From Halalkalibacter urbisdiaboli (GTDB lineage Bacteria > Bacillota > Bacilli > Bacillales > Bacillaceae_D): DNA of 64,000 nucleotides. Of this stretch, positions 1 through 64,000 are shown one piece after another. Each line of letters begins with the position of its first letter. The stretch's first letter is position 1. A program made the translations under genes and the position numbers. Location of the stretch: contig NZ_MVJM01000001.1 of assembly GCF_002156385.1 (NCBI RefSeq), positions 329,573 to 393,572 on the forward strand, given 5' to 3'. The notes under the pieces were generated by a model, which did no database searches, was not told where the DNA came from, and saw only the letters and a program-made list of their open reading frames with translations.

Positions 1-533
1 TGCACAGCTTTTGTTGCAGTGGCTGTAATCGCTAAACAAGGAGGTGTACCGAGCGCTTGTCTTACTTCAGAAAGGCGTAAATAATCCGTTCGGAAATCAT
101 GCCCCCATTGAGATATACAGTGTGCCTCATCAATAACAAAATAGGAAATCTTTACTTGTTGCAATCGATTTTGAAACAAACGAGATTGTAGCATTTCAGG
201 TGAAGTGTAAATCATTTTATACGTGTGTAATTGCTGAAGTAGTATGTCTCGCTCACGTGGATTTGTAAAGCTATTAATTGCAGCTACAGCTTTAATTCCC
301 TCACTTTTCAATTGTTGAACTTGATCCTCCATTAACGATAATAACGGTGAAACGACAACCATCAAGCCATCAGATAACAACGCCGGAAGCTGATAACATA
401 TTGATTTCCCCGTACCCGTTGGAAGCATTGCTAGCACATCAGCTCCTGACAAAACCGCTTCAATAATTTCTTTTTGGCCTGAGCGGAAGCTGGAATAGCC
501 AAACCATGTATATAATGCATCCTCAAGATTCAT
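1..533 (-). CDS. recQ: ATP-dependent DNA helicase RecQ (N-terminal part; cut by window edge)
   Basis: This is the N-terminal ~177 residues of a superfamily 2 DNA helicase that unwinds DNA 3'-5' during repair and recombination. Seen directly: start ATG at 533, an N-terminus resembling RecQ (LYTWFGYSSFRSGQKEII), a Walker A motif MLPTGTGKS about 40 residues in, and a DEAH box followed by CISQWGHDFR coded near positions 82-125, which is the RecQ signature. The reading frame stays open to the left edge, so the gene continues outside the window. It overlaps the end of ypbB by 11 nt, so the two are translationally coupled, as for the RecS/YpbB pair in B. subtilis. Whether this is the short RecS-type or a full-length RecQ cannot be decided from the part visible. 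Confidence 0.93.
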   Translation of the reverse strand, partial: MNLEDALYTWFGYSSFRSGQKEIIEAVLSGADVLAMLPTGTGKSICYQLPALLSDGLMVVVSPLLSLMEDQVQQLKSEGIKAVAAINSFTNPRERDILLQQLHTYKMIYTSPEMLQSRLFQNRLQQVKISYFVIDEAHCISQWGHDFRTDYLRLSEVRQALGTPPCLAITATATKAV

Positions 534-1587
534 CTGGCACCCCCCCCCTTGTTAACGTTAGGCGAATCATGAAATAACTTACCTCTTCCCTAACCTGACG
601 TTTTATATCACGGAGCTTCCGTGTATGTAAGTGATGTGCTGCTCTATAAATCTCCTTCTGTGTTTTTACGTCAACAAAATAATCAATATTAAAGCTTCGG
701 TCATATAGAGCTACCTCAACAAGATGATCTTCAATCGTCGCCTGCTTAAGCTTCCTAATATTAGCTATTTTTTCAACTGTCATTCCTTGCTTTAAATAAT
801 TTAACGTTTCTTTTGCCGAATCAGTTAATGGGATGAAAGCAGCGAAATCAGCACCAAATTTTGCTAAGGCTGGATAGGTGTTTTTTTCATCTACAATCAT
901 TTTCAAAAGTTGATGCAAACAAGCTTGGTGGAGAAGATACGCTTCATCACTCGGTAATTTCAACTTATAAGCTACTTGCTCTAATGTAGCCCCTATACGA
1001 ATGACACTGCTAAGCTGATAAGTAAATAAATAGGCCTGCTCTTCCTTACATTGCATTAAGAACTGTTGACATTCATGATAAAGCGTCATCAACTCTTCAG
1101 CCCTCTCTTGTTTAGTTCTAGGTAGATTCTGCTTCACCCATTGTTGGATTCGTTTATTTTGTGTAATCGGGAAAAAACGAGTATGATTCTCTTGCATATG
1201 AGTCAGCGTCTGTACATATAAAGTGAACCGTAGCCAAAATGTCGATGCTTGTTGATGATAATACCAGCCTTGGAGATCGTTTAAATATGGCCGTTGTTGA
1301 TGATACTCAGCTATTAATTCGTTCCCTTTATCTCGAACCTCTACGTGCTCTTCTCCAATTCTTTTAAGTAATCCCTTCTTCTCAAGCTCAAAAACCATCT
1401 TTGGAACATCATCTCTTTTCAAATCTGGTAGGAGCCCGAAATAAGGTAATACCGAAAACAAATGACCATCTTGTATCGTTTGGGCTGATTTTTTCCCTTG
1501 TAATAAATGATACGCTCCATAAATTGAACGTTCTTGCCCAAGGGCAGCAATAACCGTTAAAAAAAGAGCTTCTGTCATTTTTATCAT
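523..1587 (-). CDS. ypbB: YpbB family protein, helicase-associated helix-turn-helix
   Basis: This 354-residue soluble protein is encoded immediately upstream of recQ and overlaps it by 11 nt. The only recognisable part is the C-terminal ~90 residues (SAKETLNYLKQGMTVEKIANIRKL and following), which look like the HTH_40 domain often found at the C-terminus of RecQ helicases. The rest is helical with no motif I recognise. In B. subtilis ypbB sits next to recS in the same order, so a role as a helicase accessory or DNA-binding subunit is likely, but this is inferred from context. The start is either ATG 1587 or the ATG three codons later. No promoter is obvious; the start lies about 250 bp from the divergent fer gene. 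Confidence 0.8.
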   Translation of the reverse strand: MIKMTEALFLTVIAALGQERSIYGAYHLLQGKKSAQTIQDGHLFSVLPYFGLLPDLKRDDVPKMVFELEKKGLLKRIGEEHVEVRDKGNELIAEYHQQRPYLNDLQGWYYHQQASTFWLRFTLYVQTLTHMQENHTRFFPITQNKRIQQWVKQNLPRTKQERAEELMTLYHECQQFLMQCKEEQAYLFTYQLSSVIRIGATLEQVAYKLKLPSDEAYLLHQACLHQLLKMIVDEKNTYPALAKFGADFAAFIPLTDSAKETLNYLKQGMTVEKIANIRKLKQATIEDHLVEVALYDRSFNIDYFVDVKTQKEIYRAAHHLHTRKLRDIKRQVREEVSYFMIRLTLTRGGVPDES

Positions 1588-1704
1588 TCTATATCACCTA
1601 AAATTCTTTATTCTTATTGTAACAAATTCTTTTTTATTGACGTATAATCAGTTTCACTTATGATAATAATAAATCATTTTAATTGAAAACTTGTTTGCAA
1701 TTTG

Positions 1705-1733
1705 TTGAAAAAAAACCCGTTCCACTTTACAAT
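1705..1733 (+). promoter_or_regulatory. Sigma-A-like promoter for fer
   Basis: A -35 box TTGAAA (1705-1710) and a -10 box TACAAT (1728-1733) are separated by 17 bp. They lie about 110 bp upstream of the fer start codon and face fer. The 5' untranslated stretch contains a small hairpin (AGTGG...CCACT, about 1768-1789). A second possible promoter lies upstream (TTGACG 1637-1642, TATGAT 1659-1664, 16 bp spacing). This is pattern matching only. Confidence 0.55.
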
Positions 1734-1781
1734 AGATTAGTGAAAAGAGGTTATACTCTTAAAGAAGTAGTGGACGGCTAA

Positions 1782-2090
<309 letters not shown>

Positions 2091-2098
2091 ATAAAAAG

Positions 2099-2133
2099 CG
2101 AGGGAGGCCATATTCATGGCCTCCCTTTTTTTA
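2099..2133. terminator. Bidirectional terminator between fer and the EAL gene
   Basis: GGGAGGCCA and TGGCCTCCC form a 9-bp stem with a 6-nt loop, followed by seven T on the plus strand. On the minus strand the hairpin is followed by GCTTTTTATTTAT. It ends fer and the convergent EAL gene, whose stop codon starts at 2133. Confidence 0.85.
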
Positions 2134-3180
2134 GCAACAATTTGCCTGCAGAATATGCTCACGAAATCCTCTAGCTAACACTTTACCATACATCGGGACG
2201 GTTGACTTATTTAAAGATGATTTTGTAATGAGACCTACTACCCGACCGCGCTCAATCATCGCAACCTTCTGTTCCTCTGGATAAAGCGCAAAATACTCCT
2301 CTAAATCTTTTCTAGTCGACTGTTCAAAAAAGATTTTTAACGTTCCTAATTCGCATTCTTCAACTGCCAGACGTTGAATTAGCTTACTCGTCATATCATT
2401 AATTTTGCCACCTGGAAACTGCGGGCGACTTAAAAAATAACCTTGGGCATAATCAACCCCAAGTCGCATTAAAGTTAGTAATTCATCTTTCGTTTCAATT
2501 CCTTCTGCTATTACTTTACTATTCATTTGTTTCGCAAACGTAATAAATGCTTGTACTATGGCTTCCTTCGTTGGAAGCTTATCTATGTCTGAAATGAGAG
2601 AACGATCAATTTTTATGTAATCAGGTTCAATCTCAGTAATCGCCTGAAGGGAGGAATAACCAGCTCCCGCATCATCAATCGCTACTTTATAACCCTGTGC
2701 CCGGTAATGAGTAAGTACTTTTTTAAACGCCTTAAAGTCTTTAATAGCACTTCTTTCTGTAATCTCAAAAACAATATCACTTGGTTCAAGGTTAAATTTT
2801 TCTAAAAGCTTACTCGTATATCCCGGTGTAAAATTCGGATCATAAATCACATGCGAATTAATATTGATAAATAACTTTTGGTCAGCTGAGATCCAAGGTC
2901 TGCTCCTCTCAATTGCTAACTCTCTTGTTACTCTCTCTAAATTATACAGTTGGTCCGATTGTTCTGCATATGTAAATAAATCTAAAGGATTTAAAAATAA
3001 ACTACGACTATCCGGCCTAGATAACCCTTCGTATCCAACAATGTTAGCTGTATTTAAACAAACGATTGGTTGGTAATATGAGCGAAGCTGCTTCTCTTTA
3101 ATGATTCGCTTCAATTCAACATCATAAAGATGTTCATATCCCTTTTCACTCTTCTCTCCCATCAATTCCAGCACTTCCAT
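2131..3180 (-). CDS. EAL-domain c-di-GMP phosphodiesterase with C-terminal CBS-like remnant
   Basis: This cytosolic protein of 349 residues probably hydrolyses cyclic di-GMP to pGpG. The EAL domain spans about residues 30-255. The signature is EGL at 51-53, and the metal and catalytic residues are all present: Asn108, Glu139 (EITER), Asp169-Asp170 (DDAGAGYSS), Lys190, Glu226 (EGIE) and Gln246 (QGYFLSRP). It therefore looks enzymatically competent. There is no GGDEF domain and no membrane segment. The last ~90 residues (ERGRVVGLITKSSL) resemble half of a CBS domain and may sense a ligand. It is monocistronic, convergent with fer, with the start at ATG 3180. Its biological role cannot be read from the neighbours. 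Confidence 0.85.
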   Translation of the reverse strand: MEVLELMGEKSEKGYEHLYDVELKRIIKEKQLRSYYQPIVCLNTANIVGYEGLSRPDSRSLFLNPLDLFTYAEQSDQLYNLERVTRELAIERSRPWISADQKLFININSHVIYDPNFTPGYTSKLLEKFNLEPSDIVFEITERSAIKDFKAFKKVLTHYRAQGYKVAIDDAGAGYSSLQAITEIEPDYIKIDRSLISDIDKLPTKEAIVQAFITFAKQMNSKVIAEGIETKDELLTLMRLGVDYAQGYFLSRPQFPGGKINDMTSKLIQRLAVEECELGTLKIFFEQSTRKDLEEYFALYPEEQKVAMIERGRVVGLITKSSLNKSTVPMYGKVLARGFREHILQANCC

Positions 3181-3302
3181 ACAGATGTCTCCTTTTCTCT
3201 CTATTTCTCTAATTTCTTTCTATATGTTAAATATAGCAATCAAAATTAAAGGATTTGTTAAGGAAATGTAAATTTTCCAAAAATTTTTAGAGATTTTGTC
3301 GT

Positions 3303-3349
3303 AAAAAAGAGAATATCCCCAAAGGTTAAATACCTATTGGAATATTCTC
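3303..3349 (-). terminator. Terminator of the GntR-type regulator gene
   Basis: GAGAATATCC (3309-3318) pairs with GGAATATTCTC (3339-3349). Read on the minus strand, the hairpin is followed by TTTTTTAC (3308-3301). It lies about 70 bp downstream of the regulator stop codon. Confidence 0.75.
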
Positions 3350-3421
3350 GAAATAAGAATGGTACGTGAATACGCTGATGGTTATACAGTGATAGTCAAC
3401 AAAAAGACCCTTAAACATATG

Positions 3422-4141
3422 TTAACTCCTAGTATCAAACATGGCTTTTTCAACACCTGAAATGTGAATCATCATCATCTGGTAAGCACGGTCTGCATCT
3501 TGATTTTTTAACGCCTCATAAATATGCCAATGCTCATTATAAAGCTGTGTTAACCTTTCAGGCTCTGAGTAAAAAAATACTTTTCTCGCTTCTCTTAGAG
3601 CTACATGCATCGTATCGGAAACAACCTCTAAAAATTGATTCAGCATTTGATTTTTTGTAGCGGAAACAACCGCTAAATGGAACTCGACATCTGCCTTTTC
3701 TCCTAGCTCCCCATCACCTTCTGCACGCTTCATCTCATGAAGAATCGCTTCAATTTTCAACAAATCTTCATTGCTCCGATTTAAAGCAGCTAACGATGCT
3801 GCACCAGTTTCGACAATTTTACGAATTTCAAATAACTGTCTAACATCCTCTTGCTTCATAAATTCAACTGATGGGATGACAAGACTTGCAATATCATGAT
3901 GAATTCGCTTAACGAAGGTGCCTTCCCCTTGTCTAATTTCTACAAGACCAACTGCCTTCAATGCACTTAATGCCTCTCGAATTGCCGAACGACCTACATT
4001 AAAATCCTCTGCTAGCTGTTGAACCGAAGCCAGTCGATCACCTGGTCCAACTTCACCTGACTTTATCATCTCTGTTAACTGCTCTGCCACAATTTCTGAT
4101 ACTTTTTTAGGACGTACATGACGAATCGCCAATGCCTCCAC
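3422..4141 (-). CDS. FadR-subfamily GntR transcriptional regulator (LutR-like)
   Basis: This DNA-binding repressor of 239 residues has an N-terminal winged helix of the GntR family (about residues 10-80; RLASVQQLAEDFNVGRSAIREAL followed by the wing RQGEGTF). It is followed by an all-helical FCD effector domain (about 90-230) with the metal/ligand-type residues DVEFHLAV and a histidine-rich C-terminal part. The layout and length match B. subtilis LutR, repressor of lactate utilisation, but no lut or lactate genes lie next to it here, so the effector and targets are unknown. It is monocistronic, with its own terminator. Start ATG 4141 has a weakly purine-rich upstream stretch (CGAGGTGG). Confidence 0.82.
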   Translation of the reverse strand: MEALAIRHVRPKKVSEIVAEQLTEMIKSGEVGPGDRLASVQQLAEDFNVGRSAIREALSALKAVGLVEIRQGEGTFVKRIHHDIASLVIPSVEFMKQEDVRQLFEIRKIVETGAASLAALNRSNEDLLKIEAILHEMKRAEGDGELGEKADVEFHLAVVSATKNQMLNQFLEVVSDTMHVALREARKVFFYSEPERLTQLYNEHWHIYEALKNQDADRAYQMMMIHISGVEKAMFDTRS

Positions 4142-4277
4142 CTCGTTCTCCTATAAATACACCGTAAATTGTACCGTTGATCGCAAGAATAAGCAACAGA
4201 ATCGTACGGTTTAGCAAGGTAAAATGTGTAGGAGGAAAAAGGGAATCAAAGACCTAAAATATTTTGTACTTTTATTT

Positions 4278-5330
4278 TCAGATGACTAAACCTTCTAATG
4301 CTAGGAGAACATTATTTGACCAAATTTCAGCAAATGCTTTATTTGGCAAAGGATTAGTCCCTATGCCAACCTCAACTGTAAAACCGGGTCGTCCCGTCTC
4401 TTGGATAAACCAATCTTTGTAGCCACCATCACTATCAGCCGTATGCACAGGTAAATATGAACTAACAAGAGCAAGACGTTCAACCATTTGTTTACTACAC
4501 TCTGGCTCCAAACCTCGATAACCCCAATAAATGACCTGCCCTTGAGAATGAAATGCTACTACATGGGCAAAGGCTAGCCTTTTACTTAATCGATAAACGG
4601 CTTTTACTTCCGGCTCGGTTAATGGTTCGGTGCCACTATAATGTCTAGACCAAGGAGTCTGTGGACTTTCCTTTGCTTCAATTTCCCAGCCCGCTGGCCA
4701 CTGATGATTTAAATCAACTCCACGAATATTACTTGACCAATGTTCAAAACGAGTCTCACCCTTATTTATCCGTACCACTTCATCATAATACGGATGATTA
4801 GAATAAATCCCTTGCTGAACAAGTTCGACCCCATCTGGATTGACAAGTGGAACGACAAAAAGCTTAATTTTCTCAAGGACCTCTACTATGTTATAGCCGT
4901 ACCAATCGTTTTGACTCTCATAAGCAGTAGCTAATTCATAAACAAACTTCGTTAAAAACTTAGACGTATGCCACTCGTTCGCGTGCCAACCACCGGAATA
5001 AAAAATTTCCTTTTTACCACGGCCTATTGATAAAGCATAGATAGGCTTCTTCATAACCGAAAAACCAATAACTTCTACTCGAACACCTAGTTTCTTAAAT
5101 GTTGGTATCATCTCATCAAGCTCGTTTGGCCCAAATTCTAGTCTATGGTCAAATAGATCTAGCTTCTGTTGAGGATTTTGGGTGTTCGGGATATGTAAAA
5201 TCATCCCAGGTTGAATATACTCATGTTCAGAGGTTAATCTTGGATTAAATAATACTAAATCAAAAGGACGAATTTGAAACGCATTCGCAACCTTTGCAAC
5301 AGTATCTCCTTGCCTTACTGAATAATTCAC
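4278..5330 (-). CDS. LysM-M14 gamma-D-glutamyl-L-diamino acid endopeptidase
   Basis: This 350-residue zinc carboxypeptidase-fold enzyme cleaves gamma-D-Glu-diaminopimelate bonds in cell-wall or spore-cortex peptides. One LysM motif occupies residues 2-48 (YSVRQGDTVAKVANAF...IQPGMILHIP), followed by the M14 catalytic domain from about 60. Zinc ligands are H116xxE119 (GGWHANEWH) and a later histidine in VVAFHSQGQ; the catalytic glutamate is in FTVEVGIG. The start is GTG 5330: AAGGAGGGAG sits exactly upstream and the LysM begins right there. The longer ORF from 5417 adds 29 residues without family resemblance. There is no signal peptide, as in sporulation endopeptidase I of the B. sphaericus family. 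Members often have two LysM; only one is present. Confidence 0.86.
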   Translation of the reverse strand: MNYSVRQGDTVAKVANAFQIRPFDLVLFNPRLTSEHEYIQPGMILHIPNTQNPQQKLDLFDHRLEFGPNELDEMIPTFKKLGVRVEVIGFSVMKKPIYALSIGRGKKEIFYSGGWHANEWHTSKFLTKFVYELATAYESQNDWYGYNIVEVLEKIKLFVVPLVNPDGVELVQQGIYSNHPYYDEVVRINKGETRFEHWSSNIRGVDLNHQWPAGWEIEAKESPQTPWSRHYSGTEPLTEPEVKAVYRLSKRLAFAHVVAFHSQGQVIYWGYRGLEPECSKQMVERLALVSSYLPVHTADSDGGYKDWFIQETGRPGFTVEVGIGTNPLPNKAFAEIWSNNVLLALEGLVI

Positions 5331-5439
5331 AAAACTCCCTCCTTTCACACTTACATTTATATGATTTTTAAATAGTTCTAGAATTGACGGAAATAGATTA
5401 ATATGATTAGTCATCAAAAAATATATGAATGATTACCAA

Positions 5440-5720
5440 ATTCAAAGAGTTAGAGTTTGCCTGAGACTTGTTTGGTTCATTTTGGATAGCCTCTGAATTG
5501 GTCTACTGAAAAAGAAGGAGTGGGCTACGATTTAATCCGTTATCTTCAAGACCATTCTATGTCAACTCAACACTCAGTGAGGGAAGTAACTATTCTAAAG
5601 CATTCCCTTTATCAGTGCCCTTGAGGCAATGTGCGGAGCCATGGCTGCTTCCTAGCGTGACTTTCAAGGGGATTTTCATTCCCCCCTTATTTTGTTGTAA
5701 TGCTGTCAAATTTAATTGGT
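5440..5720 (+). promoter_or_regulatory. Long structured leader region upstream of serA
   Basis: The ~450 bp between the M14 gene and serA hold no ORF. Visible are a hairpin AGGGAA...TTCCCT (about 5579-5611) and a terminator-like GGGG-ATTTTCATT-CCCC with a following CCTTATTTTG (about 5667-5697). This arrangement would suit a transcription-attenuated leader. I looked for a T-box (no TGGNACCGCG antitermination sequence), SAM, lysine and glycine riboswitch hallmarks and found none. The regulatory assignment is therefore a guess from structure and position. Confidence 0.3.
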
Positions 5721-5726
5721 TTACCA

Positions 5727-5755
5727 TTGACTACGCTTCGGATTAGTTTTACAGT
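5727..5755 (+). promoter_or_regulatory. Sigma-A-like promoter for serA
   Basis: TTGACT (5727-5732) and TACAGT (5750-5755) are separated by 17 bp, placing transcription initiation about 25 bp before the serA start codon. The ribosome binding site AAGGAGG is at 5772-5778. If used, this promoter bypasses the upstream structured leader. Confidence 0.5.
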
Positions 5756-5784
5756 GAAAAAAAAAGCCAATAAGGAGGCAGAAC

Positions 5785-7404
5785 ATGAATGAGCAAACTG
5801 TTGTAGACACGAATTCTAACCATCTGAAGACGAAATACCGTATTCTTGTTTCAGACGCCATGAGTAAAGAAGGCTTACAACCTTTACTCGAAAATGACAA
5901 AGTTGAATGTATTGAGCAGTATGTTGATGATGTGGAAGACCTTTCGACCATAGATGCTCTTCTTGTGCGAAGTGCAACAAAGGTAACAGAAGAAGTACTT
6001 TCACAAATGCCTAACCTTAAGATTGTTGCCCGCGCCGGTGTTGGTGTCGATAATATTGACCTTGAGGCTGCGACAAAACATGGTGTAGTCGTAGTTAACG
6101 CTCCTGACGGAAATACAATATCTACAGCAGAGCACACTTTTGCTATGATTTGTTCATTACTTCGCAAAATTCCACAAGCAAGTGCTTCCATTAAAGCAGG
6201 TGAATGGAATCGTAAAGGTTTCCAGGGCTCTGAGCTTCGTGGTAAAACGCTAGGCATTATTGGTTTTGGACGTATTGGTACACAAATCGCTCAGCGGGCA
6301 AAAGCATTTGAAATGCCACTTCTCGTCTTTGATCCGTTTTTAACAAAAGCACGTGCCGAAAAAATCGGCGTAACTCCTGCCACACTTGATGAAGTGTTAG
6401 CTAACTCGGACATTATTACAGTTCACACACCTTTAACGAAAGAAACAAAAGGATTACTTGGAATGAAGAACATTGCCAAAACAAAAAAAGGTGTATTTCT
6501 CGTTAACTGTGCACGTGGCGGAATTATTGACGAACAAGCGTTAAAGCACTATTTATCTAACGGGCATATCGCTGGTGCTGCACTTGACGTATTTGAAGAA
6601 GAGCCAGCAACAGACCGTGAGTTAATTGCTTTCCCTAACGTTATTGCTACTCCACATATTGCGGCTTCAACAAAGGAAGCTCAATTAAATGTCGCATCAC
6701 AAGTTTCAGAAGAAGTATTAAATTTTTTACAAGGACAGCCTGCTATTAATTCCATTAACCTACCAACACTTTCTAAAGAAGTATATGAAAAAGTTAAACC
6801 CTTTTATGAGCTTGCTAAAAAAATGGGGAACATTCTTTCACAGGTTATGCGTACACCCGTTCAAGAAATCGAAGTATTCTATGGCGGCACGGTAAGAGAA
6901 TTGGAAACATCGATTACAACTAGAAGTTTAATGGCTGGCTTCCTTCAGCCACGAGTCGATGCTGCTGTTAATGATGTCAATGCTTCTCTTATTGCAAAGG
7001 AGCGCGGAATTAACTACGGTGAAAAACATGTTGATAGCACATATGGGTATTCTAATATTATTCATGCTGTTGTGACAGGTGAAGAACGCACGTTTGAACT
7101 TAAAGGGACTTTCATTAAAGAATATGGTGCTCGTATTGTGAATGTAAATGGTTTTAACGTTGATTTTGTTCCAGAAGGTCATCTAATTTACATTCAACAC
7201 AATGACCGACCAGGTGTTATCGGCCGGATGGGACAACTCCTTGCAGAACATAATGTAAACATTGCAACCATGCAAGTCGGTCGTAAAAAAGAAGGCGGAG
7301 AAGCGATTATGATGCTTGCGGTTGATAAATTAGTGGAAGATACCGTACTTGAGGCATTAATTGAAATAGAAGATATCCATTTTGCAGATAAAATTGAATG
7401 CTAA
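5785..7404 (+). CDS. serA: D-3-phosphoglycerate dehydrogenase
   Basis: This enzyme makes 3-phosphohydroxypyruvate from 3-phosphoglycerate with NAD+, the first committed step of serine biosynthesis. It has 539 residues. The substrate-binding and Rossmann domains (about 20-330) show the NAD motif GIIGFGRIGTQIA, the catalytic arginine in NCARGGIID, the glutamate in DVFEEEPA and the histidine in ATPHIAAST. They are followed by an intervening domain and a C-terminal ACT domain (about 460-539; RPGVIGRMGQLLAEHNVNIA), which binds serine for feedback inhibition in this family. The start ATG 5785 is fixed by AAGGAGG six bases upstream; it gives about 15 more N-terminal residues than most homologues. 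It is monocistronic. Its terminator appears to be interrupted by an insertion. Confidence 0.96.
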   Translation: MNEQTVVDTNSNHLKTKYRILVSDAMSKEGLQPLLENDKVECIEQYVDDVEDLSTIDALLVRSATKVTEEVLSQMPNLKIVARAGVGVDNIDLEAATKHGVVVVNAPDGNTISTAEHTFAMICSLLRKIPQASASIKAGEWNRKGFQGSELRGKTLGIIGFGRIGTQIAQRAKAFEMPLLVFDPFLTKARAEKIGVTPATLDEVLANSDIITVHTPLTKETKGLLGMKNIAKTKKGVFLVNCARGGIIDEQALKHYLSNGHIAGAALDVFEEEPATDRELIAFPNVIATPHIAASTKEAQLNVASQVSEEVLNFLQGQPAINSINLPTLSKEVYEKVKPFYELAKKMGNILSQVMRTPVQEIEVFYGGTVRELETSITTRSLMAGFLQPRVDAAVNDVNASLIAKERGINYGEKHVDSTYGYSNIIHAVVTGEERTFELKGTFIKEYGARIVNVNGFNVDFVPEGHLIYIQHNDRPGVIGRMGQLLAEHNVNIATMQVGRKKEGGEAIMMLAVDKLVEDTVLEALIEIEDIHFADKIEC

Positions 7405-7427
7405 AAAAAAGCTGCTATGCCGCTTTC

Positions 7428-7480
7428 AGCTTGTCGACAAAGTCTCTATAACGAGACAGTCGACAAGCTTTTGTATTTTT
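7428..7480 (+). terminator. Very stable hairpin with T-rich tail at the left end of the insertion
   Basis: AGCTTGTCGAC (7428-7438) pairs perfectly with GTCGACAAGCT (7459-7469). An inner stem GTCTC/GAGAC is nested inside, and TTTTGTATTTTTG follows. It could stop serA transcription and shield the element, or be part of the element end. Confidence 0.7.
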
Positions 7481-7495
7481 GTGGGGTTGCCATGA

Positions 7496-7668
7496 TAAGA
7501 CGCTTCGAATCCGCTCCCGGGATGGGGGGCACGCTTTCCGCAGGCGGGCGTGGAACTAACCGGCTCCGCCGGTGGATTTCCACCTGCCCTTTCCTCCTGC
7601 AGGAGTCGGCCCTCCCATCCCGTCCGCTTTTTCAGAGGAGAAATACGGGTCCACTTCCTTTTTAACAT
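7496..7668. repeat. GC-rich dispersed repeat inside the insertion
   Basis: This is a strikingly GC-rich island in AT-rich DNA, containing CGCTTTCCGCAGGCGGGCG, CCGGCTCCGCCGG and CTCCTGCAGGAGTCGGCCC. Sequences of this type occur as noncoding dispersed repeats in many Bacillaceae genomes. It is flanked by two imperfect copies of GAGACAGTYGAC (7453-7464 and 7687-7698), so it may itself have been inserted into or duplicated within the IS end. Open frames through it on both strands are composition artefacts. Confidence 0.55.
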
Positions 7669-7767
7669 CCTCTATCTCACAAATGCGAGACAGTTGACTG
7701 TTTTTTTTCTATAATACGGATGAGTGGAAAACGGAAAAAAAGCCCTTACCTCTCTCGAAGAAGGAGT

Positions 7768-8546
7768 CGACGAGGGAGATCAAAGAGAGTACAACGGATC
7801 CTGAAAGTGGTTACTATGTCAAAAGCGAACGTGAAAAGATGTTAGCTATAGTTATCACACAGCTTGTGACCGAAATCGTTTCGTCTTAGGAACGATTGTG
7901 ACTCCTGCCAATGTCCATGATAGTCAAGTATTTCACAAATTATTTGATCAACTAAAAGAGAAAGTGACCAAACCTCAAGTGGTTGCAGTAGATGCTGGAT
8001 ACAAGACACCGAGTATTGCAAAAAAACTTCTAGATGAGGCAACACAACACGAGCTGTCATGCCGTATAAACGTCCAATGACGCCTCCAAGCTATTTCCAA
8101 AACACCAGTTTGTTTATAATGAGTACTATGATTGTTACATATGTCCAGGAGAGCAGATTCTCCCATATCGAACCACAAACCGAGACGGATATCGAGAGTA
8201 CATATCGAATCCATCCATTTGTAAGGACTGTCCTGTGTTACACCAATGTACGAAAAGTAAAAACCATCAGAAGCTAGTTTTACGGTACATTTGGCAGGAT
8301 GCCTTAGATGAGGCTGAACACTTGCGACATACAGATTTAAATAAAGAGATTTACGCGAAGCGGAAGGAAACCATCGAACGCGTCTTTGCCGATCTCAAAC
8401 AGAAGCATGGTTTGCGTTGGACCAATCTAAGGGTTGGAAAAAAATTCAATGCAGGCCATGCTTGTTTTCACTTCCATGAACCTGAAGAAGTTAGCGAATT
8501 GGCACTGGAGAAACACTCATCCTTCAGTGTCACCAACCACAAATAA
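7768..8546 (+). pseudogene. IS1182-family transposase, truncated and frameshifted
   Basis: These are remains of a DDE transposase. Translating in successive frames gives recognisable IS1182-type pieces: ESTTDPESGYYVKSEREKM, then after a shift near 7843 YSYHTACDRNRFVLGTIVTP and VVAVDAGYKTPS (second catalytic Asp), then after a shift near 8098 the cysteine cluster YICPGEQ...CKDCPVLHQCTKSK and KETIERVFADLKQKHG (catalytic Glu). A further shift near 8432 moves the ending, MQAMLVFTSMNLKKLANW, to another frame. The N-terminal half with the first catalytic Asp is missing. At least three frameshifts make it non-functional. About 250 of an expected ~450-500 residues remain. Confidence 0.88.
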
Positions 8547-8564
8547 GCAAAATTACGTAAAAAT

Positions 8565-8598
8565 GCCTTTGAGAATCTTTTCTCAAAGGCGTTTTATC
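8565..8598 (+). terminator. Right-end hairpin of the IS remnant
   Basis: GCCTTTGAGA (8565-8574) pairs with TCTCAAAGGC (8581-8590), followed by GTTTTATC. It lies directly after the transposase remnant and resembles the transcription stop at the end of IS1182-type elements. Confidence 0.7.
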
Positions 8599-8659
8599 TA
8601 CGGTCTGAAATCGGCTATGCCGCTTTTTTTTACCTTTAACAAGAGCTTGACTATGGACG

Positions 8660-9487
8660 TTATTTTTTCTCAAATTGCTCTTCTCCATCCTCATCTTCCT
8701 TATTGCCATCCGGCTCAACGACTTCAAGCGGATGTTCCTTTACATCCACTGGCTTTGACAAAAACCAGCTAAGTAAAACAATTAAGATTAGAACTCCCCA
8801 AAAGAATCCCTTCCATACAGTCGAATGTGGAAAATGCTCGTCGATCAGAGCTAAGTCAGGATGAGCAATCGTGTACACCGCAAGTTTTACACCAACCCAG
8901 CCGACAATCAAATAAGCGCCAGTCTCTAAACTAGGTCGCTTTTCAAGTAAGTAAACAAATTTACCGGCTGCAAATCGCATGATCACAATCCCTATAATCC
9001 CACCAATTAGAATCACGATAAACTGTCCACCATCTAAGTTTCCGATATTCGGTAATGGTGTGACTGGTAAGGTCATGGCCAAAGCAACGGCCGCTAATAT
9101 CGAATCGACCGCAAACGCCAAGTCTGCAACTTCAACCTTAAACACGGTTGTCCAGAAGCCTGCTCCTGAACGAATTTGCTTTTCCTTTTTATGCCTATGA
9201 GAAACATACTTATTGAACATATAGTGAATGGAAAGGTAAAGTAAATAGATAGCTCCTATCGCTTGGATTTGCCACACATTTACTAAGTAAGAGATCAGAA
9301 ATAGCGCTCCGAACCTAAATAAAAACGCACCGGCTAGCCCATAAAATAACGCTTTTTTCCGTTTTTTTTCCGGTAAATGCTTTACCATCATTGCAAGAAC
9401 AACAGCATTGTCTGCAGCTAATATCCCTTCAAGACCAATTAAAACTAATAATACCCACCCGTATTCCAACCAAATCGATATATCCAT
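8660..9487 (-). CDS. TerC-family integral membrane protein (probable manganese exporter)
   Basis: This 275-residue membrane protein has about seven transmembrane helices. It has the TerC family features: an acidic intramembrane motif in LEGILAADNAVVLAMMV near residues 18-34 and a second one in KVEVADLAFAVDSILAA near 118-134, between which lies a charged cytosolic loop. Members in Bacillus (YceF, YkoY) export Mn2+ and help metalate secreted enzymes; tellurite resistance is the historical name. The C-terminal ~25 residues are a very acidic/basic tail. Upstream I see no yybP-ykoY manganese riboswitch, unlike ykoY. The start is ATG 9487 with a GGAAGGA site. It is probably monocistronic; the stop is about 30 bp from the IS remnant. 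Confidence 0.85.
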   Translation of the reverse strand: MDISIWLEYGWVLLVLIGLEGILAADNAVVLAMMVKHLPEKKRKKALFYGLAGAFLFRFGALFLISYLVNVWQIQAIGAIYLLYLSIHYMFNKYVSHRHKKEKQIRSGAGFWTTVFKVEVADLAFAVDSILAAVALAMTLPVTPLPNIGNLDGGQFIVILIGGIIGIVIMRFAAGKFVYLLEKRPSLETGAYLIVGWVGVKLAVYTIAHPDLALIDEHFPHSTVWKGFFWGVLILIVLLSWFLSKPVDVKEHPLEVVEPDGNKEDEDGEEQFEKK

Positions 9488-9533
9488 AGCATCCTTCCTT
9501 TCTAAAGAGAAGCATTTCAGAATAGTGGAAGAG

Positions 9534-9564
9534 TAAAAAAACCTTTACCATAACGGCAAAGGTT
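9534..9564 (-). terminator. Terminator upstream of the terC-like gene
   Basis: AACCTTTGCC and GGTAAAGGTT form a stem around GTTAT, followed on the minus strand by TTTTTTT. It separates the 129-residue unknown gene (ending at 9645) from the terC gene. It could alternatively act as an attenuator for terC. Confidence 0.75.
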
Positions 9565-9644
9565 CAGCTTTTATATTAATAACATCATAACTGCCATTAT
9601 AAAAGTTAGTTTATCCTTTCGAATACAAACTATGATAGCAGCTA

Positions 9645-10034
9645 TTACCAAATATAGTGAAACAAAAGCTCCAGCTGGGCCTCTTTACTTGCTGTAAGAT
9701 ATTGTAAACCAGCTTCCGTAATCATCAGTTGATTTTGTTCCTGCTTTATGAAGGATTCTGCAAAAGCAACATCAATATAAAACCGATACAGCTGTTCGGT
9801 TGCTTCTTTCATTATTTGCCGTTCATACCCAAAAGCACGGTTATGTGAACGCCAAAATCTAGGATGAGGAGCTCGTTCAGAGATTAATCGGATTTTTTTA
9901 TGTTTATTGATTTTTCGAAGCATAAACACAAAACCATCAACCAAATCGACCTGATGGCTTGTCAAATCGGTTTGTTCGTTTAACCATTGAAATAATGCAG
10001 TGTTTACTTGAACGTCACTCTTCCTCATCATCAT
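9645..10034 (-). CDS. Hypothetical protein, 129 aa, winged-helix-like C-terminus
   Basis: I do not recognise this family. It is a soluble, basic, helical protein of 129 residues without signal peptide or membrane segment. The ending ITEAGLQYLTASKEAQLELLFHYIW resembles the last helix-and-wing part of several winged-helix proteins of Bacillus (a phrase like 'ITEKG..FL.LS.EEQ...LF..IW'), which would fit a DNA-binding or adaptor role, but this is weak. It starts at ATG 10034 (or the ATG one or two codons further in) and is bounded by its own terminators on both sides, so it is a single-gene unit. Codon use looks like its neighbours. Confidence 0.55.
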   Translation of the reverse strand: MMMRKSDVQVNTALFQWLNEQTDLTSHQVDLVDGFVFMLRKINKHKKIRLISERAPHPRFWRSHNRAFGYERQIMKEATEQLYRFYIDVAFAESFIKQEQNQLMITEAGLQYLTASKEAQLELLFHYIW

Positions 10035-10110
10035 TCTCCATATCTATTATTTGAGCTCATTTTATCATATTCGACATTCTTTTAATAGAATGGATCCGTT
10101 GTTAAAGTGA

Positions 10111-10143
10111 AAAATGGACCCAAAAGATTCCTAATGGGCCCTC
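10111..10143 (-). terminator. Terminator of the M23/LysM peptidase gene
   Basis: On the minus strand GGGCCCA (10141-10135) pairs with TGGGTCC (10122-10116, one G-T pair), followed by ATTTTTCAC. It lies immediately downstream of the peptidase stop codon. Confidence 0.75.
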
Positions 10144-10147
10144 CATC

Positions 10148-11086
10148 TTATTTAATTTTCAACACTGTCCCTGGATAAATCACATCACTCTTTAATCCGT
10201 TTTTTCTCATCAGCGTTTCTACAGATAACTTATATGTCGCAGCTAACTTAGAAAGTGTATCTCCAGCTTGTACAATGTGAACATCATCTGTCGCTAAATA
10301 CATGACTAATGTATCTCCAGGGTGAATGGTTTCGCTATCTAGCTGATTCCACTCTTTTAAGTTTTCAGTACTAATCCGAAAAGCCTTTGCAATGTGAGAA
10401 AGTGTATCCCCTTCCTTAACAGAAATGGTATGCGTTATTCGCTCACCTTCTTTTTGTTGTGGTTGAGCTGTCGGTAACTCTGTAAGTGAATGGCTCATTA
10501 CGTAGACAATTTCTTCTTCCTCCCACTTTTCCTCAGATAGCTCCTCAGGAACCCCACCGACAGCTGCATAGATCGCTTCAGGTTCTGATGAAAGGACAAA
10601 AAAAGGATCAATGGATTCAGATTTTTCAACATTCCAATTACCATGGTGAACTTCAAAATGAAGATGATTTCCCGAGGAACGCCCCGTATTCCCTACTGTT
10701 CCAATTTTCTGACCTTCTTGAACAGCTTGTCCCTCTTTTGCATAACGTTGATGAAGATGTGCATATACCGTCTCTAATCCATTTTCATGTTCGACAAAAA
10801 TGACATGACCATATGTATCCGAATAATAAGATTTATTTATGACACCATCAGCAATAGACACAACGGGTGTCCCCTCAGGTGCAGCAATATCAATTCCATA
10901 ATGTTGCCCTTCTCTCGTACCGTATGTATCCGAAACATTGCCAGTGGTTGGCCAGATGAGTGAATCTTTAAGCTCAGCTGGCACCCCACTTTCTGCAGCA
11001 AATGATGTTGTCGTCCCAATAAAGAGCATTCCAATAAACACAGCAATAGCTAATGCAATACATAATCGTTTAATATAATCAAGCAT
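10148..11086 (-). CDS. Secreted M23 peptidase with two C-terminal LysM domains
   Basis: This exported peptidoglycan endopeptidase or morphogenetic factor has 312 residues. A signal peptide or N-terminal anchor covers residues 1-30 (AIAVFIGMLFIGTTTSFAA). The M23 domain (about 44-165) has the zinc/catalytic pattern HYGIDI (HxxxD), AHLH and NHLHFEVH, so it looks active. A linker is followed by two LysM motifs (about 215-262, EGDTLSHIAKAF; and 266-312, AGDTLSKLAATYKLS) for peptidoglycan attachment. SpoIIQ and other Bacillus M23 proteins share this catalytic fold, but the LysM tail suggests a cell-wall or spore-coat enzyme. It sits beside a germination operon but is a separate transcription unit. 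Start ATG 11086 is preceded by AGGAGGAAGCG. Confidence 0.85.
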   Translation of the reverse strand: MLDYIKRLCIALAIAVFIGMLFIGTTTSFAAESGVPAELKDSLIWPTTGNVSDTYGTREGQHYGIDIAAPEGTPVVSIADGVINKSYYSDTYGHVIFVEHENGLETVYAHLHQRYAKEGQAVQEGQKIGTVGNTGRSSGNHLHFEVHHGNWNVEKSESIDPFFVLSSEPEAIYAAVGGVPEELSEEKWEEEEIVYVMSHSLTELPTAQPQQKEGERITHTISVKEGDTLSHIAKAFRISTENLKEWNQLDSETIHPGDTLVMYLATDDVHIVQAGDTLSKLAATYKLSVETLMRKNGLKSDVIYPGTVLKIK

Positions 11087-11177
11087 CGCTTCCTCCTACT
11101 GTTCTCTACTCTACCCAATGAGTTTTTTTTACACCTCCTGTATTTTATGATGGCTAGACCTTTTTTATGCAAACTTT

Positions 11178-12266
11178 TTATTCAACTGCTCCTGATTGGA
11201 GAATACTGACGTTAGCAGAAACATTAAATTGTACTTGTGAATAAAGTGTATCTTTCCACTCTGTCGGATCCCAGTTCCTAGTCGTACTACGATACTTTTC
11301 TCCAACACCAATTGGATCAATCCCTTCATCACGAAAGGTTTCTAACAGCTCTAAACTACGTGTTTCTATCTGCTCCTTAATTGATTGTTCAATTTTTGTA
11401 ATAACTTGTTGATCTTCTAAATTCGACTCACCTGTATAATCGACAATTTCACCGTTTAGATGCATGTTAATAGTGAAGGTTATCACTCCATTAGCTTTGC
11501 TTATGTCACGATTTTTACTACTATTGATGTTTTCAATCACGACAAAGCTTTGATCAAAGGGAAGTTTAAATTGTTGTAGTGCTTGCTTCGTTCGAGAAGT
11601 CATTAATTTCAATAAAAAAGAATCCTCTAAATGTAAAATGGAATGAAAGGTTTCCCTTTTAAATAATGCAGTGCCAGAAACGCTAAGAGAATCACCATTT
11701 TTTGTAATAACCGGCAAATAAGGATCACGCCCGTCATTGTATAAGCTAAACAGAAATTCATGCATGTTCGTAGCAGGAATCGTATTTGTATCCATATTTT
11801 GTTGGAGTAATTCTGAAATAAACACGCCAGCTTGTTCACCTGCTCCTAAGTTCGCTTCTAAAAGCTCTCCCGCATTTTCCCCTTCTACCACACATAAAAA
11901 TATTCGATTACCGACAGAGGGATCACGATACATCGCATTAACATATGCTTCAATTCCTTGTTTTGCTAATTGTTCGCTAAATAACAAAACTCTTAATTGA
12001 CCATAAGTTAAAGGTTTCTGAGATTGTCTGCTCAATAGAACTCTCGCACCCTTTGTCGTTTGCGATTCAGCTTCAATAACACCCTGTTCTAAAACATTTT
12101 CCTGACCTTGTTCGAGAAATGTAGGAAAACTGACCATCATTTTTATTCCTTTATCAGTTTGGTCAAACGCTGCAGAACGAATCATCGCAACTTCATCAAT
12201 AATTCGAGTCTGTAAGCATCCAGCTAAGAAGAATACAATAACGATACTACAGAGCATGCGTTTCAT
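11178..12266 (-). CDS. GerAC/Ger(x)C family germinant-receptor lipoprotein
   Basis: This is the C subunit of a spore germinant receptor, a lipoprotein in the spore inner membrane. It has 362 residues. The N-terminal signal peptide ends in a lipobox FLAGC (Cys17). The body is typical Ger(x)C: an N-terminal domain with DEVAMIRSAAFDQTDKGIKM and a C-terminal three-domain part. It overlaps the gerB gene by 20 nt and is the last gene of an A-B-C operon, as in gerA, gerB and gerK operons. The three subunits together sense nutrients and trigger release of dipicolinate. The germinant cannot be predicted from sequence. Start ATG 12266. Confidence 0.9.
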   Translation of the reverse strand: MKRMLCSIVIVFFLAGCLQTRIIDEVAMIRSAAFDQTDKGIKMMVSFPTFLEQGQENVLEQGVIEAESQTTKGARVLLSRQSQKPLTYGQLRVLLFSEQLAKQGIEAYVNAMYRDPSVGNRIFLCVVEGENAGELLEANLGAGEQAGVFISELLQQNMDTNTIPATNMHEFLFSLYNDGRDPYLPVITKNGDSLSVSGTALFKRETFHSILHLEDSFLLKLMTSRTKQALQQFKLPFDQSFVVIENINSSKNRDISKANGVITFTINMHLNGEIVDYTGESNLEDQQVITKIEQSIKEQIETRSLELLETFRDEGIDPIGVGEKYRSTTRNWDPTEWKDTLYSQVQFNVSANVSILQSGAVE

Positions 12267-13362
12267 TGTCTGGTTTTCTCTCCTTCACTTTTAATACAAT
12301 GGCTTGGATAAGCACAAGAATCGGTATATAAATAAATACAAAATAAAAACCAAATTCACCTACCCATTTACTAAAAATCTCCACCTCTTGTCTCGTTGGT
12401 AGTGATATCGAAATGATTGTCATACAGGCTAATGCGATCACGAGCATTTTTCGCTGACTCATATTAAAAATACGCTTCCCTGCTCGACTTGCAGCCCAAA
12501 TGGCAATCGCAATATTCGGTGCAATTAGCACCATCCATAATGAGATTCCTACGTATTCAAATCGTTCTAAAAAAGGGAGCTCTACAACTTTATAGAGTGT
12601 AAGCGTTGCCCATACGGTTCGATTTAATTGCTCCTCACTATAAAAAGTTAAACTAACTAGCATGATTCCTGTATAGATGAGAGTGGTTATACCCGATCCT
12701 ATTTGAGCCCATTTCTGTGTTAATGTACGATTCTTCAAAAATGGGTAATACATGAGTATTAATTCAAATCCGAGAAAGCTTAACGTTGTTTCTCTCGCTC
12801 CAAGAGCAATTTCAGTGAATGTGTGTTTCCATACTGGTAATAGATTTATAAAATGAGCAAATTCAAGTGGTAATAAAAGCATCGGAAACAATGGCATCGG
12901 CATAATGACGCCTAAAAAGCAGAGACCAACGACCGTCCTAAATCCTCCAGAAACAATAATATAAAAAAAGAAAAACGCAAAAATAGAAAAAAACCAAGTA
13001 GGTAGATCCGAAAACATCCAGACTTGGACAATCTCTATGTAAGAACGAAGAACAACTGCTGCTAATGAAATGAAATAAAGAGTCACAATGATACTTAATG
13101 TATGGCCAAGGTATTTTCCAAAAACTTGTTTATGAATGGTTATTAAATCCCCATCTGCTTTTTTTACTAACATATAAATACAGGTAATGAGAAAATGAAC
13201 GTACACACCGGCAATGATGATCGAAATCCACCCATCGTATCCTGCATATTTTGTTATATTACGCTGAAACCCTAACACACCTACCCCGACCTGAGTGGCA
13301 TGAACTAAAAACAATGTGAGAAAGCCTGAAACAAGATATTGCTCTTTAATTGGTTGTTCCAT
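12247..13362 (-). CDS. GerAB-type spore germination permease subunit
   Basis: This is the B subunit of a germinant receptor, a member of the APC-like amino acid permease superfamily (Spore_permease). It has 371 residues with ten predicted membrane helices; the first carries the characteristic QVGVGVLGFQRNITKYAGYDGW stretch near 26-47. In the family this subunit forms the germinant-binding pocket. It is encoded between GerA and GerC: 12 bp after gerA and overlapping gerC by 20 nt, so the operon is tightly coupled. The start is ATG 13362 with a GGGGGAG site. Genes are intact with no sign of decay. Confidence 0.9.
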   Translation of the reverse strand: MEQPIKEQYLVSGFLTLFLVHATQVGVGVLGFQRNITKYAGYDGWISIIIAGVYVHFLITCIYMLVKKADGDLITIHKQVFGKYLGHTLSIIVTLYFISLAAVVLRSYIEIVQVWMFSDLPTWFFSIFAFFFFYIIVSGGFRTVVGLCFLGVIMPMPLFPMLLLPLEFAHFINLLPVWKHTFTEIALGARETTLSFLGFELILMYYPFLKNRTLTQKWAQIGSGITTLIYTGIMLVSLTFYSEEQLNRTVWATLTLYKVVELPFLERFEYVGISLWMVLIAPNIAIAIWAASRAGKRIFNMSQRKMLVIALACMTIISISLPTRQEVEIFSKWVGEFGFYFVFIYIPILVLIQAIVLKVKERKPDNETHAL

Positions 13363-13374
13363 ATTGCTCCCCCT

Positions 13375-14859
13375 TCATTCATCAATGTCATGTTTACGAG
13401 TTGCTTGAAAAAGATTTAATCGTTTTTTTTGTTTCGGCCGTAAGTAGACAGGGCGTGAGGACATCCAATTATACGGTACTCGAATAAAAGCGTCTCGCCA
13501 GTCCTTAAACCTCGGTGGATAAAGCGGTTCTAAATATGGTCTTCCTAATGATTTCAGTTTCAATAAGTGAATGAGCGTGTACAGTACACAAATGACGACT
13601 CCTATTCCTCCTAAAAAAGCAGCAGTTATAATAAAGGGGAATCGAATTAAACGAATCGTGTTCCCCATTTGGTAAACAGGTGTTGTAAACGAGGCAAGTG
13701 CTGCTAATGCTACAATGATAAGTAAAATATTACTCGTTAACCCTGCTTCAACCGAAGCTTGTCCTATAACAATCCCACCAACGATCCCAATGGTTTGTCC
13801 AACCTTCGTAGGTAACCTCGCCCCAGCTTCTCGAAGCAATTCGATTGTTAGCTCTAGAAAGATGGCTTCAATGATAGGGGGAAACGGGATATTACTTCTC
13901 GACGATATAATCGTTGCTAATAAGTCTTTCGGAATTAATTCGTAATGATAAGTTAATACGGCAACATAAATAGGTGTAGCAAGTATTGAAAATGAAACAG
14001 CAAAGAAACGAAGAAGTCTAACTGTAGAAGCTATTTGCCAAGGTAGAAAATAGTCTTCTAATGATGAAAAAAATTCAATTAAGGTAGACGGACCCAAAAC
14101 CGCCTCTGGTGAACCGTCACATAAGAATGCAACCTTCCCTTCTCCAAGAGCAGCTGCAACTCGTTCTGGTCTTTCCGAATTAATGAATTGCGGGAAAATA
14201 GACATCGAATTATCTGTTATCATTTGCGATAAGCTACTTGAATCCAATATTTGGTCAAACTCAATATCTTTTAGACGCTGAGTCATAGTCTGAACATTTT
14301 CCTCATCTACGATTCCGTCTAAATAAAGAACGGCCACCTTAGTTTGAGTTAGCTTGCCAATCTTTAATTCCTTTACTTTTAGCTGTGATAATGGAAGTCG
14401 CTTCCTTATTAAACTTATGTTTGTATCAAGTGCCTCTATAAAGGCTTCCTGAGGACCGACCACGCTAAACTCGACTTCAGGGGTGGTTACTTCACGATTT
14501 GAGTCCTTAGCAACATCAAATACGATACATTTCTGTGATTCCGTCTTAGTTCGAACCACCACGTAACCGTTTAGTACTTTCTCACGTAAGTCGCTTAGGT
14601 TCTCGACAATGTATTTATTTGATATCGGTATAGCTGAGTAAAGCTCCTCCAACGTACCAGATGACGTTTTCCGTAAATAGGGTAGTAAATCTCGATTCAA
14701 TTTTTCTTTGTCAACCAACGTATAAAAATAGCAGATCGAAAAGTGATGATTGCGCTCTTCCTGAAGTTCAATTTCTACAAAATCATTTGATTGCTTAAAA
14801 ACAGACAACACATCATTTATAGTCATTCGATGTTTTTTTGATAACCAGCGAAGAAGCAA
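13375..14859 (-). CDS. GerAA-type spore germination receptor subunit
   Basis: This is the A subunit of a germinant receptor in the spore inner membrane. It has 494 residues: a hydrophilic N-terminal domain (about 1-275) and a C-terminal domain with about five membrane helices (from ~285). The family phrases SERPERVAAALGEGKVAFLCDGSP and IPFPPIIEAIFLELTIELLREAG are present. In known receptors it forms an oligomeric ion channel. The start is TTG 14859: AGGGAGGTG lies six bases upstream, and the next methionine is 11 codons in. It is the first gene of the A-B-C operon; the promoter is not obvious, as expected for a sigma-G gene. Confidence 0.92.
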   Translation of the reverse strand: MLLRWLSKKHRMTINDVLSVFKQSNDFVEIELQEERNHHFSICYFYTLVDKEKLNRDLLPYLRKTSSGTLEELYSAIPISNKYIVENLSDLREKVLNGYVVVRTKTESQKCIVFDVAKDSNREVTTPEVEFSVVGPQEAFIEALDTNISLIRKRLPLSQLKVKELKIGKLTQTKVAVLYLDGIVDEENVQTMTQRLKDIEFDQILDSSSLSQMITDNSMSIFPQFINSERPERVAAALGEGKVAFLCDGSPEAVLGPSTLIEFFSSLEDYFLPWQIASTVRLLRFFAVSFSILATPIYVAVLTYHYELIPKDLLATIISSRSNIPFPPIIEAIFLELTIELLREAGARLPTKVGQTIGIVGGIVIGQASVEAGLTSNILLIIVALAALASFTTPVYQMGNTIRLIRFPFIITAAFLGGIGVVICVLYTLIHLLKLKSLGRPYLEPLYPPRFKDWRDAFIRVPYNWMSSRPVYLRPKQKKRLNLFQATRKHDIDE

Positions 14860-14980
14860 ATCAACACCTCCCTAAATAAAAAGTCTTCCAGTCTTTAGTA
14901 TGAAAAGTCTAATTTGGAATTATACAAACCTTTTTCTGTTCTTTGATCCCGATAGTCATTCTCACTATAAATGTCATCAT

Positions 14981-15030
14981 AAAAATAACACCATGAATGA
15001 ATTCTGCTTTATGCAGGTTCATTCATGGTG
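14981..15030 (-). terminator. Terminator after the VanW lipoprotein gene
   Basis: CACCATGAATGAA (minus strand, 15030-15018) pairs perfectly with TTCATTCATGGTG (15001-14989), followed by TTATTTTTATG. This long stem separates vanW from the ger operon. Confidence 0.88.
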
Positions 15031-15035
15031 CTTTG

Positions 15036-15950
15036 TTATGAACTTTCTTTATGTGAAAAAACTTTAACAGTTAAGGCACCATCCGTGACCTGTGTCCGGA
15101 TCATAATTGGATACTGTAGCGTATTCCGAAACCGAAAATCTGGACCTCCCCAGGATACCGTTGCGTCTCTTCCCTCTGGCACATACCCGACCTCTCTTGA
15201 GTGAGTATAGCGTTCAATCATTTCTAATCCTGCTGCTTCAACTGCATTAAACAACGTTGACGACGTTTGGCAAATTCCACCACCAATACCTATAACAAAT
15301 TCCTTATTGACAATCTCCTTCGCTTCTTGATAACCTCGTTCAATCGTCCTTTCCCCTACAACACGGTTAAAAGAAAAGTCATCACCTGGACCTAGTACTA
15401 AATCATGGATCGCTTCGGCAGACAGCTTAATATTTTTAGTACGTCCTTCAACTGAAGAATTAAAAAAGGTTTTATATTCTGCAAGCAGAAATTTATCAAG
15501 CCCAATTAGCTGCTCTTTTGAAACAGTCGGTTCTGTAACGTAAATTGGTAAACTGACTTCCCTTACGTAATAGGGTAGATGAAGTAATGTTTCAACTAGC
15601 TCTGATTCAGATAAAATAATTCTTTCCTGCCCAGGGGTCACTTCCCCACTTTCATTAATCGATGGATTTCGCATTGGTGTATCGATTTCTAGAGCTAGTT
15701 GCTTTGCTAGTTGTTCTACCTTCTCTACATCGAGGCTGCCATCCGGCTTATAACCATAATCATTAAGCGTAATGCTCACTCTTGAGTTATCCCTTTCATC
15801 AACCAAATTAATCACTTTTACCGCTGGAACTTGTAAAGACAGCTCTACCCTATCTTTGGATCGATGATTTTTTACAGAGTGTGAGTCTTCTTCCGTTACC
15901 ATACAGCCCATAAGAACGAAAAAACTTAATATGATTGCCATTCTTTTCAT
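15036..15950 (-). CDS. VanW-domain lipoprotein
   Basis: This extracytoplasmic lipoprotein of 304 residues has a signal peptide with lipobox VLMGC (Cys16). The N-terminal part (about 35-130) is variable with a beta-rich PG-binding-4 look. The VanW domain (about 150-285) is shown by LSAEAIHDLVLGPGDDFSFN, GERTIERGYQEA, IGIGGGICQTSSTLFNAV and FRNTLQYPIMI, including the conserved Cys. The domain was named from vancomycin-resistance clusters, but no vanHAX-type genes are here; its function is unknown, with peptidoglycan cross-link-related roles suggested for homologues. The B. subtilis relative is YoaR-like. It is a single gene with its own terminator, start ATG 15950. Confidence 0.85.
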   Translation of the reverse strand: MKRMAIILSFFVLMGCMVTEEDSHSVKNHRSKDRVELSLQVPAVKVINLVDERDNSRVSITLNDYGYKPDGSLDVEKVEQLAKQLALEIDTPMRNPSINESGEVTPGQERIILSESELVETLLHLPYYVREVSLPIYVTEPTVSKEQLIGLDKFLLAEYKTFFNSSVEGRTKNIKLSAEAIHDLVLGPGDDFSFNRVVGERTIERGYQEAKEIVNKEFVIGIGGGICQTSSTLFNAVEAAGLEMIERYTHSREVGYVPEGRDATVSWGGPDFRFRNTLQYPIMIRTQVTDGALTVKVFSHKESS

Positions 15951-16045
15951 CTTGCCCCTCCCTCACATCATTTTCCATTTTTTATCTTATGAGGAGACAG
16001 TGCTATTGATGATTCAACTAATATAATGAATATTTTACATTTTTC

Positions 16046-16096
16046 CACAAAAATAGAAACTGTGCCAAATGGTTGTTTTTTAACCGTTTGACACAG
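16046..16096 (-). terminator. Terminator of the cobalamin operon
   Basis: CTGTGCCAAATGGTT (16060-16074) pairs with AACCGTTTGACACAG (16082-16096) with one mismatch and one wobble. On the minus strand TTTCTATTTTTGTGG follows. It lies about 190 bp beyond the last gene of the operon, pduO. Confidence 0.7.
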
Positions 16097-16145
16097 CCTG
16101 CAATGAGCGTAGTCACTCCATCTTTTAAAAGTCTTACAATGAGAA

Positions 16146-16184
16146 GGGCACTGAAAAAGGGTGGTTTTCCCTTTTTCAGTACCC
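16146..16184. repeat. Dispersed hairpin repeat, copy 1
   Basis: GGGCACTGAAAAAGGG and CCCTTTTTCAGTACCC form an almost perfect 16-bp stem around TGGTTTT. The same core (GGGCACTGAAAAAGGGTG...CCTTTTTCAGT) recurs at 33564-33600. It is not followed by a T run on either strand, so it is unlikely to be a simple terminator. The 337-bp gap from 15951 to 16288 otherwise holds only the neighbouring terminator hairpin. Confidence 0.7.
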
Positions 16185-16288
16185 TCACAATAAGTGGGGT
16201 TCTCATCGTGTATCGAACAGAGTTATTGCCGTGCTCGCTTTAAGCTTTTGAGAAAGCCATTAACATTCAAGAATATGAATGTTATTCG

Positions 16289-16882
16289 CTATTTCTCTTC
16301 TTTCCTCTTTCCCCCTCTAAAAACGATGGCACTCCGCTCATACTCTACATCGTTTACATTCAAACGGGCGTTTACAACTCGAGCAATCGCAAAAAAGTAA
16401 TCAGAAAGTCGATTAATATATTTTAATACTACCGGATTATGGATTTCACTTTCTCGGTGGAGTCTTGTTATATAGCGTTCCGCGCGTCGTGTAGTTGTTC
16501 GACAAATATGTAAAGTAGCAGCTGCCTCTGAACCTCCGGGAAGAATAAATCGTTGTAGCTCAGGAGCTTCCTGAATATAGACATCAATACGTTCCTCAAG
16601 ATAATCAACCATGTCTTGTGATGCCTTATATGGCCGTTCTTCAGTTACCTTTAATTTCGCTAAATCACTGCCACAATCAAATAATTCATGTTGAATTTTC
16701 ACTAATTCATCTTTTATATCTGGAAAAACCGCCTCATCGAGTTGCGCAATCGCAAGACCAACAAAGGAATTAACCTCATCTGTTGTTCCATAAGCTGTTA
16801 CTCGTACATCATCCTTTGCCAATCTTCCGCCAATTACACTAGTTTTTCCTTCGTCACCCGTACGTGTATATAATCGCATCAT
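16289..16882 (-). CDS. pduO: PduO-type ATP:cob(I)alamin adenosyltransferase
   Basis: This enzyme transfers the 5'-deoxyadenosyl group from ATP to cob(I)alamin/cobinamide, making the coenzyme form. It has 197 residues, a single PduO-type domain. Seen: YTRTGDEGKTSVIGG at residues 5-19 (ATP-binding N-terminus), GTTDEVNSFVG near 32-42, FILPGGSEAAATLHICRTTTRRAER near 110-134, and NRLSDYFFAIAR. These are the family active-site motifs. The closest named homologue is B. subtilis YvqK. It is the last gene of the riboswitch-controlled cobalamin operon, 12 bp after the second cobU-like gene, consistent with completing salvage of corrinoids. Start ATG 16882 is preceded by TAGGAGGAAGAA. Confidence 0.95.
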   Translation of the reverse strand: MMRLYTRTGDEGKTSVIGGRLAKDDVRVTAYGTTDEVNSFVGLAIAQLDEAVFPDIKDELVKIQHELFDCGSDLAKLKVTEERPYKASQDMVDYLEERIDVYIQEAPELQRFILPGGSEAAATLHICRTTTRRAERYITRLHRESEIHNPVVLKYINRLSDYFFAIARVVNARLNVNDVEYERSAIVFRGGKRKEEK

Positions 16883-16894
16883 TTCTTCCTCCTA

Positions 16895-17320
16895 TTATTT
16901 AAGTCGGTGATTCAGACCGTACCATATAACATCAACACGCTCAGCTTCTTTAACCACATCTTGATAGCACCATCCCGTCATATCACGCCAAGCCCGCTCT
17001 TCCTTCTCCATCGGAACAATCCCTTTGCCAATATCGGCCCCTATTAAGAAGAGTGTTTTGTTACGAGTAGTCTGTTCCCATTGTAGCCAACTATCGAGCC
17101 ATTGCTTGAACTGTAAACGTGGTGAATTAGTCGATAAAAAATGTTTAATAATATTTTCTAATCCAAAAATGACAATTGTGTCGGTGTTTTGTTTTTCTGG
17201 GATAGGAGGTAGCTGATCATAGCCATTGTACCATGCTACTTCCCTTTTCAACTCATATGTTATCTGTTCATGAACCCAGCGATTTTTCCCGTGAAATGCT
17301 CCTCCTGTAATGAACTGAAT
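16895..17320 (-). CDS. Degenerate CobU-like protein (second paralogue), probable ATT start
   Basis: This is a short relative of CobU (adenosylcobinamide kinase/guanylyltransferase). The C-terminal half is clearly CobU-like: FLIGADIGKGIVPMEKEER, AWRDMTGWCYQDVVKEAERV and WYGLNHRLK match the VSNEVGxGIVPx, RxFRDxxGxxNQ and GLPxxLK positions. With only ATG/GTG/TTG starts it begins at TTG 17251 (118 aa), which has no ribosome site. The open frame extends upstream through QFITGGAFHGKNRWVHEQ, the CobU P-loop region, to ATT 17320 with AGGAGGGG just before it, giving 141 aa. The Walker A Ser/Thr is replaced by Asn, and the VDCLT motif is lost, so kinase activity is doubtful. Its first ~60 bp overlap the 3' end of cobC. 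The operon position suggests a B12-related role. Confidence 0.7.
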   Translation of the reverse strand: MQFITGGAFHGKNRWVHEQITYELKREVAWYNGYDQLPPIPEKQNTDTIVIFGLENIIKHFLSTNSPRLQFKQWLDSWLQWEQTTRNKTLFLIGADIGKGIVPMEKEERAWRDMTGWCYQDVVKEAERVDVIWYGLNHRLK

Positions 17321-17904
17321 CGTTCTCCCCTCCTCAGCGCTGCCAGATTACCTGTTAATGTAAACACGGTTCCAATTGGTACAGCCCACTCAAAAAATGA
17401 CTTACCGACCGGCGCATAGTCAGATAGCCATTGCCGAATCACACCACCATGGGTGATAACTGTGACTTCATCTATATTTTGACTAAATGCATCCTCAATA
17501 ATCTGCGAAAACCCGTTTGTCACTCGATTCTTAAAAGCGGTGATCGTTTCACCATTTGGAGGAGAGTAGTCTACCGGGCTCGTTAACCAATTTTGATAAT
17601 CTTTACACCCTTTTAATTCCTCATAGCTTTTTCCTTCCCAATCACCAAACTGATACTCTCTAATCAGTCGTGATTTTTGGTAAGGTTTTGTTGGAAACAA
17701 TATCTCGGTCGTTTGTTTACATCTGACCATATCACTAGAAACAATACATGTCGTATCCGCTATTTTTTTTGCTAGGCTCTTCATTTGTATAACCCCGTTG
17801 CTTGATAACGGTAAGTCAGTTGAACCGATATAGCGCCGCTCTTCGTTATACATCGTTAACCCGTGACGAATGCAAGTAAAAGTAAAAGAACGAGCCATAG
17901 CCAT
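17260..17904 (-). CDS. cobC: Alpha-ribazole phosphatase, histidine phosphatase family
   Basis: This enzyme removes the 5'-phosphate from alpha-ribazole phosphate or adenosylcobalamin-5'-phosphate, late in nucleotide-loop assembly. It has 214 residues of the phosphoglycerate-mutase fold. Catalytic motifs: RHGLTMYN (phosphohistidine, His14), GDWEGKSYEEL (Glu), and THGGVIRQWL (second His). GDWEGKSYEE is typical of CobC. The start is ATG 17904 because GAAGGAGGTGAAAC precedes it directly, although this makes a 49-nt overlap with cobS. Its own 3' end overlaps the probable start of the second cobU-like gene. The assignment to CobC rather than a general phosphatase rests on the operon context. Confidence 0.88.
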   Translation of the reverse strand: MAMARSFTFTCIRHGLTMYNEERRYIGSTDLPLSSNGVIQMKSLAKKIADTTCIVSSDMVRCKQTTEILFPTKPYQKSRLIREYQFGDWEGKSYEELKGCKDYQNWLTSPVDYSPPNGETITAFKNRVTNGFSQIIEDAFSQNIDEVTVITHGGVIRQWLSDYAPVGKSFFEWAVPIGTVFTLTGNLAALRRGERFSSLQEEHFTGKIAGFMNR

Positions 17905-18659
17905 GTTTCACCTCCTTCTGTGCTAGCACCAATCGTATCACCTGTTACTCCACCAATTTGCTTATTACAAAATTGAAGCCAAACGATGAAAAATAGGAAC
18001 CCAGCTAAAAGCAGTGCTAACATTAATGGTTGCCAGATAACTGTACAGCCGATGAAGAGCATAACCCATAAAGCGTACAATCGCTTAACGAATGGACATT
18101 TTGCAGGTAATAAAGCTCTAGCCATTCCATGTTCTCTCGCAAACCTACCAAATAAAATTTGAAAGCCCATAAATAATCGAGTCAAAAATGGAATTGTCAA
18201 AAGAACAAACACAATATTGTCACCTAGTAAGAGAATCGCTTCATACATGAACAAATAACGCCAACCTAATAAAACCAATAATGAAAGGACACCAAAGGCA
18301 CCAATTCGTGAATCCTTCATAATTTCCAATTTCTTTTCACGCTCTCTACGTGAAAACACGGCATCACTAAAGTCAGCCCAACCATCTAGGTGTAAGCCAC
18401 CTGAATACACAATCGAAAACGTTAATAGCCATGCTGTGATGATCATTAGTGACAAGCTCGTATAAGAAAGGAGAACGTATGCTTGAATGGCAAGCAAAAG
18501 GCCTAACATAAGCCCAGTCAATGGGTAAGCGGCAACTGACCATTGTGCCCGTTCATTATCCCAAGGAACCTCCTTACGAATCGGAATGGTTGTAAGCAAT
18601 TGGAAGGCTAATAGTATCCCATCTCGAATCATAAATTTCACTGTTTTATAATCTCCCAT
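17856..18659 (-). CDS. cobS: Adenosylcobinamide-GDP ribazoletransferase
   Basis: This integral membrane enzyme joins adenosylcobinamide-GDP to alpha-ribazole (phosphate), forming cobalamin (phosphate). It has 267 residues and about six to seven membrane helices. The family motifs are all present: [17 protein letters not shown] near residues 87-103, [14 protein letters not shown] near 114-127 and [16 protein letters not shown] near the C-terminus. It overlaps cobQ by 22 nt and cobC by 49 nt in the riboswitch-controlled operon. The start is ATG 18659 or the internal ATG of [11 protein letters not shown] nine codons later. No CobT (NaMN:DMB phosphoribosyltransferase) is visible in the operon, so the alpha-ribazole must come from elsewhere. 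Confidence 0.94.
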
Positions 18660-20152
18660 TCATCTAGCTTCTCAAGTAAAAGCTCCACATCCAACTCTCT
18701 CTCAACCGCATCGGCAAGGCGATCATAAGCTTTACTTCTTGTTAAAGTAAAAGGCTTAACTGGTTGCTTACACCAGCCTTTTCTTTCACGCAGCTCGTTC
18801 AACCACCATGTACGCCATTGATCGTTGTGAAAGAGATGATGGAAGTATGTTCCAATCACTCGGCCATTTTTTAAACATACACCTTCTTCATCACCATTGA
18901 CCTTAAGAAACGGCTTGATATCGGTAGATAATCGAGTCGTTTGTCCTAAATGAATTTCAAAGCCCTCGATCTGCTCTCCAAGAAGTTCCTTCGGGTTTAA
19001 AATACAACCTGTTGAACGAATGGTTGTTTTTTTATCTTCGAACATCGTTTCTAAAGAGACAATACCAAGCCCATCCGTTCTATTCCCTTTGATCCCCGTA
19101 TCAGTTCCTGCATAATCAATTAATGTTTCACCAAGCATTTGATAGCCACCACAAATCCCAATGATTGTTCCATTCTTTTGCATATACGCTTGAATAGCTT
19201 CAAATAATCCTGATTTCTTAATTGCTGTTAAATCATGAAAGGTACTTTTTGTTCCCGGAATAATAATTGCATCTGGCTCACCTAGGTTGCCATGCGCCTG
19301 AACGAATCGAATCGACACATCATCCTCATGACGAAATGGCTCCAAATCGGTATAATTTGATATATACGGTAAATCAATAACAGCAATATCAAGAACTTGT
19401 TTATTTAAAGGCTTCGACAAAAAGGATGTTTTCATAGAAAGAGAATCCTCACCCTCAATTGAGAGGTTCGGTAAATGAGGAAGCACTGCTAACACTGGTA
19501 TACCTAAATGTTCTTCAATCCAGGTGCGACCACTCTCAAATAGCGTAGGATCACCACGAAATTTATTAATAATCACACCAACTACACGACTTCGCTCAGC
19601 ATCATTCAATAATTGTAATGTACCAGCAATGCTTGCAAACACTCCGCCTCGGTCGATATCGGTAACTAACACGACAGGTACATCTGCAAGCTCAGCAACC
19701 TTCATGTTCACTAGCTCACGATCGTTCAAGTTCATTTCAACTGGGCTTCCAGCCCCTTCGATAACGACATAGTCAAACTCCTCTTCTAGCTTGGCAAGGG
19801 CAATTTGAATCGTCTCAAGCCCTTTTTCATAAAATTGCTCTCTGTAAGCACGACCAGATAATGTTTGGTACACCTTTCCAAAACGAACAATCTCTGAATC
19901 ACGGTCACTTCGCGGCTTGAGTAGAATCGGATTCATATAAACGCTTGCCTCCACCTCTGCTGCTTCTGCCTGTATTCCTTGTGCCCGGCCAATTTCACTT
20001 CCGTCTAAGGTCACGTAGGAATTATTGGACATATTTTGCGATTTAAATGGAGCTACTCGAAGCTTACGTCGAGAAAAGATACGACATAGTGCCGTGCATA
20101 TTACACTCTTTCCAACATCTGAAGACGTACCTTGAATCATAATTCCTTTCAT
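18638..20152 (-). CDS. cobQ: Cobyric acid synthase
   Basis: This glutamine-dependent amidotransferase amidates four carboxylates of adenosylcobyrinic acid diamide to give adenosylcobyric acid. It has 504 residues. The N-terminal dethiobiotin-synthetase-like ATPase domain has [14 protein letters not shown] as P-loop and [21 protein letters not shown]. The C-terminal class I glutaminase-like domain (from about 250) has the nucleophile Cys in [11 protein letters not shown] and a His in [10 protein letters not shown]. The start is ATG 20152, with AAAGGTGG upstream; the GTG at 20164 is an alternative. No genes for the early corrin ring (cbi/cob pathway) occur here. Together with the CbiZ domain this enzyme suggests a corrinoid-salvage operon that passes through cobyric acid. 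Confidence 0.95.
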
Positions 20153-20153
20153 T

Positions 20154-20723
20154 TCAGACGCCACCTTTCATAATCTTTGGTAGACCAAATTCAACTAAGA
20201 TGACTTCTTCTGCAAGCTTGACTAGAACTTGATGTAGTTTTCCAAGTAATTTTATATAAATCATCGAACCTTCGTTTTTCAAAGGGATATCAAAGAATAT
20301 TTCGTTTGATACGATAATATAATGACATGGCGCCTCCTTCATTGTGAGAAAGGCTCCCTTTAATCTTTCAAATACGTCATGCTGATAGAATTGACTTTTC
20401 CATTTATCACCTTCTATTTCCCATTCAAAAAACAACTCATTACTAAGTAGTGTCGTTAAACAATCAACTAATACTACATCGTCTTTATGAAATGTTGTAA
20501 GAAGCTGTTCAATCTGTCTTTCTTTTTCAATGACATTCCAATAGTGAGAAGACCGCTTACGCTGGAGCTGATGAGCCGTTACACGTTTGGCCATTTCGCT
20601 ATCATAAACGTGACTTGTTGCCACATAATATAGATTTCCATTTGGACCGTGATACTTAACTGCCCGTTGCTCGGCATAAGCACTTTTACCACTCCGAACA
20701 CCACCTGTCACAAAAATCAGCAT
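20154..20723 (-). CDS. cobU: Adenosylcobinamide kinase / adenosylcobinamide-phosphate guanylyltransferase
   Basis: This bifunctional enzyme phosphorylates adenosylcobinamide and then transfers GMP from GTP to make adenosylcobinamide-GDP. It has 189 residues. Seen: Walker [16 protein letters not shown] near the N-terminus, [20 protein letters not shown] (the guanylylation-site region with His), [15 protein letters not shown] and [18 protein letters not shown]. The last motif differs from the usual VSNEVGxGIVP. ATG 20723 is favoured because GGAGAGG lies just upstream; ATG 20735 is in frame but lacks proper spacing. It overlaps cobD. The coexistence with a second, degenerate CobU further down the operon is unusual and suggests division of labour or decay. 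Confidence 0.88.
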
Positions 20724-21796
20724 GTTCCTCTCCATTCCTTTAAACTTGCTAGTAGAAGGTCATTCTCTTCTTTCGTTTTGACAGCACAACGTAAATAATT
20801 GCCCTCTAGTCCGTTAAAATTGTAAGTATGACGTACAATAATCCCTTTTTTGATTAAAAATTTCATGACATGATCCATGTTCTGAAGTGAAGGTTCAGAT
20901 AATAAATAGAAATTAACCGAAGAGTCAGAAACTGAAAATCCTAGTTGTTCAGCTTCCCTTTTCACACGCTCACGTTCACTTGAAACTTTCGCTACAGTCT
21001 CTTTAACGTAAGCTTTCTCTTGTAAAAGCTGTAAGCCAACTTGTTGAGCGAGTCCATTTACACTCCATGGCGGCTGTCGTTCTTTCATTTTTTTCATAAG
21101 AATTGGTGGACCTATCACATAACCGAGCCTCAAGCCCGCGATCGCATACATTTTCGTTAATGACCTTAAAATTACGAGATTTGAATACTCGCTTATCAGA
21201 TTAGAAAACGTTTTTTGGGACATTGTAAAATCAAAAAAAGCCTCATCGATCACAACGCTCGTTCCTGTCGTATCTGCTTTTTTAATAATTTTTACTATTT
21301 CTTTTTCGTCATACGTAACACCAGTTGGATTGTTAGGTGTACATAAAAAAAGCAAATCCGTTCCTTGTAAATAAGGCTCAACCTCTTCATACGTAAGGAT
21401 CCACGGTGGGGAAAGAATAATAGAAGTTACTTCACAGCCATAAGCAATACAAGCATCTCGATATTCGGAGAAGGCCGGTTCAATAATCGCTACTCTCTTG
21501 TTCTGGAAAACATTCGCGATTAAAAAAATCAGTTCAGCAGCTCCATTGCCAATTAACAGCATGGATGAATTTATTCCGAATGAATCTGCAAGCTCACTCT
21601 TTAACTGTGTTACCTCAGGATCAGGATAAGAAGTCAGCATTTCAATCAAAGCACCACTTTTCAAAGCCGATTTCAAACATGATGGTGGTCCATATGGATT
21701 CGTATTGACACTAAAGTCAATTACGTTATCGGGATGCTGTATTCCAAGCGCCTGAGTTACATACATTGGATTAGCTCCATGATTAGGTAATGACAA
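20717..21796 (-). CDS. cobD: L-threonine-O-3-phosphate decarboxylase (PLP)
   Basis: This PLP-dependent class I aminotransferase-fold enzyme makes (R)-1-aminopropan-2-ol O-phosphate for the aminopropanol arm of the corrin ring. It has 359 residues. Seen: the N-terminal GANP and DFSVNTNPYGPP (typical of CobD), LCTPNNPTGVTYDE, VVIDEAFFDF and the PLP lysine in LRSLTKMYAIAGLRLGY, with the Arg at the C-terminus in YLRCAVKTKEEN. Histidinol-phosphate aminotransferase is the closest paralogue, but operon context favours CobD. The start is TTG 21796, set by AGGAGGG seven bases upstream, and overlaps the cbiB end by 14 nt. It continues directly into cobU. Confidence 0.93.
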   Translation of the reverse strand: MSLPNHGANPMYVTQALGIQHPDNVIDFSVNTNPYGPPSCLKSALKSGALIEMLTSYPDPEVTQLKSELADSFGINSSMLLIGNGAAELIFLIANVFQNKRVAIIEPAFSEYRDACIAYGCEVTSIILSPPWILTYEEVEPYLQGTDLLFLCTPNNPTGVTYDEKEIVKIIKKADTTGTSVVIDEAFFDFTMSQKTFSNLISEYSNLVILRSLTKMYAIAGLRLGYVIGPPILMKKMKERQPPWSVNGLAQQVGLQLLQEKAYVKETVAKVSSERERVKREAEQLGFSVSDSSVNFYLLSEPSLQNMDHVMKFLIKKGIIVRHTYNFNGLEGNYLRCAVKTKEENDLLLASLKEWRGTC

Positions 21797-22739
21797 CGAT
21801 TATCCCTCCTAGCAACCATAGAAAACAGGTAAACGCCACAACTGTTCGCTCCATGATTGAATTTGTTTCGTATATATGTACTGCTTTTAATGGAGTTAGT
21901 GGTTCCCCCATTTTTGCACGATTTGAAATCATTCCCTTATATGTGTTCACCCCTCCAAGCTGAATCCCTAGCAACGCAGCAACTGCCGCTTCCCCCCAGC
22001 CACTGTTTGGACTTGGATGCTTCGGAGCATCCGCTGTGACTACGTTCCAACAAGCTCTCTTAGAACGGGCTAGTTTTGGTTTATTCATGACAATCATTAA
22101 AAACCCAGTTATTCGACTTGGAACCAAGTTTAATAGATCATCAATCTTTGCGGAGGCAAAACCAAATTGAACATACTTATCATTTTTATACCCAAGCATC
22201 GAATCACATGTATTAACTGCACGATATAAAAGTGCTAATGGTGCACCACCGATTAAAGCATAGAACAGTGGCGCTGTAACACCGTCACTTGTGTTTTCAG
22301 CGACTGTTTCAACCGCTCCACGCGTGCATTCACTCTCATCAAGCTGATTTGTATCGCGTCCAACAATATAAGATAATGCTTTTCGCGCCTCTAAAATATT
22401 CCCTCTTTCTAATGGTTTGGCAACAGCAAGTGCGGCTTCCTTTAATCCCTTCGTAGCAATCGTTGTTGAAATAAGAAAAGCTTCAATTAAAATGCCGACA
22501 TACACGTGGATAGCATAGGCTGAAGCAATCATTACCAGGGCAATGATATAGACAGCTGTAATCACGATAACAACACAAAGCAACCCTTTTATCTTCTTGT
22601 TTTTTCCGCAATTTAATAATTTATCAAGAACTCCTATGAGCTTCCCCATTCCGATAACGGGATGAGGAAGCCACTTAGGATCACCAATAATCCGATCAAT
22701 CACAACTGCAAGTGTAAGAGCTATTAGATGAAAAATCAT
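21783..22739 (-). CDS. cbiB: Adenosylcobinamide-phosphate synthase
   Basis: This membrane enzyme couples adenosylcobyric acid with aminopropanol phosphate to form adenosylcobinamide phosphate. It has 318 residues with about five to six membrane helices. Family motifs visible: DRIIGDPKWLPHPVIGMGK at residues 15-33, YIVGRDTNQLDESECTRGAVETVAEN (about 124-149) with the conserved acidic residues, DGVTAPLFYALIGGAP, and HPSPNSGWGEAAVAALLGIQLGG. The start ATG 22739 overlaps the stop of btuD-cbiZ as ATGA, so translation is coupled. It feeds directly from cobQ/CbiZ product and supplies CobU. Confidence 0.95.
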   Translation of the reverse strand: MIFHLIALTLAVVIDRIIGDPKWLPHPVIGMGKLIGVLDKLLNCGKNKKIKGLLCVVIVITAVYIIALVMIASAYAIHVYVGILIEAFLISTTIATKGLKEAALAVAKPLERGNILEARKALSYIVGRDTNQLDESECTRGAVETVAENTSDGVTAPLFYALIGGAPLALLYRAVNTCDSMLGYKNDKYVQFGFASAKIDDLLNLVPSRITGFLMIVMNKPKLARSKRACWNVVTADAPKHPSPNSGWGEAAVAALLGIQLGGVNTYKGMISNRAKMGEPLTPLKAVHIYETNSIMERTVVAFTCFLWLLGGIIVVIT

Positions 22740-24196
22740 TGAAACATTCGCTCCTTATAGCGAGAAATGGTTTTCCTCGTACCCTCATAAGCCATTCGAC
22801 CAATTTCCTTTCCAAGCTCTGTGGCCGTTCCTGCATAAGGAAAACGAACTCCAGATTGTGAGGCTGCAATCATAACACTGTCGGTTGACGTGCCTGTTGC
22901 AAGACTTTTCGTTACAGGATCAAGAATCTCCTCATCATGCAGAGCTTTGACCTTCGCTTCTGTTACTGTCATAACCGCCTGAACATAAGCTGCCTCTGTT
23001 AAATGCCCTTCAATAAACACCCAAATATTAATCGTCCCTATCGAATCATGATTTTGCTGCAGGTACGCTTTTGAAATGTCAACGGCATTCGATACACCTG
23101 CACTAACCATAAGTAAAATAGAAGGGACACTAGAACTTCTTAAGATAACGGCATCCTCCAGTCTTGCAGCGGTCATCATCCCCAACGTCTCCGTCACCTC
23201 GAGCCCCTTTTCTTTTACATAATCAGAAAACTCATTTTCAACATTGTCACAATGATAATCCTTATGGACATGGCGGTTAATAAAGGTACGATACCAACCA
23301 GTTCCTGCACCTAATACAGCTGATGAAAAGGTTTTCCAATAGATTGGACTCGTAATTTTTATCCATTGTGAGGAATGGTCTACCACCAACTCCTCTATCC
23401 GAGGCGTTCGTTGTGCCTCCCATCTCGGAACAAATGTAATAAGGGGGCTAGCGACGTCAGGATGCTCATGTCGGTGAAGCTCAGCAGCATAAACACGACG
23501 TAATGCTCCCGCTTCCATTACACGACTTGGTGTATCTATTGCAACTTTTTTACCTTTTTGAAGGAAAAGGACCTGTTGACAATAAAGATTAGCCATATTT
23601 AAATCATGTAAAACGGCTAAAACAGTTAGCTTTCTATTTTCTGACCATTGCCTTAATGAGTTTAATAGGTTCATTTGATGAGAAATATCTAAATGATTCG
23701 TCGGCTCATCTAAAAGAAGAATATCGGGTTCCTGGGCTAAGGCACGAGCTAAAAGAACACGCTGTCGCTCGCCTCCGCTTAACTGATGCAGCATATGATC
23801 TCGAAATTGATACGTATCGGTTTGTTTTAATGACTCTGAAATCACTTGATTATCAGCTTCTGTCTGTCCTTGTAACCACCCTTTATGATGTGGGTACCTT
23901 CCAAGTGCAACAACATCCCAAACGGTGTAGGAAAAGGCTGTTTCACTCACTTGAGGAAGAACGGCTATTTTTTTGGCTCGCTCTTTTGACTGATATGCTC
24001 CTAACGGCTTATCATCAATGGTAATGCGACCGTTACTAGGAGAAATCCCCCCATTTATCGCATTAATTAACGTTGACTTTCCACTACCATTTGGACCAAT
24101 AATTCCGAAAAACTCGCCTTTGTTCACACGGAAACTAATCGGTTCAATGATGCATTTTTCACCAAAATGAATGGATAAATCTTCAACTTGAATCAG
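22736..24196 (-). CDS. btuD: BtuD ATPase fused to CbiZ adenosylcobinamide amidohydrolase, CTG start
   Basis: This is a two-domain protein of 486 residues. Residues 1-270 are a vitamin B12/Fe-siderophore-type ABC ATPase: Walker A GPNGSGKST, Q-loop, signature LSGGERQR and Walker B ILLLDEP with TNHLD. Residues from about 280 are a CbiZ domain (ISKAYLQQ, EAKVKALHDEEI, PYAGTATELGKEIG), which removes the aminopropanol from pseudo-type or incomplete corrinoids to yield adenosylcobyric acid. The fusion links uptake with remodelling. The start must lie after the in-frame TAA of btuC at 24211-24209; the first plausible codon is CTG 24196 with AAGGAGGGG five bases upstream, giving a normal ABC N-terminus (QVEDLSIHFGEK). 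GTG 24127 would delete that strand. Confidence 0.9.
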   Translation of the reverse strand: MIQVEDLSIHFGEKCIIEPISFRVNKGEFFGIIGPNGSGKSTLINAINGGISPSNGRITIDDKPLGAYQSKERAKKIAVLPQVSETAFSYTVWDVVALGRYPHHKGWLQGQTEADNQVISESLKQTDTYQFRDHMLHQLSGGERQRVLLARALAQEPDILLLDEPTNHLDISHQMNLLNSLRQWSENRKLTVLAVLHDLNMANLYCQQVLFLQKGKKVAIDTPSRVMEAGALRRVYAAELHRHEHPDVASPLITFVPRWEAQRTPRIEELVVDHSSQWIKITSPIYWKTFSSAVLGAGTGWYRTFINRHVHKDYHCDNVENEFSDYVKEKGLEVTETLGMMTAARLEDAVILRSSSVPSILLMVSAGVSNAVDISKAYLQQNHDSIGTINIWVFIEGHLTEAAYVQAVMTVTEAKVKALHDEEILDPVTKSLATGTSTDSVMIAASQSGVRFPYAGTATELGKEIGRMAYEGTRKTISRYKERMFQ

Positions 24197-24208
24197 GAAA
24201 ACCCCTCC

Positions 24209-25264
24209 TTATAACGTGCGACGTTGCTTTAATAAGATAAATCCAAAAACAGGAGCCCCAATTATCGCCGTAATAACTCCAATCGGAAGCTCACTCGGTG
24301 CAATCAATGTTCGAGCGACCAAATCAGCTAATGCTAAGAAACCAGCGCCGATAAACATGGATAGCGGAAGAAGGTGACGATGATCCGGCCCCCATAGTAG
24401 TCTAGTAAGATGAGGAATAACCAAGCCTACAAATCCGATTGTTCCTGAGACCGCAACTGCTCCTCCAGTGACAACTGTAGCTCCAATAAGGATGAACACT
24501 TTTCTTCGTGCAATATTGACCCCAAGCTGCCTTGCAGTCTCTTCTCCAAAGCTTAATGCATTCAACTCATGACGATTAAAAAACAAAAACAAGAAGCCTA
24601 CGACTAGGCAAGGAACGAGCATCCACAAATAGGCCCAGCCCCGCATCGCAACACTCCCCATTAGCCAAAAAACGATTTGCCTAAGCTCATCACCAGTTAA
24701 AGAAATCATCAGTGAGATAAATGCTCCTAAAAACGAACTAAAAATAATCCCAGCTAAAATAATGGTTTCTGTCGCCATTGAACGTTGAACAAGTTTTGCA
24801 AAGGATATGACAATAAAAAGGGTTAAAAAGCCAGTTACAATACTTATAAAGGGTAAAGTAAACCTTCCAACAACCGGGATTATCAGCCCGAAAAATAACA
24901 CGATAACTGCTCCGACTGCGGAGCCTGATGAAACCCCTAGCGTATATGGATCAGCAAGCGGATTTTTTAATAATCCTTGAAAGGCGGATCCTGCAAGAGC
25001 TAGGCATGCACCAACAGTCATCGCAAGTAAAACGCGTGGAAGCCGAATGTCCATGACGATATTAACGTAAATGGGATCGATTTCAATATTAAGTGGAAGG
25101 TAAAAAACCTCACGTAATAAAATAAAGATAACCATGGAAAAGGGAAGCTCAACGCTTCCCTGACCAATACTAACAATGAGCGCAATGCTGCAAAATAATA
25201 GAACAAACAAATAGGCAAACAATTTTTTATTCGCCAAAAACCTCTGGATAAATTGCAATGGCAA
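24209..25264 (-). CDS. btuC: Vitamin B12 ABC transporter permease
   Basis: This FecCD/BtuC-type membrane subunit has about ten helices and forms the channel through which B12 or cobinamide enters. It has 351 residues as read from TTG 25264. Seen: MDIRLPRVLLAMTVGACLALAGSAFQGLLKNPLADPYTLG, the family hallmark starting at about residue 71, and FVGLVIPHLTRLLWGPDHRHLLP near 276-298, which contacts the ATPase. The start is uncertain: several in-frame TTG codons occur, and TTG 25264 overlaps btuF by 38 nt; a TTG just before ANKKLFAYL fits the AGAGG there less well. The stop TAA is immediately followed by the ribosome site of btuD. Confidence 0.92.
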   Translation of the reverse strand: MPLQFIQRFLANKKLFAYLFVLLFCSIALIVSIGQGSVELPFSMVIFILLREVFYLPLNIEIDPIYVNIVMDIRLPRVLLAMTVGACLALAGSAFQGLLKNPLADPYTLGVSSGSAVGAVIVLFFGLIIPVVGRFTLPFISIVTGFLTLFIVISFAKLVQRSMATETIILAGIIFSSFLGAFISLMISLTGDELRQIVFWLMGSVAMRGWAYLWMLVPCLVVGFLFLFFNRHELNALSFGEETARQLGVNIARRKVFILIGATVVTGGAVAVSGTIGFVGLVIPHLTRLLWGPDHRHLLPLSMFIGAGFLALADLVARTLIAPSELPIGVITAIIGAPVFGFILLKQRRTL

Positions 25265-26210
25265 GCTGCTCGACTCCTTTAGCTAACCGTGGACCTGAGC
25301 GAGTGACCATATCAGCATCCACATCATAAATTCGTTCGTTTACAACCGCTGAAACATCTTTCCATGCATCACGTTGTTTAATCGTCACACTTGGTTCTTC
25401 TTCTTCGTATCCACCGTATGTTGTGATGATAACATCTGGATTTAGTGCGACTACTTGTTCTTCACTAAACTGAACCCAGCCTTGCTCACTCCCTGCTACA
25501 TTTGTAGCATTAATGATCGTAACCATTTCATCCATAAACGTACCTTGTCCTGTTGTAAACAAATCAGGAGACACTTCAATCCAAACATTAGCACGCTCTT
25601 CCTCTGGTATTTCGCTCGCCTTTTCAGCTATTGACGCTATCGATTCTTTCATCTCGTAAATAACGTCCTCTGCCTTTTCAATAGAATCTGTTGCTTGTCC
25701 GATAGTTGAAATCGACTCATACACTTCATCAATTTTTTGAGCATCATTTATAATTAGAACTGTAATCCCAGCCTGGCGCAGTTGTTCTAATCCCTCTGCT
25801 GAACTATGAGCACCTGACTCATGAGATAATACTAAATCTGGTTGTAAAGAAAGAACCTTCTCTACATCAAAGCTCATATCACCGACACTTTCAACTTCTA
25901 ATACTTCTTCTGGGTAGTTATCCCAATTTGTTCTTCCAACAATAAACTCTCCTTGCCCAAGAGCATATAATGTTTCGGTAATACTTGGGATAAGGGAGAC
26001 AATACGCTCAGGCTTTGCTTCTATCGTAACCTGCTCCCCTAGTGCATCTTCTATGGTCAGTGGATATGTATCTGAGTCCGCCACTTCATCAGCAATTTGC
26101 TCCTGGTCCTTTTCTACTGTTGTTTCCTCATTCTCTTGTGTTGCTCCGCATGCAGCCATTAAAATCATAATAAGAATGACTGCTAACATTTTTAGTTGCT
26201 TCATTTCCAT
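25227..26210 (-). CDS. btuF: B12-binding lipoprotein of ABC transporter
   Basis: This extracellular substrate-binding protein is lipid-anchored at the lipobox MAAC (about residue 20). It has 327 residues from ATG 26210; GAGAGG precedes it, and the TTG at 26222 lies inside that site. The mature part has the helical-backbone (class III) binding-protein fold: PERIVSLIPSITETLYALG, VGRTNWDNYPEEV, DLVLSHESGAH and GPRLAKGVEQLA. An acidic stretch (EENEETTVEKDQEQIADEVADSD) after the lipobox is a spacer. It is the first gene of the cobalamin operon, directly downstream of the riboswitch and its terminator, so uptake is the first function controlled by B12 level. Confidence 0.92.
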   Translation of the reverse strand: MEMKQLKMLAVILIMILMAACGATQENEETTVEKDQEQIADEVADSDTYPLTIEDALGEQVTIEAKPERIVSLIPSITETLYALGQGEFIVGRTNWDNYPEEVLEVESVGDMSFDVEKVLSLQPDLVLSHESGAHSSAEGLEQLRQAGITVLIINDAQKIDEVYESISTIGQATDSIEKAEDVIYEMKESIASIAEKASEIPEEERANVWIEVSPDLFTTGQGTFMDEMVTIINATNVAGSEQGWVQFSEEQVVALNPDVIITTYGGYEEEEPSVTIKQRDAWKDVSAVVNERIYDVDADMVTRSGPRLAKGVEQLAIAIYPEVFGE

Positions 26211-26246
26211 ACATCCTCTCAAGTTTGTTTACATGTTGTCTACATC

Positions 26247-26273
26247 AAAAAAAGCACCCCATTCGAGAGTGCT
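26247..26273 (-). terminator. Regulated terminator of the cobalamin riboswitch
   Basis: AGCACTCTC and GGGGTGCT form a stem around GAAT, followed on the minus strand by TTTTTTT. It lies between the aptamer and the btuF start, the position expected of the transcription-off state when cobalamin is bound. Confidence 0.8.
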
Positions 26274-26358
26274 AAAATAGTAGGAAGGTCATACTAGTAG
26301 ACTAGACAACTATCTACAATGACTGCTTCCCCTTTTCCTCGAAGGTTTCACATATCGA

Positions 26359-26516
26359 TCTAGGCAGGTCTCCTGACTCATGCATCAACAGAACTTTCCC
26401 CTTCCCATCAATAGACAGTGGTTTATTGAAAGCTCCTAGCAATTACAGTGGCGGGACCGTGTTGGACTTACACCAACTTCCCTATTAACATCCCTGTGCT
26501 CCAAGGATGACCTAGA
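26359..26516 (-). ncRNA. Cobalamin (AdoCbl) riboswitch
   Basis: On the minus strand the P1 stem TCTAGG (26516-26511) pairs with CCTAGA (26364-26359). Between them are the conserved GGGAAGTTGGTGTAAGTCC and CGGTCCCGCCACTGTAA segments and the B12 box TCAGGAGACCTGCC near the 3' end (about 26377-26364). All core elements of the class are present. It controls the downstream operon from btuF to pduO by repressing it when adenosylcobalamin is abundant. Confidence 0.96.
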
Positions 26517-26620
26517 TTTTTTCTATGAATATTTTGACGTATGTTTATTATACATGAATTTTCATTATTCGAAAGACATTCACTCCATTTTTTCACGTAA
26601 TTGTTTCTTATGAAACAAGA

Positions 26621-28414
26621 TTAATCGCTAAGATTTTTATCTTCATGGGGCAAAAAGAAAGAAAATGTCGTTCCCTCATTTATTTTGCTATGAACCGAAA
26701 TCGTTCCTTTATGTGCTTCGACAATATTCTTTGCGATCGCCAAGCCAAGACCCGTTCCGCCTCGGTCACGAGTACGTGCCTTATCAGCTTTGTAAAAGCG
26801 CTCGAACACATAAGGGAGATCCTCTTCTGGAATACCCGATCCATTATCAATGATTTCAAATCGTACGCCCTCTTCATAAGGGGAAATTACGAGTCGAACC
26901 GTACCCTTCTCACTCGTATGACGAATAGCATTATGGAGTAAATTTGTTAGTACTTGTTCTATACGGTCAGGATCAATATTAAGTATATGATGATCAATTT
27001 GTAAGTCATAAGCCAGTTCTACACCTTGTTCTTTTGCATACCCTTGGAATTTACGGATAATCCGAGCTGAGAACGTATGGATATCAACTAATTCTTTATT
27101 TAACTCAATATGTCCGGCTTCCATTCTAGCAAGGTCTAATAATTCATTAACAAGTCGACCCATTCGTAAGGATTCATCGTAAATGATGCTCGCAAGCTCT
27201 TTCTTTTCTTCATCTGATCCTGCTATATCATCGACTATCGCCTCACTATACCCTTGCAACATCGAAATTGGTGTCCTTAATTCATGTGAAACGTTGGCAA
27301 TAAAGTCCTTACGTAATTTGTCATGACGTCTTTCTTCGGTCATATCACGAATGACCGCAACAGCTCCTCTTACGTAATTATGATCATATAAAGGAGTCAT
27401 TAAAACAGCCCAGCTTCTCCCTTGAACATCAATTTCCGTCATTTGTTCTCTTTCAAACATAACAACTTGTTCAAATAGCTTTTGAATGTCCTTCGGTAAA
27501 GTTTGAGTTGCTTGCTCAGTCATTCCTTGCTCATAGTACCATGATTGAAAAAAGCGTTCAGCAGGTGGATTTGTTACGATTACTTCTCCTTTTCGATCAA
27601 GTGTAATGACACCATCTGCCATACTAACCAGAATTCTAGATAGTTGTTCTTTTTCTTGATTAAGTGCATTAATATTTCGATTTAACTCTCGACCCATTCG
27701 ATTAAATGCAATGGCAAGCTGCCCAATTTCATCATGGGTTAAAATGGGCACCTTCGTATTGAATTTGCCTTGGGCCACTTCTAAGGCAACTTGACGCATC
27801 TTCCGTAACGGTGCTGTGACACGTGATGATAGAAAAAAGGCAAAGACCGTTGTTAATACTAAAGCAATCGCAGCTGAAAAATAAACGATCCGGCGCGTTT
27901 CCTGAGACGTTTCTTCAATTGCAGATAGCGATTGATAAATAAATACTGCACTATTTTCTAGGCGGTCGGGCTGTAACGGCACACCAACTACCATAATTTC
28001 TGAATGAACCTCTTCTCCTCCACCTATAAACGGAAAATCCCCTTCAGTTGCAACTACTTGCTCACCGGCAAATACTTCGGAAAGAACAGGGTCCTGAAGA
28101 AATAAGTTTAGTGGAACTTGCAACGTCTCAGAGGCATCGGAGCTCCAGATTTTCTCACCTTCGACTAGTACAATCGCATGCGTATCTAATGATGTACCAT
28201 AACGTGAAATCGTATTAATCGCATTATTTTGGTCATCATGTCCTTCAAAAATAGCAGCAATCATTGTTGCTTGATTGATTAGCTTTGACTCTGCCTCTTC
28301 TACGTGAAATCGTTCAAACGATTGCAATAGCATAACCATTAAAATCGTTAAAACTACTGATACGAGTAGTAATATCGTAACCCATAGCTTTCCAACCACA
28401 CTACTCCAAAGCAT
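26621..28414 (-). CDS. resE: ResE sensor histidine kinase
   Basis: This membrane sensor kinase of the ResDE two-component system responds to oxygen limitation and nitric oxide. It has 597 residues. Domains: first membrane helix (about 10-30), an extracytoplasmic sensor (about 35-170), a second helix (180-200), HAMP (about 200-255; PLRKMRQVALEVAQGKFNTKVP), a PAS domain (about 265-365), the phospho-acceptor histidine in FIANVSHELRTPISMLQG, and the HATPase_c domain with N box HNAIRH, G1 DNGSGIPEEDLPYVFERF and G2 GGTGLGLAI. It overlaps resD by one base (TAATG). A small imperfect hairpin at 26601-26618 downstream may terminate it weakly. Confidence 0.95.
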   Translation of the reverse strand: MLWSSVVGKLWVTILLLVSVVLTILMVMLLQSFERFHVEEAESKLINQATMIAAIFEGHDDQNNAINTISRYGTSLDTHAIVLVEGEKIWSSDASETLQVPLNLFLQDPVLSEVFAGEQVVATEGDFPFIGGGEEVHSEIMVVGVPLQPDRLENSAVFIYQSLSAIEETSQETRRIVYFSAAIALVLTTVFAFFLSSRVTAPLRKMRQVALEVAQGKFNTKVPILTHDEIGQLAIAFNRMGRELNRNINALNQEKEQLSRILVSMADGVITLDRKGEVIVTNPPAERFFQSWYYEQGMTEQATQTLPKDIQKLFEQVVMFEREQMTEIDVQGRSWAVLMTPLYDHNYVRGAVAVIRDMTEERRHDKLRKDFIANVSHELRTPISMLQGYSEAIVDDIAGSDEEKKELASIIYDESLRMGRLVNELLDLARMEAGHIELNKELVDIHTFSARIIRKFQGYAKEQGVELAYDLQIDHHILNIDPDRIEQVLTNLLHNAIRHTSEKGTVRLVISPYEEGVRFEIIDNGSGIPEEDLPYVFERFYKADKARTRDRGGTGLGLAIAKNIVEAHKGTISVHSKINEGTTFSFFLPHEDKNLSD

Positions 28415-29130
28415 TACTCTTTCACAGCCTCAAATTTATAGCCGACACCCCAAACGGTTGAAATCATCGTAGCTGCATCTGGAGAAACACGGTTTAATTT
28501 TTCACGAAGGCGTTTAATATGTGTATCGACTGTTCGCAAATCTCCAAAGAAATCATAATTCCAGACGTCCTTCAATAATTGCTCACGTGAAAATACTTTA
28601 TCAGGGGATTGAGCTAAATAATGAAGAAGCTCGTACTCCTTAGGCGTTAAACTAATTACTTCACCTGATACCGTAACTCGGTGGGCATCATTATCTATTG
28701 TTAAATGTTGAAAGACGAGTACATCTTTTGCTTGAGTATCGGTTTGCAAAAACTTAGTAGAAGACGAACGACGTAACAAGGCTTTAACTCTTAGTACAAC
28801 TTCTCGAGGGCTAAATGGCTTGACAATATAATCATCTGTTCCAACCTCGAAGCCTTGAACTCGATTTGCTTCCTCTCCTTTAGCTGTTAGCATCATCACT
28901 GGTGTTGCCTTTGTTTTACGGAGTTCCAGACATACTTCAATGCCGTCCATCCCCGGCATCATAATATCAAGCAAAATTAAATCAAAATCGTCAGTTAAAG
29001 CAAGCTCTAACGCCTTTTCACCATTTTCAGCTTCAAGTACTTCATAGTTTTCACGCTCTAAGTACATCTTCAATAATCGACGAATCCGATCCTCGTCATC
29101 AACGACAAGAATTCTAGCTTCTTTTTCCAT
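28414..29130 (-). CDS. resD: ResD response regulator
   Basis: This OmpR-family response regulator activates anaerobic respiration and cytochrome genes and is itself part of the res locus. It has 238 residues. The receiver domain has DDEDR acidic residues, the phosphorylation Asp in LILLDIMMPGMDG (Asp near 54), Thr in MLTAKGE and Lys in IVKPFSP. The winged-helix DNA-binding domain (about 140-235) includes LTPKEYELLHYLAQSPDKVFSREQLL and VDTHIKRLREKL. The start ATG 29130 has GGAGGCAG upstream. A terminator between resC and resD suggests that resDE is also transcribed from its own promoter. Confidence 0.96.
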   Translation of the reverse strand: MEKEARILVVDDEDRIRRLLKMYLERENYEVLEAENGEKALELALTDDFDLILLDIMMPGMDGIEVCLELRKTKATPVMMLTAKGEEANRVQGFEVGTDDYIVKPFSPREVVLRVKALLRRSSSTKFLQTDTQAKDVLVFQHLTIDNDAHRVTVSGEVISLTPKEYELLHYLAQSPDKVFSREQLLKDVWNYDFFGDLRTVDTHIKRLREKLNRVSPDAATMISTVWGVGYKFEAVKE

Positions 29131-29210
29131 TTAATCTGCCTCCTTATATCACTCTATATAGTGTAACATTTCCTTTAGTAAAGGATAAACTCGTAAATAA
29201 AACCTAAGGC

Positions 29211-29238
29211 AAAACCCTCGCATAGTCGCGAGGGTTTT
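29211..29238 (-). terminator. Terminator between resC and resD
   Basis: AAAACCCTCGC and GCGAGGGTTTT form a perfect 11-bp stem with a 6-nt loop. The trailing T run is part of the stem (TTTTGCC), so it may be only partly efficient and allow readthrough from resABC into resDE. Confidence 0.75.
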
Positions 29239-29244
29239 CCGTCA

Positions 29245-30432
29245 TTATGCGTAAGAATGCAAGCCGGCAATAACAAGGTTGACGAAAACGAGGTTAAACA
29301 TAATTATCGCAAAACCAATCACACAAAGCCATGCTGACTTTTCCCCATGCCAACCTCGAGATAAGCGCAAGTGGAGATAAGCCGCATAAAATAAAAACGT
29401 AATAAGCGCCCAAACCTCTTTTGGATCCCATCCCCAAAAACGCGTCCAAGCAATTTGTGCCCAAATCATCGCAAAGATTAAACCGCCTAATGTAAAGACC
29501 GGAAATCCAATAGCGATAGCTCGATAACTAACCTCATCAACGGATTGTGGACTTATTCCCTTTAAAATTGGTTGAATCGCAGCACCAATTCGTTTGCGTA
29601 AAATTAGACGTAACAATCCATATAAAATAAGACCTGATAGTAGCGACCAAATGACTGTATTTAAATCATCACTAATGATAAAAGCTGGCATATGAAAGAG
29701 TGGCTTCATGACCCCTTCAGTTAATAATTCGCCTTGATGAGGACCTACAATTGCAGGTAAATGGTATGTCATTTCTGCTGCAGCTTCCTGCTCATTTATA
29801 TATGAAAATGTCGCTTCATATCCCATCCCTTTAAAGGACGACACAATAAGAATAAAGCCTACAAGACTTAAAAGACAATACATAATACATTCTAAAGCCT
29901 TTGTTTGTTTATTCGATTTTGTGAAGTCGATTGTCCGAATCAAATAAACAAGCCCTGCGGCAAACCCAATCGATAAAATCCCTTGTCCTAAAGCAACCGT
30001 TGTTACGTGAATTTTTAACCAATAGCTTTGAAGCGCTGGTATAAGTGGAGCCACCTCACGTGGAAACATTGAAGCATAGGCAATAATTAACATAACAATC
30101 GGCATCGTGAATAGACCTAACACATTCGTTCGATATATTGCGAAAATAATAATAAATGCAAACCCCATCGCAATTCCTAAGAAGGTCATATATTCAAACA
30201 TGTTACTTACGGGGGCATGTCCTGCAACGATCCACCTCGTTACAAAATACCCCATTGCAAATAAAAATGCGCCAATTGAAAAAATAAAACCAAATAACCC
30301 CCAACGGTTTCCCTTCATTTCTCCTTCCTTGTTGCGCCACTTCTTTCCTGTTAGAGACACAGCAAAAGCAATCGTCGCAGCAAGATAGAGGAAAAAGGCA
30401 ACCAATAACAAATTACCGCTTAATGCTGCCAT
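29245..30432 (-). CDS. resC: Cytochrome c biogenesis protein ResC (CcsA)
   Basis: This integral membrane haem-handling component of the system II cytochrome c maturation machinery, with ResB, exports haem and ligates it to apocytochrome c. It has 395 residues and about eight to nine membrane helices. The tryptophan-rich haem-binding segment [18 protein letters not shown] lies near residue 328, and conserved histidines flank it in helices ([24 protein letters not shown]). It is encoded 3 bp after resB and ends in a terminator. The start is ATG 30432. Gene order resA-resB-resC-resD-resE equals that of B. subtilis. Confidence 0.95.
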
Positions 30433-30435
30433 TGT

Positions 30436-32088
30436 TTAACCTCCCTGCTCTTCTTTCTTCCCTTTTTCTAGGTTTTTCTCTTCTTCATCTATTTGGTCTA
30501 CAGGCGCCTCAACATTGGTACCTTCGAACGCATAATCGATATCTTTACGTAAAGCTAGATAATTTTTATTTGTATGTCCTGCAACCCATATTTCCCCGTC
30601 AATCCGTTGAATCCAAATACGTCGATGTGCCCAATATGAGCCTTGAATAAGACCGAACATAAAGACGACCCCGCCTGCAATCAGAAATGGTAACGTATAA
30701 TCCTTCCTCACTGTAAGTCCCGTCACATGCTTTGTCTCAACATCAACAAATGTCATTTTGTATTCATTTTCACCTAGTGGTTCTAAGTTTGTCCGTATTC
30801 CAACAAAGCTTACTTCTCCATCTGGCGTATCAGGTGTAATCATGTTAAAAATGAAAACAGGATTATTAGGAACTTTTGAACGAGTTGACGGCTGATTTTG
30901 ATCGTTCATGTAGAAATCCTGAAAATACTCTCTAATTTCAACTTGATAGCCATCTCCTAGATCATAAACTGGTTCTGGATCATATAAATCAATATCCATT
31001 CTCCCAATTTGTTCACCCGTATCCTTATGTTCAAGTGTGAAGCTCATGACATTTAACTCGTTAAGCTTATAATCAACTTGATACAAAGCAAAGCCTTCAA
31101 ATTTCAACGGTTCATTGACTCTAATCTCATGTCTTTCAACCTCTGTTAAATCAAGCTCTTCCCCTACAACATTAACATTCTCATTTTTATATAAAACTGC
31201 ATCTGTTTGATAGGTTTTAACTACGAGACCGCCTGAACGTTGGATTGCTTCAGAAAATTTTTCATCGCTTTCATCATAAAGTTCAACCATAAACCGTTCA
31301 TTTTCCAAGTAATACTCCGCATTTGTCCCAGGAATAACCGCTGTTTCGCCTTCACGTAGCCATAAACTAGCATCAACATACATACCCGGGAAATAACGCA
31401 GCATACAACCTAGTAAAAAAATGATAAGACCGACATGATTAATATAGGGCCCCCAGCGAGCAAATCTCCCTTTTTCAGCAGCAAGATTGCCGTTTTCCTC
31501 AGAAAGATTATAGTTTTTTTCCTCTAATCTTTTTTTTATTACTGAAAAAGCCTGTTCCTCATCCTCTACCTTACTTTTCCCGAAAATGCGTTGTTTCTTT
31601 AAGAAATTTGGATGACGAGTGACCCGTTGCGCTTTTAGCGCACGGTATAGTGGAACAACTCTATCCAGACTAGCTATGATTAATGAAATACCGAGAGAGG
31701 CTATTAGAAGCATATACCACCAGGAGCCATATAGATTATGAAAACCTAATTGATAGTATAATTGTCCAAGAACACCATACTCATCTTTATAATATTGAGC
31801 TGGGCTTACCGTACGCGGGATATACATCTCTTGTGGGAAAATCGTACCTAAGGAAGAGGCGACCAGAAGCAGTACGATAATCCAGATCCCTACTTTTACA
31901 GACGAGAAAAACATCCATATTTTATCGATTAACGTTGTTGTATAAGTTTGTGAACGACGGGCTACCCCTTCATAACGCATGTTAAGTAGCTTCGATTCAC
32001 CCTCTTGGCCAATCGGATTACCACAATGTTCACAAATGACTGTTCCAAATCGGTTATGATGTCCACATTCGCATGTTTGCTTACTCAT
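30436..32088 (-). CDS. resB: Cytochrome c biogenesis protein ResB (Ccs1)
   Basis: This membrane partner of ResC has 550 residues. The N-terminus is an unusual zinc-ribbon-like segment, CxC (residues 6-8) and CEHC (19-22), also present in Bacillus ResB. Then come transmembrane helices (about 68-90, 125-150, 215-235), a large extracytoplasmic domain (about 240-450) and a last helix near 460-485, followed by a charged C-terminal tail rich in Glu/Lys. The protein presents apocytochrome c for haem attachment. It follows resA by 16 bp and precedes resC by 3 bp. Start ATG 32088. Confidence 0.94.
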   Translation of the reverse strand: MSKQTCECGHHNRFGTVICEHCGNPIGQEGESKLLNMRYEGVARRSQTYTTTLIDKIWMFFSSVKVGIWIIVLLLVASSLGTIFPQEMYIPRTVSPAQYYKDEYGVLGQLYYQLGFHNLYGSWWYMLLIASLGISLIIASLDRVVPLYRALKAQRVTRHPNFLKKQRIFGKSKVEDEEQAFSVIKKRLEEKNYNLSEENGNLAAEKGRFARWGPYINHVGLIIFLLGCMLRYFPGMYVDASLWLREGETAVIPGTNAEYYLENERFMVELYDESDEKFSEAIQRSGGLVVKTYQTDAVLYKNENVNVVGEELDLTEVERHEIRVNEPLKFEGFALYQVDYKLNELNVMSFTLEHKDTGEQIGRMDIDLYDPEPVYDLGDGYQVEIREYFQDFYMNDQNQPSTRSKVPNNPVFIFNMITPDTPDGEVSFVGIRTNLEPLGENEYKMTFVDVETKHVTGLTVRKDYTLPFLIAGGVVFMFGLIQGSYWAHRRIWIQRIDGEIWVAGHTNKNYLALRKDIDYAFEGTNVEAPVDQIDEEEKNLEKGKKEEQGG

Positions 32089-32104
32089 TATTCTAGCACC
32101 TCAA

Positions 32105-32632
32105 TTATGAAGCAGGGACAATTTTTTCCATAAACTCCCTGACCATCTTATCCGTCATGCCGCCTTGATGAACATGAACGATTGTACCTTGTTCATCAAT
32201 TAAAATTGTTGTTGGAAGGGGGTTAATCCCATAAGCATCACTTACTTTCATCCCCTTATCAATGGCGACTGGGAAAGAAAGCTTGTAACGACTAACGAAG
32301 CGCTCAACAGTTAATTCTGGCTCACTCACATTAACGGCTACGATTTCAACCCCTTTTTCTTTATACTCTTGGTAGAGGTTTTCCATAACAGGCATTTCCT
32401 TCTCACAAGGTCGGCAGTAGGTACCCCAAAAATTTAGAAAGACGCCTTTTCCTTTCAGCTCATCTAACTCAAGCCGTTCACCTTCTAGGTCATGTAAAAC
32501 AAAATTAACTGAATCGTTTCCTGCCTTAGCAACACTATGATCAGCAAAGAAATTAGAATAAAACGTATAGCCTAGTGCAGCCGCAATGACAAAGAGGATC
32601 GAAGCACGCATAATTAATCGACGTTGTTTCAT
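32105..32632 (-). CDS. resA: Thiol-disulfide oxidoreductase ResA
   Basis: This membrane-anchored thioredoxin-like protein reduces the haem-binding cysteines of apocytochrome c outside the membrane. It has 175 residues: N-terminal uncleaved helix (about 8-27), then the TlpA/ResA thioredoxin fold with active site WGTYCRPCEKEMP (CRPC rather than the CEPC of B. subtilis ResA), VNVSEPELTVERFV, and the cis-proline loop NPLPTTILID. It is the first gene of resABC. Start ATG 32632 has AAAGGGAG upstream. An inverted repeat without T run lies in its leader. Confidence 0.94.
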   Translation of the reverse strand: MKQRRLIMRASILFVIAAALGYTFYSNFFADHSVAKAGNDSVNFVLHDLEGERLELDELKGKGVFLNFWGTYCRPCEKEMPVMENLYQEYKEKGVEIVAVNVSEPELTVERFVSRYKLSFPVAIDKGMKVSDAYGINPLPTTILIDEQGTIVHVHQGGMTDKMVREFMEKIVPAS

Positions 32633-32664
32633 ATAAATCTCCCTTTCATCCTTCCCTTATCAGA

Positions 32665-32692
32665 GCCTCCTTGAGCTTTTTATCAAGGAGGC
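32665..32692. repeat. Inverted repeat in the resA leader
   Basis: GCCTCCTTG (32665-32673) and CAAGGAGGC (32684-32692) form a perfect 9-bp stem with a 10-nt loop, between rluB and resA. No T run follows on either strand, so it is not a normal terminator. It lies 33 bp before the resA start and could be an operator or an RNA structure covering the region before the ribosome site. Confidence 0.5.
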
Positions 32693-32752
32693 ATACATAC
32701 AGTAACATCAGTTTTTATTATACCGTTAGATACAAGTCGGTAAGGTATCGTT

Positions 32753-33481
32753 TTATGACGGTTTCGTGACAGCTAATTCACGTAAATGCTTGACTTCGAT
32801 TGGCTTTAATGGACGAGACTCGCCAGGATTAAGGCCACGCAAATTTAAAAAGCTATACTCTTCCCTTTTCAGTTTCATAACAGGGTGTCCGATTGCGTCA
32901 AACATTCGACGCACCTGACGATTTCGCCCCTCATGAATGGTTAATCTAACAATCGCGGTTTGTTTTTTCTTATCGATTGACATCATCTTAACCTTCGCCG
33001 GTGCAGTTTTACCATCTTCTAGTACGACTCCATTTTGAAGCTGCTTTAACATCTCTCTCGTTGGAATGCCACGAACTTTTGCAACATACACCTTATCAAT
33101 GCGATGCTTCGGGTGCATCAATAAATTAGCAAATTCGCCGTCATTCGTCATTAAAATTAACCCAGATGTGTCATAATCTAACCGTCCGACCGGAAACACT
33201 CGCTGCTCTAGTTGCAAGAAATCAGTAACTACCTTTCTTCCTTTGTCATCATTAACACTAGAAATAACACCACTAGGTTTATACAATAAGTAATAAACTG
33301 GTTCCTCACGATCAATTGGAATCCCATTCACTTCAATTTTATCTTTATTTGGGATAACCTTAACCCCTAATTCTCGAACAACTTTTCCATTTACTTTTAC
33401 TTTGCCATCAACGATCAATTCTTCCGCTTTTCTTCGCGAAGTAACTCCCGCCTGTGCGATTACTTTTTGCAACCGTTCCAT
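32753..33481 (-). CDS. rluB: Pseudouridine synthase RluB
   Basis: This enzyme converts uridine to pseudouridine in 23S rRNA (RsuA/RluB family). It has 242 residues: an N-terminal S4 RNA-binding domain (about 2-60; RLQKVIAQAGVTSRRKAEELI, VKVNGKVV) and the catalytic domain with the active Asp in FPVGRLDYDTSGLILMTNDGE. Other motifs are KVRGIPTREML and HEGRNRQVRRMF. The start is ATG 33481: GAGGTGAACGA lies directly upstream, and the longer frame to 33529 is not conserved. It lies between spmB and resA, as in B. subtilis. Confidence 0.95.
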   Translation of the reverse strand: MERLQKVIAQAGVTSRRKAEELIVDGKVKVNGKVVRELGVKVIPNKDKIEVNGIPIDREEPVYYLLYKPSGVISSVNDDKGRKVVTDFLQLEQRVFPVGRLDYDTSGLILMTNDGEFANLLMHPKHRIDKVYVAKVRGIPTREMLKQLQNGVVLEDGKTAPAKVKMMSIDKKKQTAIVRLTIHEGRNRQVRRMFDAIGHPVMKLKREEYSFLNLRGLNPGESRPLKPIEVKHLRELAVTKPS

Positions 33482-33563
33482 TTCGTTCACCTCATGTACA
33501 ATCATACTCTTCCAATTTCTAATTAACAAGTAAATGAGGTTGCCAAAAAGGGACTATTCTCGA

Positions 33564-33600
33564 GGGCACTGAAAAAGGGTGCTTTTCACCTTTTTCAGTG
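33564..33600. repeat. Dispersed hairpin repeat, copy 2
   Basis: GGGCACTGAAAAAGGGTG followed by CTTTT and CACCTTTTTCAGTG forms a stem with one bulged base. It matches the hairpin at 16146-16184 in the core. It lies in the 325-bp gap between rluB and spmB, which apart from this and the spmB terminator shows nothing recognisable. Confidence 0.7.
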
Positions 33601-33765
33601 GCTTCCTATTCTCCTTAATGAACAACCTCAAGCAACAGTCATCAAGATTATCGCTAGAAAACCTTCATCCTTTAAAGCGTATCCTCCATTTTATTACACG
33701 TTAAAAAGGGTTCTTGTGAATTGTAGCATAACCAAAATAAGAACGAAAATTTCATCTATCTTGCA

Positions 33766-33802
33766 AATAAAAAAGACCGGCGTGTTTTACTCACACCAGT
33801 CT
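33766..33802 (-). terminator. Terminator after spmB
   Basis: On the minus strand AGACTGGTGTG (33802-33792) pairs with CACGCCGGTCT (33784-33774), with two G-T pairs, followed by TTTTTATTTG. It closes the dacB-spmA-spmB operon. Confidence 0.8.
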
Positions 33803-33807
33803 ACGGG

Positions 33808-34341
33808 TTACACTCCAAATACGAGTGTAACAATGACAATTGAAGCAATAATTCCTACTAAATCGGCTAATAGCCCTACCTTTAGAGCATCACCCATTTT
33901 CCGAATTCCAACTGCCCCGAAATAAACAGTTAACACATACAATGTTGTATCCGTACTTCCTTGCATTGTTGAAGCTAAGCGGCCGATAAAAGAATCAGGT
34001 CCAAACGTTGCAATTAAATCTGAGGTCATTCCTAGTGCACCTGTACCAGAAATGGGACGTATTAATGCTAATGGAACGATTTCAGAAGGAACCCCAACCG
34101 CATGCAACGCAGGTTTCATGAGCTCAATCATAAATTCCATTGCACCTGATGCCCGAAAAACTGAAATTGCAACTAGCATCCCAACTAAATAAGGGATGAT
34201 TGATATCGCCATCCCAAACCCCTCTTTAGCTCCTTCAACAAATGTTTCATAGGTTGGTACTCGTTTATACGTTCCATATACTAATACAAATGCAATAAGC
34301 AAAGGTATAAACCAAATCGAAACTGTTGTAAGCCATCCCAT
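33808..34341 (-). CDS. spmB: Spore maturation protein B
   Basis: This membrane protein of 177 residues is needed for full dehydration of the spore core. It has about four to five membrane helices and the nucleoside-recognition (Gate) domain family fold, with GVPSEIVPLALIRPISGTGALGMTSDLIATFGPDS (about residues 83-117) as its conserved core. It overlaps spmA by one base. In B. subtilis mutants of spmA/spmB give spores with wetter cores and lower heat resistance. In this operon it works with DacB, which trims the cortex. Start ATG 34341. Confidence 0.94.
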   Translation of the reverse strand: MGWLTTVSIWFIPLLIAFVLVYGTYKRVPTYETFVEGAKEGFGMAISIIPYLVGMLVAISVFRASGAMEFMIELMKPALHAVGVPSEIVPLALIRPISGTGALGMTSDLIATFGPDSFIGRLASTMQGSTDTTLYVLTVYFGAVGIRKMGDALKVGLLADLVGIIASIVIVTLVFGV

Positions 34342-34934
34342 TAGACGCGCCCCTTTCGAACTCGCCTATAATAAAAATAACGGTCAATTAAAATGGCTCC
34401 AATTGTCGAGCAGGTTGTTGCGACTAATGTCGTTCCAACAATCTCTGTTGGAGAAACGGAGTCATAGCTCATCCGAATAGAGATGACCGTTGTCGGAATT
34501 AAAGTGATACTCGCTGTGTTAACGGCGAGTAACGTAATCATTGAACGACTGGCTTGGTCACTACCACCGTTTAATTCCTTTAGTTGCTCCATTGCTTTAA
34601 TCCCCATTGGAGTCGCAGCATTCCCTAAACCAAACATGTTAGCTGTCATATTAGAAAGAATGTACCCCATAGCAGGATGATTAGGTGGAACCTCAGGAAA
34701 GAGTCTTGTTGCGACTGGACGGAGTATCCTTGCAAGACTATTTAATAATCCGGCTACTTGGGCAATTCGCATTAAACCTAACCAAAATACGAGAATGCTA
34801 ATTAATCCAAAGCAAATCGTCACCGCGTCTTTTGCACCAGAAAAAATCGCTTCGTTCACATCACCCATTTTTCCATTTATCGCAGCAAACCCAATTCCGA
34901 TGACTAGCATGCTAACCCAAATTTTATTTATCAA
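34341..34934 (-). CDS. spmA: Spore maturation protein A
   Basis: This membrane protein, partner of SpmB, has 197 residues. It has several membrane helices and the Gate-domain signature GYILSNMTANMFGLGNAATPMGIKAMEQL (about residues 107-135). The N-terminal segment NKIWVSMLVIGIGFAAINGKM is typical of SpmA. It overlaps the dacB end by 11 nt. SpmA and SpmB are often considered together as a two-part transporter affecting core dehydration, but the substrate is unknown. Start ATG 34934. Confidence 0.94.
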   Translation of the reverse strand: MINKIWVSMLVIGIGFAAINGKMGDVNEAIFSGAKDAVTICFGLISILVFWLGLMRIAQVAGLLNSLARILRPVATRLFPEVPPNHPAMGYILSNMTANMFGLGNAATPMGIKAMEQLKELNGGSDQASRSMITLLAVNTASITLIPTTVISIRMSYDSVSPTEIVGTTLVATTCSTIGAILIDRYFYYRRVRKGRV

Positions 34935-36075
34935 GAGGCTTCACTCCAATTGTAAGTGAAAAAATTTCGATAAATTTTGCCCAGAAACTCTTCTTTCCTT
35001 CACGTTCAGGTGCATCATAGAACAAAGGAACCTGCCCAATCGTTTGATTATCTAGAACGAATTTCACTTTTCCTACTGGTTGAGGCGGCACATAATTTTC
35101 TGCTCGCTCCTTGCTAGGAGGACGATATAATGATATTTCTTTTTTTAGCATTTCTTGCTCGGCTTGTGTTAAAGGATATTCAAAAGAATATGGTGCAAAT
35201 ACTCGATTTTCATAAAAAGGATCGTTTATTTCCTTGTACTTACCTTCTTCAATTAATGTACCAATCTCAAATGTAGCAAAAGCCCAGTTAAATAGATTCA
35301 TATGATCATGCCAATCACTCGGAGCGTTTAGTGTTACAGCAATTAAATTCATATCATCCTTTTGAGCTGTAGACACAAGCGTTCTTTTTGCTCGCTTCGT
35401 ATAGCCCGTCTTTCCACCAGTTGAATATTTATATAGTTCCGTAAGTAGACGGTTTTTGTTTTTCCAGACACGGACTTGCTCTCCTTCAACCCGATGAGTT
35501 TTCGTTGAAGCGATTTTCTGATATGTCTCATTTTTCATTGCGTACTGCGTTAACAATGCCATATCATATGCTGATGAATAATGATTTTCATGATCATCTA
35601 GCCCATGTGGATTTTGAAACATCGTTTTACTCATTCCAAGCTCTTGTGCCTTTTCATTCATCATAAAAACAAAGCCTTCTAAACTTCCACCGACATGCTC
35701 AGCAATCGCCACTGCTGAATCATTTCCACTCCGGAGCATTAAACCATAAACCAAATCCTCGAGCTTGATTTTCTCATTTGCCCTCAAATAAATCGACGAA
35801 CCTTCTGTCCCTTCAGCTCTAGAGGATATTTTAACAAACTCCTCCATTTTTCCAGATTCAATTGCTAGAATTGCCGTCATAATTTTAGTAATGCTTGCAA
35901 TACGCAATGACTCATTCGCATTTTTTTCATATAAAACTCTGCCAGATTCCTGTTCAATAAGAACAGCTGCTTGAGCTGAAACAGAAAAATTTCGTTGTTC
36001 CGCTTGTCCTTGAATGGGCAAAGATGTGCAGAACAGTAGTAATCCAAGTAGTATTAGTAAACATTTTCTTATCAT
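34924..36075 (-). CDS. dacB: D-alanyl-D-alanine carboxypeptidase DacB (PBP5*)
   Basis: This sporulation-specific low-molecular-mass penicillin-binding protein controls cross-linking of cortex peptidoglycan. It has 383 residues from ATG 36075 (the TTG at 36096 is in frame but poorly placed). A signal peptide covers about residues 1-26, followed by the active-site motifs SITK (Ser nucleophile), SGN (about 117-119) and KTGYT. The C-terminal beta domain (PBP5_C) and a short terminal amphipathic segment end the protein. It is the first gene of the dacB-spmA-spmB operon. The promoter region lies under the start of the divergent DUF421 gene and would be sigma-E dependent by analogy. Confidence 0.93.
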   Translation of the reverse strand: MIRKCLLILLGLLLFCTSLPIQGQAEQRNFSVSAQAAVLIEQESGRVLYEKNANESLRIASITKIMTAILAIESGKMEEFVKISSRAEGTEGSSIYLRANEKIKLEDLVYGLMLRSGNDSAVAIAEHVGGSLEGFVFMMNEKAQELGMSKTMFQNPHGLDDHENHYSSAYDMALLTQYAMKNETYQKIASTKTHRVEGEQVRVWKNKNRLLTELYKYSTGGKTGYTKRAKRTLVSTAQKDDMNLIAVTLNAPSDWHDHMNLFNWAFATFEIGTLIEEGKYKEINDPFYENRVFAPYSFEYPLTQAEQEMLKKEISLYRPPSKERAENYVPPQPVGKVKFVLDNQTIGQVPLFYDAPEREGKKSFWAKFIEIFSLTIGVKPLDK

Positions 36076-36230
36076 GCCATATCCCCATCCTGTCAAATTT
36101 GTCTTGTCCTCGAAAGCTTGGTCTCTTTATAGCCAAGTCTATGCGGGACAACCAAAGTTATGACGTTTATCTATTTAAATTCAAGGAAATAATGAGAAAC
36201 AGTATTATTGGATATGAAGGAGCATATAGG

Positions 36231-36947
36231 ATGGCAGTTATGGATTTCATCAGTATTCTAGCTAGAATAATCACGCTTTTCCCACTATTATTAGTAGTAA
36301 CCCTTTTTATGGGAAGAAGATCAATAGGTGAGGTTCCTATCTTTGATTTTCTCGTTATTGTTACACTTGCTTCGATAGTAGGAGCAGATATAGCAGATCC
36401 TAATGTAAATAATATTTATACTGCATTCACCGTTATGGGAATTGGGATTTTTCAAAAATTCTTTTCGAAACTCGTCATTAAACATCGTACATTCGGAAAG
36501 TTAGTGACCTTTGGGCCAACTATCGTTGTTAAGGACGGTAAGCTGCTAGTAAAAAACGCAAAAGCCATTCGTTATTCCATAGATAACATTCTGCAAATGC
36601 TTAGACAAAATAATGTTTTTGATATTAACGATGTACAATTAGCAATCATTGAGGCAAACGGAACATTAAGCGTTCAGAAAAAACCTGAAAAGTCATCTCC
36701 GACAAATGAGGACCTTAACGTTGTAAAACAAAGCCAGTCCATTTCATATCCGATTATTATTGAAGGGATTATCCAAGAGGAGATTCTAAATGATTTTGGG
36801 TTAACGGAGGAAACCCTTCGTCAACGTCTAGAAAACGAAGGGTATATCCGCCTAAAAGATGTATTTCTTTGTACGATAAATGAGAAGCAAGAGTTACAGT
36901 TCAATTTTTCTTATTTAAAAAACCCATTGAAAGAAATCCGGCATTAG
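36231..36947 (+). CDS. DUF421 (YetF-like) membrane protein
   Basis: This is a YetF-family protein of 238 residues: three N-terminal membrane helices (about 8-85; RIITLFPLLLVVTLFMGRRS, IFDFLVIVTLASIVGADIAD) followed by two cytosolic repeats of the YetF/YDFR type (INDVQLAIIEANGTLSVQKK, YPIIIEGIIQEEIL, IRLKDVFLCTI). Start ATG 36231 is favoured because GAAGGAG lies upstream and the membrane helix begins there; the long open frame from 36024 lacks support and overlaps dacB. The gene is divergent from dacB and convergent with the 2Duf-type gene, whose stop codon is one base away. In spores, DUF421 proteins are linked to inner-membrane properties and heat resistance. Confidence 0.85.
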   Translation: MAVMDFISILARIITLFPLLLVVTLFMGRRSIGEVPIFDFLVIVTLASIVGADIADPNVNNIYTAFTVMGIGIFQKFFSKLVIKHRTFGKLVTFGPTIVVKDGKLLVKNAKAIRYSIDNILQMLRQNNVFDINDVQLAIIEANGTLSVQKKPEKSSPTNEDLNVVKQSQSISYPIIIEGIIQEEILNDFGLTEETLRQRLENEGYIRLKDVFLCTINEKQELQFNFSYLKNPLKEIRH

Positions 36948-36948
36948 A

Positions 36949-37809
36949 TTACGTATCTAAATAAGGTTGAACAGATTCAAGCACCTCTTGCATTTGTTCT
37001 GCACACCATTTGTAACTTTGCTTTGCTTGTTCATTTTCTGTATCAAGAACAAATTGCTCTAAATCAGCCTGTACCTTTTTTAAGTTTGCTTTTAATTGTG
37101 GCAACTGAGTCGGTTGTGGGACTTGAATCATGTCATCAAATAAATCGACGGTAAGTTGCCCATCATCATCTACTTGAGCTAAGTAAACATTTTCAACGGC
37201 AATGTCGTTTTTAGCAAGCTCCGTTTCAAGCCAATTGCGACTTAACCCTCTAGTCGCTAACGGTTCATCTAATATTTCCCCATCCATCATGACCGTTTCT
37301 GGCTCCTTAATAGGTGCAACTGTTTTCCCTAATAGTTTTGCCGTAATCGGTTGCTTGTCCTTCTTCAATAAAACATTAAGTTCACCGTTACCTTCCAGTA
37401 CAGCAAATTCTACATCGGCAATTTGAAACGCGCCCTTCGTTCGAAGTTTTCTAAGCAATTCATCACCAGAAACCTTTTGTTTCTTTAAGTTGTCTTCTAA
37501 TATTTTACCATCCTTCAGTAAAGGAATTCCTTTACCAAACACGATTGACCTGAATGCATTATTTTTTATGCTAACCCAACCGATTAGATAAAAGGCTGTA
37601 ATCCAAACAGCAAAAGCCACTAGTAATAATCCGATTGGAATACTCAGCTGAATTGAGCCTACTGCCACGATAACCGCTAGACCTGTCATCAACCCATACT
37701 CCAGATATGAGGTTTCCCCAATTGGCTTTCTAACTAAGCCTCGTGCAAAAAAACCTAATAAAACAATACCAATCAAACTACGTAATGCTATCTCAAGCCA
37801 ACCAGGCAT
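36949..37809 (-). CDS. 2Duf-type protein: DUF421 fused to DUF1657
   Basis: This 286-residue protein has three N-terminal membrane helices (about 8-80), a cytosolic DUF421/YetF part (about 85-220; VEFAVLEGNGELNVLLKKDKQ, VENVYLAQVDDDG) and, fused at its end (about 230-285), a helical DUF1657-like domain (LPQLKANLKKVQADLEQFVLD, SYKWCAEQMQEVLESVQPYL). This layout equals that of 2Duf, a spore inner-membrane protein encoded in the spoVA2mob operon and reported to increase heat and chemical resistance of spores. It is the last gene of the operon, 17 bp after a DUF1657 gene. No terminator is visible before the convergent DUF421 gene. Start ATG 37809 with GGAGGGAG. Confidence 0.88.
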   Translation of the reverse strand: MPGWLEIALRSLIGIVLLGFFARGLVRKPIGETSYLEYGLMTGLAVIVAVGSIQLSIPIGLLLVAFAVWITAFYLIGWVSIKNNAFRSIVFGKGIPLLKDGKILEDNLKKQKVSGDELLRKLRTKGAFQIADVEFAVLEGNGELNVLLKKDKQPITAKLLGKTVAPIKEPETVMMDGEILDEPLATRGLSRNWLETELAKNDIAVENVYLAQVDDDGQLTVDLFDDMIQVPQPTQLPQLKANLKKVQADLEQFVLDTENEQAKQSYKWCAEQMQEVLESVQPYLDT

Positions 37810-37826
37810 GGGAAGCTCCCTCCTTT

Positions 37827-38033
37827 CTAATTACCTTTATATTGCGGCTCTTCACTTTCTATAAACGCAACACGCTTTTCCATTTCTCCAATTACTGTTC
37901 TTGTTTTTAAGGAGGCTTGGTGGTAACAATTTTGTGTTTCATGCTCTTTGGCTTGAAGAGCAAGTGTTGATAAAGTCGCCTCAATTCCCTTTAAAGTTAC
38001 TAGTGCTCCTTTTACTTGTGAAGCAACGGTCAT
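37827..38033 (-). CDS. DUF1657 small protein (second copy)
   Basis: This 68-residue helical protein starts MTVASQVKGALVTLKG and ends EEPQYKGN. It shares its ends (MTV..KVK-like and EEPQYK) with the DUF1657 protein at 40539 and resembles the C-terminal domain of the neighbouring 2Duf-type gene. There is no signal peptide or membrane helix. It stands between spoVAE and the 2Duf gene in the same position as in spoVA2mob operons. AAGGAGG lies seven bases upstream of ATG 38033. The function is unknown; the domain probably forms a helical hairpin that oligomerises. Confidence 0.85.
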   Translation of the reverse strand: MTVASQVKGALVTLKGIEATLSTLALQAKEHETQNCYHQASLKTRTVIGEMEKRVAFIESEEPQYKGN

Positions 38034-38045
38034 TGTTTTTCCTCC

Positions 38046-38396
38046 TTATCCTTTTGGTTTAAAAACGAGTGAAGCTAAAAAGCCGAAAATGATCGCGGCC
38101 GAAATCCCTGCACTTGTCACTTCAAAAATCCCAGTGACTACACCTATTAATCCATTCTGTTCAGCTTCTGCCATCGCTCCGTGCACAAGTGAGTTTCCAA
38201 AGCTTGTAATTGGCACGGTAGCACCCGCACCAGCAAAATCAATAAGTGGTTCATATAAACCTAAGCCATCCAGTATCGCTCCACCAACGACAAGTGTACT
38301 TAATGTATGTGCTGGTGTTAACTTCCAAACATCCATCATTAATTGACCAATCACACAAAAAAGTCCACCAACAATAAACGCCCATAAAAACGTCAC
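38046..38396 (-). CDS. spoVAE: SpoVAE-type (SpoVAEb) spore membrane protein
   Basis: This small membrane protein of 116 residues belongs to the SpoVAC/SpoVAE family. It has about three to four helices ([57 protein letters not shown]...[15 protein letters not shown]). In the SpoVA complex it forms, with SpoVAC and SpoVAD, the channel for dipicolinic acid uptake in sporulation and release in germination. The start is GTG 38396, which overlaps the SpoVAD stop as GTGA. It is followed after 12 bp by DUF1657. Confidence 0.92.
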
Positions 38397-39409
38397 ACCA
38401 CTTCACCTCCAGCTTCAATTGAAACCGCATGAGCAATACAGGGAATTGTTTCTTGTTGCTGCTGAGTAAGCGGTGATAAAAGCGCTCCTGTAGCAACAAC
38501 TAACATCCGTTTGATTTCACCGCGTTTCATCCGATTTAATAGATGACCATATGCCACAACAGCTGAGCATCCAGCACCACTTCCACCAGCAAGCACCGGT
38601 TGATCCTCACGATAAATCATCACTCCACAATCGTGAAACTGGTCTCTTGAAAGCGAAATCCCTTCGTTATCAAGAATTTCTCGAGCGATTGGTAAACCGA
38701 CTTTTCCTAAATCACCTGTAACGACTAAGTCATAATAATCACTCGGAAGATCTAAATCGCGAAAATGGGCTTGGATCGTATCAGCAGCTGCAGGCGCCAT
38801 TGCACCACCCATATTAAAGGGATCACTCATTCCCATATCAACAACTTTACCAATTGTTGCGGACGTGATGACAGGACCAGATCCTTCTTGTGATAATAGA
38901 GCAGCCCCTGCTCCAGTGACTGTCCATTGAGCCGTAGGTGGCTTTTGTCCACCATATTCTGTCGGATACCGAAATTGCTTTTCTGTCGCTGTGTTATGAC
39001 TTGAAGCTGCGGCAAGGACGTGTCTAGCTCCACGTGCATTAATTAAAAATGCACCTAATGCAAGGCCTTCCATCGATGTTGAGCACGCACCAAACATCCC
39101 AAGATAAGGAATCGCTAATGTTCGTGATGCGAAGCTAGACGGTGTTATTTGGTTGATTAAATCTCCTGCAAGCATAAATTGTATATCACCATTTTGCAGC
39201 TTAGCTTTTTCGATTGCTCGTGTTGCCGACTCTTCAATCAAGACTTTTTGTGCTTTTTCATAGGAGTCTTGCTTTAACCATAAATCTTCATGAAGAATAT
39301 CGAAATCATTAGCAAGTAAACCGTTTGCTTCAAAGGGGCCGCCCACAGTACCAGTCGATGTAATAACTGGTTTATTATCAAATACCCAAGATTGATGTCC
39401 TTGTAGCAT
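38393..39409 (-). CDS. spoVAD: SpoVAD, dipicolinic acid binding protein
   Basis: This thiolase/ketoacyl-synthase-fold protein binds Ca-dipicolinate in the SpoVA complex. It has 338 residues from ATG 39409, the usual SpoVAD length; the ATG at 39424 in front has no ribosome site, while GGGGGG ACTGTA precedes 39409. Typical motifs: [18 protein letters not shown] with the Cys in the thiolase position, [44 protein letters not shown] and [17 protein letters not shown]. The start overlaps the SpoVAC stop (TAATG) and the end overlaps SpoVAE (GTGA), so the three genes are translationally coupled. Confidence 0.95.
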
Positions 39410-39888
39410 TACAGTCCCCCCCATTGAATTAATATCGTTTTTATTAGTGCAATAATAAAAGCGGCAACGGTTCCAAAGACAATAACTGAACCTGCTAATT
39501 TAAAAATGTTACCGCCAACACCAAGTACATAGCCTTCAGTACGATGTTCAATTGCAGCTGAGCTAACTGCATTTGCAAACCCCGTAACAGGAACAGCAGT
39601 CCCCCCACCTGCAAATTGTGCAAACCGATCATATACTCCAAAACCAGTTAATAAAACCGAGATAAAAATTAAGGTTGCCACTGTTGGGTCTCCCGCCGAT
39701 CTTTCAGTAAAGTCAAAAAAAGTATAATAAAACATATGCAACGCCTGTCCAAATGTACAAATGAGCCCACCGATAATGAATGCGCGAATACAATTTTGCA
39801 GAACTGGGCGCTTCATTTCGTATTTATCTTCGATTTTGTGATAAGACTGCTGAGTCGGTGTCAAATTTTTCTTCTTATTTGATGACAT
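39409..39888 (-). CDS. spoVAC: SpoVAC mechanosensitive DPA channel
   Basis: This spore inner-membrane protein of 159 residues is shown in B. subtilis to behave as a mechanosensitive channel for dipicolinate release. It has a hydrophilic N-terminus (residues 1-30; NLTPTQQSYHKI) and about four to five helices: RAFIIGGLICTFGQALHMFY, TLIFISVLLTGFGVYDRFAQFAGGGTAVPVTGFANAV and VIVFGTVAAFIIALI. The GxGxxVPVTGF part is shared with SpoVAE ([11 protein letters not shown]). It is the third gene of the spoVA-type operon, 14 bp after the YhcN-like lipoprotein. Start ATG 39888 with AGGAGGTGACACC. Confidence 0.94.
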   Translation of the reverse strand: MSSNKKKNLTPTQQSYHKIEDKYEMKRPVLQNCIRAFIIGGLICTFGQALHMFYYTFFDFTERSAGDPTVATLIFISVLLTGFGVYDRFAQFAGGGTAVPVTGFANAVSSAAIEHRTEGYVLGVGGNIFKLAGSVIVFGTVAAFIIALIKTILIQWGGL

Positions 39889-39901
39889 GGTGTCACCTCC
39901 T

Positions 39902-40339
39902 TTACCCTTTCATGTCATCTTCTAATTTTTTTACTTTTTCCTTAAGCTGCTTTTCTGTCAATTTATTTTCCTTTAATTGTTTCTCAAGCTTTTCCAGCTC
40001 CATATAAATTTTACGGTCAGTTGACACATGAACATTAGCATCAGGGTATCGTTTTTTTATATGATCGTGACCTTCTTTCCGAATACCTTTTAAATGAAAT
40101 CTGTCAAATTGCTTTACACGAGGTGCTATGTAGATATCATCATCAAGCTCTACACCCTTTACTTCTAGAACCTCGTCCATTGATAATACGATTTGTTTTG
40201 CTTCATCTGCCTTGTTTTGAGAAACCTCAGGCTTTTCACCTAACATTAAAGGACGAACCTCTTCACTTTGTCCCGTTACACCTTGACAACCCGCTAGGAG
40301 AGTTAACAGACATAAAAACCTAATTAACATTTTTGACAT
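39902..40339 (-). CDS. YhcN/YlaJ-family sporulation lipoprotein
   Basis: This 145-residue lipoprotein has a signal peptide with lipobox LLAGC (about residue 18). The central part (IVLSMDEVLEVKGVELDDDIYIAPRVKQFDRF, KKRYPDANVHVSTDRKIYMELEKLEKQL) is the YhcN/YlaJ domain, a BON-like fold. A lysine-rich coiled-coil tail (about 115-145) ends the protein. YhcN is a spore inner-membrane lipoprotein in B. subtilis. Here it is the first gene of the coupled set yhcN-spoVAC-spoVAD-spoVAE, matching its position in spoVA2mob. A terminator separates it from the upstream DUF1657 gene. Start ATG 40339 or the ATG three codons later. Confidence 0.87.
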   Translation of the reverse strand: MSKMLIRFLCLLTLLAGCQGVTGQSEEVRPLMLGEKPEVSQNKADEAKQIVLSMDEVLEVKGVELDDDIYIAPRVKQFDRFHLKGIRKEGHDHIKKRYPDANVHVSTDRKIYMELEKLEKQLKENKLTEKQLKEKVKKLEDDMKG

Positions 40340-40487
40340 TTATTGTCACCCACTTTTTGATTTATTACCATTAGATAGAAAATTACTTAGCAAATAAAAA
40401 CACTCAATTCTAGATTGAAAATATTAAGAAGAAAATATGTAGTAAATTTTTGTAAAAAAGGTTGGGGATTACTGAGGTTTTCACTAT

Positions 40488-40523
40488 TTTTTAAAAACCT
40501 TACGATGAAGATTCATCGTAAGG
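40488..40523 (-). terminator. Terminator after the first DUF1657 gene
   Basis: CCTTACGATGA and TCATCGTAAGG form a perfect 11-bp stem with a 4-nt loop (40498-40523), followed on the minus strand by TTTTTAAAAAATAG. It splits the DUF1657 gene from the yhcN-spoVA genes, either stopping transcription or reducing it. Confidence 0.82.
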
Positions 40524-40538
40524 CGGAATAGTCACAGA

Positions 40539-40745
40539 CTAAGATTGCTTATATTGAGGTTCTTCTTGCTCAATTTGTTGCAAGCGTGGCTCTAATTGAT
40601 CAACAATTGCCTGTGCTTGTTGAGCTGTTTGTTGAAATAATTGCTTTGCTTGCTGATTGTCTGTTTCTAGGCCAAATGTTTCAAGGCTTGCTTGCGCACT
40701 TTTTAACCCAGCAATTGTTTGTTTTACTTTGTTTACTACTGTCAT
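40539..40745 (-). CDS. DUF1657 small protein (first copy)
   Basis: This 68-residue helical, glutamine-rich protein (MTVVNKVKQTIAGLKSAQASL ... EEPQYKQS) is a paralogue of the protein at 37827. It has no signal or membrane segment. A leading DUF1657 gene is the first member of spoVA2mob operons. Here it is followed by its own terminator. The ribosome site is TAGGGGGA before ATG 40745. The 140-bp region up to the divergent gene at 40886 should hold the sporulation promoter, but I cannot point to clear sigma-G boxes. Confidence 0.85.
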   Translation of the reverse strand: MTVVNKVKQTIAGLKSAQASLETFGLETDNQQAKQLFQQTAQQAQAIVDQLEPRLQQIEQEEPQYKQS

Positions 40746-40885
40746 TGCGAAATCCCCCTAAGTTGTTGTAAGAGCAAGCTCTTCACCAATATGATGGCTT
40801 AAAAACCCGAATTTATTTATCAAATTTCTGTAAAAGTTAATTCCACTTTTTAGTCATGTTATACTAAATCTAAGGGAGGTGTTGT

Positions 40886-41416
40886 ATGTTTATTGTTTTG
40901 AGTATTTTAGTTTGTCTGACTTTTCTTGGCTTACTATCTATGCTTATACTCTTGAAGCGTCAACAGTACACTCTCCAGCTTCTACATGCCCTAAAACAAG
41001 AAATAGAAACGTTAAAAATGAATCCGTCCTCATTATCAATCGAGCATGAAGCACTATTAAACGAATCACGAAGCCATCTTTTACTATTGGCATATAGAGT
41101 GCGTGATGCGGTTTATAAGCAACAATCGACTATTCATGCCCGACTCATCGAAGAAGCACCTACGTCCCATGGGTATTCAGACAAGGAATTAGCTAAATTA
41201 TTTCCCCCTCAAGCCGTCTTGGCAACCCAACAATTTTGGCACCTTTATAACGAGTATCTCTCGCACCATTGGCTTGATTCAAAAAAACATGTAAAAACCA
41301 TTTTTAGTGGCAGGAAGGAAGACCACACATCAGAATTAGGACAAATGCATATTGCTTCTAATCGACTTATTACAAAGTTGGATCATCTATTGGAAAAGAT
41401 GAAGTCAGCTCCTTAA
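40886..41416 (+). CDS. Membrane-anchored hypothetical protein, coiled coil
   Basis: I do not recognise this family. It is a 176-residue protein with one N-terminal membrane helix (about residues 2-23; FIVLSILVCLTFLGLLSMLIL), then a helical region (about 25-70) likely to form a coiled coil, and a soluble helical C-terminal part rich in His/Leu. It is divergent from the DUF1657 gene that starts the spoVA-type operon and is followed by a strong terminator. Start ATG 40886 with AAGGGAGGTG seven bases upstream. Because the flanking genes on both sides concern the spore membrane, a sporulation role is plausible, but nothing in the protein shows it. Confidence 0.65.
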   Translation: MFIVLSILVCLTFLGLLSMLILLKRQQYTLQLLHALKQEIETLKMNPSSLSIEHEALLNESRSHLLLLAYRVRDAVYKQQSTIHARLIEEAPTSHGYSDKELAKLFPPQAVLATQQFWHLYNEYLSHHWLDSKKHVKTIFSGRKEDHTSELGQMHIASNRLITKLDHLLEKMKSAP

Positions 41417-41440
41417 AGAGGGCTGACTTTTTCATTTTCT
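41402..41440 (+). terminator. Terminator of the 176-residue hypothetical gene
   Basis: AAGTCAGC and GCTGACTT form a stem around TCCTTAAAGAGG, followed by TTTCATTTT. It overlaps the last codons of the gene. Confidence 0.8.
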
Positions 41441-41517
41441 TAACAAATTCCACTCATAATTACCTACCTTTTTGCCAAAAATAAAAAACTATCGAGACTA
41501 CAAAAGGGGCATTCACT

Positions 41518-42204
41518 GTGAATACTAACTTTTTAGCATTAACGACAGAGCTTTTTGTAGGATTTGTAGCACTCCTTTTCCTTACGAAGATGCTCGGAAA
41601 AAATCAAATTACACAACTAACTCCCTTTGATTTCATCTCTGCCATTGTACTCGGGGAACTTGTAGGGAATGCTATATATGATAAAGATATCGGACTTCCT
41701 TATATCCTTTATGCAGTATTTTTGTGGGGAACATTAATCTATTCCGTTCAAAAATTAACGCAAAAGTTTAGAGGCATTAGACCTCTTTTAGAAGGACAGC
41801 CAGCTCTCGTTATTGCAAAAGGGAAAATTCAGTATGAAATTTTAAAGAAGAATAAACTCGATTTAAATCAATTACAACATCTATTACGCGAAAAGGATAT
41901 TTTTTCCATCCGTGAAGTTGAATATGGGATTTTAGAAACAAACGGATCAGTTAGTGTCTTAAAAAAGAAACTATATGATACACCAAATAACCAAGATTTA
42001 AATATCCCGCCTAGCAATGTTGCCCTTCCGATTATGCTAATTCTAGATGGCGAGGTAATAAAAGAGGGCTTACAGTTTCTTAACAAAAACGAGGATTGGT
42101 TAAAAGAAGAATTAATAAAAAGAGGGATTCCTGGTATATCTGCTGTCCTTTATGCGGAGTGGTTAGAGGGACAAGAATTAGAAATTCAACCATACTCAAG
42201 TTAA
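41518..42204 (+). CDS. DUF421 (YetF-like) membrane protein
   Basis: This 228-residue protein has three N-terminal membrane helices (about 9-80; ELFVGFVALLFLTKMLGKNQITQLTPFDFISAIVLGELVGNAIYD, ILYAVFLWGTLIY) and the cytosolic YetF repeats (REVEYGILETNGSVSVLKKK; LPIMLILDGEVIKEGL; ISAVLYAEW). It is closer in its first helices to canonical YetF (KMLGKNQI...PFDFI) than the 36231 copy. The start is GTG 41518 with AAAGGGG eight bases before. It is followed after 13 bp by the phosphodiesterase lipoprotein gene, so the two form an operon. It is the third DUF421 domain within 6 kb, counting the 2Duf fusion. Confidence 0.87.
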   Translation: MNTNFLALTTELFVGFVALLFLTKMLGKNQITQLTPFDFISAIVLGELVGNAIYDKDIGLPYILYAVFLWGTLIYSVQKLTQKFRGIRPLLEGQPALVIAKGKIQYEILKKNKLDLNQLQHLLREKDIFSIREVEYGILETNGSVSVLKKKLYDTPNNQDLNIPPSNVALPIMLILDGEVIKEGLQFLNKNEDWLKEELIKRGIPGISAVLYAEWLEGQELEIQPYSS

Positions 42205-42217
42205 GGGGTGTTCTCTT

Positions 42218-43795
42218 ATGAAAAAATGGACCTTACTATTTTGTTTCTGTATCATCTTAATCGGTTGTCAAGATACACAGCCAGAAGGGGCAAGCTTACA
42301 AGGAGAGAATGCGTCCAAATTGCGAGAAGACCAAAAGAAAGTGATTGCTATTATGGTCGATTCAATGACATATGACCTTCTTGAAATGGCTGATAAAGAA
42401 GGAAAAATCCCCGCCTTATCTTATTTAATGGAACGGGGTCAAGTTCATAAAGAGTTTATTGCCCCATTTCCAACCTTATCTGTTGTTATCGAAAGTACTT
42501 TGATAACAGGTGCAGAGCCTGATGTACATAATGTACCAGGATTAGTTTGGTATAACCAGGACGAAAACCGCTTAATAAATTATGGTTCCACAACGATGGG
42601 AATGTGGAAACTCGGGTTTAAACAAGTTCTGTATGATAGTTTATACCATTTAAATAACACTCATTTAAGCAAAAATACAGAAACGATTTTCGAAAGCTTA
42701 CAGCGTCATGGTTTTTCAACCGGTTCTATCAACACTCTTGTTTATCGCGGTCAAACCGAACACGAGCTCACGTTACCCGTGCCATTTAATAAAATCCTTT
42801 CAGAACAAATTCCAATAAAAACACATGGACCTGATCTCCTTTCATTCGGAAAAGTCATTCAACCGAAAGTCGTTCAAGAAAACGAATCAAAGCATGATGC
42901 GATCTACCAAAAATTTGGCTTAAATGACCAACACTCAACTGAAGTCGTAAAAAAATTAATAGAAAAACAACAGCAACCGGATTTTACATTTATATTTTTT
43001 CCAAATTTTGATAAAGAAGCTCATTATCATGGACCTGATAATGTTGAAGATTTTGCTGAGGCAGATTATTATTTACAGGAAATATTAAATAGTTATGACA
43101 GCTGGGATAAAGCTTTAGAGGAGAATATTTTTATCGTTTTTGGTGATCATGGTCAAGATGCCATTGTACATGACAAAGGGAAAGCAGCAATTGAATTAGA
43201 GCCTTTACTAGAGCCTTATTCCATTGCTCCGCTTCTAGATGACCCCGCAAGCGCTGACTTTATTGTCGCTAATAACCATCGGATGGTCTATCTATATCGA
43301 GGTTTAACAGAAATAGCTTGGAAGGATATTCAATCAAGCATATTACAAGATGAACGAGTTGACCATGTTGCCTATTTAGAAGGTGAAGAACTGGTCATTC
43401 ATCATAACGACGAAATATTACGTGTGAAAAAAGACGGGGGTTGGAAAGATGAATTTGATCAAAGTTGGGAACTATCAGGAGACCCTCATCTCGTAGACGT
43501 AACCATTAATCACGATGAGCAAACGATAAGTTATGGGGATTATCCAGACGCATTTAATCAGCTTTATCATGCACTGCATAGCCATTCAGATTCCATGATT
43601 ATAACAGCAAAACCTGGTTATGTTATGAAAACGGAAGCTTCACCTGTCCATCATGACGGTGGTGAACATGGTGGATTCCATAAAAATGATACAGAAGCAG
43701 CGCTCATAATAGCAGGAACTGATAAGGAGCCAAATGACAAAAGAATGACTGAATTTAAGCCTTATATCCTTTCTTTGTTCGGAATTGAAGACTAG
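42218..43795 (+). CDS. Alkaline-phosphatase-superfamily phosphodiesterase lipoprotein
   Basis: This 525-residue lipoprotein has a signal peptide ending in lipobox LIGC (Cys17). It has the type I phosphodiesterase/nucleotide pyrophosphatase domain (about 40-520). Metal ligands and nucleophile are visible: Asp48 in AIMVDSMTYD, Thr in PFPTLSVVIEST, Asp and His in FPNFDKEAHYHGPD, Asp-His in VFGDHGQD and His in GGEHGGFH. It would act outside the membrane on a phosphodiester substrate (nucleotide, phosphonate or lipid head group), unknown here. It is co-transcribed with the DUF421 gene. AAGGGG precedes ATG 42218. A strong terminator follows, shared with sodF. Confidence 0.84.
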   Translation: MKKWTLLFCFCIILIGCQDTQPEGASLQGENASKLREDQKKVIAIMVDSMTYDLLEMADKEGKIPALSYLMERGQVHKEFIAPFPTLSVVIESTLITGAEPDVHNVPGLVWYNQDENRLINYGSTTMGMWKLGFKQVLYDSLYHLNNTHLSKNTETIFESLQRHGFSTGSINTLVYRGQTEHELTLPVPFNKILSEQIPIKTHGPDLLSFGKVIQPKVVQENESKHDAIYQKFGLNDQHSTEVVKKLIEKQQQPDFTFIFFPNFDKEAHYHGPDNVEDFAEADYYLQEILNSYDSWDKALEENIFIVFGDHGQDAIVHDKGKAAIELEPLLEPYSIAPLLDDPASADFIVANNHRMVYLYRGLTEIAWKDIQSSILQDERVDHVAYLEGEELVIHHNDEILRVKKDGGWKDEFDQSWELSGDPHLVDVTINHDEQTISYGDYPDAFNQLYHALHSHSDSMIITAKPGYVMKTEASPVHHDGGEHGGFHKNDTEAALIIAGTDKEPNDKRMTEFKPYILSLFGIED

Positions 43796-43812
43796 AATTT
43801 CTAAACAGTATG

Positions 43813-43850
43813 AAAGTGCCAAGGGATAGTAAAAATCCCTTAGGCACTTT
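43813..43850. terminator. Bidirectional terminator between the phosphodiesterase gene and sodF
   Basis: AAAGTGCCAAGGGAT (43813-43827) and ATCCCTTAGGCACTTT form a 15-bp stem with one mismatch around AGTAAAA, followed by TTTAG. It serves two convergent genes. Confidence 0.88.
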
Positions 43851-43856
43851 TTTAGC

Positions 43857-44750
43857 TTAATAAGGTTTCCACAGCAACTGACGAGCTTTCATATAGCGTT
43901 CATTCACTGCGGGCCAGTTCACTACATTCCACCAGTTGGAAATATAAGGAGTGCGTTCATTTTTATATTGTAAATAATAAGCATGCTCCCAAACATCTAA
44001 GACAAGCAATGGTACAATATCCTGTTGAGAAAGGTTTTGGTGTTTTTCGGCTTGAAGGATTTCGAGACGGTGGGAGCGTGGTGACCAAACTAAAAGGGCC
44101 CAACCTACACCTTCTACATTCTCAGCTGCTTTCGAAAAATGCTCCTTCATTTTGCGGAAGCTACCAAAATCTCGCTTGATTTGTGCAGCTAATTCACCAC
44201 TCGGCTCTCCGCCACCCCTTGGACTCATAATATTCCAAAAAATTGTGTGTAAATAATGCCCAGCACCGTTAAACGCCGCCTCTCGCTCCCAATGCTTTAT
44301 TAGTTCATAGTCACCAGATTTTCGCGCCTGTTCCATCTTTTTCTCAGCTTTATTTAAACCGTCAACATAGCTCTGGTGATGTTTTTGGTGATGGAGCTTC
44401 ATAATTTCTTTAGAAATATAAGGCTCTAATGCATCATATGGATAGGGAAGCGGTGGGAGCTTATGACCGCCGATTGGAACACGGCTTAATTGCTGTCCAT
44501 TCGCTTGACGATTGTCAAAAATGGATTCGAGCGTGCACCATTCGGTATAAACTTTAGATGCGAACTGGTCTAAATCTATATCTCGATATTGCTGAGGTTT
44601 TTCCACTTCATTAAGTAACTCTATAAGTGCCGTAACAAACGGCTCAGTCCGTTCATAACCAACTTGTTTTTCAATCGTAGCTCCATGTTCACTCCACATC
44701 TCCTTTAAACTCAAAGCCCACTGCTCAATAGTCTCTTCATGTTGATTCAT
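43857..44750 (-). CDS. sodF: Iron/manganese superoxide dismutase with N-terminal extension (SodF-like)
   Basis: This enzyme dismutates superoxide to O2 and hydrogen peroxide. It has 297 residues: an N-terminal helical extension of about 95 residues without known function, then the Fe/Mn SOD fold. Metal ligands: His in LHHQKHHQSYV, His in FNGAGHYLHTIFW, and Asp/His in LDVWEHAYYLQY. The layout with the long N-terminus equals B. subtilis SodF (about 280 residues), not the short SodA. The extension has no signal peptide. Start ATG 44750 with AAAGGAGGAAGA. It is monocistronic, with its own terminator on the far side. Confidence 0.9.
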   Translation of the reverse strand: MNQHEETIEQWALSLKEMWSEHGATIEKQVGYERTEPFVTALIELLNEVEKPQQYRDIDLDQFASKVYTEWCTLESIFDNRQANGQQLSRVPIGGHKLPPLPYPYDALEPYISKEIMKLHHQKHHQSYVDGLNKAEKKMEQARKSGDYELIKHWEREAAFNGAGHYLHTIFWNIMSPRGGGEPSGELAAQIKRDFGSFRKMKEHFSKAAENVEGVGWALLVWSPRSHRLEILQAEKHQNLSQQDIVPLLVLDVWEHAYYLQYKNERTPYISNWWNVVNWPAVNERYMKARQLLWKPY

Positions 44751-44830
44751 TTATCTTCCTCCTTTTATGCAGTCCTTCTATGGTATGTAGCAAAAATAGG
44801 CAGTGTGTTTGTCTTGGTATTTTCGATTAA

Positions 44831-44865
44831 AAGCAAAGAAGCAGAGTAACAACTTACTCTGCTTC
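44831..44865 (-). terminator. Terminator overlapping the scpB stop codon
   Basis: GAAGCAGAGTAA (minus strand, 44865-44854) pairs perfectly with TTACTCTGCTTC (44849-44838) around a 4-nt loop, followed by TTTGCTTTT. The scpB stop codon TAA is part of the stem. Confidence 0.82.
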
Positions 44866-45441
44866 TAATCCTTCTTCAAATTTTTTGAAAAATAAATCCG
44901 CTTCATCCTCTAAAGATTCATCATCGACATCTTCAGGCAGTGGCGGAAGCTCGTCTAAGTGGGTCAAACCAAAGTGGTCTAAAAACTGCTTCGTTGTTCC
45001 GTATAAAATAGGCCTTCCCGTTCCAGGAGCTCGTCCTACCTCTTTAATTAAAAGTTTTGAGACAAGTGACTGAATCGCCTTTTCCGACTTCACTCCACGT
45101 ATTTCATCAATCTCGACACGAGTAATCGGCTGGCGATAGGCGATAATAGCCAACGTTTCTAATGCAGCCTGCGATAATCCCGAATGAATAGGTGAGGCAG
45201 CTAATTTTTTTAAATATGCAGCATGCTCTGCTCTAGTTGTAAAACGAAAGGCGCCTGCTACTTGAACGATTTGTAGTCCACGATTCTCATTTTCATAACA
45301 GGCTTGTAGGTCAGATATCGCTTCTTCAACCGTAGTTGTTTCTAGTTCTAAAATTTCAGCAACTTGCTCTGAAGTCATACCTTCATCACCTGTTACAAAG
45401 AGCAACGCTTCTATGACTGCTTTTAATTCCTGAAGCTTCAA
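44854..45441 (-). CDS. scpB: Segregation and condensation protein B
   Basis: This accessory winged-helix protein of the SMC condensin complex is needed for chromosome segregation. It has 195 residues with two winged-helix domains (about 1-80 and 85-165), and contains ALLFVTGDEGMTSEQVAEIL, LETLAIIAYRQPITRVEIDEIRGV and LIKEVGRAPGTGRPILYGTT, typical of ScpB. The acidic tail (DDESLEDEADLFF) is variable in the family. It overlaps scpA by 4 nt (ATGA). The start is ATG 45441. The gene order scpA-scpB equals B. subtilis. Confidence 0.95.
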   Translation of the reverse strand: MKLQELKAVIEALLFVTGDEGMTSEQVAEILELETTTVEEAISDLQACYENENRGLQIVQVAGAFRFTTRAEHAAYLKKLAASPIHSGLSQAALETLAIIAYRQPITRVEIDEIRGVKSEKAIQSLVSKLLIKEVGRAPGTGRPILYGTTKQFLDHFGLTHLDELPPLPEDVDDESLEDEADLFFKKFEEGLEAE

Positions 45442-46202
45442 TGCGTCGTTCCTCCCTCTGTACGATAAATTGTGATGTCAGAAAAATTTTCTTCTTGTTC
45501 ACAGCGGATCGCATTTGTTTTCATTAATTCAAGAATTGCTAAGAATGTTACAACAATATGACTCCGTACGGGAACAGGAAAAAGCTCTTCAAACCGACAT
45601 TTCCCTTTGAATGTCTTTAATTCCTCTAATACTTCGATCATTCGATCTTCAATTGAATACTCCTGACTTTTAACAGTTGTCATTCTCGGAGCCTTTAACG
45701 CTTTTCTCTTCACAAGCTTCTGGTAGGCCGCTAACATATCAAATAAAGAAACACCTTGAATCGCAATTTCTCGACGTTCATCATCACTTATGTATGGCTC
45801 CAAATCCTCAGGGGGGCGGGTATGAATTAAACTTCGTCTTTCTTCCTTTTCCTTTAAATCATTTGCCGCTTCCTTATACTTCCGATACTCAATTAAACGG
45901 TACATTAACTCGTCTCTTGGGTCTTCCTCTTCTTCCATCATCAGGTCTTCATCAAACAAATGCTCCTGTTGTTTTGGCAAAAGCATTTTACTTTTTATGG
46001 CTAATAGTGTTGCAGCCATAACTAAATACTCACTAGCAATATTTAGCTCCAACTCTTGCATCGCATGAACATAATTCATATATTGATCCGTTATTGGTGC
46101 AACAGGTATATCATATATATCCACTTCAGCTTGATTAATTAGGTGAAGAAGAAGATCAAGAGGACCTTCAAATGCATCAAGCTTTACACTGTAAGGATCC
46201 AT
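45438..46202 (-). CDS. scpA: Segregation and condensation protein A (kleisin)
   Basis: This is the kleisin subunit of the SMC-ScpAB condensin. It has 254 residues from ATG 46202 (the long frame starts at 46214, but MDPYSVKLDAFEGPLDLLLHLI is the conserved N-terminus). The N-terminal part contacts SMC, the middle part (about 60-150, an acidic linker MMEEEEDPRDEL) binds ScpB, and the C-terminal winged helix (about 180-254; MIEVLEELKTFKGKCRFEELFPV) binds the SMC head. It lies 249 bp from the divergent ypuF gene. Confidence 0.94.
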   Translation of the reverse strand: MDPYSVKLDAFEGPLDLLLHLINQAEVDIYDIPVAPITDQYMNYVHAMQELELNIASEYLVMAATLLAIKSKMLLPKQQEHLFDEDLMMEEEEDPRDELMYRLIEYRKYKEAANDLKEKEERRSLIHTRPPEDLEPYISDDERREIAIQGVSLFDMLAAYQKLVKRKALKAPRMTTVKSQEYSIEDRMIEVLEELKTFKGKCRFEELFPVPVRSHIVVTFLAILELMKTNAIRCEQEENFSDITIYRTEGGTTH

Positions 46203-46451
46203 TCCAACCACCACTAGTTTCTCGTTATTTTAGATGAGATTATATCATAAAATATCACGTCAGGGAACATTCTTTCGCCCTCTTGGATTTTAATAATCCT
46301 ATTCTATCTTACCAAAAGAAAACAAAACATTCTTCAACAAATCAGATCCTTTTTTTACATTTTTCTACGTGAGTGTTGTTTCACTCAACCGTTCGTTTTG
46401 TAAAAGGTTATGCTACACTAGATAAGACTACCAGTGAAGGAGTTTAGCGAT

Positions 46452-46982
46452 ATGTATCCAAAAGCTTATTATGATTACCTCATCTACTTTCATGGCTATC
46501 GGGATTACTTTGAATGTCACGAGGTGTTGGAAGAACATTGGAAATTAAAACCGCGTGGTAAGCGTGATTATCATTGGGTAGGGCTCATTCAAATTGCTGT
46601 TGGCCTTTATCATGAACGAAGGGGCAATATAACAGGAGCAAAACGGATGCTAAGCAGTGCCTTAACTATTATTCAATCAGAGCGAGAAGAAATCAGAAAA
46701 CTCGGGTTGGACAGTCAACAGTTAATGACAATGCTTAGTACGAGAGTGAAGGAATTGAGTGAAGAAAGACCCGTTTTTTCAGATATGAATCTCCCTATCA
46801 TTGATCACGACCTTCTTATCACTTGCCAAGAGCAATGTCAGCATTTAGGGATTACTTGGGCTCACCGAAGTGATCTGAATAATAATTATCTAATTCATAA
46901 ACATAAAAAAAGAGACCGTAGTGAGGTCATCGAAGAGAGAACATTCCAAATTAAAAAGCGTCATACTCAACAAAATAACTAA
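46452..46982 (+). CDS. ypuF: DUF309 family protein YpuF
   Basis: This 176-residue soluble helical protein is of unknown function. The DUF309 core (about 1-80) is visible: YFHGYRDYFECHEVLEEHWK and the phrase HWVGLIQIAVGLYHERRGNITGAKRML, typical of the family, in which a His/Glu pair may bind a metal. The C-terminal third is basic and low in conservation. The start is ATG 46452, because AAGGAG lies upstream; the GTG at 46434 overlaps that site. It is monocistronic, divergent from scpA, and followed by a terminator shared with ribT. The scpAB/ypuF/rib linkage is the B. subtilis arrangement. Confidence 0.85.
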   Translation: MYPKAYYDYLIYFHGYRDYFECHEVLEEHWKLKPRGKRDYHWVGLIQIAVGLYHERRGNITGAKRMLSSALTIIQSEREEIRKLGLDSQQLMTMLSTRVKELSEERPVFSDMNLPIIDHDLLITCQEQCQHLGITWAHRSDLNNNYLIHKHKKRDRSEVIEERTFQIKKRHTQQNN

Positions 46983-47004
46983 TATTCGTTCCATAAGTTT
47001 ATAG

Positions 47005-47040
47005 AGGTGAATCAAAGGAGTCTCTCCTTTATTCACCTTT
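47005..47040. terminator. Terminator between convergent ypuF and ribT
   Basis: GGTGAATCAAAGGAG (47006-47020) and CTCCTTTATTCACC form a long stem with one mismatch and a small loop, followed by TTTACATTTT. It ends the ypuF transcript and lies just beyond the end of ribT. Confidence 0.82.
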
Positions 47041-47057
47041 ACATTTTCGCTGTCATT

Positions 47058-47408
47058 TTAGACTAGTTCACTTTCACATGCTTGATAAAACGCTTTCGTT
47101 TCCTTAGTCGGTTTTAATTGGTAAGCTGTTTGCTCTTTAAATGCTTGAAGCATTTTCTTACCAATCCCTTCCTGACGATGGGATGGATTCACACAAAGAT
47201 GCTGCAACAATGCCTCTTCTCCCTGAAGCTTAATCCCTAGCACTCCTACAAAATCAGCTTCTTCTTGCCATAAATACAATTTCCACTCTGGATCTTCTTC
47301 ATATTGTTCGATCGTTTTTTGTAGCTTCTTTAAATCCTTTTCTTTTGGCATAAATGAAAGAAGACCCATTGCAATCTTTTGATTGAAAGGTTTATAAGCG
47401 ATAAGCAT
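47058..47408 (-). CDS. ribT: RibT, GNAT-family acetyltransferase
   Basis: This 116-residue acyltransferase-like protein is encoded next to the riboflavin operon. It has a GNAT fold; the acetyl-CoA-binding motif A is HLCVNPSHRQEGIGKKML near residues 70-87. B. subtilis RibT has the same length; its acceptor is unknown. A terminator after ribH separates it from ribDEAH here, so it may be transcribed separately. The start is ATG 47408 with GGGGAAA only weakly resembling a ribosome site. Confidence 0.85.
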   Translation of the reverse strand: MLIAYKPFNQKIAMGLLSFMPKEKDLKKLQKTIEQYEEDPEWKLYLWQEEADFVGVLGIKLQGEEALLQHLCVNPSHRQEGIGKKMLQAFKEQTAYQLKPTKETKAFYQACESELV

Positions 47409-47531
47409 AGTTTCCCCTCTTTACCATTTCTCTTCTTTTTTATTTTACCATAGGCAACAACATAAAATGGACTGAATTCAAAAGTCCTATAAAAGGCGAG
47501 TTAAATCTGTTCATAAATAGTATATGTAGAA

Positions 47532-47567
47532 AGATGAAAAGCGTAACCTCAATGAAGGTTACGCTTT
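47532..47567 (-). terminator. Terminator after ribH
   Basis: AAAGCGTAACCT and AGGTTACGCTTT form a 12-bp stem around a short loop (47538-47567), followed on the minus strand by TCATCTTTC. It closes the ribD-ribE-ribAB-ribH operon ahead of ribT. Confidence 0.75.
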
Positions 47568-47589
47568 ACTCACCATTAGTATGTTTAAT

Positions 47590-48060
47590 TTATGCGTCAA
47601 ATGAACGACTTAAATTCGCCATTTCAATCGCAGCTGTTGCAGCATCCCAGCCTTTGTTACCAGCTTTCGTACCTGCGCGCTCAACTGCCTGCTCAATTGT
47701 ATCGGTTGTTAAAACACCAAAAATAACCGGCTTTCCAGAAGATAATGATAGTGAGCCGACACCCTTCGCTACTTCGTTACATACGTAATCAAAATGAGGC
47801 GTTGAACCACGAATAACAGTCCCCAACGTTATCACTGCATCATATTGTCCACTATCGGCCATCTTCTTAGCTGCAAACGGAATTTCAAATGCACCTGGAA
47901 CCCATGCAACATCTACATCTCCTTCAGCCACACCGTGACGCTTTAGTGCATCCTCTGCTCCACCTAAAAGCTTACTCGTAATAAATTCATTAAAACGGCC
48001 AACAACGATCCCAACCTTTAATCCAGTTCCAACTAAATGACCTTCGTATACTTTACCCAT
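47590..48060 (-). CDS. ribH: 6,7-dimethyl-8-ribityllumazine synthase
   Basis: This enzyme condenses 5-amino-6-ribitylaminouracil with 3,4-dihydroxy-2-butanone 4-phosphate to make lumazine, the riboflavin precursor. In Bacillus it forms a 60-mer capsid around RibE. It has 156 residues. Motifs: [56 protein letters not shown] and the catalytic His88 region. Start ATG 48060 with AGGAGGAAT. It is the last gene of the operon. The length is as usual for the family. Confidence 0.97.
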
Positions 48061-48118
48061 TAGTAATTCCTCCTTCTATGTAGAGAGCTTTTTTTCAAAA
48101 AAGCTCAAGAAAACTCTT

Positions 48119-49324
48119 TTAAAAATGAAGCATATGTCCTAATTTCTCGGTTTTTGTCCGCAAGTATTTTTCATTGTCCTTATTATGAGGAAGTTGAAGC
48201 GGCACACGTTCAACGACTTCAAGATCATACCCTTTTAACCCAGTAATTTTTCTTGGATTATTCGTTAGCAATTTCATTTGCTTTACACCGAGGTCACGCA
48301 ATATTTGCGCCCCAATTCCATAATCCCGTAAATCTGCAGGGAAGCCTAACTTTTCATTCGCTTCTACTGTATCATAGCCTTCTTCCTGTAATTTATAAGC
48401 ACGAAGCTTATTCATTAATCCAATTCCACGCCCCTCTTGACGCATGTATAATAGAATCCCTTTTCCTTCTCTCTCAATTTGGGCAAGAGCTGCATGAAGC
48501 TGAGGACCACAATCACAGCGATGTGAACCAAACACATCACCCGTTAAACATTCGGAATGAACGCGTACAAGGGTTGGCTCTCCATCTATAATGGTCCCTT
48601 TTACTAGAGCGACACTTTCCTTGCCATCGACGACATCACTATAACCAATTGCTCGGAAATCACCAAAATCAGTTGGGAGTTTTATTTCGACTTCTTGTTT
48701 CACAAGCTTATCTTTTCGATGACGATACTTAATTAAATCTTTAATTGTAATCATTTTTAACTCATGCTCTTTTGCAATTTTTTTCAATTCAGGGACACGT
48801 GCCATCGTGCCATCTTCATTCATAATCTCACAAATAACACCAGCAGGCTTTGAACCAGCAAGTCTTGCTAAATCGACTGCCGCCTCTGTATGGCCTGCTC
48901 GACGAAGGACGCCACCATTCTTTGCTATAAGTGGGAACGTATGACCAGGACGCTTAAAATGATGTTTTTTAGCCTTATCATCAATTAAAGCGCGGACTGT
49001 ATCCGCTCGTTCCTTTGCTGAAATTCCTGTTGAATTCGTATAATGATCCACACTAACTGTAAACGCCGTACCATGTGGGTCAGTATTATGATCAACCATT
49101 GCTTCTAGATCTAATTGTTTTGCTCGTTCTTCCGTTATTGGTGCACATACGAGTCCACGACCATGTGTGACCATAAAATTAATCACTTCAGGTGTTACTT
49201 TTTCCGCTATTGCGATAAAGTCACCTTCATTTTCACGATCTTCATCATCACATACTATCACAACTTTGCCTTGCATTAATTCATAAATTGCTTCCTCAAT
49301 CGGATCAAAGATGTTCTTTGTCAT
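48119..49324 (-). CDS. ribA: Bifunctional DHBP synthase / GTP cyclohydrolase II
   Basis: This two-domain enzyme of 401 residues carries out both starting reactions of riboflavin synthesis. Residues 1-200 are 3,4-dihydroxy-2-butanone 4-phosphate synthase ([11 protein letters not shown] acidic loop, [33 protein letters not shown]). Residues from about 205 are GTP cyclohydrolase II, with the zinc cysteines in [21 protein letters not shown] and [18 protein letters not shown]. The start is ATG 49324: AGGTAGGTG lies just upstream; the GTG three codons earlier falls inside that site. In B. subtilis this gene is ribA (ribBA elsewhere). Confidence 0.97.
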
Positions 49325-49365
49325 CGATTTCACCTACCTTATTTATTTGTTATAGAATCTCAACA

Positions 49366-50022
49366 TCATTTAAAGCCATGCTCCTCTAAAAAGCTTGCAG
49401 ATAGAGATGGGCCAGAAGTCGATTGTTCAAATCGTCTTACAATAAATTGCTCAATATATTTACCTACCATATCACATTCAATATTAACAATATCACCAAC
49501 ATTTTTAGAGCCGATAATCGTCTCCTCTAGCGTATGAGGAATAATTGAAATGGTAAAAGAGGAATCATCTACAGCAAAAATTGTTAAGCTCGTACCATCG
49601 ACAGCTACGGAACCTTTATAAATCATATAGTTACGAAGCTCCGGAGAAACCCCTATCCGATAATAAACTGCATTATGCTGCGCATCTTTTGATAAAATCT
49701 GTCCAATACCATCGACATGCCCTGAAACAAAGTGGCCTCCAAAGCGCCCCTTTGCGCTCATCGCGCGCTCTAAATTAACGTTTGAACCACGTCCTAAGCC
49801 TTTCAGACTCGTAGATCGTACTGTTTCAGGCATTAAATCAACAGAAAAATGTTTAGACGTAAAGGATGTCACCGTCAAACAGACACCATTTACGGCAATA
49901 CTATCGCCAAGCTGTACGTCCTCTAACACGTTTTCTGCTGCGATTTTCATCACGATCGCTTCTCCACTTTGGCGTATATCCTCAATTGTTCCAATTTCCT
50001 CAATAATTCCGGTGAACATCAT
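49366..50022 (-). CDS. ribE: Riboflavin synthase alpha subunit
   Basis: This enzyme dismutates two molecules of 6,7-dimethyl-8-ribityllumazine into riboflavin and the diaminouracil. It has 218 residues made of two homologous barrels. Motifs: MFTGIIEEIG at the N-terminus, SIAVNGVCLTV with the conserved Cys, GGHFVSGHVDG, and in the second barrel GSVAVDGTSLTI. Start ATG 50022 follows GGGAGGGATAA; the next ATG is equally possible. It starts within a few bases of the ribD stop. Confidence 0.96.
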   Translation of the reverse strand: MMFTGIIEEIGTIEDIRQSGEAIVMKIAAENVLEDVQLGDSIAVNGVCLTVTSFTSKHFSVDLMPETVRSTSLKGLGRGSNVNLERAMSAKGRFGGHFVSGHVDGIGQILSKDAQHNAVYYRIGVSPELRNYMIYKGSVAVDGTSLTIFAVDDSSFTISIIPHTLEETIIGSKNVGDIVNIECDMVGKYIEQFIVRRFEQSTSGPSLSASFLEEHGFK

Positions 50023-51102
50023 TTATCCCTCCCTTACTGAAACAATTTTCACATCGTCTCCAATTTTTACAACGTTTTGAATAACGAACTTTAGTGCCTC
50101 ATCAACTTCGGATACACCCTCTCCTCCGATTACAGACGGTGCACCAGCACCACCAAATAACTTAGGTGCAATGTACGTAATAACTTGATTCACTTGTTTT
50201 TCCTGAAGAAAGCCACCATTTACTTCGGCTCCTCCCTCAACAAAAACGGAAGTTATACTACGTCTCCCTAGCTCTTCTAAAACGGAAGAAATCGAAAACG
50301 CATCAACGCGAATAATGGTCACACCTTTTTCCTGAAGCAGCTTTTCTTTTTCCTGTGAAGCTGCTTTTGTCGTCATAATCCAAGTTGGTGCTTCTCCATC
50401 TGTTACTATATTAGCGTCTAAAGGGGTGCGAAGCTGACGGTCTAGAATGACTCGAACTGGGTTTTTCCCACCATTCGGTAAACGAGTTGTTAAAGACGGA
50501 TTGTCAGCTATAACCGTTCCGCTACCGACAAGAATCGCATCATGAGTGTGTCGGTAGTGATGAACATCCTCTCTAGAAGGAGGCCCTGTAATCCATTTGC
50601 TTTTTCCTGTTACTGTTGCTGTTTTTCCATCGAGCGTCGTTGCTGACTTTAACGTAACAAACGGCTTTTTCGTTTTAATATAGTGGAAGAACACTTGGTT
50701 CAGATCTCTTGATTCCTGTTCACAAACCCCAATCTTAACCTTTATGCCTGCCTTTCTTAGTTTTTCTACTCCTTTTCCCGCTACAGCAGGATTAGGATCG
50801 ACCATGGCAATAACGACTCGCTTTAAGCCTCTCTCAATAATTAAATCAGCACACGGTGGTGTTTTTCCGTAATGACTACATGGCTCAAGGGTGACATAAA
50901 TCGTTGCACCATAAGCTTTATCGCCTGCCATCTTTAGTGCTTGAACTTCTGCATGACCCTCTCCAGCCTTTAAATGCGCACCCATCCCTACAATTTGACC
51001 GTCCTTTACGACCACAGAACCGACCATGGGATTCGGGGATGTTTGTCCACGAGTCCCCTCGGCAAGCTGGAGAGCCAACCTCATATAATCCTCATCTTTC
51101 AT
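50023..51102 (-). CDS. ribD: Bifunctional riboflavin deaminase/reductase
   Basis: This 359-residue enzyme catalyses the second and third steps of riboflavin synthesis. The N-terminal deaminase domain (about 1-145) has the zinc motif GHAEVQALKMAG and TLEPCSHYGKTPPCADLII. The C-terminal reductase domain (about 147-359) has KSATTLDGKTATVTGKSKWITGP and VFVEGGAEVNGGFL. It is the first gene of the operon, directly downstream of the FMN riboswitch and its terminator, with ATG 51102 preceded by AGGGGATCC. Length and order match B. subtilis. Confidence 0.96.
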   Translation of the reverse strand: MKDEDYMRLALQLAEGTRGQTSPNPMVGSVVVKDGQIVGMGAHLKAGEGHAEVQALKMAGDKAYGATIYVTLEPCSHYGKTPPCADLIIERGLKRVVIAMVDPNPAVAGKGVEKLRKAGIKVKIGVCEQESRDLNQVFFHYIKTKKPFVTLKSATTLDGKTATVTGKSKWITGPPSREDVHHYRHTHDAILVGSGTVIADNPSLTTRLPNGGKNPVRVILDRQLRTPLDANIVTDGEAPTWIMTTKAASQEKEKLLQEKGVTIIRVDAFSISSVLEELGRRSITSVFVEGGAEVNGGFLQEKQVNQVITYIAPKLFGGAGAPSVIGGEGVSEVDEALKFVIQNVVKIGDDVKIVSVREG

Positions 51103-51128
51103 TTGGATCCCCTCGTTCTATCACAAAA

Positions 51129-51161
51129 TACAAAAAACCCGAAGTTTCTTTCCTTCGGGTT
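51129..51161 (-). terminator. Regulated terminator of the FMN riboswitch
   Basis: On the minus strand AACCCGAAG (51161-51153) pairs with CTTCGGGTT (51144-51136), followed by TTTTTTGTATTTTG. It lies between the aptamer and ribD, as expected of the switch that stops transcription when FMN is bound. Confidence 0.85.
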
Positions 51162-51295
51162 GGTTTCTAAATAAGAGTATCACGAAACAAGCCGTTCCCT
51201 TAAGACAAACGGATTGCGTGGTAGCATCTGAAAAAGGGCATACTTACCCTATAGTTTTGTAGCATTTTTCGAAAAAAATGCCTCACATGCTCTTC

Positions 51296-51446
51296 TCTCC
51301 TTCTCCCATCCAGACTTTCACTGTCGGTCCCGGACTTTCACCAGGTCCACCGCTTTTGACGAATCAAAATCGGGTCACGGACTAAGAAGCCATTTATGCT
51401 TCATCACCGCCGGTCGGGATTTTCACCCGGCCCCGAAGGATACTAT
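51296..51446 (-). ncRNA. FMN riboswitch (RFN element)
   Basis: On the minus strand the conserved RFN segments occur in order: CTTCGGGGCCGGGTGAAAATC, CCGACCGGCGGTGATG, AGTCCGTGACCCG, TGGACCTGGTGAAAGTCCGG and GACCGACAGTGAAAGTCTGGATGGGAGAAGG. All are diagnostic of the class. A separate terminator is located before ribD. The remaining gap up to 51643 contains only the mscS terminator. Confidence 0.97.
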
Positions 51447-51579
51447 TTAATTATAACTATGTGTTTTTGCTATGCTCTTGATTGAATAGATATTACCATT
51501 CGTCATATAAAAAAGCAAGGAATTAATCTCCAAGCTCTTTTCAGCCAGTGACACCTTTATCTTTAACTTTTAAATATGA

Positions 51580-51629
51580 TAAAAAAAATAAAACCGACAT
51601 CCCCCTTTTAATCCGGGAATGACGGTTTA
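51580..51629 (-). terminator. Terminator after the MscS gene
   Basis: AAACCGTCATTCCC (minus strand, from 51629) pairs with GGGGGATGTCGGTTT around GGATTAAAA, followed by TATTTTTTTTAT. It separates the mscS gene from the riboflavin leader. Confidence 0.8.
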
Positions 51630-51643
51630 ATAATGAATAGTCA

Positions 51644-52510
51644 TTATTCATTAATCGTGTCGCTCTTATATACGAGATGTTGTTCCGGCATAATGATGTT
51701 GTTCTCGAACAAAGCCTGTGCGAATTGTTCTTTCATTTCTTGAACTGCAATGATATAATCGCTATCGTTCACAGTAGCCACAATCATAAATTTTATTCCT
51801 AACGGTGTTGTGTCTAAAGACGACATTCCATGTACACGATAAGGTTCAATAATTTGTCCTTCTTTGTCTCGTTTCAAGTAGGCATCATGACGTTCATTGA
51901 GTTTGTCACAGAGCCGAGAAAATAATTCCTTTACTTCTTGTGGATTTTGCCGAAAGCTTACAATGATACCTTCAAAAATCCGGCGAGATTCAATGTTTCC
52001 ATTCACTACTTTCCGAACTTCTCCATTAGATATTGTTGTTAGCATCCCATTTAGCTTGCGAATTTTCAACGCTCGAAACCCTAACTCTTCAACCGTTCCC
52101 CCATCCAACTCATCATTTATCCGAACAAAGTCACCTTTTCTAAATTGTCCTTCAAAAAGAAAGAAGAAACCATAGAGCATGTCTTTAATAGCACTTTGTG
52201 CCCCAAATCCAATTACAATCCCGATGACACCACCTGCTACAAGCAATTCGCGAATATCTATAAATGGTCTGAGGGCCGTTAACATTATAATGAGAAATGC
52301 AACATAGTTCGATGTTGTTTTAATCACACTCTCTAACGTTTCCTCATGCTTTTTATCAATATAATCTGTTCGTTTAAAAAATTGGTGTAAACTAAAGCGC
52401 ATAATGAAAATAAATCCATAGGTAATGACAGCTGTTAGAAATAATATTAAGAAATACTTCATCACTTCCTGCCAATTAATCTGTAACAATTCTTCAAAAA
52501 GAAAGTCCAT
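51644..52510 (-). CDS. MscS-family small-conductance mechanosensitive channel (YkuT-like)
   Basis: This is a membrane channel that opens under tension and releases solutes on hypo-osmotic shock. It has 288 residues: three membrane helices (about 15-40, 65-85, 90-115), with the pore helix stretch VAGGVIGIVIGFGAQSAIKDMLYGFFFLFEGQF, then the MscS beta domain (RKGDFVRINDELDGGTVEELGFRALKIRKLNGMLTTISNGEV) and a C-terminal alpha-beta domain. It is shorter than E. coli MscS in the N-terminal region. The closest B. subtilis homologue would be YkuT. It is followed by a terminator, and the upstream gene is bluB 16 bp away, so the two are probably co-transcribed. Confidence 0.88.
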   Translation of the reverse strand: MDFLFEELLQINWQEVMKYFLILFLTAVITYGFIFIMRFSLHQFFKRTDYIDKKHEETLESVIKTTSNYVAFLIIMLTALRPFIDIRELLVAGGVIGIVIGFGAQSAIKDMLYGFFFLFEGQFRKGDFVRINDELDGGTVEELGFRALKIRKLNGMLTTISNGEVRKVVNGNIESRRIFEGIIVSFRQNPQEVKELFSRLCDKLNERHDAYLKRDKEGQIIEPYRVHGMSSLDTTPLGIKFMIVATVNDSDYIIAVQEMKEQFAQALFENNIIMPEQHLVYKSDTINE

Positions 52511-52526
52511 CTAAATTCCGATCCTT

Positions 52527-53180
52527 TCATAATTGGTTTTTCTTTTGTCCCCACTTATTTTCATAAATTAGTTGCTCGAGCGATCGACGCTTTTCCCAAT
52601 TCGCTAACTCCAATATCGGTTTTTCTGGATAATTTTCTGTATAACCAACTGACATTAACGCAATTGGATCGATATGAGGGGGAATCTCTAATATATCACG
52701 AACATCATTTTTTTTATAAAAGCTGACCCAGCCCATCGCTAGTCCTTCTGCACACGCAGCAAGCCACATGTTTTGAATAGCGCAAGCCGTTGAGAGACTA
52801 TCGGTTTCAGGAATTGAATTACGTCCCAATACATGTGAGCCTCCCCTTGTCGGATCACATGTGACACAAATTGTTAATGGCGCTTCCTTTAACCCTTCCA
52901 CCTTTAAGCTTAAAAAAGAAGACTCTTTTTCACCATCATAATGTATCGCTAACGCTCGTCTTTCTTTATCTGCTGCCCAAGCTAATTTTTCCTTTATTTG
53001 CTCGGAAGTAATCAAAACAAAGTTCCACGGCTGCATAAACCCAACGGAAGGCGCGTGATGTGCAGCCTCTAGTATATTATTTATCGCCTCTTGTGGAATT
53101 GGATTCGGTAAAAAGCTCCGAATATCACGACGCATATGGATCACTTTATAAATGGCATCTCTTTCTTCTTTTGAAAACAT
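52527..53180 (-). CDS. bluB: 5,6-dimethylbenzimidazole synthase BluB
   Basis: This enzyme breaks down reduced FMN with O2 to give 5,6-dimethylbenzimidazole, the lower axial ligand of vitamin B12. It has 217 residues of the nitroreductase fold. Family-diagnostic stretches separate it from ordinary nitroreductases: RRDIRSFLPNPIPQEAIN, AAHHAPSVGFMQPWNFVLI, CDPTRGGSHVLGRNSIPETD, STACAIQNMWLAACAEGLAMGWVSFY. The Asp of the active site is in RRDIR. Start ATG 53180 with GGAGGT seven bases upstream. It lies next to the riboflavin operon, which supplies its substrate, while the cobalamin operon is about 27 kb away; cobT, which uses DMB, is not in the window. Confidence 0.92.
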   Translation of the reverse strand: MFSKEERDAIYKVIHMRRDIRSFLPNPIPQEAINNILEAAHHAPSVGFMQPWNFVLITSEQIKEKLAWAADKERRALAIHYDGEKESSFLSLKVEGLKEAPLTICVTCDPTRGGSHVLGRNSIPETDSLSTACAIQNMWLAACAEGLAMGWVSFYKKNDVRDILEIPPHIDPIALMSVGYTENYPEKPILELANWEKRRSLEQLIYENKWGQKKNQL

Positions 53181-53281
53181 AATGATAACCTCCATTTTTA
53201 ATCATTCAACACTCTTTACAAGATACCATAGAACCGTCCTTTTTCTTACATTTTTTAATAAAGATAAGGGATACAAATTGA

Positions 53282-53350
53282 TTGTCTAGAACGAGCCTCA
53301 TATGGTATAGTCACAACGTAACCAGTTAGTCACATATGACCAACTAGTCA
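53282..53350 (+). promoter_or_regulatory. Promoter with tandem operator for the tetR-MFS operon
   Basis: A promoter-like pair TTGTCT (53282-53287) and TATAGT (53306-53311) with 18 bp spacing is followed by two near-identical 12-mers, ACCAGTTAGTCA (53321-53332) and ACCAACTAGTCA (53339-53350), with 18 bp between their starts. Each has palindromic character (TGAC/GTCA). They sit where a repressor would block initiation, so they are candidate sites of the TetR protein encoded next. Confidence 0.6.
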
Positions 53351-53378
53351 TACGCACAATTGAAGTGAGGGAAACGTG

Positions 53379-54275
53379 ATGAATGATAAACAAAAGCAAA
53401 TTATTAAAGTAGCGATGACCTTATTTGCTAAGAACGGCTTTCACTTTACCTCCATGCAAGAAATTGCTTCGGAAGTCGGAATGTCCAAAGGTGCTGTTTA
53501 TTTACAATTCAAGTCAAAAGAAGAACTGTTGCTTTCCATTATCCGACGTTATCAAGAGGAGATGTTTGAGCAGCTGACCTTTATTGCACAGGATACGAAG
53601 CACACGCAAGAAGAAAACTTAGCGAAACAAATCTTCATTCAGTTAACGCTCTTTAAAGAAAATGGAGATTTTATCAAAATTCTTTTAAATGAGCAGCTTC
53701 ATCAAAAGAGCATTACAATTAAAAAGTTTCTCTCACAAACACGGTCTACGATTAAGCATTATCAAAAACAAATGCTGTTACAGGCTTATGGTGACAAAAT
53801 CGAACCTTATTTGTGGGATTTGGTTTCATTATTCCATGGAATCATGAAAGAATATCAGCATCAGCTTGTTTTTGAAAAAAAGCCAATTGATATTAAATCA
53901 GCTTCCACCTTTATTGTTGGAAGGCTTGATGCACTTGTTAAGGACTGTCTTACTAACAAGCCAACTCCGGTTATAACTGCGAGGATGAACGAGGATAAGG
54001 AGAACAAAGGAAAAGAATTATTTCATTCCCAAGAAGAAAAAATAGCCTTTGAAATTAATAAACTCGAAAAAAAAATCAATGCTAGCACGTTTGAAACGGG
54101 ACATAAAGAAGATTTAATTTTGACACTTGATCATTTACATAAGGAATGGAAGAAAGATGTACCACGAAGATTTATAGTCCAGTCCTTTTTAAGTTTCTTA
54201 GCATCCGCACCAGAGCTAGAGGATGATGTATTACACCTTCAAAGACTAGTCACATTAAAAACGGAGGTTACATGA
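53379..54275 (+). CDS. TetR-family repressor (long form)
   Basis: This transcriptional repressor of the downstream efflux pump has 298 residues. The N-terminal TetR helix-turn-helix (about 5-50) is clear: AMTLFAKNGFHFTSMQEIASEVGMSKGAVYLQFKSKEELL. The ligand domain is unusually long; typical TetR proteins have about 190-210 residues, and here about 100 extra residues (KEDLILTLDHLHKEWKKDVPRRF and after) follow. It overlaps the MFS gene by 4 nt (ATGA). Start ATG 53379, or GTG 53376, after AGTGAGGG. Autoregulation through the tandem repeats upstream is inferred. The inducing compound is unknown. Confidence 0.82.
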   Translation: MNDKQKQIIKVAMTLFAKNGFHFTSMQEIASEVGMSKGAVYLQFKSKEELLLSIIRRYQEEMFEQLTFIAQDTKHTQEENLAKQIFIQLTLFKENGDFIKILLNEQLHQKSITIKKFLSQTRSTIKHYQKQMLLQAYGDKIEPYLWDLVSLFHGIMKEYQHQLVFEKKPIDIKSASTFIVGRLDALVKDCLTNKPTPVITARMNEDKENKGKELFHSQEEKIAFEINKLEKKINASTFETGHKEDLILTLDHLHKEWKKDVPRRFIVQSFLSFLASAPELEDDVLHLQRLVTLKTEVT

Positions 54276-55852
54276 TGGAACATTTAGAACAACGACAAAA
54301 AGTCATTATTATGATTGCAATTATGTCAGCTATGTTTTTTGCAGCCATTAATATGACCATTGTCGGGACGGCCCTACCAAAGATTATTTCTCAAATCGGT
54401 GGTATGGACTATTTTGACTGGGTCTTTACGATTTATATGCTATCTTCTACGATTACAGCGATGTTAGTAGGACGTTTATCAGATATTTACGGCCGAAAAG
54501 TATTTATCCTTATCGGTATTGGCGTATTTATGACGGGCGCTTTTTTAAGCGGTACTTCGGATACGATTATCCAATTAATTATTTATCGAGGTATCCAAGG
54601 ATTTGGTGGAGGAATGATTATGTCAGCGGCCTTTACAACAGTTGGCGATTTATTCTCTCCGCGTGAACGCGGTCGTTGGCAAGGAATGTTTGCTGGAGTG
54701 TTTGGTCTTTCAAGTTTATTTGGTCCGACTCTAGGTGGATACATTGTTGATAATTTCAATTGGCACTGGGTTTTTTGGATTTTTCTACCGATTGGTTTTA
54801 TTGCCTTTTTCTTAATTTGGAAGCTTTACCCTACTCATATACGTCAAGAAAAACAATCGATTGATTATCTTGGTTCATTCGTTTTAACACTTGTTATTAT
54901 TTCATTATTACTTGGCTTTTCATGGGGTGGAAATGAATATGAATGGCTTTCCTACCAAATTATTGGGTTATTCTCGTTTACGATTATCGGTCTCGTTGTC
55001 TTTATTTTCATTGAAAAACGCGTAGAAAATCCAGTTATCCCGCTTCATCTTTTTAAAAACCAAGTATTTACTCTCTCGAATATTGCCGGGTTATTTTTAG
55101 GGATGGGAATGTTTGGTGTGATTATGTATACCCCTTTCTTCGTTCAAGGTGTACTTGGGAGAACTGCTACCGTATCCGGTCTAGTGGAAATGGCGATGAC
55201 GATTTCCATGGTCATCTTAAGTACCATTGGCGGACAACTTATCACCAAAACCGGAAAGTATAAAACAATTGCACTTGTCGGTCTCGTGCTTATGGCTTTA
55301 GGCCTATTCTTGAATTCCCTACTACACCCTGACTCTAGCTTATTACGTTTAATACTTCAGCTAATTATTATTGGTATGGGACTAGGAATGGCAATGCCTG
55401 TTTTTCAAGTTACCGTCCAAAATGCAGTTAAGCATCAATATTTAGGTGTAGCAACGTCCGTTATGCAAGTGTTCCGCCAAATAGGCGGTACCATTGGAGT
55501 CGCTGTCATGGGAACGATATTAGGACAATTAATGAAAAATCGTCTTGAGGAAGTAAATACTCAGCCTGCTTCAGCGCCACTGCCAGAAGAAATGAATGAG
55601 CGTTTAGCTGAGCTTCAAAACCCACAGCTTCTTATGGATTTAGATGTGATTGAGGAGATGCGTTCAAGCTTCCCGACAGAGATGATTACGTTATTTGATC
55701 AACTAATTCTCACAATGCGCGACGTGTTAAATTACTCCTTAACAGGTGTCTTTCTGTTTAGTGCGATTATTGTTACCTGTGGGGTGGTTGTAACAGCCTT
55801 TATAAAGGAAATCCCATTACGAACAACCAATCGCGACGAGGATACTGAATAA
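54272..55852 (+). CDS. DHA2-family (14-TM) multidrug efflux MFS transporter
   Basis: This proton-driven drug exporter has 526 residues with 14 predicted membrane helices. Family motifs: GRLSDIYGRKVF (motif A near 66-77), GIQGFGGGMIMSAAFTTVGDLFSPRERGRWQG (about 110-142), GPTLGGYI (motif C) and, in the C-terminal half, FRQIGGTIGVAVMGTI. The Asp/Arg/Gly pattern of EmrB/QacA relatives is present. The predicted cytosolic loop near residues 426-465 (NRLEEVNTQPASAPLPEEMNERL) is charged and helical. It is translationally coupled with the TetR gene and ends in a strong terminator. Confidence 0.9.
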   Translation: MMEHLEQRQKVIIMIAIMSAMFFAAINMTIVGTALPKIISQIGGMDYFDWVFTIYMLSSTITAMLVGRLSDIYGRKVFILIGIGVFMTGAFLSGTSDTIIQLIIYRGIQGFGGGMIMSAAFTTVGDLFSPRERGRWQGMFAGVFGLSSLFGPTLGGYIVDNFNWHWVFWIFLPIGFIAFFLIWKLYPTHIRQEKQSIDYLGSFVLTLVIISLLLGFSWGGNEYEWLSYQIIGLFSFTIIGLVVFIFIEKRVENPVIPLHLFKNQVFTLSNIAGLFLGMGMFGVIMYTPFFVQGVLGRTATVSGLVEMAMTISMVILSTIGGQLITKTGKYKTIALVGLVLMALGLFLNSLLHPDSSLLRLILQLIIIGMGLGMAMPVFQVTVQNAVKHQYLGVATSVMQVFRQIGGTIGVAVMGTILGQLMKNRLEEVNTQPASAPLPEEMNERLAELQNPQLLMDLDVIEEMRSSFPTEMITLFDQLILTMRDVLNYSLTGVFLFSAIIVTCGVVVTAFIKEIPLRTTNRDEDTE

Positions 55853-55887
55853 AAGGATGTGCCGGCAATGTTTCGGCACATCCTTTT
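55851..55887. terminator. Bidirectional terminator between the MFS and SUKH genes
   Basis: AAAAGGATGTGCCG (55851-55864) and CGGCACATCCTTTT (55874-55887) form a 14-bp perfect stem around GCAATGTTT. The terminal AAAA/TTTT of the stem gives T runs in both directions. Confidence 0.88.
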
Positions 55888-55889
55888 CA

Positions 55890-56366
55890 CTACTTAACCT
55901 TCCTAAATAGTTTCCTTAATAATTGCGAGAAAGTATCAGCAACTCGATATTCCTCCCAAACTGACTCACCTGATTCTGATAAAGTCTGTTGCCAATAAAC
56001 AACAGCAGGCTCTACTCCCCCACGGTAATCAAGCGCTAGCCAAGTCTCAAAATCTCCGGCAATAAGGACCATTTTAGTAGGTAAACCACATTCCTCTGCA
56101 AAAATCGTAGACAATCCCACCCCTGCATCAACCTCAAGCTCTTGAAAATATGGAATCCAGACGACATCTCCGTCTTCAAATGGGATATATCCGAACGAAA
56201 GATTGCCACCATTTTGCTGCTGCATTAGGGAAATATACTCTTTAGGTAACCTTACATCTAATTTCTGTTCAATTTCAGATAAGGCTCCACTCGTTAACGC
56301 TTCACCTGGCTTGTACTCAGTAGGTGACTTCCAAAAGCCTGTACCCTCGTAAAAAAGTATACTCAT
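55890..56366 (-). CDS. SMI1/KNR4 (SUKH) domain protein
   Basis: This 158-residue soluble protein has the SMI1/KNR4 fold: VRLPKEYISLMQQQNGGNLSFGYIPFEDGD, then IAGDFETWLALDYRGG near the C-terminal half. SUKH proteins often act as immunity proteins against contact-dependent toxins, but others are housekeeping regulators. No polymorphic toxin gene is adjacent, so a non-immunity role is likely here. It overlaps the upstream FUSC-type gene by 4 nt (ATGA), so the two are translationally coupled, which is unusual for an immunity gene. Confidence 0.82.
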   Translation of the reverse strand: MSILFYEGTGFWKSPTEYKPGEALTSGALSEIEQKLDVRLPKEYISLMQQQNGGNLSFGYIPFEDGDVVWIPYFQELEVDAGVGLSTIFAEECGLPTKMVLIAGDFETWLALDYRGGVEPAVVYWQQTLSESGESVWEEYRVADTFSQLLRKLFRKVK

Positions 56367-57418
56367 AATCTTCCTCTTTCTATTTGATGCCTTGCTAGAT
56401 GCTCTAATTCCTCAAGGACATCATGAATCGATAATACAACAAATAGAATAATCGTCGATGGGGTAAAATGATGATGATATTTCTTTGTTAGTTCTTTATG
56501 AACAGATTCATTTGTATGCCAAAATAACTCATCCAAATCCCGAACCTCCCGAAGGTATTCAGGGGACATTCGGTGTGCTGGATCTTTCATAACCTTTACA
56601 ACCGATTCCACAATTTTCATGATCATCTCGCGTTCTTGTTTATTAAACAGCTGGATTTCTTTTGTAATAGAGAATAGATTTCCGAGATAATAATGAATTT
56701 GCTGCAAACACTCTAACTTTTTATACTCATAAAAATAATCTCTCATTTCCCCCGTTGAATGACGATGAAATTTCCATTCGTCTCGTTGATAATGACATAA
56801 TTGAAACGATTTTTTTAATTCATTTGTTAAATAACGGTGTTTATCCTGTGTTTGTTTAGATATACATTTATTATTCTTTAACAACTCACCACAACGCAAC
56901 ATAAATAAATGTGCCGTTTCTGTATAAAGCCGTTCATTTCTTTGCTTGATTTGCTCAGAAAATTTTGCTGGAAGTATTAAAAGATTAACGAGCGTTGACA
57001 CAATTAACCCTATAATGGTCGTGCTCGTTCTTTCGATAAAAGCCAAAAAATAATAGTCATGGGTTACAGGAATCATCATGATTGCTGTCAAAGTTGCGAT
57101 TAAAGCACCTGCTTCTAGCTTTAATTTAATACAAACAAAGATGGTTGTTACTGCAGCCAACGTGAAGGTGAGTGGAGTATGACCGAAAAAATATGTAAAT
57201 GTCATTGATAAACTAGCGCCGATAAGCGCCGCTGGAAATCGAACAATCCCTTTTTTAATTGAATCGGCTGCAGTTGGTTCAATAGTAACGATTGCAATAA
57301 TTGCTGCAAACACCATCGGTAAACCAAGTAAATAACAAAAGCTAGTTGTGAATAATACCGCTATGCCAGTTTTTACTATACGGCCACCAAACAATTTATA
57401 TTTTTTTAATTTAGCCAT
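56363..57418 (-). CDS. Aromatic acid exporter / FUSC-like membrane protein (DUF939)
   Basis: This 351-residue protein has four to six N-terminal membrane helices in the first ~165 residues (GIAVLFTTSFCYLLGLPMVFAAIIAIVTIEPTAADSIKKGIVRFPAALIGA, typical of the ArAE_1/DUF939 family) and a helical cytosolic C-terminal half (about 170-350). B. subtilis relatives (YqjA/YgaE type) have the same layout. By analogy with FusC/AaeB proteins it may export aromatic or other organic acids, but the Gram-positive members are not well characterised. It overlaps the SUKH gene by 4 nt and lies 62 bp from rbsK. Start ATG 57418 has GGTGGGGAG upstream. Confidence 0.8.
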   Translation of the reverse strand: MAKLKKYKLFGGRIVKTGIAVLFTTSFCYLLGLPMVFAAIIAIVTIEPTAADSIKKGIVRFPAALIGASLSMTFTYFFGHTPLTFTLAAVTTIFVCIKLKLEAGALIATLTAIMMIPVTHDYYFLAFIERTSTTIIGLIVSTLVNLLILPAKFSEQIKQRNERLYTETAHLFMLRCGELLKNNKCISKQTQDKHRYLTNELKKSFQLCHYQRDEWKFHRHSTGEMRDYFYEYKKLECLQQIHYYLGNLFSITKEIQLFNKQEREMIMKIVESVVKVMKDPAHRMSPEYLREVRDLDELFWHTNESVHKELTKKYHHHFTPSTIILFVVLSIHDVLEELEHLARHQIERGRL

Positions 57419-57480
57419 CGTCTCCCCACCCTACCAAGCTAAAACCATATGTTATATTATTTTCATATTCATTGATTTCA

Positions 57481-58353
57481 TTACTTATCTCTTCTTGTTA
57501 GAAAATAGCTTAACTCTTCACGAGTTGGCATTCCTGCTTGAGCACCTAATTTGGTGACGGCTAATGCACCAACCGCAACCGAAAATTGACAAGCCTCTTT
57601 TAAGCTTTTCCCTTCGGATAATGCAACTGCGAATGCACCATTAAAAGCATCACCGGCCCCGGTCGTATCTACTACTTCAACTGGGTAACTTTCAACACTT
57701 CTAATTGTATCATTTTCAAAAAAGGTAACCCCTTTTTCACCTCTAGTAACAATCAGTTTTGCTTTATCGACAATATTTAATGCGCCAACCTCATGTTCAT
57801 TTGGCGTAAAATATGTCACATCTTTAAGTAGCGAGTTTGGTAAAGAGCGTATTGGAGCTGGATTGAGAATGGTACGTACCTGATGCTTCTTTGCAAGCGA
57901 AAGGGCACATTCGACAGCTTTGAGTGGAATTTCTAATTGCAGCAAAACAACATCACTCGATGCAATTATTTTTTCAAATTGAGATACGAATGGTGCTGTT
58001 ACCTCTTCATTTGCACCAGGAACGACAATAATCCGATTGTCTCCTTCTGCTAATGTAATCGAAGCGACTCCTGTACTTTTATAGTGAACAGGCTCCCCTT
58101 CACAAAGCGTTATCCCTTCCTGCTCTAAATGTTTTCTTAATGACAGTCCAAAGGGATCTTCACCAATACGTCCGATTAATGAAACGTCTGCACCTAGTCT
58201 TGCAGCAGCTACTGCTTGGTTTGCCCCCTTACCTCCTGGGATCATCGAAAAAAATTCGCCCATAACCGTTTCACCTTTATTCGGTAATCGCTTGGTATCT
58301 GTCACTAAATCCATATTAATGCTACCTATAACGGTTACTTTTGTTCTTTTCAT
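57481..58353 (-). CDS. rbsK: Ribokinase
   Basis: This PfkB-family sugar kinase phosphorylates D-ribose to ribose 5-phosphate. It has 290 residues. Motifs: VIGSINMDLVTDTKRLPNKGETVMG, FSMIPGGKGANQAVAAARLGADV (PfkB signature 1 with the ribose-binding GGKGANQ), and DTTGAGDAFNGAFAVAL (signature 2 with the catalytic Asp near residue 238). No rbsDACB transporter genes or rbsR are near. It is 12 bp upstream of the end of nothing else in its direction, and it is preceded by an AEC transporter gene 12 bp away, so both may form a small operon for ribose or nucleoside-derived sugars. Confidence 0.92.
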   Translation of the reverse strand: MKRTKVTVIGSINMDLVTDTKRLPNKGETVMGEFFSMIPGGKGANQAVAAARLGADVSLIGRIGEDPFGLSLRKHLEQEGITLCEGEPVHYKSTGVASITLAEGDNRIIVVPGANEEVTAPFVSQFEKIIASSDVVLLQLEIPLKAVECALSLAKKHQVRTILNPAPIRSLPNSLLKDVTYFTPNEHEVGALNIVDKAKLIVTRGEKGVTFFENDTIRSVESYPVEVVDTTGAGDAFNGAFAVALSEGKSLKEACQFSVAVGALAVTKLGAQAGMPTREELSYFLTRRDK

Positions 58354-58365
58354 GATAAACCCTCT

Positions 58366-59340
58366 CTATAATAGGCTAACAATCATATATAATATCGGCA
58401 AAATAACAATTAGCAATCCTGTATTAACGAGCCAGCTCGAGTTTGCCAAGTCAACATCAAGTTTAAACAATTGAGGTGGAACAAGAGAAGATACCGCAGG
58501 CGGCATGGCTGATAAGATTAAAATCACACCTAACACCATTCCATTATGCATATCCCCAAGCCCAAGGAAATAAGCAGTCGAAGTAATTGTAAGAGGAACA
58601 AGTAAAAACTTAATCACAGAAGCCGAAAAGCTCTCCTTCAAATAACCTTTTACAGAACCAAACCTCATGGCGAAACCCACTGGTATTACTAATAAGAATG
58701 AAGACAATGGAACAAGCACCTGATTTAACGAACCATAAAATTCTGGGCGTTCTAACGGTGAAACATTTAGAGTCCCGCCAATAACAATCGCAGAAAAGGT
58801 AATCATAATAAAGGGATCTGTTATGATTTTCTTTAAGGCTGATTTTTTCTTTACATTTTCATCACTAGAACCATAAGCCTTTGCGATTGGAAACGCCACC
58901 GTATAATAAATAAGTTCTTCAAATAAGCGAAATAGTGCAGCAAACGCGACACTTGCTTCCCCTAAAAACAAAAAGCAAAATAATGTACCGAAGCTACCAA
59001 TATTTACAAACGCTCCGGTTACAAACATCGATCCAGTTTGGGGACGATTCAGCTTCAACAATTTTGCTGCAACGATTCCGAGTGTCCCTCCTAAAATAAG
59101 CGTACATATTCCCAAAATCGGCAAGTAAATTAAGCTCGTATCTCCTAAATCCACAAACCAAAAAGCCCCTATTAACACAAGCGGATTAATACCTAAAAGG
59201 ACGATACGAATTAAGGCCTTGATCATTTTATCTATTGGCCAAGCTAATGGTAAGCGATGAGCGTCCACAAGCAAGCGTATACTTTTTCCTAATGCTAATC
59301 CGAAGACAATAATTCCTAATGCATAAACAAACGTACCGAT
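58366..59340 (-). CDS. AEC-family (auxin efflux carrier) transporter, non-standard start
   Basis: This membrane transporter of the AEC/BART superfamily has about ten helices. With ordinary start codons the reading begins at TTG 59274 (302 aa), which cuts off the first helix. The open frame extends upstream through IGTFVYALGIIVFGLALGKSIRLLVD, a typical AEC first helix, until TAA at 59367-59365. In that stretch there is no ATG, GTG or TTG; ATC 59340 sits nine bases after GGAGAGGAG and is the best placed codon, giving 324 residues. Family segments GSFGTLFCFLFLGEASVAFAALFR and VLGVILILSAMPPAVSSLVPPQL are intact. Substrates of the family are malate, auxin and others; here unknown. A sequencing error at the start is possible. 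Confidence 0.75.
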   Translation of the reverse strand: MGTFVYALGIIVFGLALGKSIRLLVDAHRLPLAWPIDKMIKALIRIVLLGINPLVLIGAFWFVDLGDTSLIYLPILGICTLILGGTLGIVAAKLLKLNRPQTGSMFVTGAFVNIGSFGTLFCFLFLGEASVAFAALFRLFEELIYYTVAFPIAKAYGSSDENVKKKSALKKIITDPFIMITFSAIVIGGTLNVSPLERPEFYGSLNQVLVPLSSFLLVIPVGFAMRFGSVKGYLKESFSASVIKFLLVPLTITSTAYFLGLGDMHNGMVLGVILILSAMPPAVSSLVPPQLFKLDVDLANSSWLVNTGLLIVILPILYMIVSLL

Positions 59341-59385
59341 TGTGTGTCTCTCCTCTCCATCTCCTTACAGAACCTTTTAACTCCT

Positions 59386-59622
59386 CTATTTATGTAGTGA
59401 TCTATGATCAACCTGATCAAGAAGCTCTTTAAGCTTTATAAATTCATCATTGTTTAACGTTATTCCCTTTCCCATCTTTTCATGATCAGGAGACCAATCA
59501 CGTAAGTCATACTTTGGCTCCCTACCATTCCAACTCACTAAATTTAATTCTTTCCTCCAGCCTTTCGGGTTCTCCGACAACACACCAATCGTTTCTGTAA
59601 TTTCAAATTTAATATCAGCCAC
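59386..59622 (-). CDS. ydbC: YdbC/PC4-like single-stranded nucleic acid binding protein
   Basis: This small DNA-binding protein of 78 residues resembles eukaryotic transcriptional coactivator PC4. The start is GTG 59622: AAAAGGAGGA lies just upstream, and the peptide then begins ADIKFEITETIGVLSENPKGWRKELNLVSWNGREPKYDLRDWSP, as in the family. The longer frame to 59676 is not real. In homologues it forms a dimer with a beta ridge for ssDNA. It contains the family phrase HEKMGKGITL. It is a single gene between the AEC gene and the AraC regulator; its cellular role is not established. Confidence 0.88.
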   Translation of the reverse strand: MADIKFEITETIGVLSENPKGWRKELNLVSWNGREPKYDLRDWSPDHEKMGKGITLNNDEFIKLKELLDQVDHRSLHK

Positions 59623-59707
59623 TGTCATTCCTCCTTTTATCTTTATTGTAGCCTCTTTCTTTTTTAACCAAGACAAAAAAGGCTAGTTATCTGAACTAAC
59701 CTACTTA

Positions 59708-60586
59708 TTATAACACGTGATTATTTTCCGTCTGTTCTTTCGTACTTTTAATTATCATCTCACGGTAAGCTCTCGGCGAAAATCCTGTTTTCTCTTTGAA
59801 TTTTCTCGAAAAATACGTAAGTTCCATCCCAATTTTATCGGCTATTTGCGAGACGGTTAAATCGGACATCACAAGCATCTGTTCCGCTTTTTCAAACCTT
59901 TGATGATTAATATATTGTATTGGAGAATAACCCGTACAGTTTTTAAACACTTTAATAAAATAATTTGGGTGAAAATTTAACATACCTGATAAGTAATCAA
60001 CCGATAAATTTTCAGCTAAGTGTTCATCAATAAACTTTAATACTTTATTAATTTTACTAATGGAAGGTGCTGAGACGAGTTGAATTTCTGGTTGCTGCTG
60101 ATTCTCCTTCATGAACATGGAGAGTAATTCAAGCAAAATAGCTTGACTAAGAAATTCACTATACAACTCTTCACTTTTTGAATACTGAACAAGGTTCTTA
60201 AATTTATGTTCAACCGCTTGTTGATCATCAACTGTAATAAAAATTGGAGCTTCTATTACTTGTAATAAATGAAGCTCACCTATTTTTGCAGTAAAATGAC
60301 ACCAATATTTTTCATACGTATGTTCTTTTACGGTTCCAAAGGATTGAGTTGCACCTGCTGGAAGTAAAAATAACTGCCCAGGCTTTGGATGATACCGTTG
60401 GCCATTTATACAAATAAACCCTTCACCATCTAAAAAATAATAAAATTTATTAAAATGCGGCTTGAAATTTTTTCCCGACCATGAACTCGATACCTTTGTA
60501 TACTCGGCAATCGACAAATCCAATCTAGTGTTTCCAATATATTTTTTCCAAAAGCTAGCTCTATTCATTTCCATAGTAGCTGTCAT
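59708..60586 (-). CDS. AraC-family transcriptional regulator
   Basis: This 292-residue regulator has an N-terminal AraC-type cupin sensor (about 1-140; GEGFICINGQRYHPKPGQLFLLPAGATQSFG) and C-terminal AraC/XylS DNA-binding domain (about 190-285) with two helix-turn-helix motifs: ENLSVDYLSGMLNFHPNYFIKVFKNCTGYSPIQYI and LTVSQIADKIGMELTYFSRKFKEKTGFSPRAYR. It probably senses a sugar or polyol. No partner transporter is directly adjacent, apart from the AEC and rbsK genes beyond ydbC. The start is uncertain: ATG 60586 overlaps a GAGAGG stretch, and ATG 60574 is the alternative. The upstream DNA is very AT-rich. Confidence 0.85.
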   Translation of the reverse strand: MTATMEMNRASFWKKYIGNTRLDLSIAEYTKVSSSWSGKNFKPHFNKFYYFLDGEGFICINGQRYHPKPGQLFLLPAGATQSFGTVKEHTYEKYWCHFTAKIGELHLLQVIEAPIFITVDDQQAVEHKFKNLVQYSKSEELYSEFLSQAILLELLSMFMKENQQQPEIQLVSAPSISKINKVLKFIDEHLAENLSVDYLSGMLNFHPNYFIKVFKNCTGYSPIQYINHQRFEKAEQMLVMSDLTVSQIADKIGMELTYFSRKFKEKTGFSPRAYREMIIKSTKEQTENNHVL

Positions 60587-60674
60587 CCTCTCTTATTATC
60601 CATAATATATACAATAAAAATTAATAGATTCCTTTATTAAGAGAAAAAATAATAGTAGAGACAGCATAAATGTT

Positions 60675-60707
60675 AAAAAAGAAGCCGAGCACGGGTTGCT
60701 CAGCTTC
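60675..60707 (-). terminator. Terminator after ppiB
   Basis: GAAGCTGAGC and GCTCGGCTTC form a 10-bp stem with one G-T pair around AACCCGT, followed on the minus strand by TTTTTT. It lies just beyond the ppiB stop codon. Confidence 0.85.
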
Positions 60708-60719
60708 AAAAAGTTTGGA

Positions 60720-61154
60720 CTATTCTTCCCAAACCTTTACTTCCTTCATTACATCACCTTGGTTTATGCGACGGACAGAGTCAACGCCTTCGATAACTTG
60801 TCCAAATACTGTATGCACACCGTCAAGATGAGGTTGAGGATCATGAACGATAAAGAACTGGCTGCCTCCTGTATCCTTTCCCGCATGTGCCATAGAAAGG
60901 GCACCTGTAACATGCTTATGAGGATTTCCTTCCGTCTCACATTTAATTGTATACCCTGGGCCACCTGTTCCATTACCTACAGGACACCCACCTTGTGCTA
61001 CAAATCCAGGAATGACACGGTGGAACGTTAATCCGTTATAGAAACCTTCATTTGCTAGCTTCTCAAAATTTTCAACTGTTTTTGGTGCTTCCTCAGGGAA
61101 AAATTCAATGACGATTTTTTCACCATTTTCAAAAGCGATGCTTCCTTTTTTCAT
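60720..61154 (-). CDS. ppiB: Peptidyl-prolyl cis-trans isomerase B (cyclophilin)
   Basis: This cytosolic cyclophilin of 144 residues catalyses proline isomerisation during protein folding. Motifs: [33 protein letters not shown] (active-site Arg/Phe), [16 protein letters not shown] and [15 protein letters not shown], with the FGQV in the position of the proline pocket. The start is ATG 61154, with GGAGGC six bases upstream; the frame to 61172 is not conserved. It lies near lysA, as in B. subtilis. Confidence 0.95.
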
Positions 61155-61233
61155 ATGTATGCCTCCATTCAAAATGTTTCGCCTTATTGTACACTATTCT
61201 AACCGTAATGTGAAATTTTGGACTAGCTCTAAT

Positions 61234-61271
61234 CAAAAAACTCTCTCGTCTTCTTTGTAGACAAGAGAGTT
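61234..61271 (-). terminator. Terminator after the NlpC/P60 gene
   Basis: AAACTCTCTTGTCT and AGACGAGAGAGTTT form a stem with one mismatch around ACAAAGA, followed on the minus strand by TTTGATTAG. It closes the cell-wall hydrolase gene. Confidence 0.8.
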
Positions 61272-61279
61272 TACTTTCA

Positions 61280-62212
61280 TTAAGGTAATTGAAGGGCTTG
61301 ACCAACGAAAAGAGTTGTACTTGTTAGTTGATTCATCTCACTGATCGCTTGTACCGTTGTACCGTTGGCAACGGCTATTCTCCATAACGTATCACCAGAT
61401 TGGACAGTATACAAGTTTGCGTTTGTAATCGCTCTCACTTTTAAGTTTTGTCCTACTTGTATGGATGTAGTCGTAAGCTCGTTCCAAGTCATTAAATCCT
61501 GAACAGTACTATTGTATTGACGACTAATTAGCCATAAGGTATCCCCAGCTTTTACAGTGTGTACATCACCAGTTAGTACTTGCTGTGTCAATGTACTACC
61601 TGGAGGAATTCGTAATTGTTGCCCTATATAAATCCAATCCGACGTTAAACGATTATGTGATTTAAGTGCATCAACGGTTATTCCATACTCTTTGGCTATT
61701 TTAAACATCGTATCACCACTTTTCACACTATATATTGTCTCAGATTGAATAGGCGTCTGCCTTTGTTCCGTTATTACTCTTCTAGCTGTAACAAAACGCG
61801 GTGACCAGTACGTTGTAAATGGATTCGTAAGATGTACACCTGCACTCGATGATGAATGGATCATTTCATTGGCACTTATATAAATCCCTAAATGGTTAAT
61901 CTGTCCATCACCGTTTGTATCGTAAAATAAGAGGTCTCCTCTCTTTAAATTGGAACGACTCACTTCTATTCCCGTTTTAGCCTGGTCCATACTTACTCTT
62001 GGCAAGGAAATTCCATGTAAACTAAAGACATAGCTCGAAAAAGAAGAACAATCAAATCCAGTTAAATCACCAACGGCTGCCCCATACTTATACGGTTTGC
62101 CAAGTTGCTGTTTGGCTGAGTCTATTACTGCGTCTGCAATACTCGACGAAGCGAACGCTTGGCTAGGCATTAGCAAACATAATATAAACATAAAACTAAG
62201 AAGCTTTTTCAT
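61280..62212 (-). CDS. Secreted NlpC/P60 endopeptidase with three LysM repeats
   Basis: This exported cell-wall hydrolase has 310 residues. The signal peptide is about residues 1-22 (FILCLLMPSQAFASSS). The NlpC/P60 domain (about 25-145) has the catalytic Cys in GFDCSSFSSYVFSLHGISLPR, His in INHLGIYIS and a third polar residue further on. Three LysM repeats follow (about 158-204, SVKSGDTMFKIAKEYGITV; 216-262, TVKAGDTLWLISRQYNST; 266-310, TVQSGDTLWRIAVANGTT), so the order is catalysis first and LysM last, opposite to LytE/CwlS. It cleaves D-gamma-glutamyl-meso-diaminopimelate bonds by family. It is monocistronic with AGGGGGGAAACG before ATG 62212. Confidence 0.9.
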   Translation of the reverse strand: MKKLLSFMFILCLLMPSQAFASSSIADAVIDSAKQQLGKPYKYGAAVGDLTGFDCSSFSSYVFSLHGISLPRVSMDQAKTGIEVSRSNLKRGDLLFYDTNGDGQINHLGIYISANEMIHSSSSAGVHLTNPFTTYWSPRFVTARRVITEQRQTPIQSETIYSVKSGDTMFKIAKEYGITVDALKSHNRLTSDWIYIGQQLRIPPGSTLTQQVLTGDVHTVKAGDTLWLISRQYNSTVQDLMTWNELTTTSIQVGQNLKVRAITNANLYTVQSGDTLWRIAVANGTTVQAISEMNQLTSTTLFVGQALQLP

Positions 62213-62333
62213 CGTTTCCCCCCCTACTAAAAATAGTAGCTCAAAGCACTATGTGCATTCATTAGTAGATAAGTAGAGTTTTTTGAATATTTTTACAAGG
62301 GAATACACTTCCAGTTTATGGTCACTCTTACCG

Positions 62334-62375
62334 GAAAAAAATAAATCGCCAAACCGCATAAGCGATTTGGCGTTT
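62334..62375 (-). terminator. Terminator after lysA
   Basis: AAACGCCAAATCGC (from 62375) pairs with GCGGTTTGGCGATTT around TTAT with one mismatch, followed on the minus strand by ATTTTTTT. It lies right after the lysA stop codon. Confidence 0.88.
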
Positions 62376-62383
62376 GAAGTCAT

Positions 62384-63706
62384 TTACGATTGATTTACTT
62401 TTTTGGCTAGAGGGACATCAAGGCGAATAAGATCTTCATAGCTCTCACGTTTAACGACGAACTGTGCTTCTCCCTCTTCAACAAAGATCACGGCAGGCCG
62501 TGGAATACGGTTATAATTATTAGACATTGCATACCCGTATGCTCCCGTACAGAATACAGCTAAAATATCCAAATGGTCTGCTTTAGGTAGCGGTAAATCC
62601 CAAATAAGCATATCCCCACTTTCGCAACATTTTCCCGCAATTGAAAATGTATCGGTAGCTGGCTCATTTGCACGATTTGCTAAAATCCCTTCATATTCAG
62701 CTTGATATAAGGAAGGACGAAGATTATCGCTCATTCCTCCGTCAACAGCCAAGTAATGACGCACATTTGGAATTTCTTTATTTGAACCAATTGAGTAAAG
62801 AGTCGTACCCGCATCTCCTACAAGAGAGCGTCCTGGCTCAATCCAAATTTCAGGAATGTCCATTTCGAATGATATCGCTTTTTCTTTCACAACTTGAACC
62901 ATTTTTCTCACGTATTCGCCAACTGGTAGCGGAGTATCTCCTTCAATATAACGAATACCAAAGCCACCGCCTAAGTTAATAACTTTTGGAATAAACCCTA
63001 GGTTATCACGCCACTCGACGACATATTCAAAGATTTTTTCGACTGCCATGACAAATCCAGTTGTTTCAAAGATTTGTGACCCTATATGACTATGAATCCC
63101 AAGTAATTCAATATGCTCATCATCCTGAGCGAGTTTAATTGCTTCATAAACCTGTCCACTCGTTAAATCAAAACCAAATTTTGAATCTTCTTGTCCCGTT
63201 GAGATGTAATCATGGGTGTGAGCTTCTACTCCAGGTGTAATTCTAAGTAAAATCTCAATTTTTTTGCCTTTTTCTCTACAAATTCTCCCTAATTCACGTA
63301 GTTCATAAAAGTTATCAACAACGATACATCCAATATTTGCATCAACTGCCATTTCAAGCTCGTCTAAACTTTTATTATTGCCGTGAAAATGAATTTTTTC
63401 CATTGGGACTCCTGCTTGCATTGCTGTATACAGCTCTCCACCAGAAACTACGTCTAAGCTTAATCCTAATTCTGTCGCTAATTGAAACATCGCTACACAA
63501 CTGAATGCTTTGCTTGCATAGGCTACTTGGTAATGAACCTGTTCATCTTCAAATGCTTGACGAAATTGCTGAGCCCGTTCTCTCATCAATGCGACATCAT
63601 ATACAAACAAAGGTGTCCCAAATTCCTTTGCAAGCTGTACTGTGTCAACCCCACCAATTTCTAAATGTCCACTACTATTTATTCTGCTTGTTCCATGCAT
63701 AAACAT
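62384..63706 (-). CDS. lysA: Diaminopimelate decarboxylase
   Basis: This PLP-dependent group IV decarboxylase makes lysine from meso-diaminopimelate, the last step of lysine synthesis. It has 440 residues. Motifs: the PLP lysine in YQVAYASKAFSCVAMFQLA near 60-78, HFHGNNKSLDELEMAVD, ILLRITPGVEAHTHDYISTGQEDSKFG, NLGGGFGIRY, IEPGRSLVGDAG and the second-subunit Cys in AGKCCESGDMLIWD. The start ATG 63706 has AAGGAG eight bases upstream. Near the start lies a block of tandem repeats, so no clear promoter is visible. In B. subtilis lysA lies next to ppiB and the spoVA operon; here the gene upstream is outside the window. Confidence 0.96.
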   Translation of the reverse strand: MFMHGTSRINSSGHLEIGGVDTVQLAKEFGTPLFVYDVALMRERAQQFRQAFEDEQVHYQVAYASKAFSCVAMFQLATELGLSLDVVSGGELYTAMQAGVPMEKIHFHGNNKSLDELEMAVDANIGCIVVDNFYELRELGRICREKGKKIEILLRITPGVEAHTHDYISTGQEDSKFGFDLTSGQVYEAIKLAQDDEHIELLGIHSHIGSQIFETTGFVMAVEKIFEYVVEWRDNLGFIPKVINLGGGFGIRYIEGDTPLPVGEYVRKMVQVVKEKAISFEMDIPEIWIEPGRSLVGDAGTTLYSIGSNKEIPNVRHYLAVDGGMSDNLRPSLYQAEYEGILANRANEPATDTFSIAGKCCESGDMLIWDLPLPKADHLDILAVFCTGAYGYAMSNNYNRIPRPAVIFVEEGEAQFVVKRESYEDLIRLDVPLAKKVNQS

Positions 63707-63751
63707 GTTGATCTCTCCTTTATTTTCCCTAACTCGCTGGTGGCGGTCACC

Positions 63752-64000
63752 TGCCGCCGCGCATAGTTCGCGCGGCTATACAAACCTTTACAACATGAGC
63801 CTCCCTCTGGTCGGCTGCCGCCACGCATAGTTCGCGCGGCTATACAAACCTTTACAACATGAGCCTCCCTCTGGTCGGCTGCCGCCACGCATAGTTCGCG
63901 CGGCTATACAAACCTTTACAACATGAGCCTCCCTCTGGTCGGCTGCCGCCACGCATAGTTCGCGCGGCTATACAAACCTTTACAACATGAGCCTCCCTCT
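63752..64000. repeat. 64-bp tandem repeat, about four copies, open at the window edge
   Basis: A 64-bp unit containing GCATAGTTCGCGCGGCTATA and ACAACATGAGCCTCCCTCTG begins around 63752. The marker GCATAGTT occurs at 63761, 63825, 63889 and 63953, exactly 64 bp apart. Copies are identical after the first, which has CCGCGC in place of CCACGC. Each unit contains an inverted repeat CCGCGC ATAGTTC GCGCGG (imperfect in copies 2-4). It is GC-rich compared with the surroundings and runs off the right end, so the total copy number is unknown. Period 64 is not a multiple of 3, so it is not coding. Confidence 0.93.

Follow-up and report, generated by a model that had tools for sequence, protein, structure and literature searches.

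A conserved chromosomal spoVA2 locus of Halalkalibacter urbisdiaboli, head to head with genes for a YetF-like protein and a predicted ENPP-fold phosphodiesterase

Dipicolinic acid (DPA) is the heat-protecting molecule of bacterial spores, and the tightness of the spore inner membrane and the closure of the SpoVA channel are open questions. SpoVA2 includes NJ2 as one of its subunits (PMC13059800), and the 2Duf protein of the mobile operon is closest to the 2Duf of the B. cereus group (PMC10126465). Chromosomal spoVA2 loci with the gene order described below are already in print. For the YetF family, only in B. subtilis have a spore inner-membrane location and an effect on resistance been published. 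Spores that lack YetF and YrbG release DPA spontaneously, and in a yrbG strain additional SpoVA accelerates the release (PMC12548441). On phosphodiesterases and phospholipids of the spore inner membrane during sporulation, the accessible part of PMC6568419 deals with other genes. Literature searches gave nothing joining SpoVA with an alkaline phosphatase family lipoprotein in spores or YhcN with a phosphodiesterase and spores, and a search on spoVA2, DUF1657 and phosphodiesterase gave no paper with both of the latter.

In the 64,000-nucleotide stretch of Halalkalibacter urbisdiaboli DNA analysed here (the window), a complete seven-gene spoVA2 operon, every gene of which is open, as are the flanking plus-strand genes, occupies the minus strand at 36949-40745, between dacB and scpBA. 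The first gene (40539..40745) encodes a 68-residue DUF1657 protein (PF07870). It is followed by the genes for NJ2, a YhcN/YlaJ-type lipoprotein (39902..40339; 145 residues; PF09580, 27.3 bits, cut-off 26.3), SpoVAC (39409..39888; 159 residues; TIGR02838, 200.2 bits, above cut-off), SpoVAD (38393..39424; 343 residues; PF07451, E 2.5e-158, with PRK12404 and TIGR02845 above cut-off) and SpoVAE of the Eb type (38046..38396; 116 residues; TIGR02839, 175.7 bits, above cut-off). A second 68-residue DUF1657 protein (37827..38033; PF07870) and 2Duf, in which DUF421 is joined to a C-terminal DUF1657 (36949..37809; 286 residues; PF04239 and PF07870), complete the series. NJ2, the two DUF1657 genes and 2Duf stand in the published order (PMC10126465). 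The predicted product of the operon is a channel of the inner membrane, SpoVAC-D-E capped by NJ2, through which DPA would be loaded into the spore. The proposal in the initial annotation of an intact operon of spoVA2mob type at a core chromosomal place is borne out by the seven genes, their order and their Pfam and NCBIfam families.

One flank of the operon carries spmB, spmA and dacB and the other Fe/Mn SOD, scpB and scpA; the names spmA, spmB and rsuA come from the initial annotation and from conservation in relatives, not from a family scan. A reading through the gene list of the 30-50 kb stretch showed no transposase or resolvase, in keeping with the initial annotation. Carriage on a Tn1546-like transposon, as for spoVA2mob, does not apply here: core genes lie on both sides, and the place is the same in relatives. 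The second, spoVA1-type operon that was to be sought in the genome (4.56 Mb, 12 contigs) is present about 28 kb away, where the one further SpoVAD gene (C1:396710-397693) has SpoVAC and SpoVAE beside it. Three of the 11 DUF421 matches in the genome are at the spoVA2 locus. The operon itself is ordinary; the news is in the flanking genes, which are unequal in support.

A forespore-type promoter candidate of the operon, matched by a post hoc pattern, lies about 50-72 bases 5' of the first gene (40796..40823, minus strand). The pattern, set after inspection, is found at 21 of 39 loci, against a mean of 6.6 and a maximum of 13 in shuffles; in H. urbisdiaboli the relaxed form is matched and the strict form is not. 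The excess appears only with patterns chosen post hoc, relative to single-base shuffles and in related loci from which near-identical ones had been dropped, and a plain sigma-G consensus did not exceed shuffles, whichever direction was scanned. A hairpin followed by a U run, 3' of the first DUF1657 gene (40476..40530, minus strand; 12-bp stem, z -5.85 against shuffles), is possibly a terminator or attenuator.

On the plus strand, DUF421a (36231..36947), between dacB and 2Duf, encodes a 238-residue DUF421 protein (PF04239, E 2.6e-37) that scores 66.7 bits against the YetF structure 3C6F. D421b (41518..42204) encodes a YetF-like protein of 228 residues, with PF04239 and PF20730 above cut-off; its match to B. 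subtilis YetF (3C6F) reaches 150 bits, with 70 of 141 residues identical (50%), and here the gene is without a match to the promoter pattern. The phosphodiesterase gene (42218..43795) starts 13 bp past D421b, and the spacing is tight in relatives too.

The place of spoVA2 from dacB to scpB is conserved across the family. The initial annotation's suggestion of an ancestral version may fit this shared place, but against it stands the closeness of the mobile 2Duf to that of the B. cereus group (PMC10126465). SpoVAC-D-E and NJ2 are present in all 35 same-family relatives, one of whose loci (G023) is cut by a contig end, and 2Duf in 20. The initial annotation would have been undercut had no relative carried the flanking genes next to the operon, and this is the case for none of them: the YetF-like gene is divergently adjacent to spoVA2 in 35/35, DUF421a has the same place in 25/35, the gene at 40886, here called X176, is found in 15/35 and the phosphodiesterase gene in 13/35, NJ2 being present in all 13. 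At 15 of the 35 loci, 2Duf and DUF1657 are missing while SpoVAC-D-E, NJ2 and the YetF-like gene are kept, so that the family itself offers natural comparisons. The whole region is stable, since within the fetched stretches, outside which scpB may fall, dacB and SOD are each found at 34 and scpB at 24 of the 35 loci. This stability would suit an ordinary core locus in which the plus-strand genes hitch-hike by inheritance and share no function with the operon, as would the lack of the phosphodiesterase and X176 genes at many family loci. That explanation is rather unlikely in our estimation: the YetF-like gene is kept at every locus while genes between are lost, and the phosphodiesterase gene lies inside or beside spoVA2 elsewhere too, in different branches and families, and is in some cases fused to an NJ2-type domain.

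X176 (40886..41416, plus strand) has one N-terminal membrane helix and a helical domain; it belongs to no Pfam family, matches no fold in the PDB at E 0.001 and retrieved only itself from the protein database at the sensitivity of that search. A forespore-type site precedes it at only one of 18 loci, a strong hairpin lies at its 3' end, and the gene is decaying in two relatives, being degenerate in G028 and split in two in G015. It is probably a neighbour and not a member of the spore system. The earlier suggestion that all the flanking plus-strand genes belong to one spore-membrane system is supported for the DUF421 and phosphodiesterase genes, and X176, with its single promoter match, end hairpin and decay, probably drops out of it.

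The product of 42218..43795, of 525 residues, is predicted to be a membrane-anchored phosphodiesterase (lipoprotein) of the type I phosphodiesterase/NPP family. Its predicted fold is that of the ENPP/NPP enzymes, and ENPP1, ENPP3 and Xac NPP are among its best structural matches; ENPP6 and ENPP7 match as well. The nucleophile and six metal ligands of the ENPP/NPP enzymes appear to be filled by D48, T86, D265, H269, D310, H311 and H484, positions that we assign on the presumed spacing of Xac NPP. Five of the seven positions are kept in 74/74 homologues. In two relatives the gene is damaged, being broken across two frames in G034 and split in two in G024.

Outside the family, the phosphodiesterase gene directly follows SpoVAE in all four named Brevibacillus loci. 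Among the matches listed, which comprise 138 homologues (H. urbisdiaboli, the family orthologue G003 and fragments set aside) and 178 SpoVAD genes (very short fragments set aside, apart from a SpoVAD remnant in G374), eight of the 138 lie within 6 kb of SpoVAD, against about 0.8 expected; without G374 the count is seven. The other 130 of these listed homologues lie away from spoVA, and even within the genus to which the Brevibacillus cases belong, the gene is near SpoVAD in just 3 of 21 genomes with a listed match. The spoVA-linked phosphodiesterases fall on separate tree branches. An NJ2-type domain is fused to the enzyme in all eight database homologues longer than 600 residues, among 120 listed, and genomes L138 and L140 encode such fusions too. 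NJ2 is homologous to this C-terminal domain, with 35-43% identity to ten fusion domains; in 8/8 database fusions the domain is nearer to NJ2 than to the other YhcN/YlaJ proteins of the genome (68-88 against at most 32 bits), and a tree separates fused domains and NJ2 from other YhcN/YlaJ proteins with values of 99/97, with long-branch warnings. The phosphodiesterase likely works with the channel, because in some related bacteria its gene is inside the same operon or is fused to a cap-type domain. No NJ2 was found beside the Brevibacillus operon or in the spoVA stretches examined of two fusion genomes, one of them over 5 kb, as might be expected if the enzyme domain were an extra channel cap, structural in role, that stands in for the absent NJ2. 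Such a role is very improbable, given that NJ2 is present at 13/13 family loci with the phosphodiesterase and that the ligand positions kept in all homologues would be needless for a mere cap.

ENPP1, ENPP3 and Xac NPP act on nucleotides and ENPP6 and ENPP7 on choline lipids. Gene neighbours were compared in 80 of 113 chosen places, made up of eight close to SpoVAD and 72 of the remaining 105, and in 40 of 54 listed control regions. A separate count, of 75, left out near-identical loci and six others. Lipid-type neighbours occur in 26/80 phosphodiesterase regions against 2/40 controls, mostly from a paralogous branch and related genomes. Exo_endo_phos genes, in 21/80 regions, are the sole neighbour type significant alone; MGDG synthase (p 0.053), DAG kinase, GDSL, VTT, GDPD, YkoP and metallophosphatase genes are not significant singly. 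DUF421-type genes are near the phosphodiesterase gene in a minority of the 80 regions, and the idea that it always lies by DUF421 was rejected. The substrate is likely to be lipid head groups, the least certain step of the proposal. The enzyme might instead work with NJ2 and SpoVA2 on nucleotides or on glycerophosphate polymers of the teichoic-acid type; the nucleotide enzymes among the best structural matches accord with this, and neighbours of DAG kinase and MGDG synthase type would also fit lipoteichoic-acid turnover. It is nevertheless unlikely, as the choline-lipid enzymes match too and the Exo_endo_phos neighbours point to nucleotides no more than to other substrates.

The reading that we prefer, with confidence evenly divided, places spoVA2 in a conserved spore locus on the chromosome, divergent from a yetF-type gene and from the gene of an ENPP-fold phosphodiesterase; this enzyme would act with the channel on the outer side of the inner membrane of the forespore. 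Late in sporulation, DPA would pass through the C-D-E channel under its NJ2 cap, while YetF and 2Duf would stiffen the membrane and help to hold the channel shut. The lipid anchor would hold the phosphodiesterase beside NJ2, covalently in the fusions, and around the channel the enzyme may trim either the phosphodiester head groups of lipids in the inner membrane or polymers of glycerophosphate; trimming would lower permeability and give a steadier DPA-filled core. A bolder version, which we offer tentatively and consider somewhat doubtful, casts the phosphodiesterase as a hitherto unrecognised catalytic partner of SpoVA2, docked through NJ2 on the outer side of the channel, by a covalent link in the fusion lineages, and editing the surrounding inner-membrane lipid head groups with YetF and 2Duf; membrane sealing and DPA loading would then be one enzymatic programme. 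The enzyme is in any case a concrete, testable suspect. Counting against the main reading, the phosphodiesterase is optional in the family (13/35) and mostly away from spoVA elsewhere (130/138 of those listed), and ENPP-type structures include nucleotide enzymes. The damaged gene copies, the paralogous origin of most lipid-type neighbours and the post hoc nature of the promoter patterns, which D421b of H. urbisdiaboli does not match, also count against it.

The chromosomal spoVA2 operon (5A2) of the B. cereus group (PMC13059800, PMC10126465) has the same seven genes, the same order, a chromosomal place and a second, spoVA1-type operon in the genome; the comparison is of the operon only, and that of H. 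urbisdiaboli stands head to head with yetF-type and ENPP-type genes. The spoVA2mob operon of B. subtilis, carried on a Tn1546-like element, consists of these seven types of gene, likewise in this order, as far as the accessible part of PMC5133452 describes it, whereas the H. urbisdiaboli operon occupies a core chromosomal place with no transposase or resolvase among the listed neighbours. D421b resembles the YetF/YdfS/YrbG spore inner-membrane family (PMC10126465, PMC12548441) in having both YetF_N and DUF421 and in its 50% identity to the solved domain of YetF, but it adjoins spoVA2, while the B. subtilis homologues are reported as non-adjacent to spoVA. With the ENPP/NPP enzymes ENPP5, ENPP6, ENPP7 and Xac NPP the phosphodiesterase shares 13-19% identity in the listed matches, and it differs from them in its lipobox, in the NJ2-type fusions of its family and in its link to a spore channel.

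The seven-gene block on the minus strand, from 40745 down to 36949, is a chromosomal spoVA2 locus. Its reading frames, all open, encode a DUF1657 protein, the YhcN/YlaJ-type lipoprotein NJ2 (39902-40339), SpoVAC, SpoVAD, SpoVAE, another DUF1657 protein and 2Duf (36949-37809), a DUF421 protein with a C-terminal DUF1657 domain. The operon is bordered by dacB on one side and by a superoxide dismutase (SOD) gene, scpB and scpA on the other, and the gene content, order and flanks proposed in the initial annotation for a spoVA2-type operon between dacB and scpBA are borne out. The suggested genome check for a second, spoVA1-type operon reveals one further SpoVAD, of that type, about 28 kb away. Such a locus is not new as such, because an identical gene order is described in passages of PMC10126465 for B. 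cereus, B. anthracis and B. thuringiensis, and a Parageobacillus locus is mentioned in PMC13068155; both the operon and its chromosomal place are of a known kind. According to passages of PMC13059800, SpoVA2 is required for import of dipicolinic acid (DPA), and NJ2 is its fourth subunit, predicted to cap the outer side of the channel. The neighboring Fe/Mn SOD (43857-44750, minus strand) has about 95 extra N-terminal residues and is conserved at this place in 34 of the 35 relatives. The window also contains ordinary cobalamin (26346-26530) and FMN (51294-51444, minus strand) riboswitches.

Among 60 genomes searched, including the window's own, 50 have a SpoVA2-type SpoVAD, in 53 copies. SpoVAC, SpoVAD, SpoVAE and NJ2 are present in all 35 family relatives with a spoVA2 locus (that of G023 is cut by a contig end), as is a YetF-like gene (41518-42204, plus strand) that lies divergently upstream of the operon, 1.05-2.35 kb from SpoVAD. 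The fetched stretches include dacB in 34 cases, SOD in 34 and scpB in 24. The DUF421 gene at 36231-36947 (plus strand; DUF421a) is found at 25 of these loci, 2Duf at 20, X176 (40886-41416, plus strand) at 15 and the phosphodiesterase, an ENPP-fold lipoprotein (42218-43795, plus strand), at 13, in two frames in G034 and in two pieces in G024. Named loci include those of Bacillus solitudinis, Halalkalibacter oceani, and Anaerobacillus and Shouchella species. At two Anaerobacillus loci (L048 and L054) the enzyme and X176 are present, and the YetF-like gene between them was not found. G024 also has a second spoVA2 copy (L078, C1:1258000-1276000) outside dacB-scpB surroundings, where 2Duf matches in two parts. 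The initial annotation had suggested that the flanking plus-strand genes all belong to the spore-membrane system. Comparison across genomes indicates that the YetF-like gene and the phosphodiesterase do belong with the operon and that DUF421a probably does, while X176 is probably no member.

2Duf and DUF1657 co-occur: among 75 spoVA2 loci, uncorrected for kinship and with some contigs short, 43 have 2Duf plus a separate DUF1657 gene, 9 have 2Duf only, 23 have neither and none has DUF1657 alone. Within the family, with kinship ignored, the enzyme occurs only at loci with 2Duf (13/20 versus 0/15 without), as does X176 (15/20 versus 0/15). Elsewhere in the window's genome, locus L001 (C1:1069182-1069586) has a second 2Duf-like gene (35% over 278/286 residues) with a DUF1657 gene upstream and no SpoVAD near, and locus L008 (C6:678971-679366) has a DUF1657 gene (54% to the operon's first) directly followed by another DUF421 gene. 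At L076 (G030) and L085 (G028), the gap between the operon and DUF421a holds additional 2Duf-like/DUF421 and DUF1657 copies, as though this module were being duplicated in place.

What is new here is a likely catalytic lipoprotein, the phosphodiesterase, which synteny, its place in operons and gene fusion connect to the SpoVA2 channel. Outside the family, among the matches listed, 8 of 138 enzyme homologues have a SpoVAD within 6 kb, where about 0.8 would be expected, and 130 do not; three of the eight are from Brevibacillus genomes, and one neighboring SpoVAD is a remnant. At all four Brevibacillus loci retrieved the enzyme directly follows SpoVAE on the same strand (in two frames in L061), and, among the matches listed, it is near SpoVAD in only 3 of the 21 genomes of this genus having a match. 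In a tree of 98 enzymes, built by a quick method, the window's enzyme falls in a fully supported group of 20, of which 16 adjoin spoVA2; the Brevibacillus set and SpoVAD's other neighbors lie outside this group. These SpoVAD-linked enzymes are on separate branches, so the link has arisen or persisted in several lineages. A stretch of about 8 kb in G213 (L133) encodes SpoVAC/D, DUF1657, DUF421, the enzyme and a DAG kinase, all on the same strand. In G142 (L253), a gene resembling Exo_endo_phos by eye separates SpoVAD from SpoVAE and runs on the opposite strand; in G077 (L135), two plus-strand frames split the same pair by insertion.

The strongest sign that the enzyme and the cap-type protein meet is their fusion. 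All eight homologues longer than 600 residues, among 120 listed, have a C-terminal domain matching the window's NJ2 (35-43% identity over 99-110 residues); L138 and L140, which may coincide with members of the eight, also carry it. Pfam assigns this domain to YhcN/YlaJ at 19-26 bits, under the cut-off of 26.3. The genome of the window has four YhcN/YlaJ matches, NJ2 included; scored against these, all eight database domains prefer NJ2 (68-88 bits versus at most 32 for the others), and a tree groups them with NJ2, apart from the other three (99/97, with long-branch warnings). Two genomes with the fusion have no NJ2 in the spoVA stretch (15 kb in G077, 5 kb in G142) and no further match to the fusion's NJ2 part; a third genome of their family carries the enzyme unfused and, separately, a YhcN-like frame.

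The structural matches of the enzyme include the choline-lipid enzymes ENPP6 and ENPP7 as well as nucleotide enzymes; a lipid substrate for it is inferred. Exo_endo_phos is the commonest tested family near its homologues (21/80 regions versus 0/40 controls, p 7e-5), MGDG synthase-type glycosyltransferases occur in 7 regions versus 0 control regions (p 0.053), and any of six lipid-type families in 26/80 versus 2/40. This lipid-type neighborhood is a lead, since many of the regions come from a paralogous branch and related genomes. In G411 (L150), far from spoVA, a DUF1657 gene is directly upstream of a phosphodiesterase homologue, in the vicinity of MGDG synthase-type, YkoP-like and metallophosphatase genes.

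Forespore-type promoter patterns, defined after inspecting the sequences, occur upstream of the operon at 21/39 loci (shuffle mean 6.6, maximum 13) and, in strict form, at 11/36 versus 0.41 in shuffles. Before the YetF-like gene such a site is found at 9/16 loci with X176 (shuffles 0.36, maximum 3) and 2/18 without (0.28), before DUF421a at 5/27 (0.49) and before X176 at 1/18 (0.32). The plain sigma-G consensus gives no excess over shuffles, and no match to the forespore-type pattern precedes the YetF-like gene of the window itself. Hairpins lie at the end of X176 (z -4.29) and 3' of the first DUF1657 gene (z -5.85).

Against the domain of B. subtilis YetF whose structure is solved, the YetF-like gene product scores 150 bits, with 70/141 residues identical, compared with 67 bits for DUF421a and 55 for 2Duf. 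Passages of PMC12548441 report DPA release and spontaneous germination in spores without YetF and YrbG, and faster DPA release and germination when extra SpoVA is supplied in a yrbG strain. In B. subtilis the yetF homologues, as described in part of PMC10126465, are not adjacent to spoVA, whereas the yetF-type gene here adjoins spoVA2, a position that fits a functional link between them.
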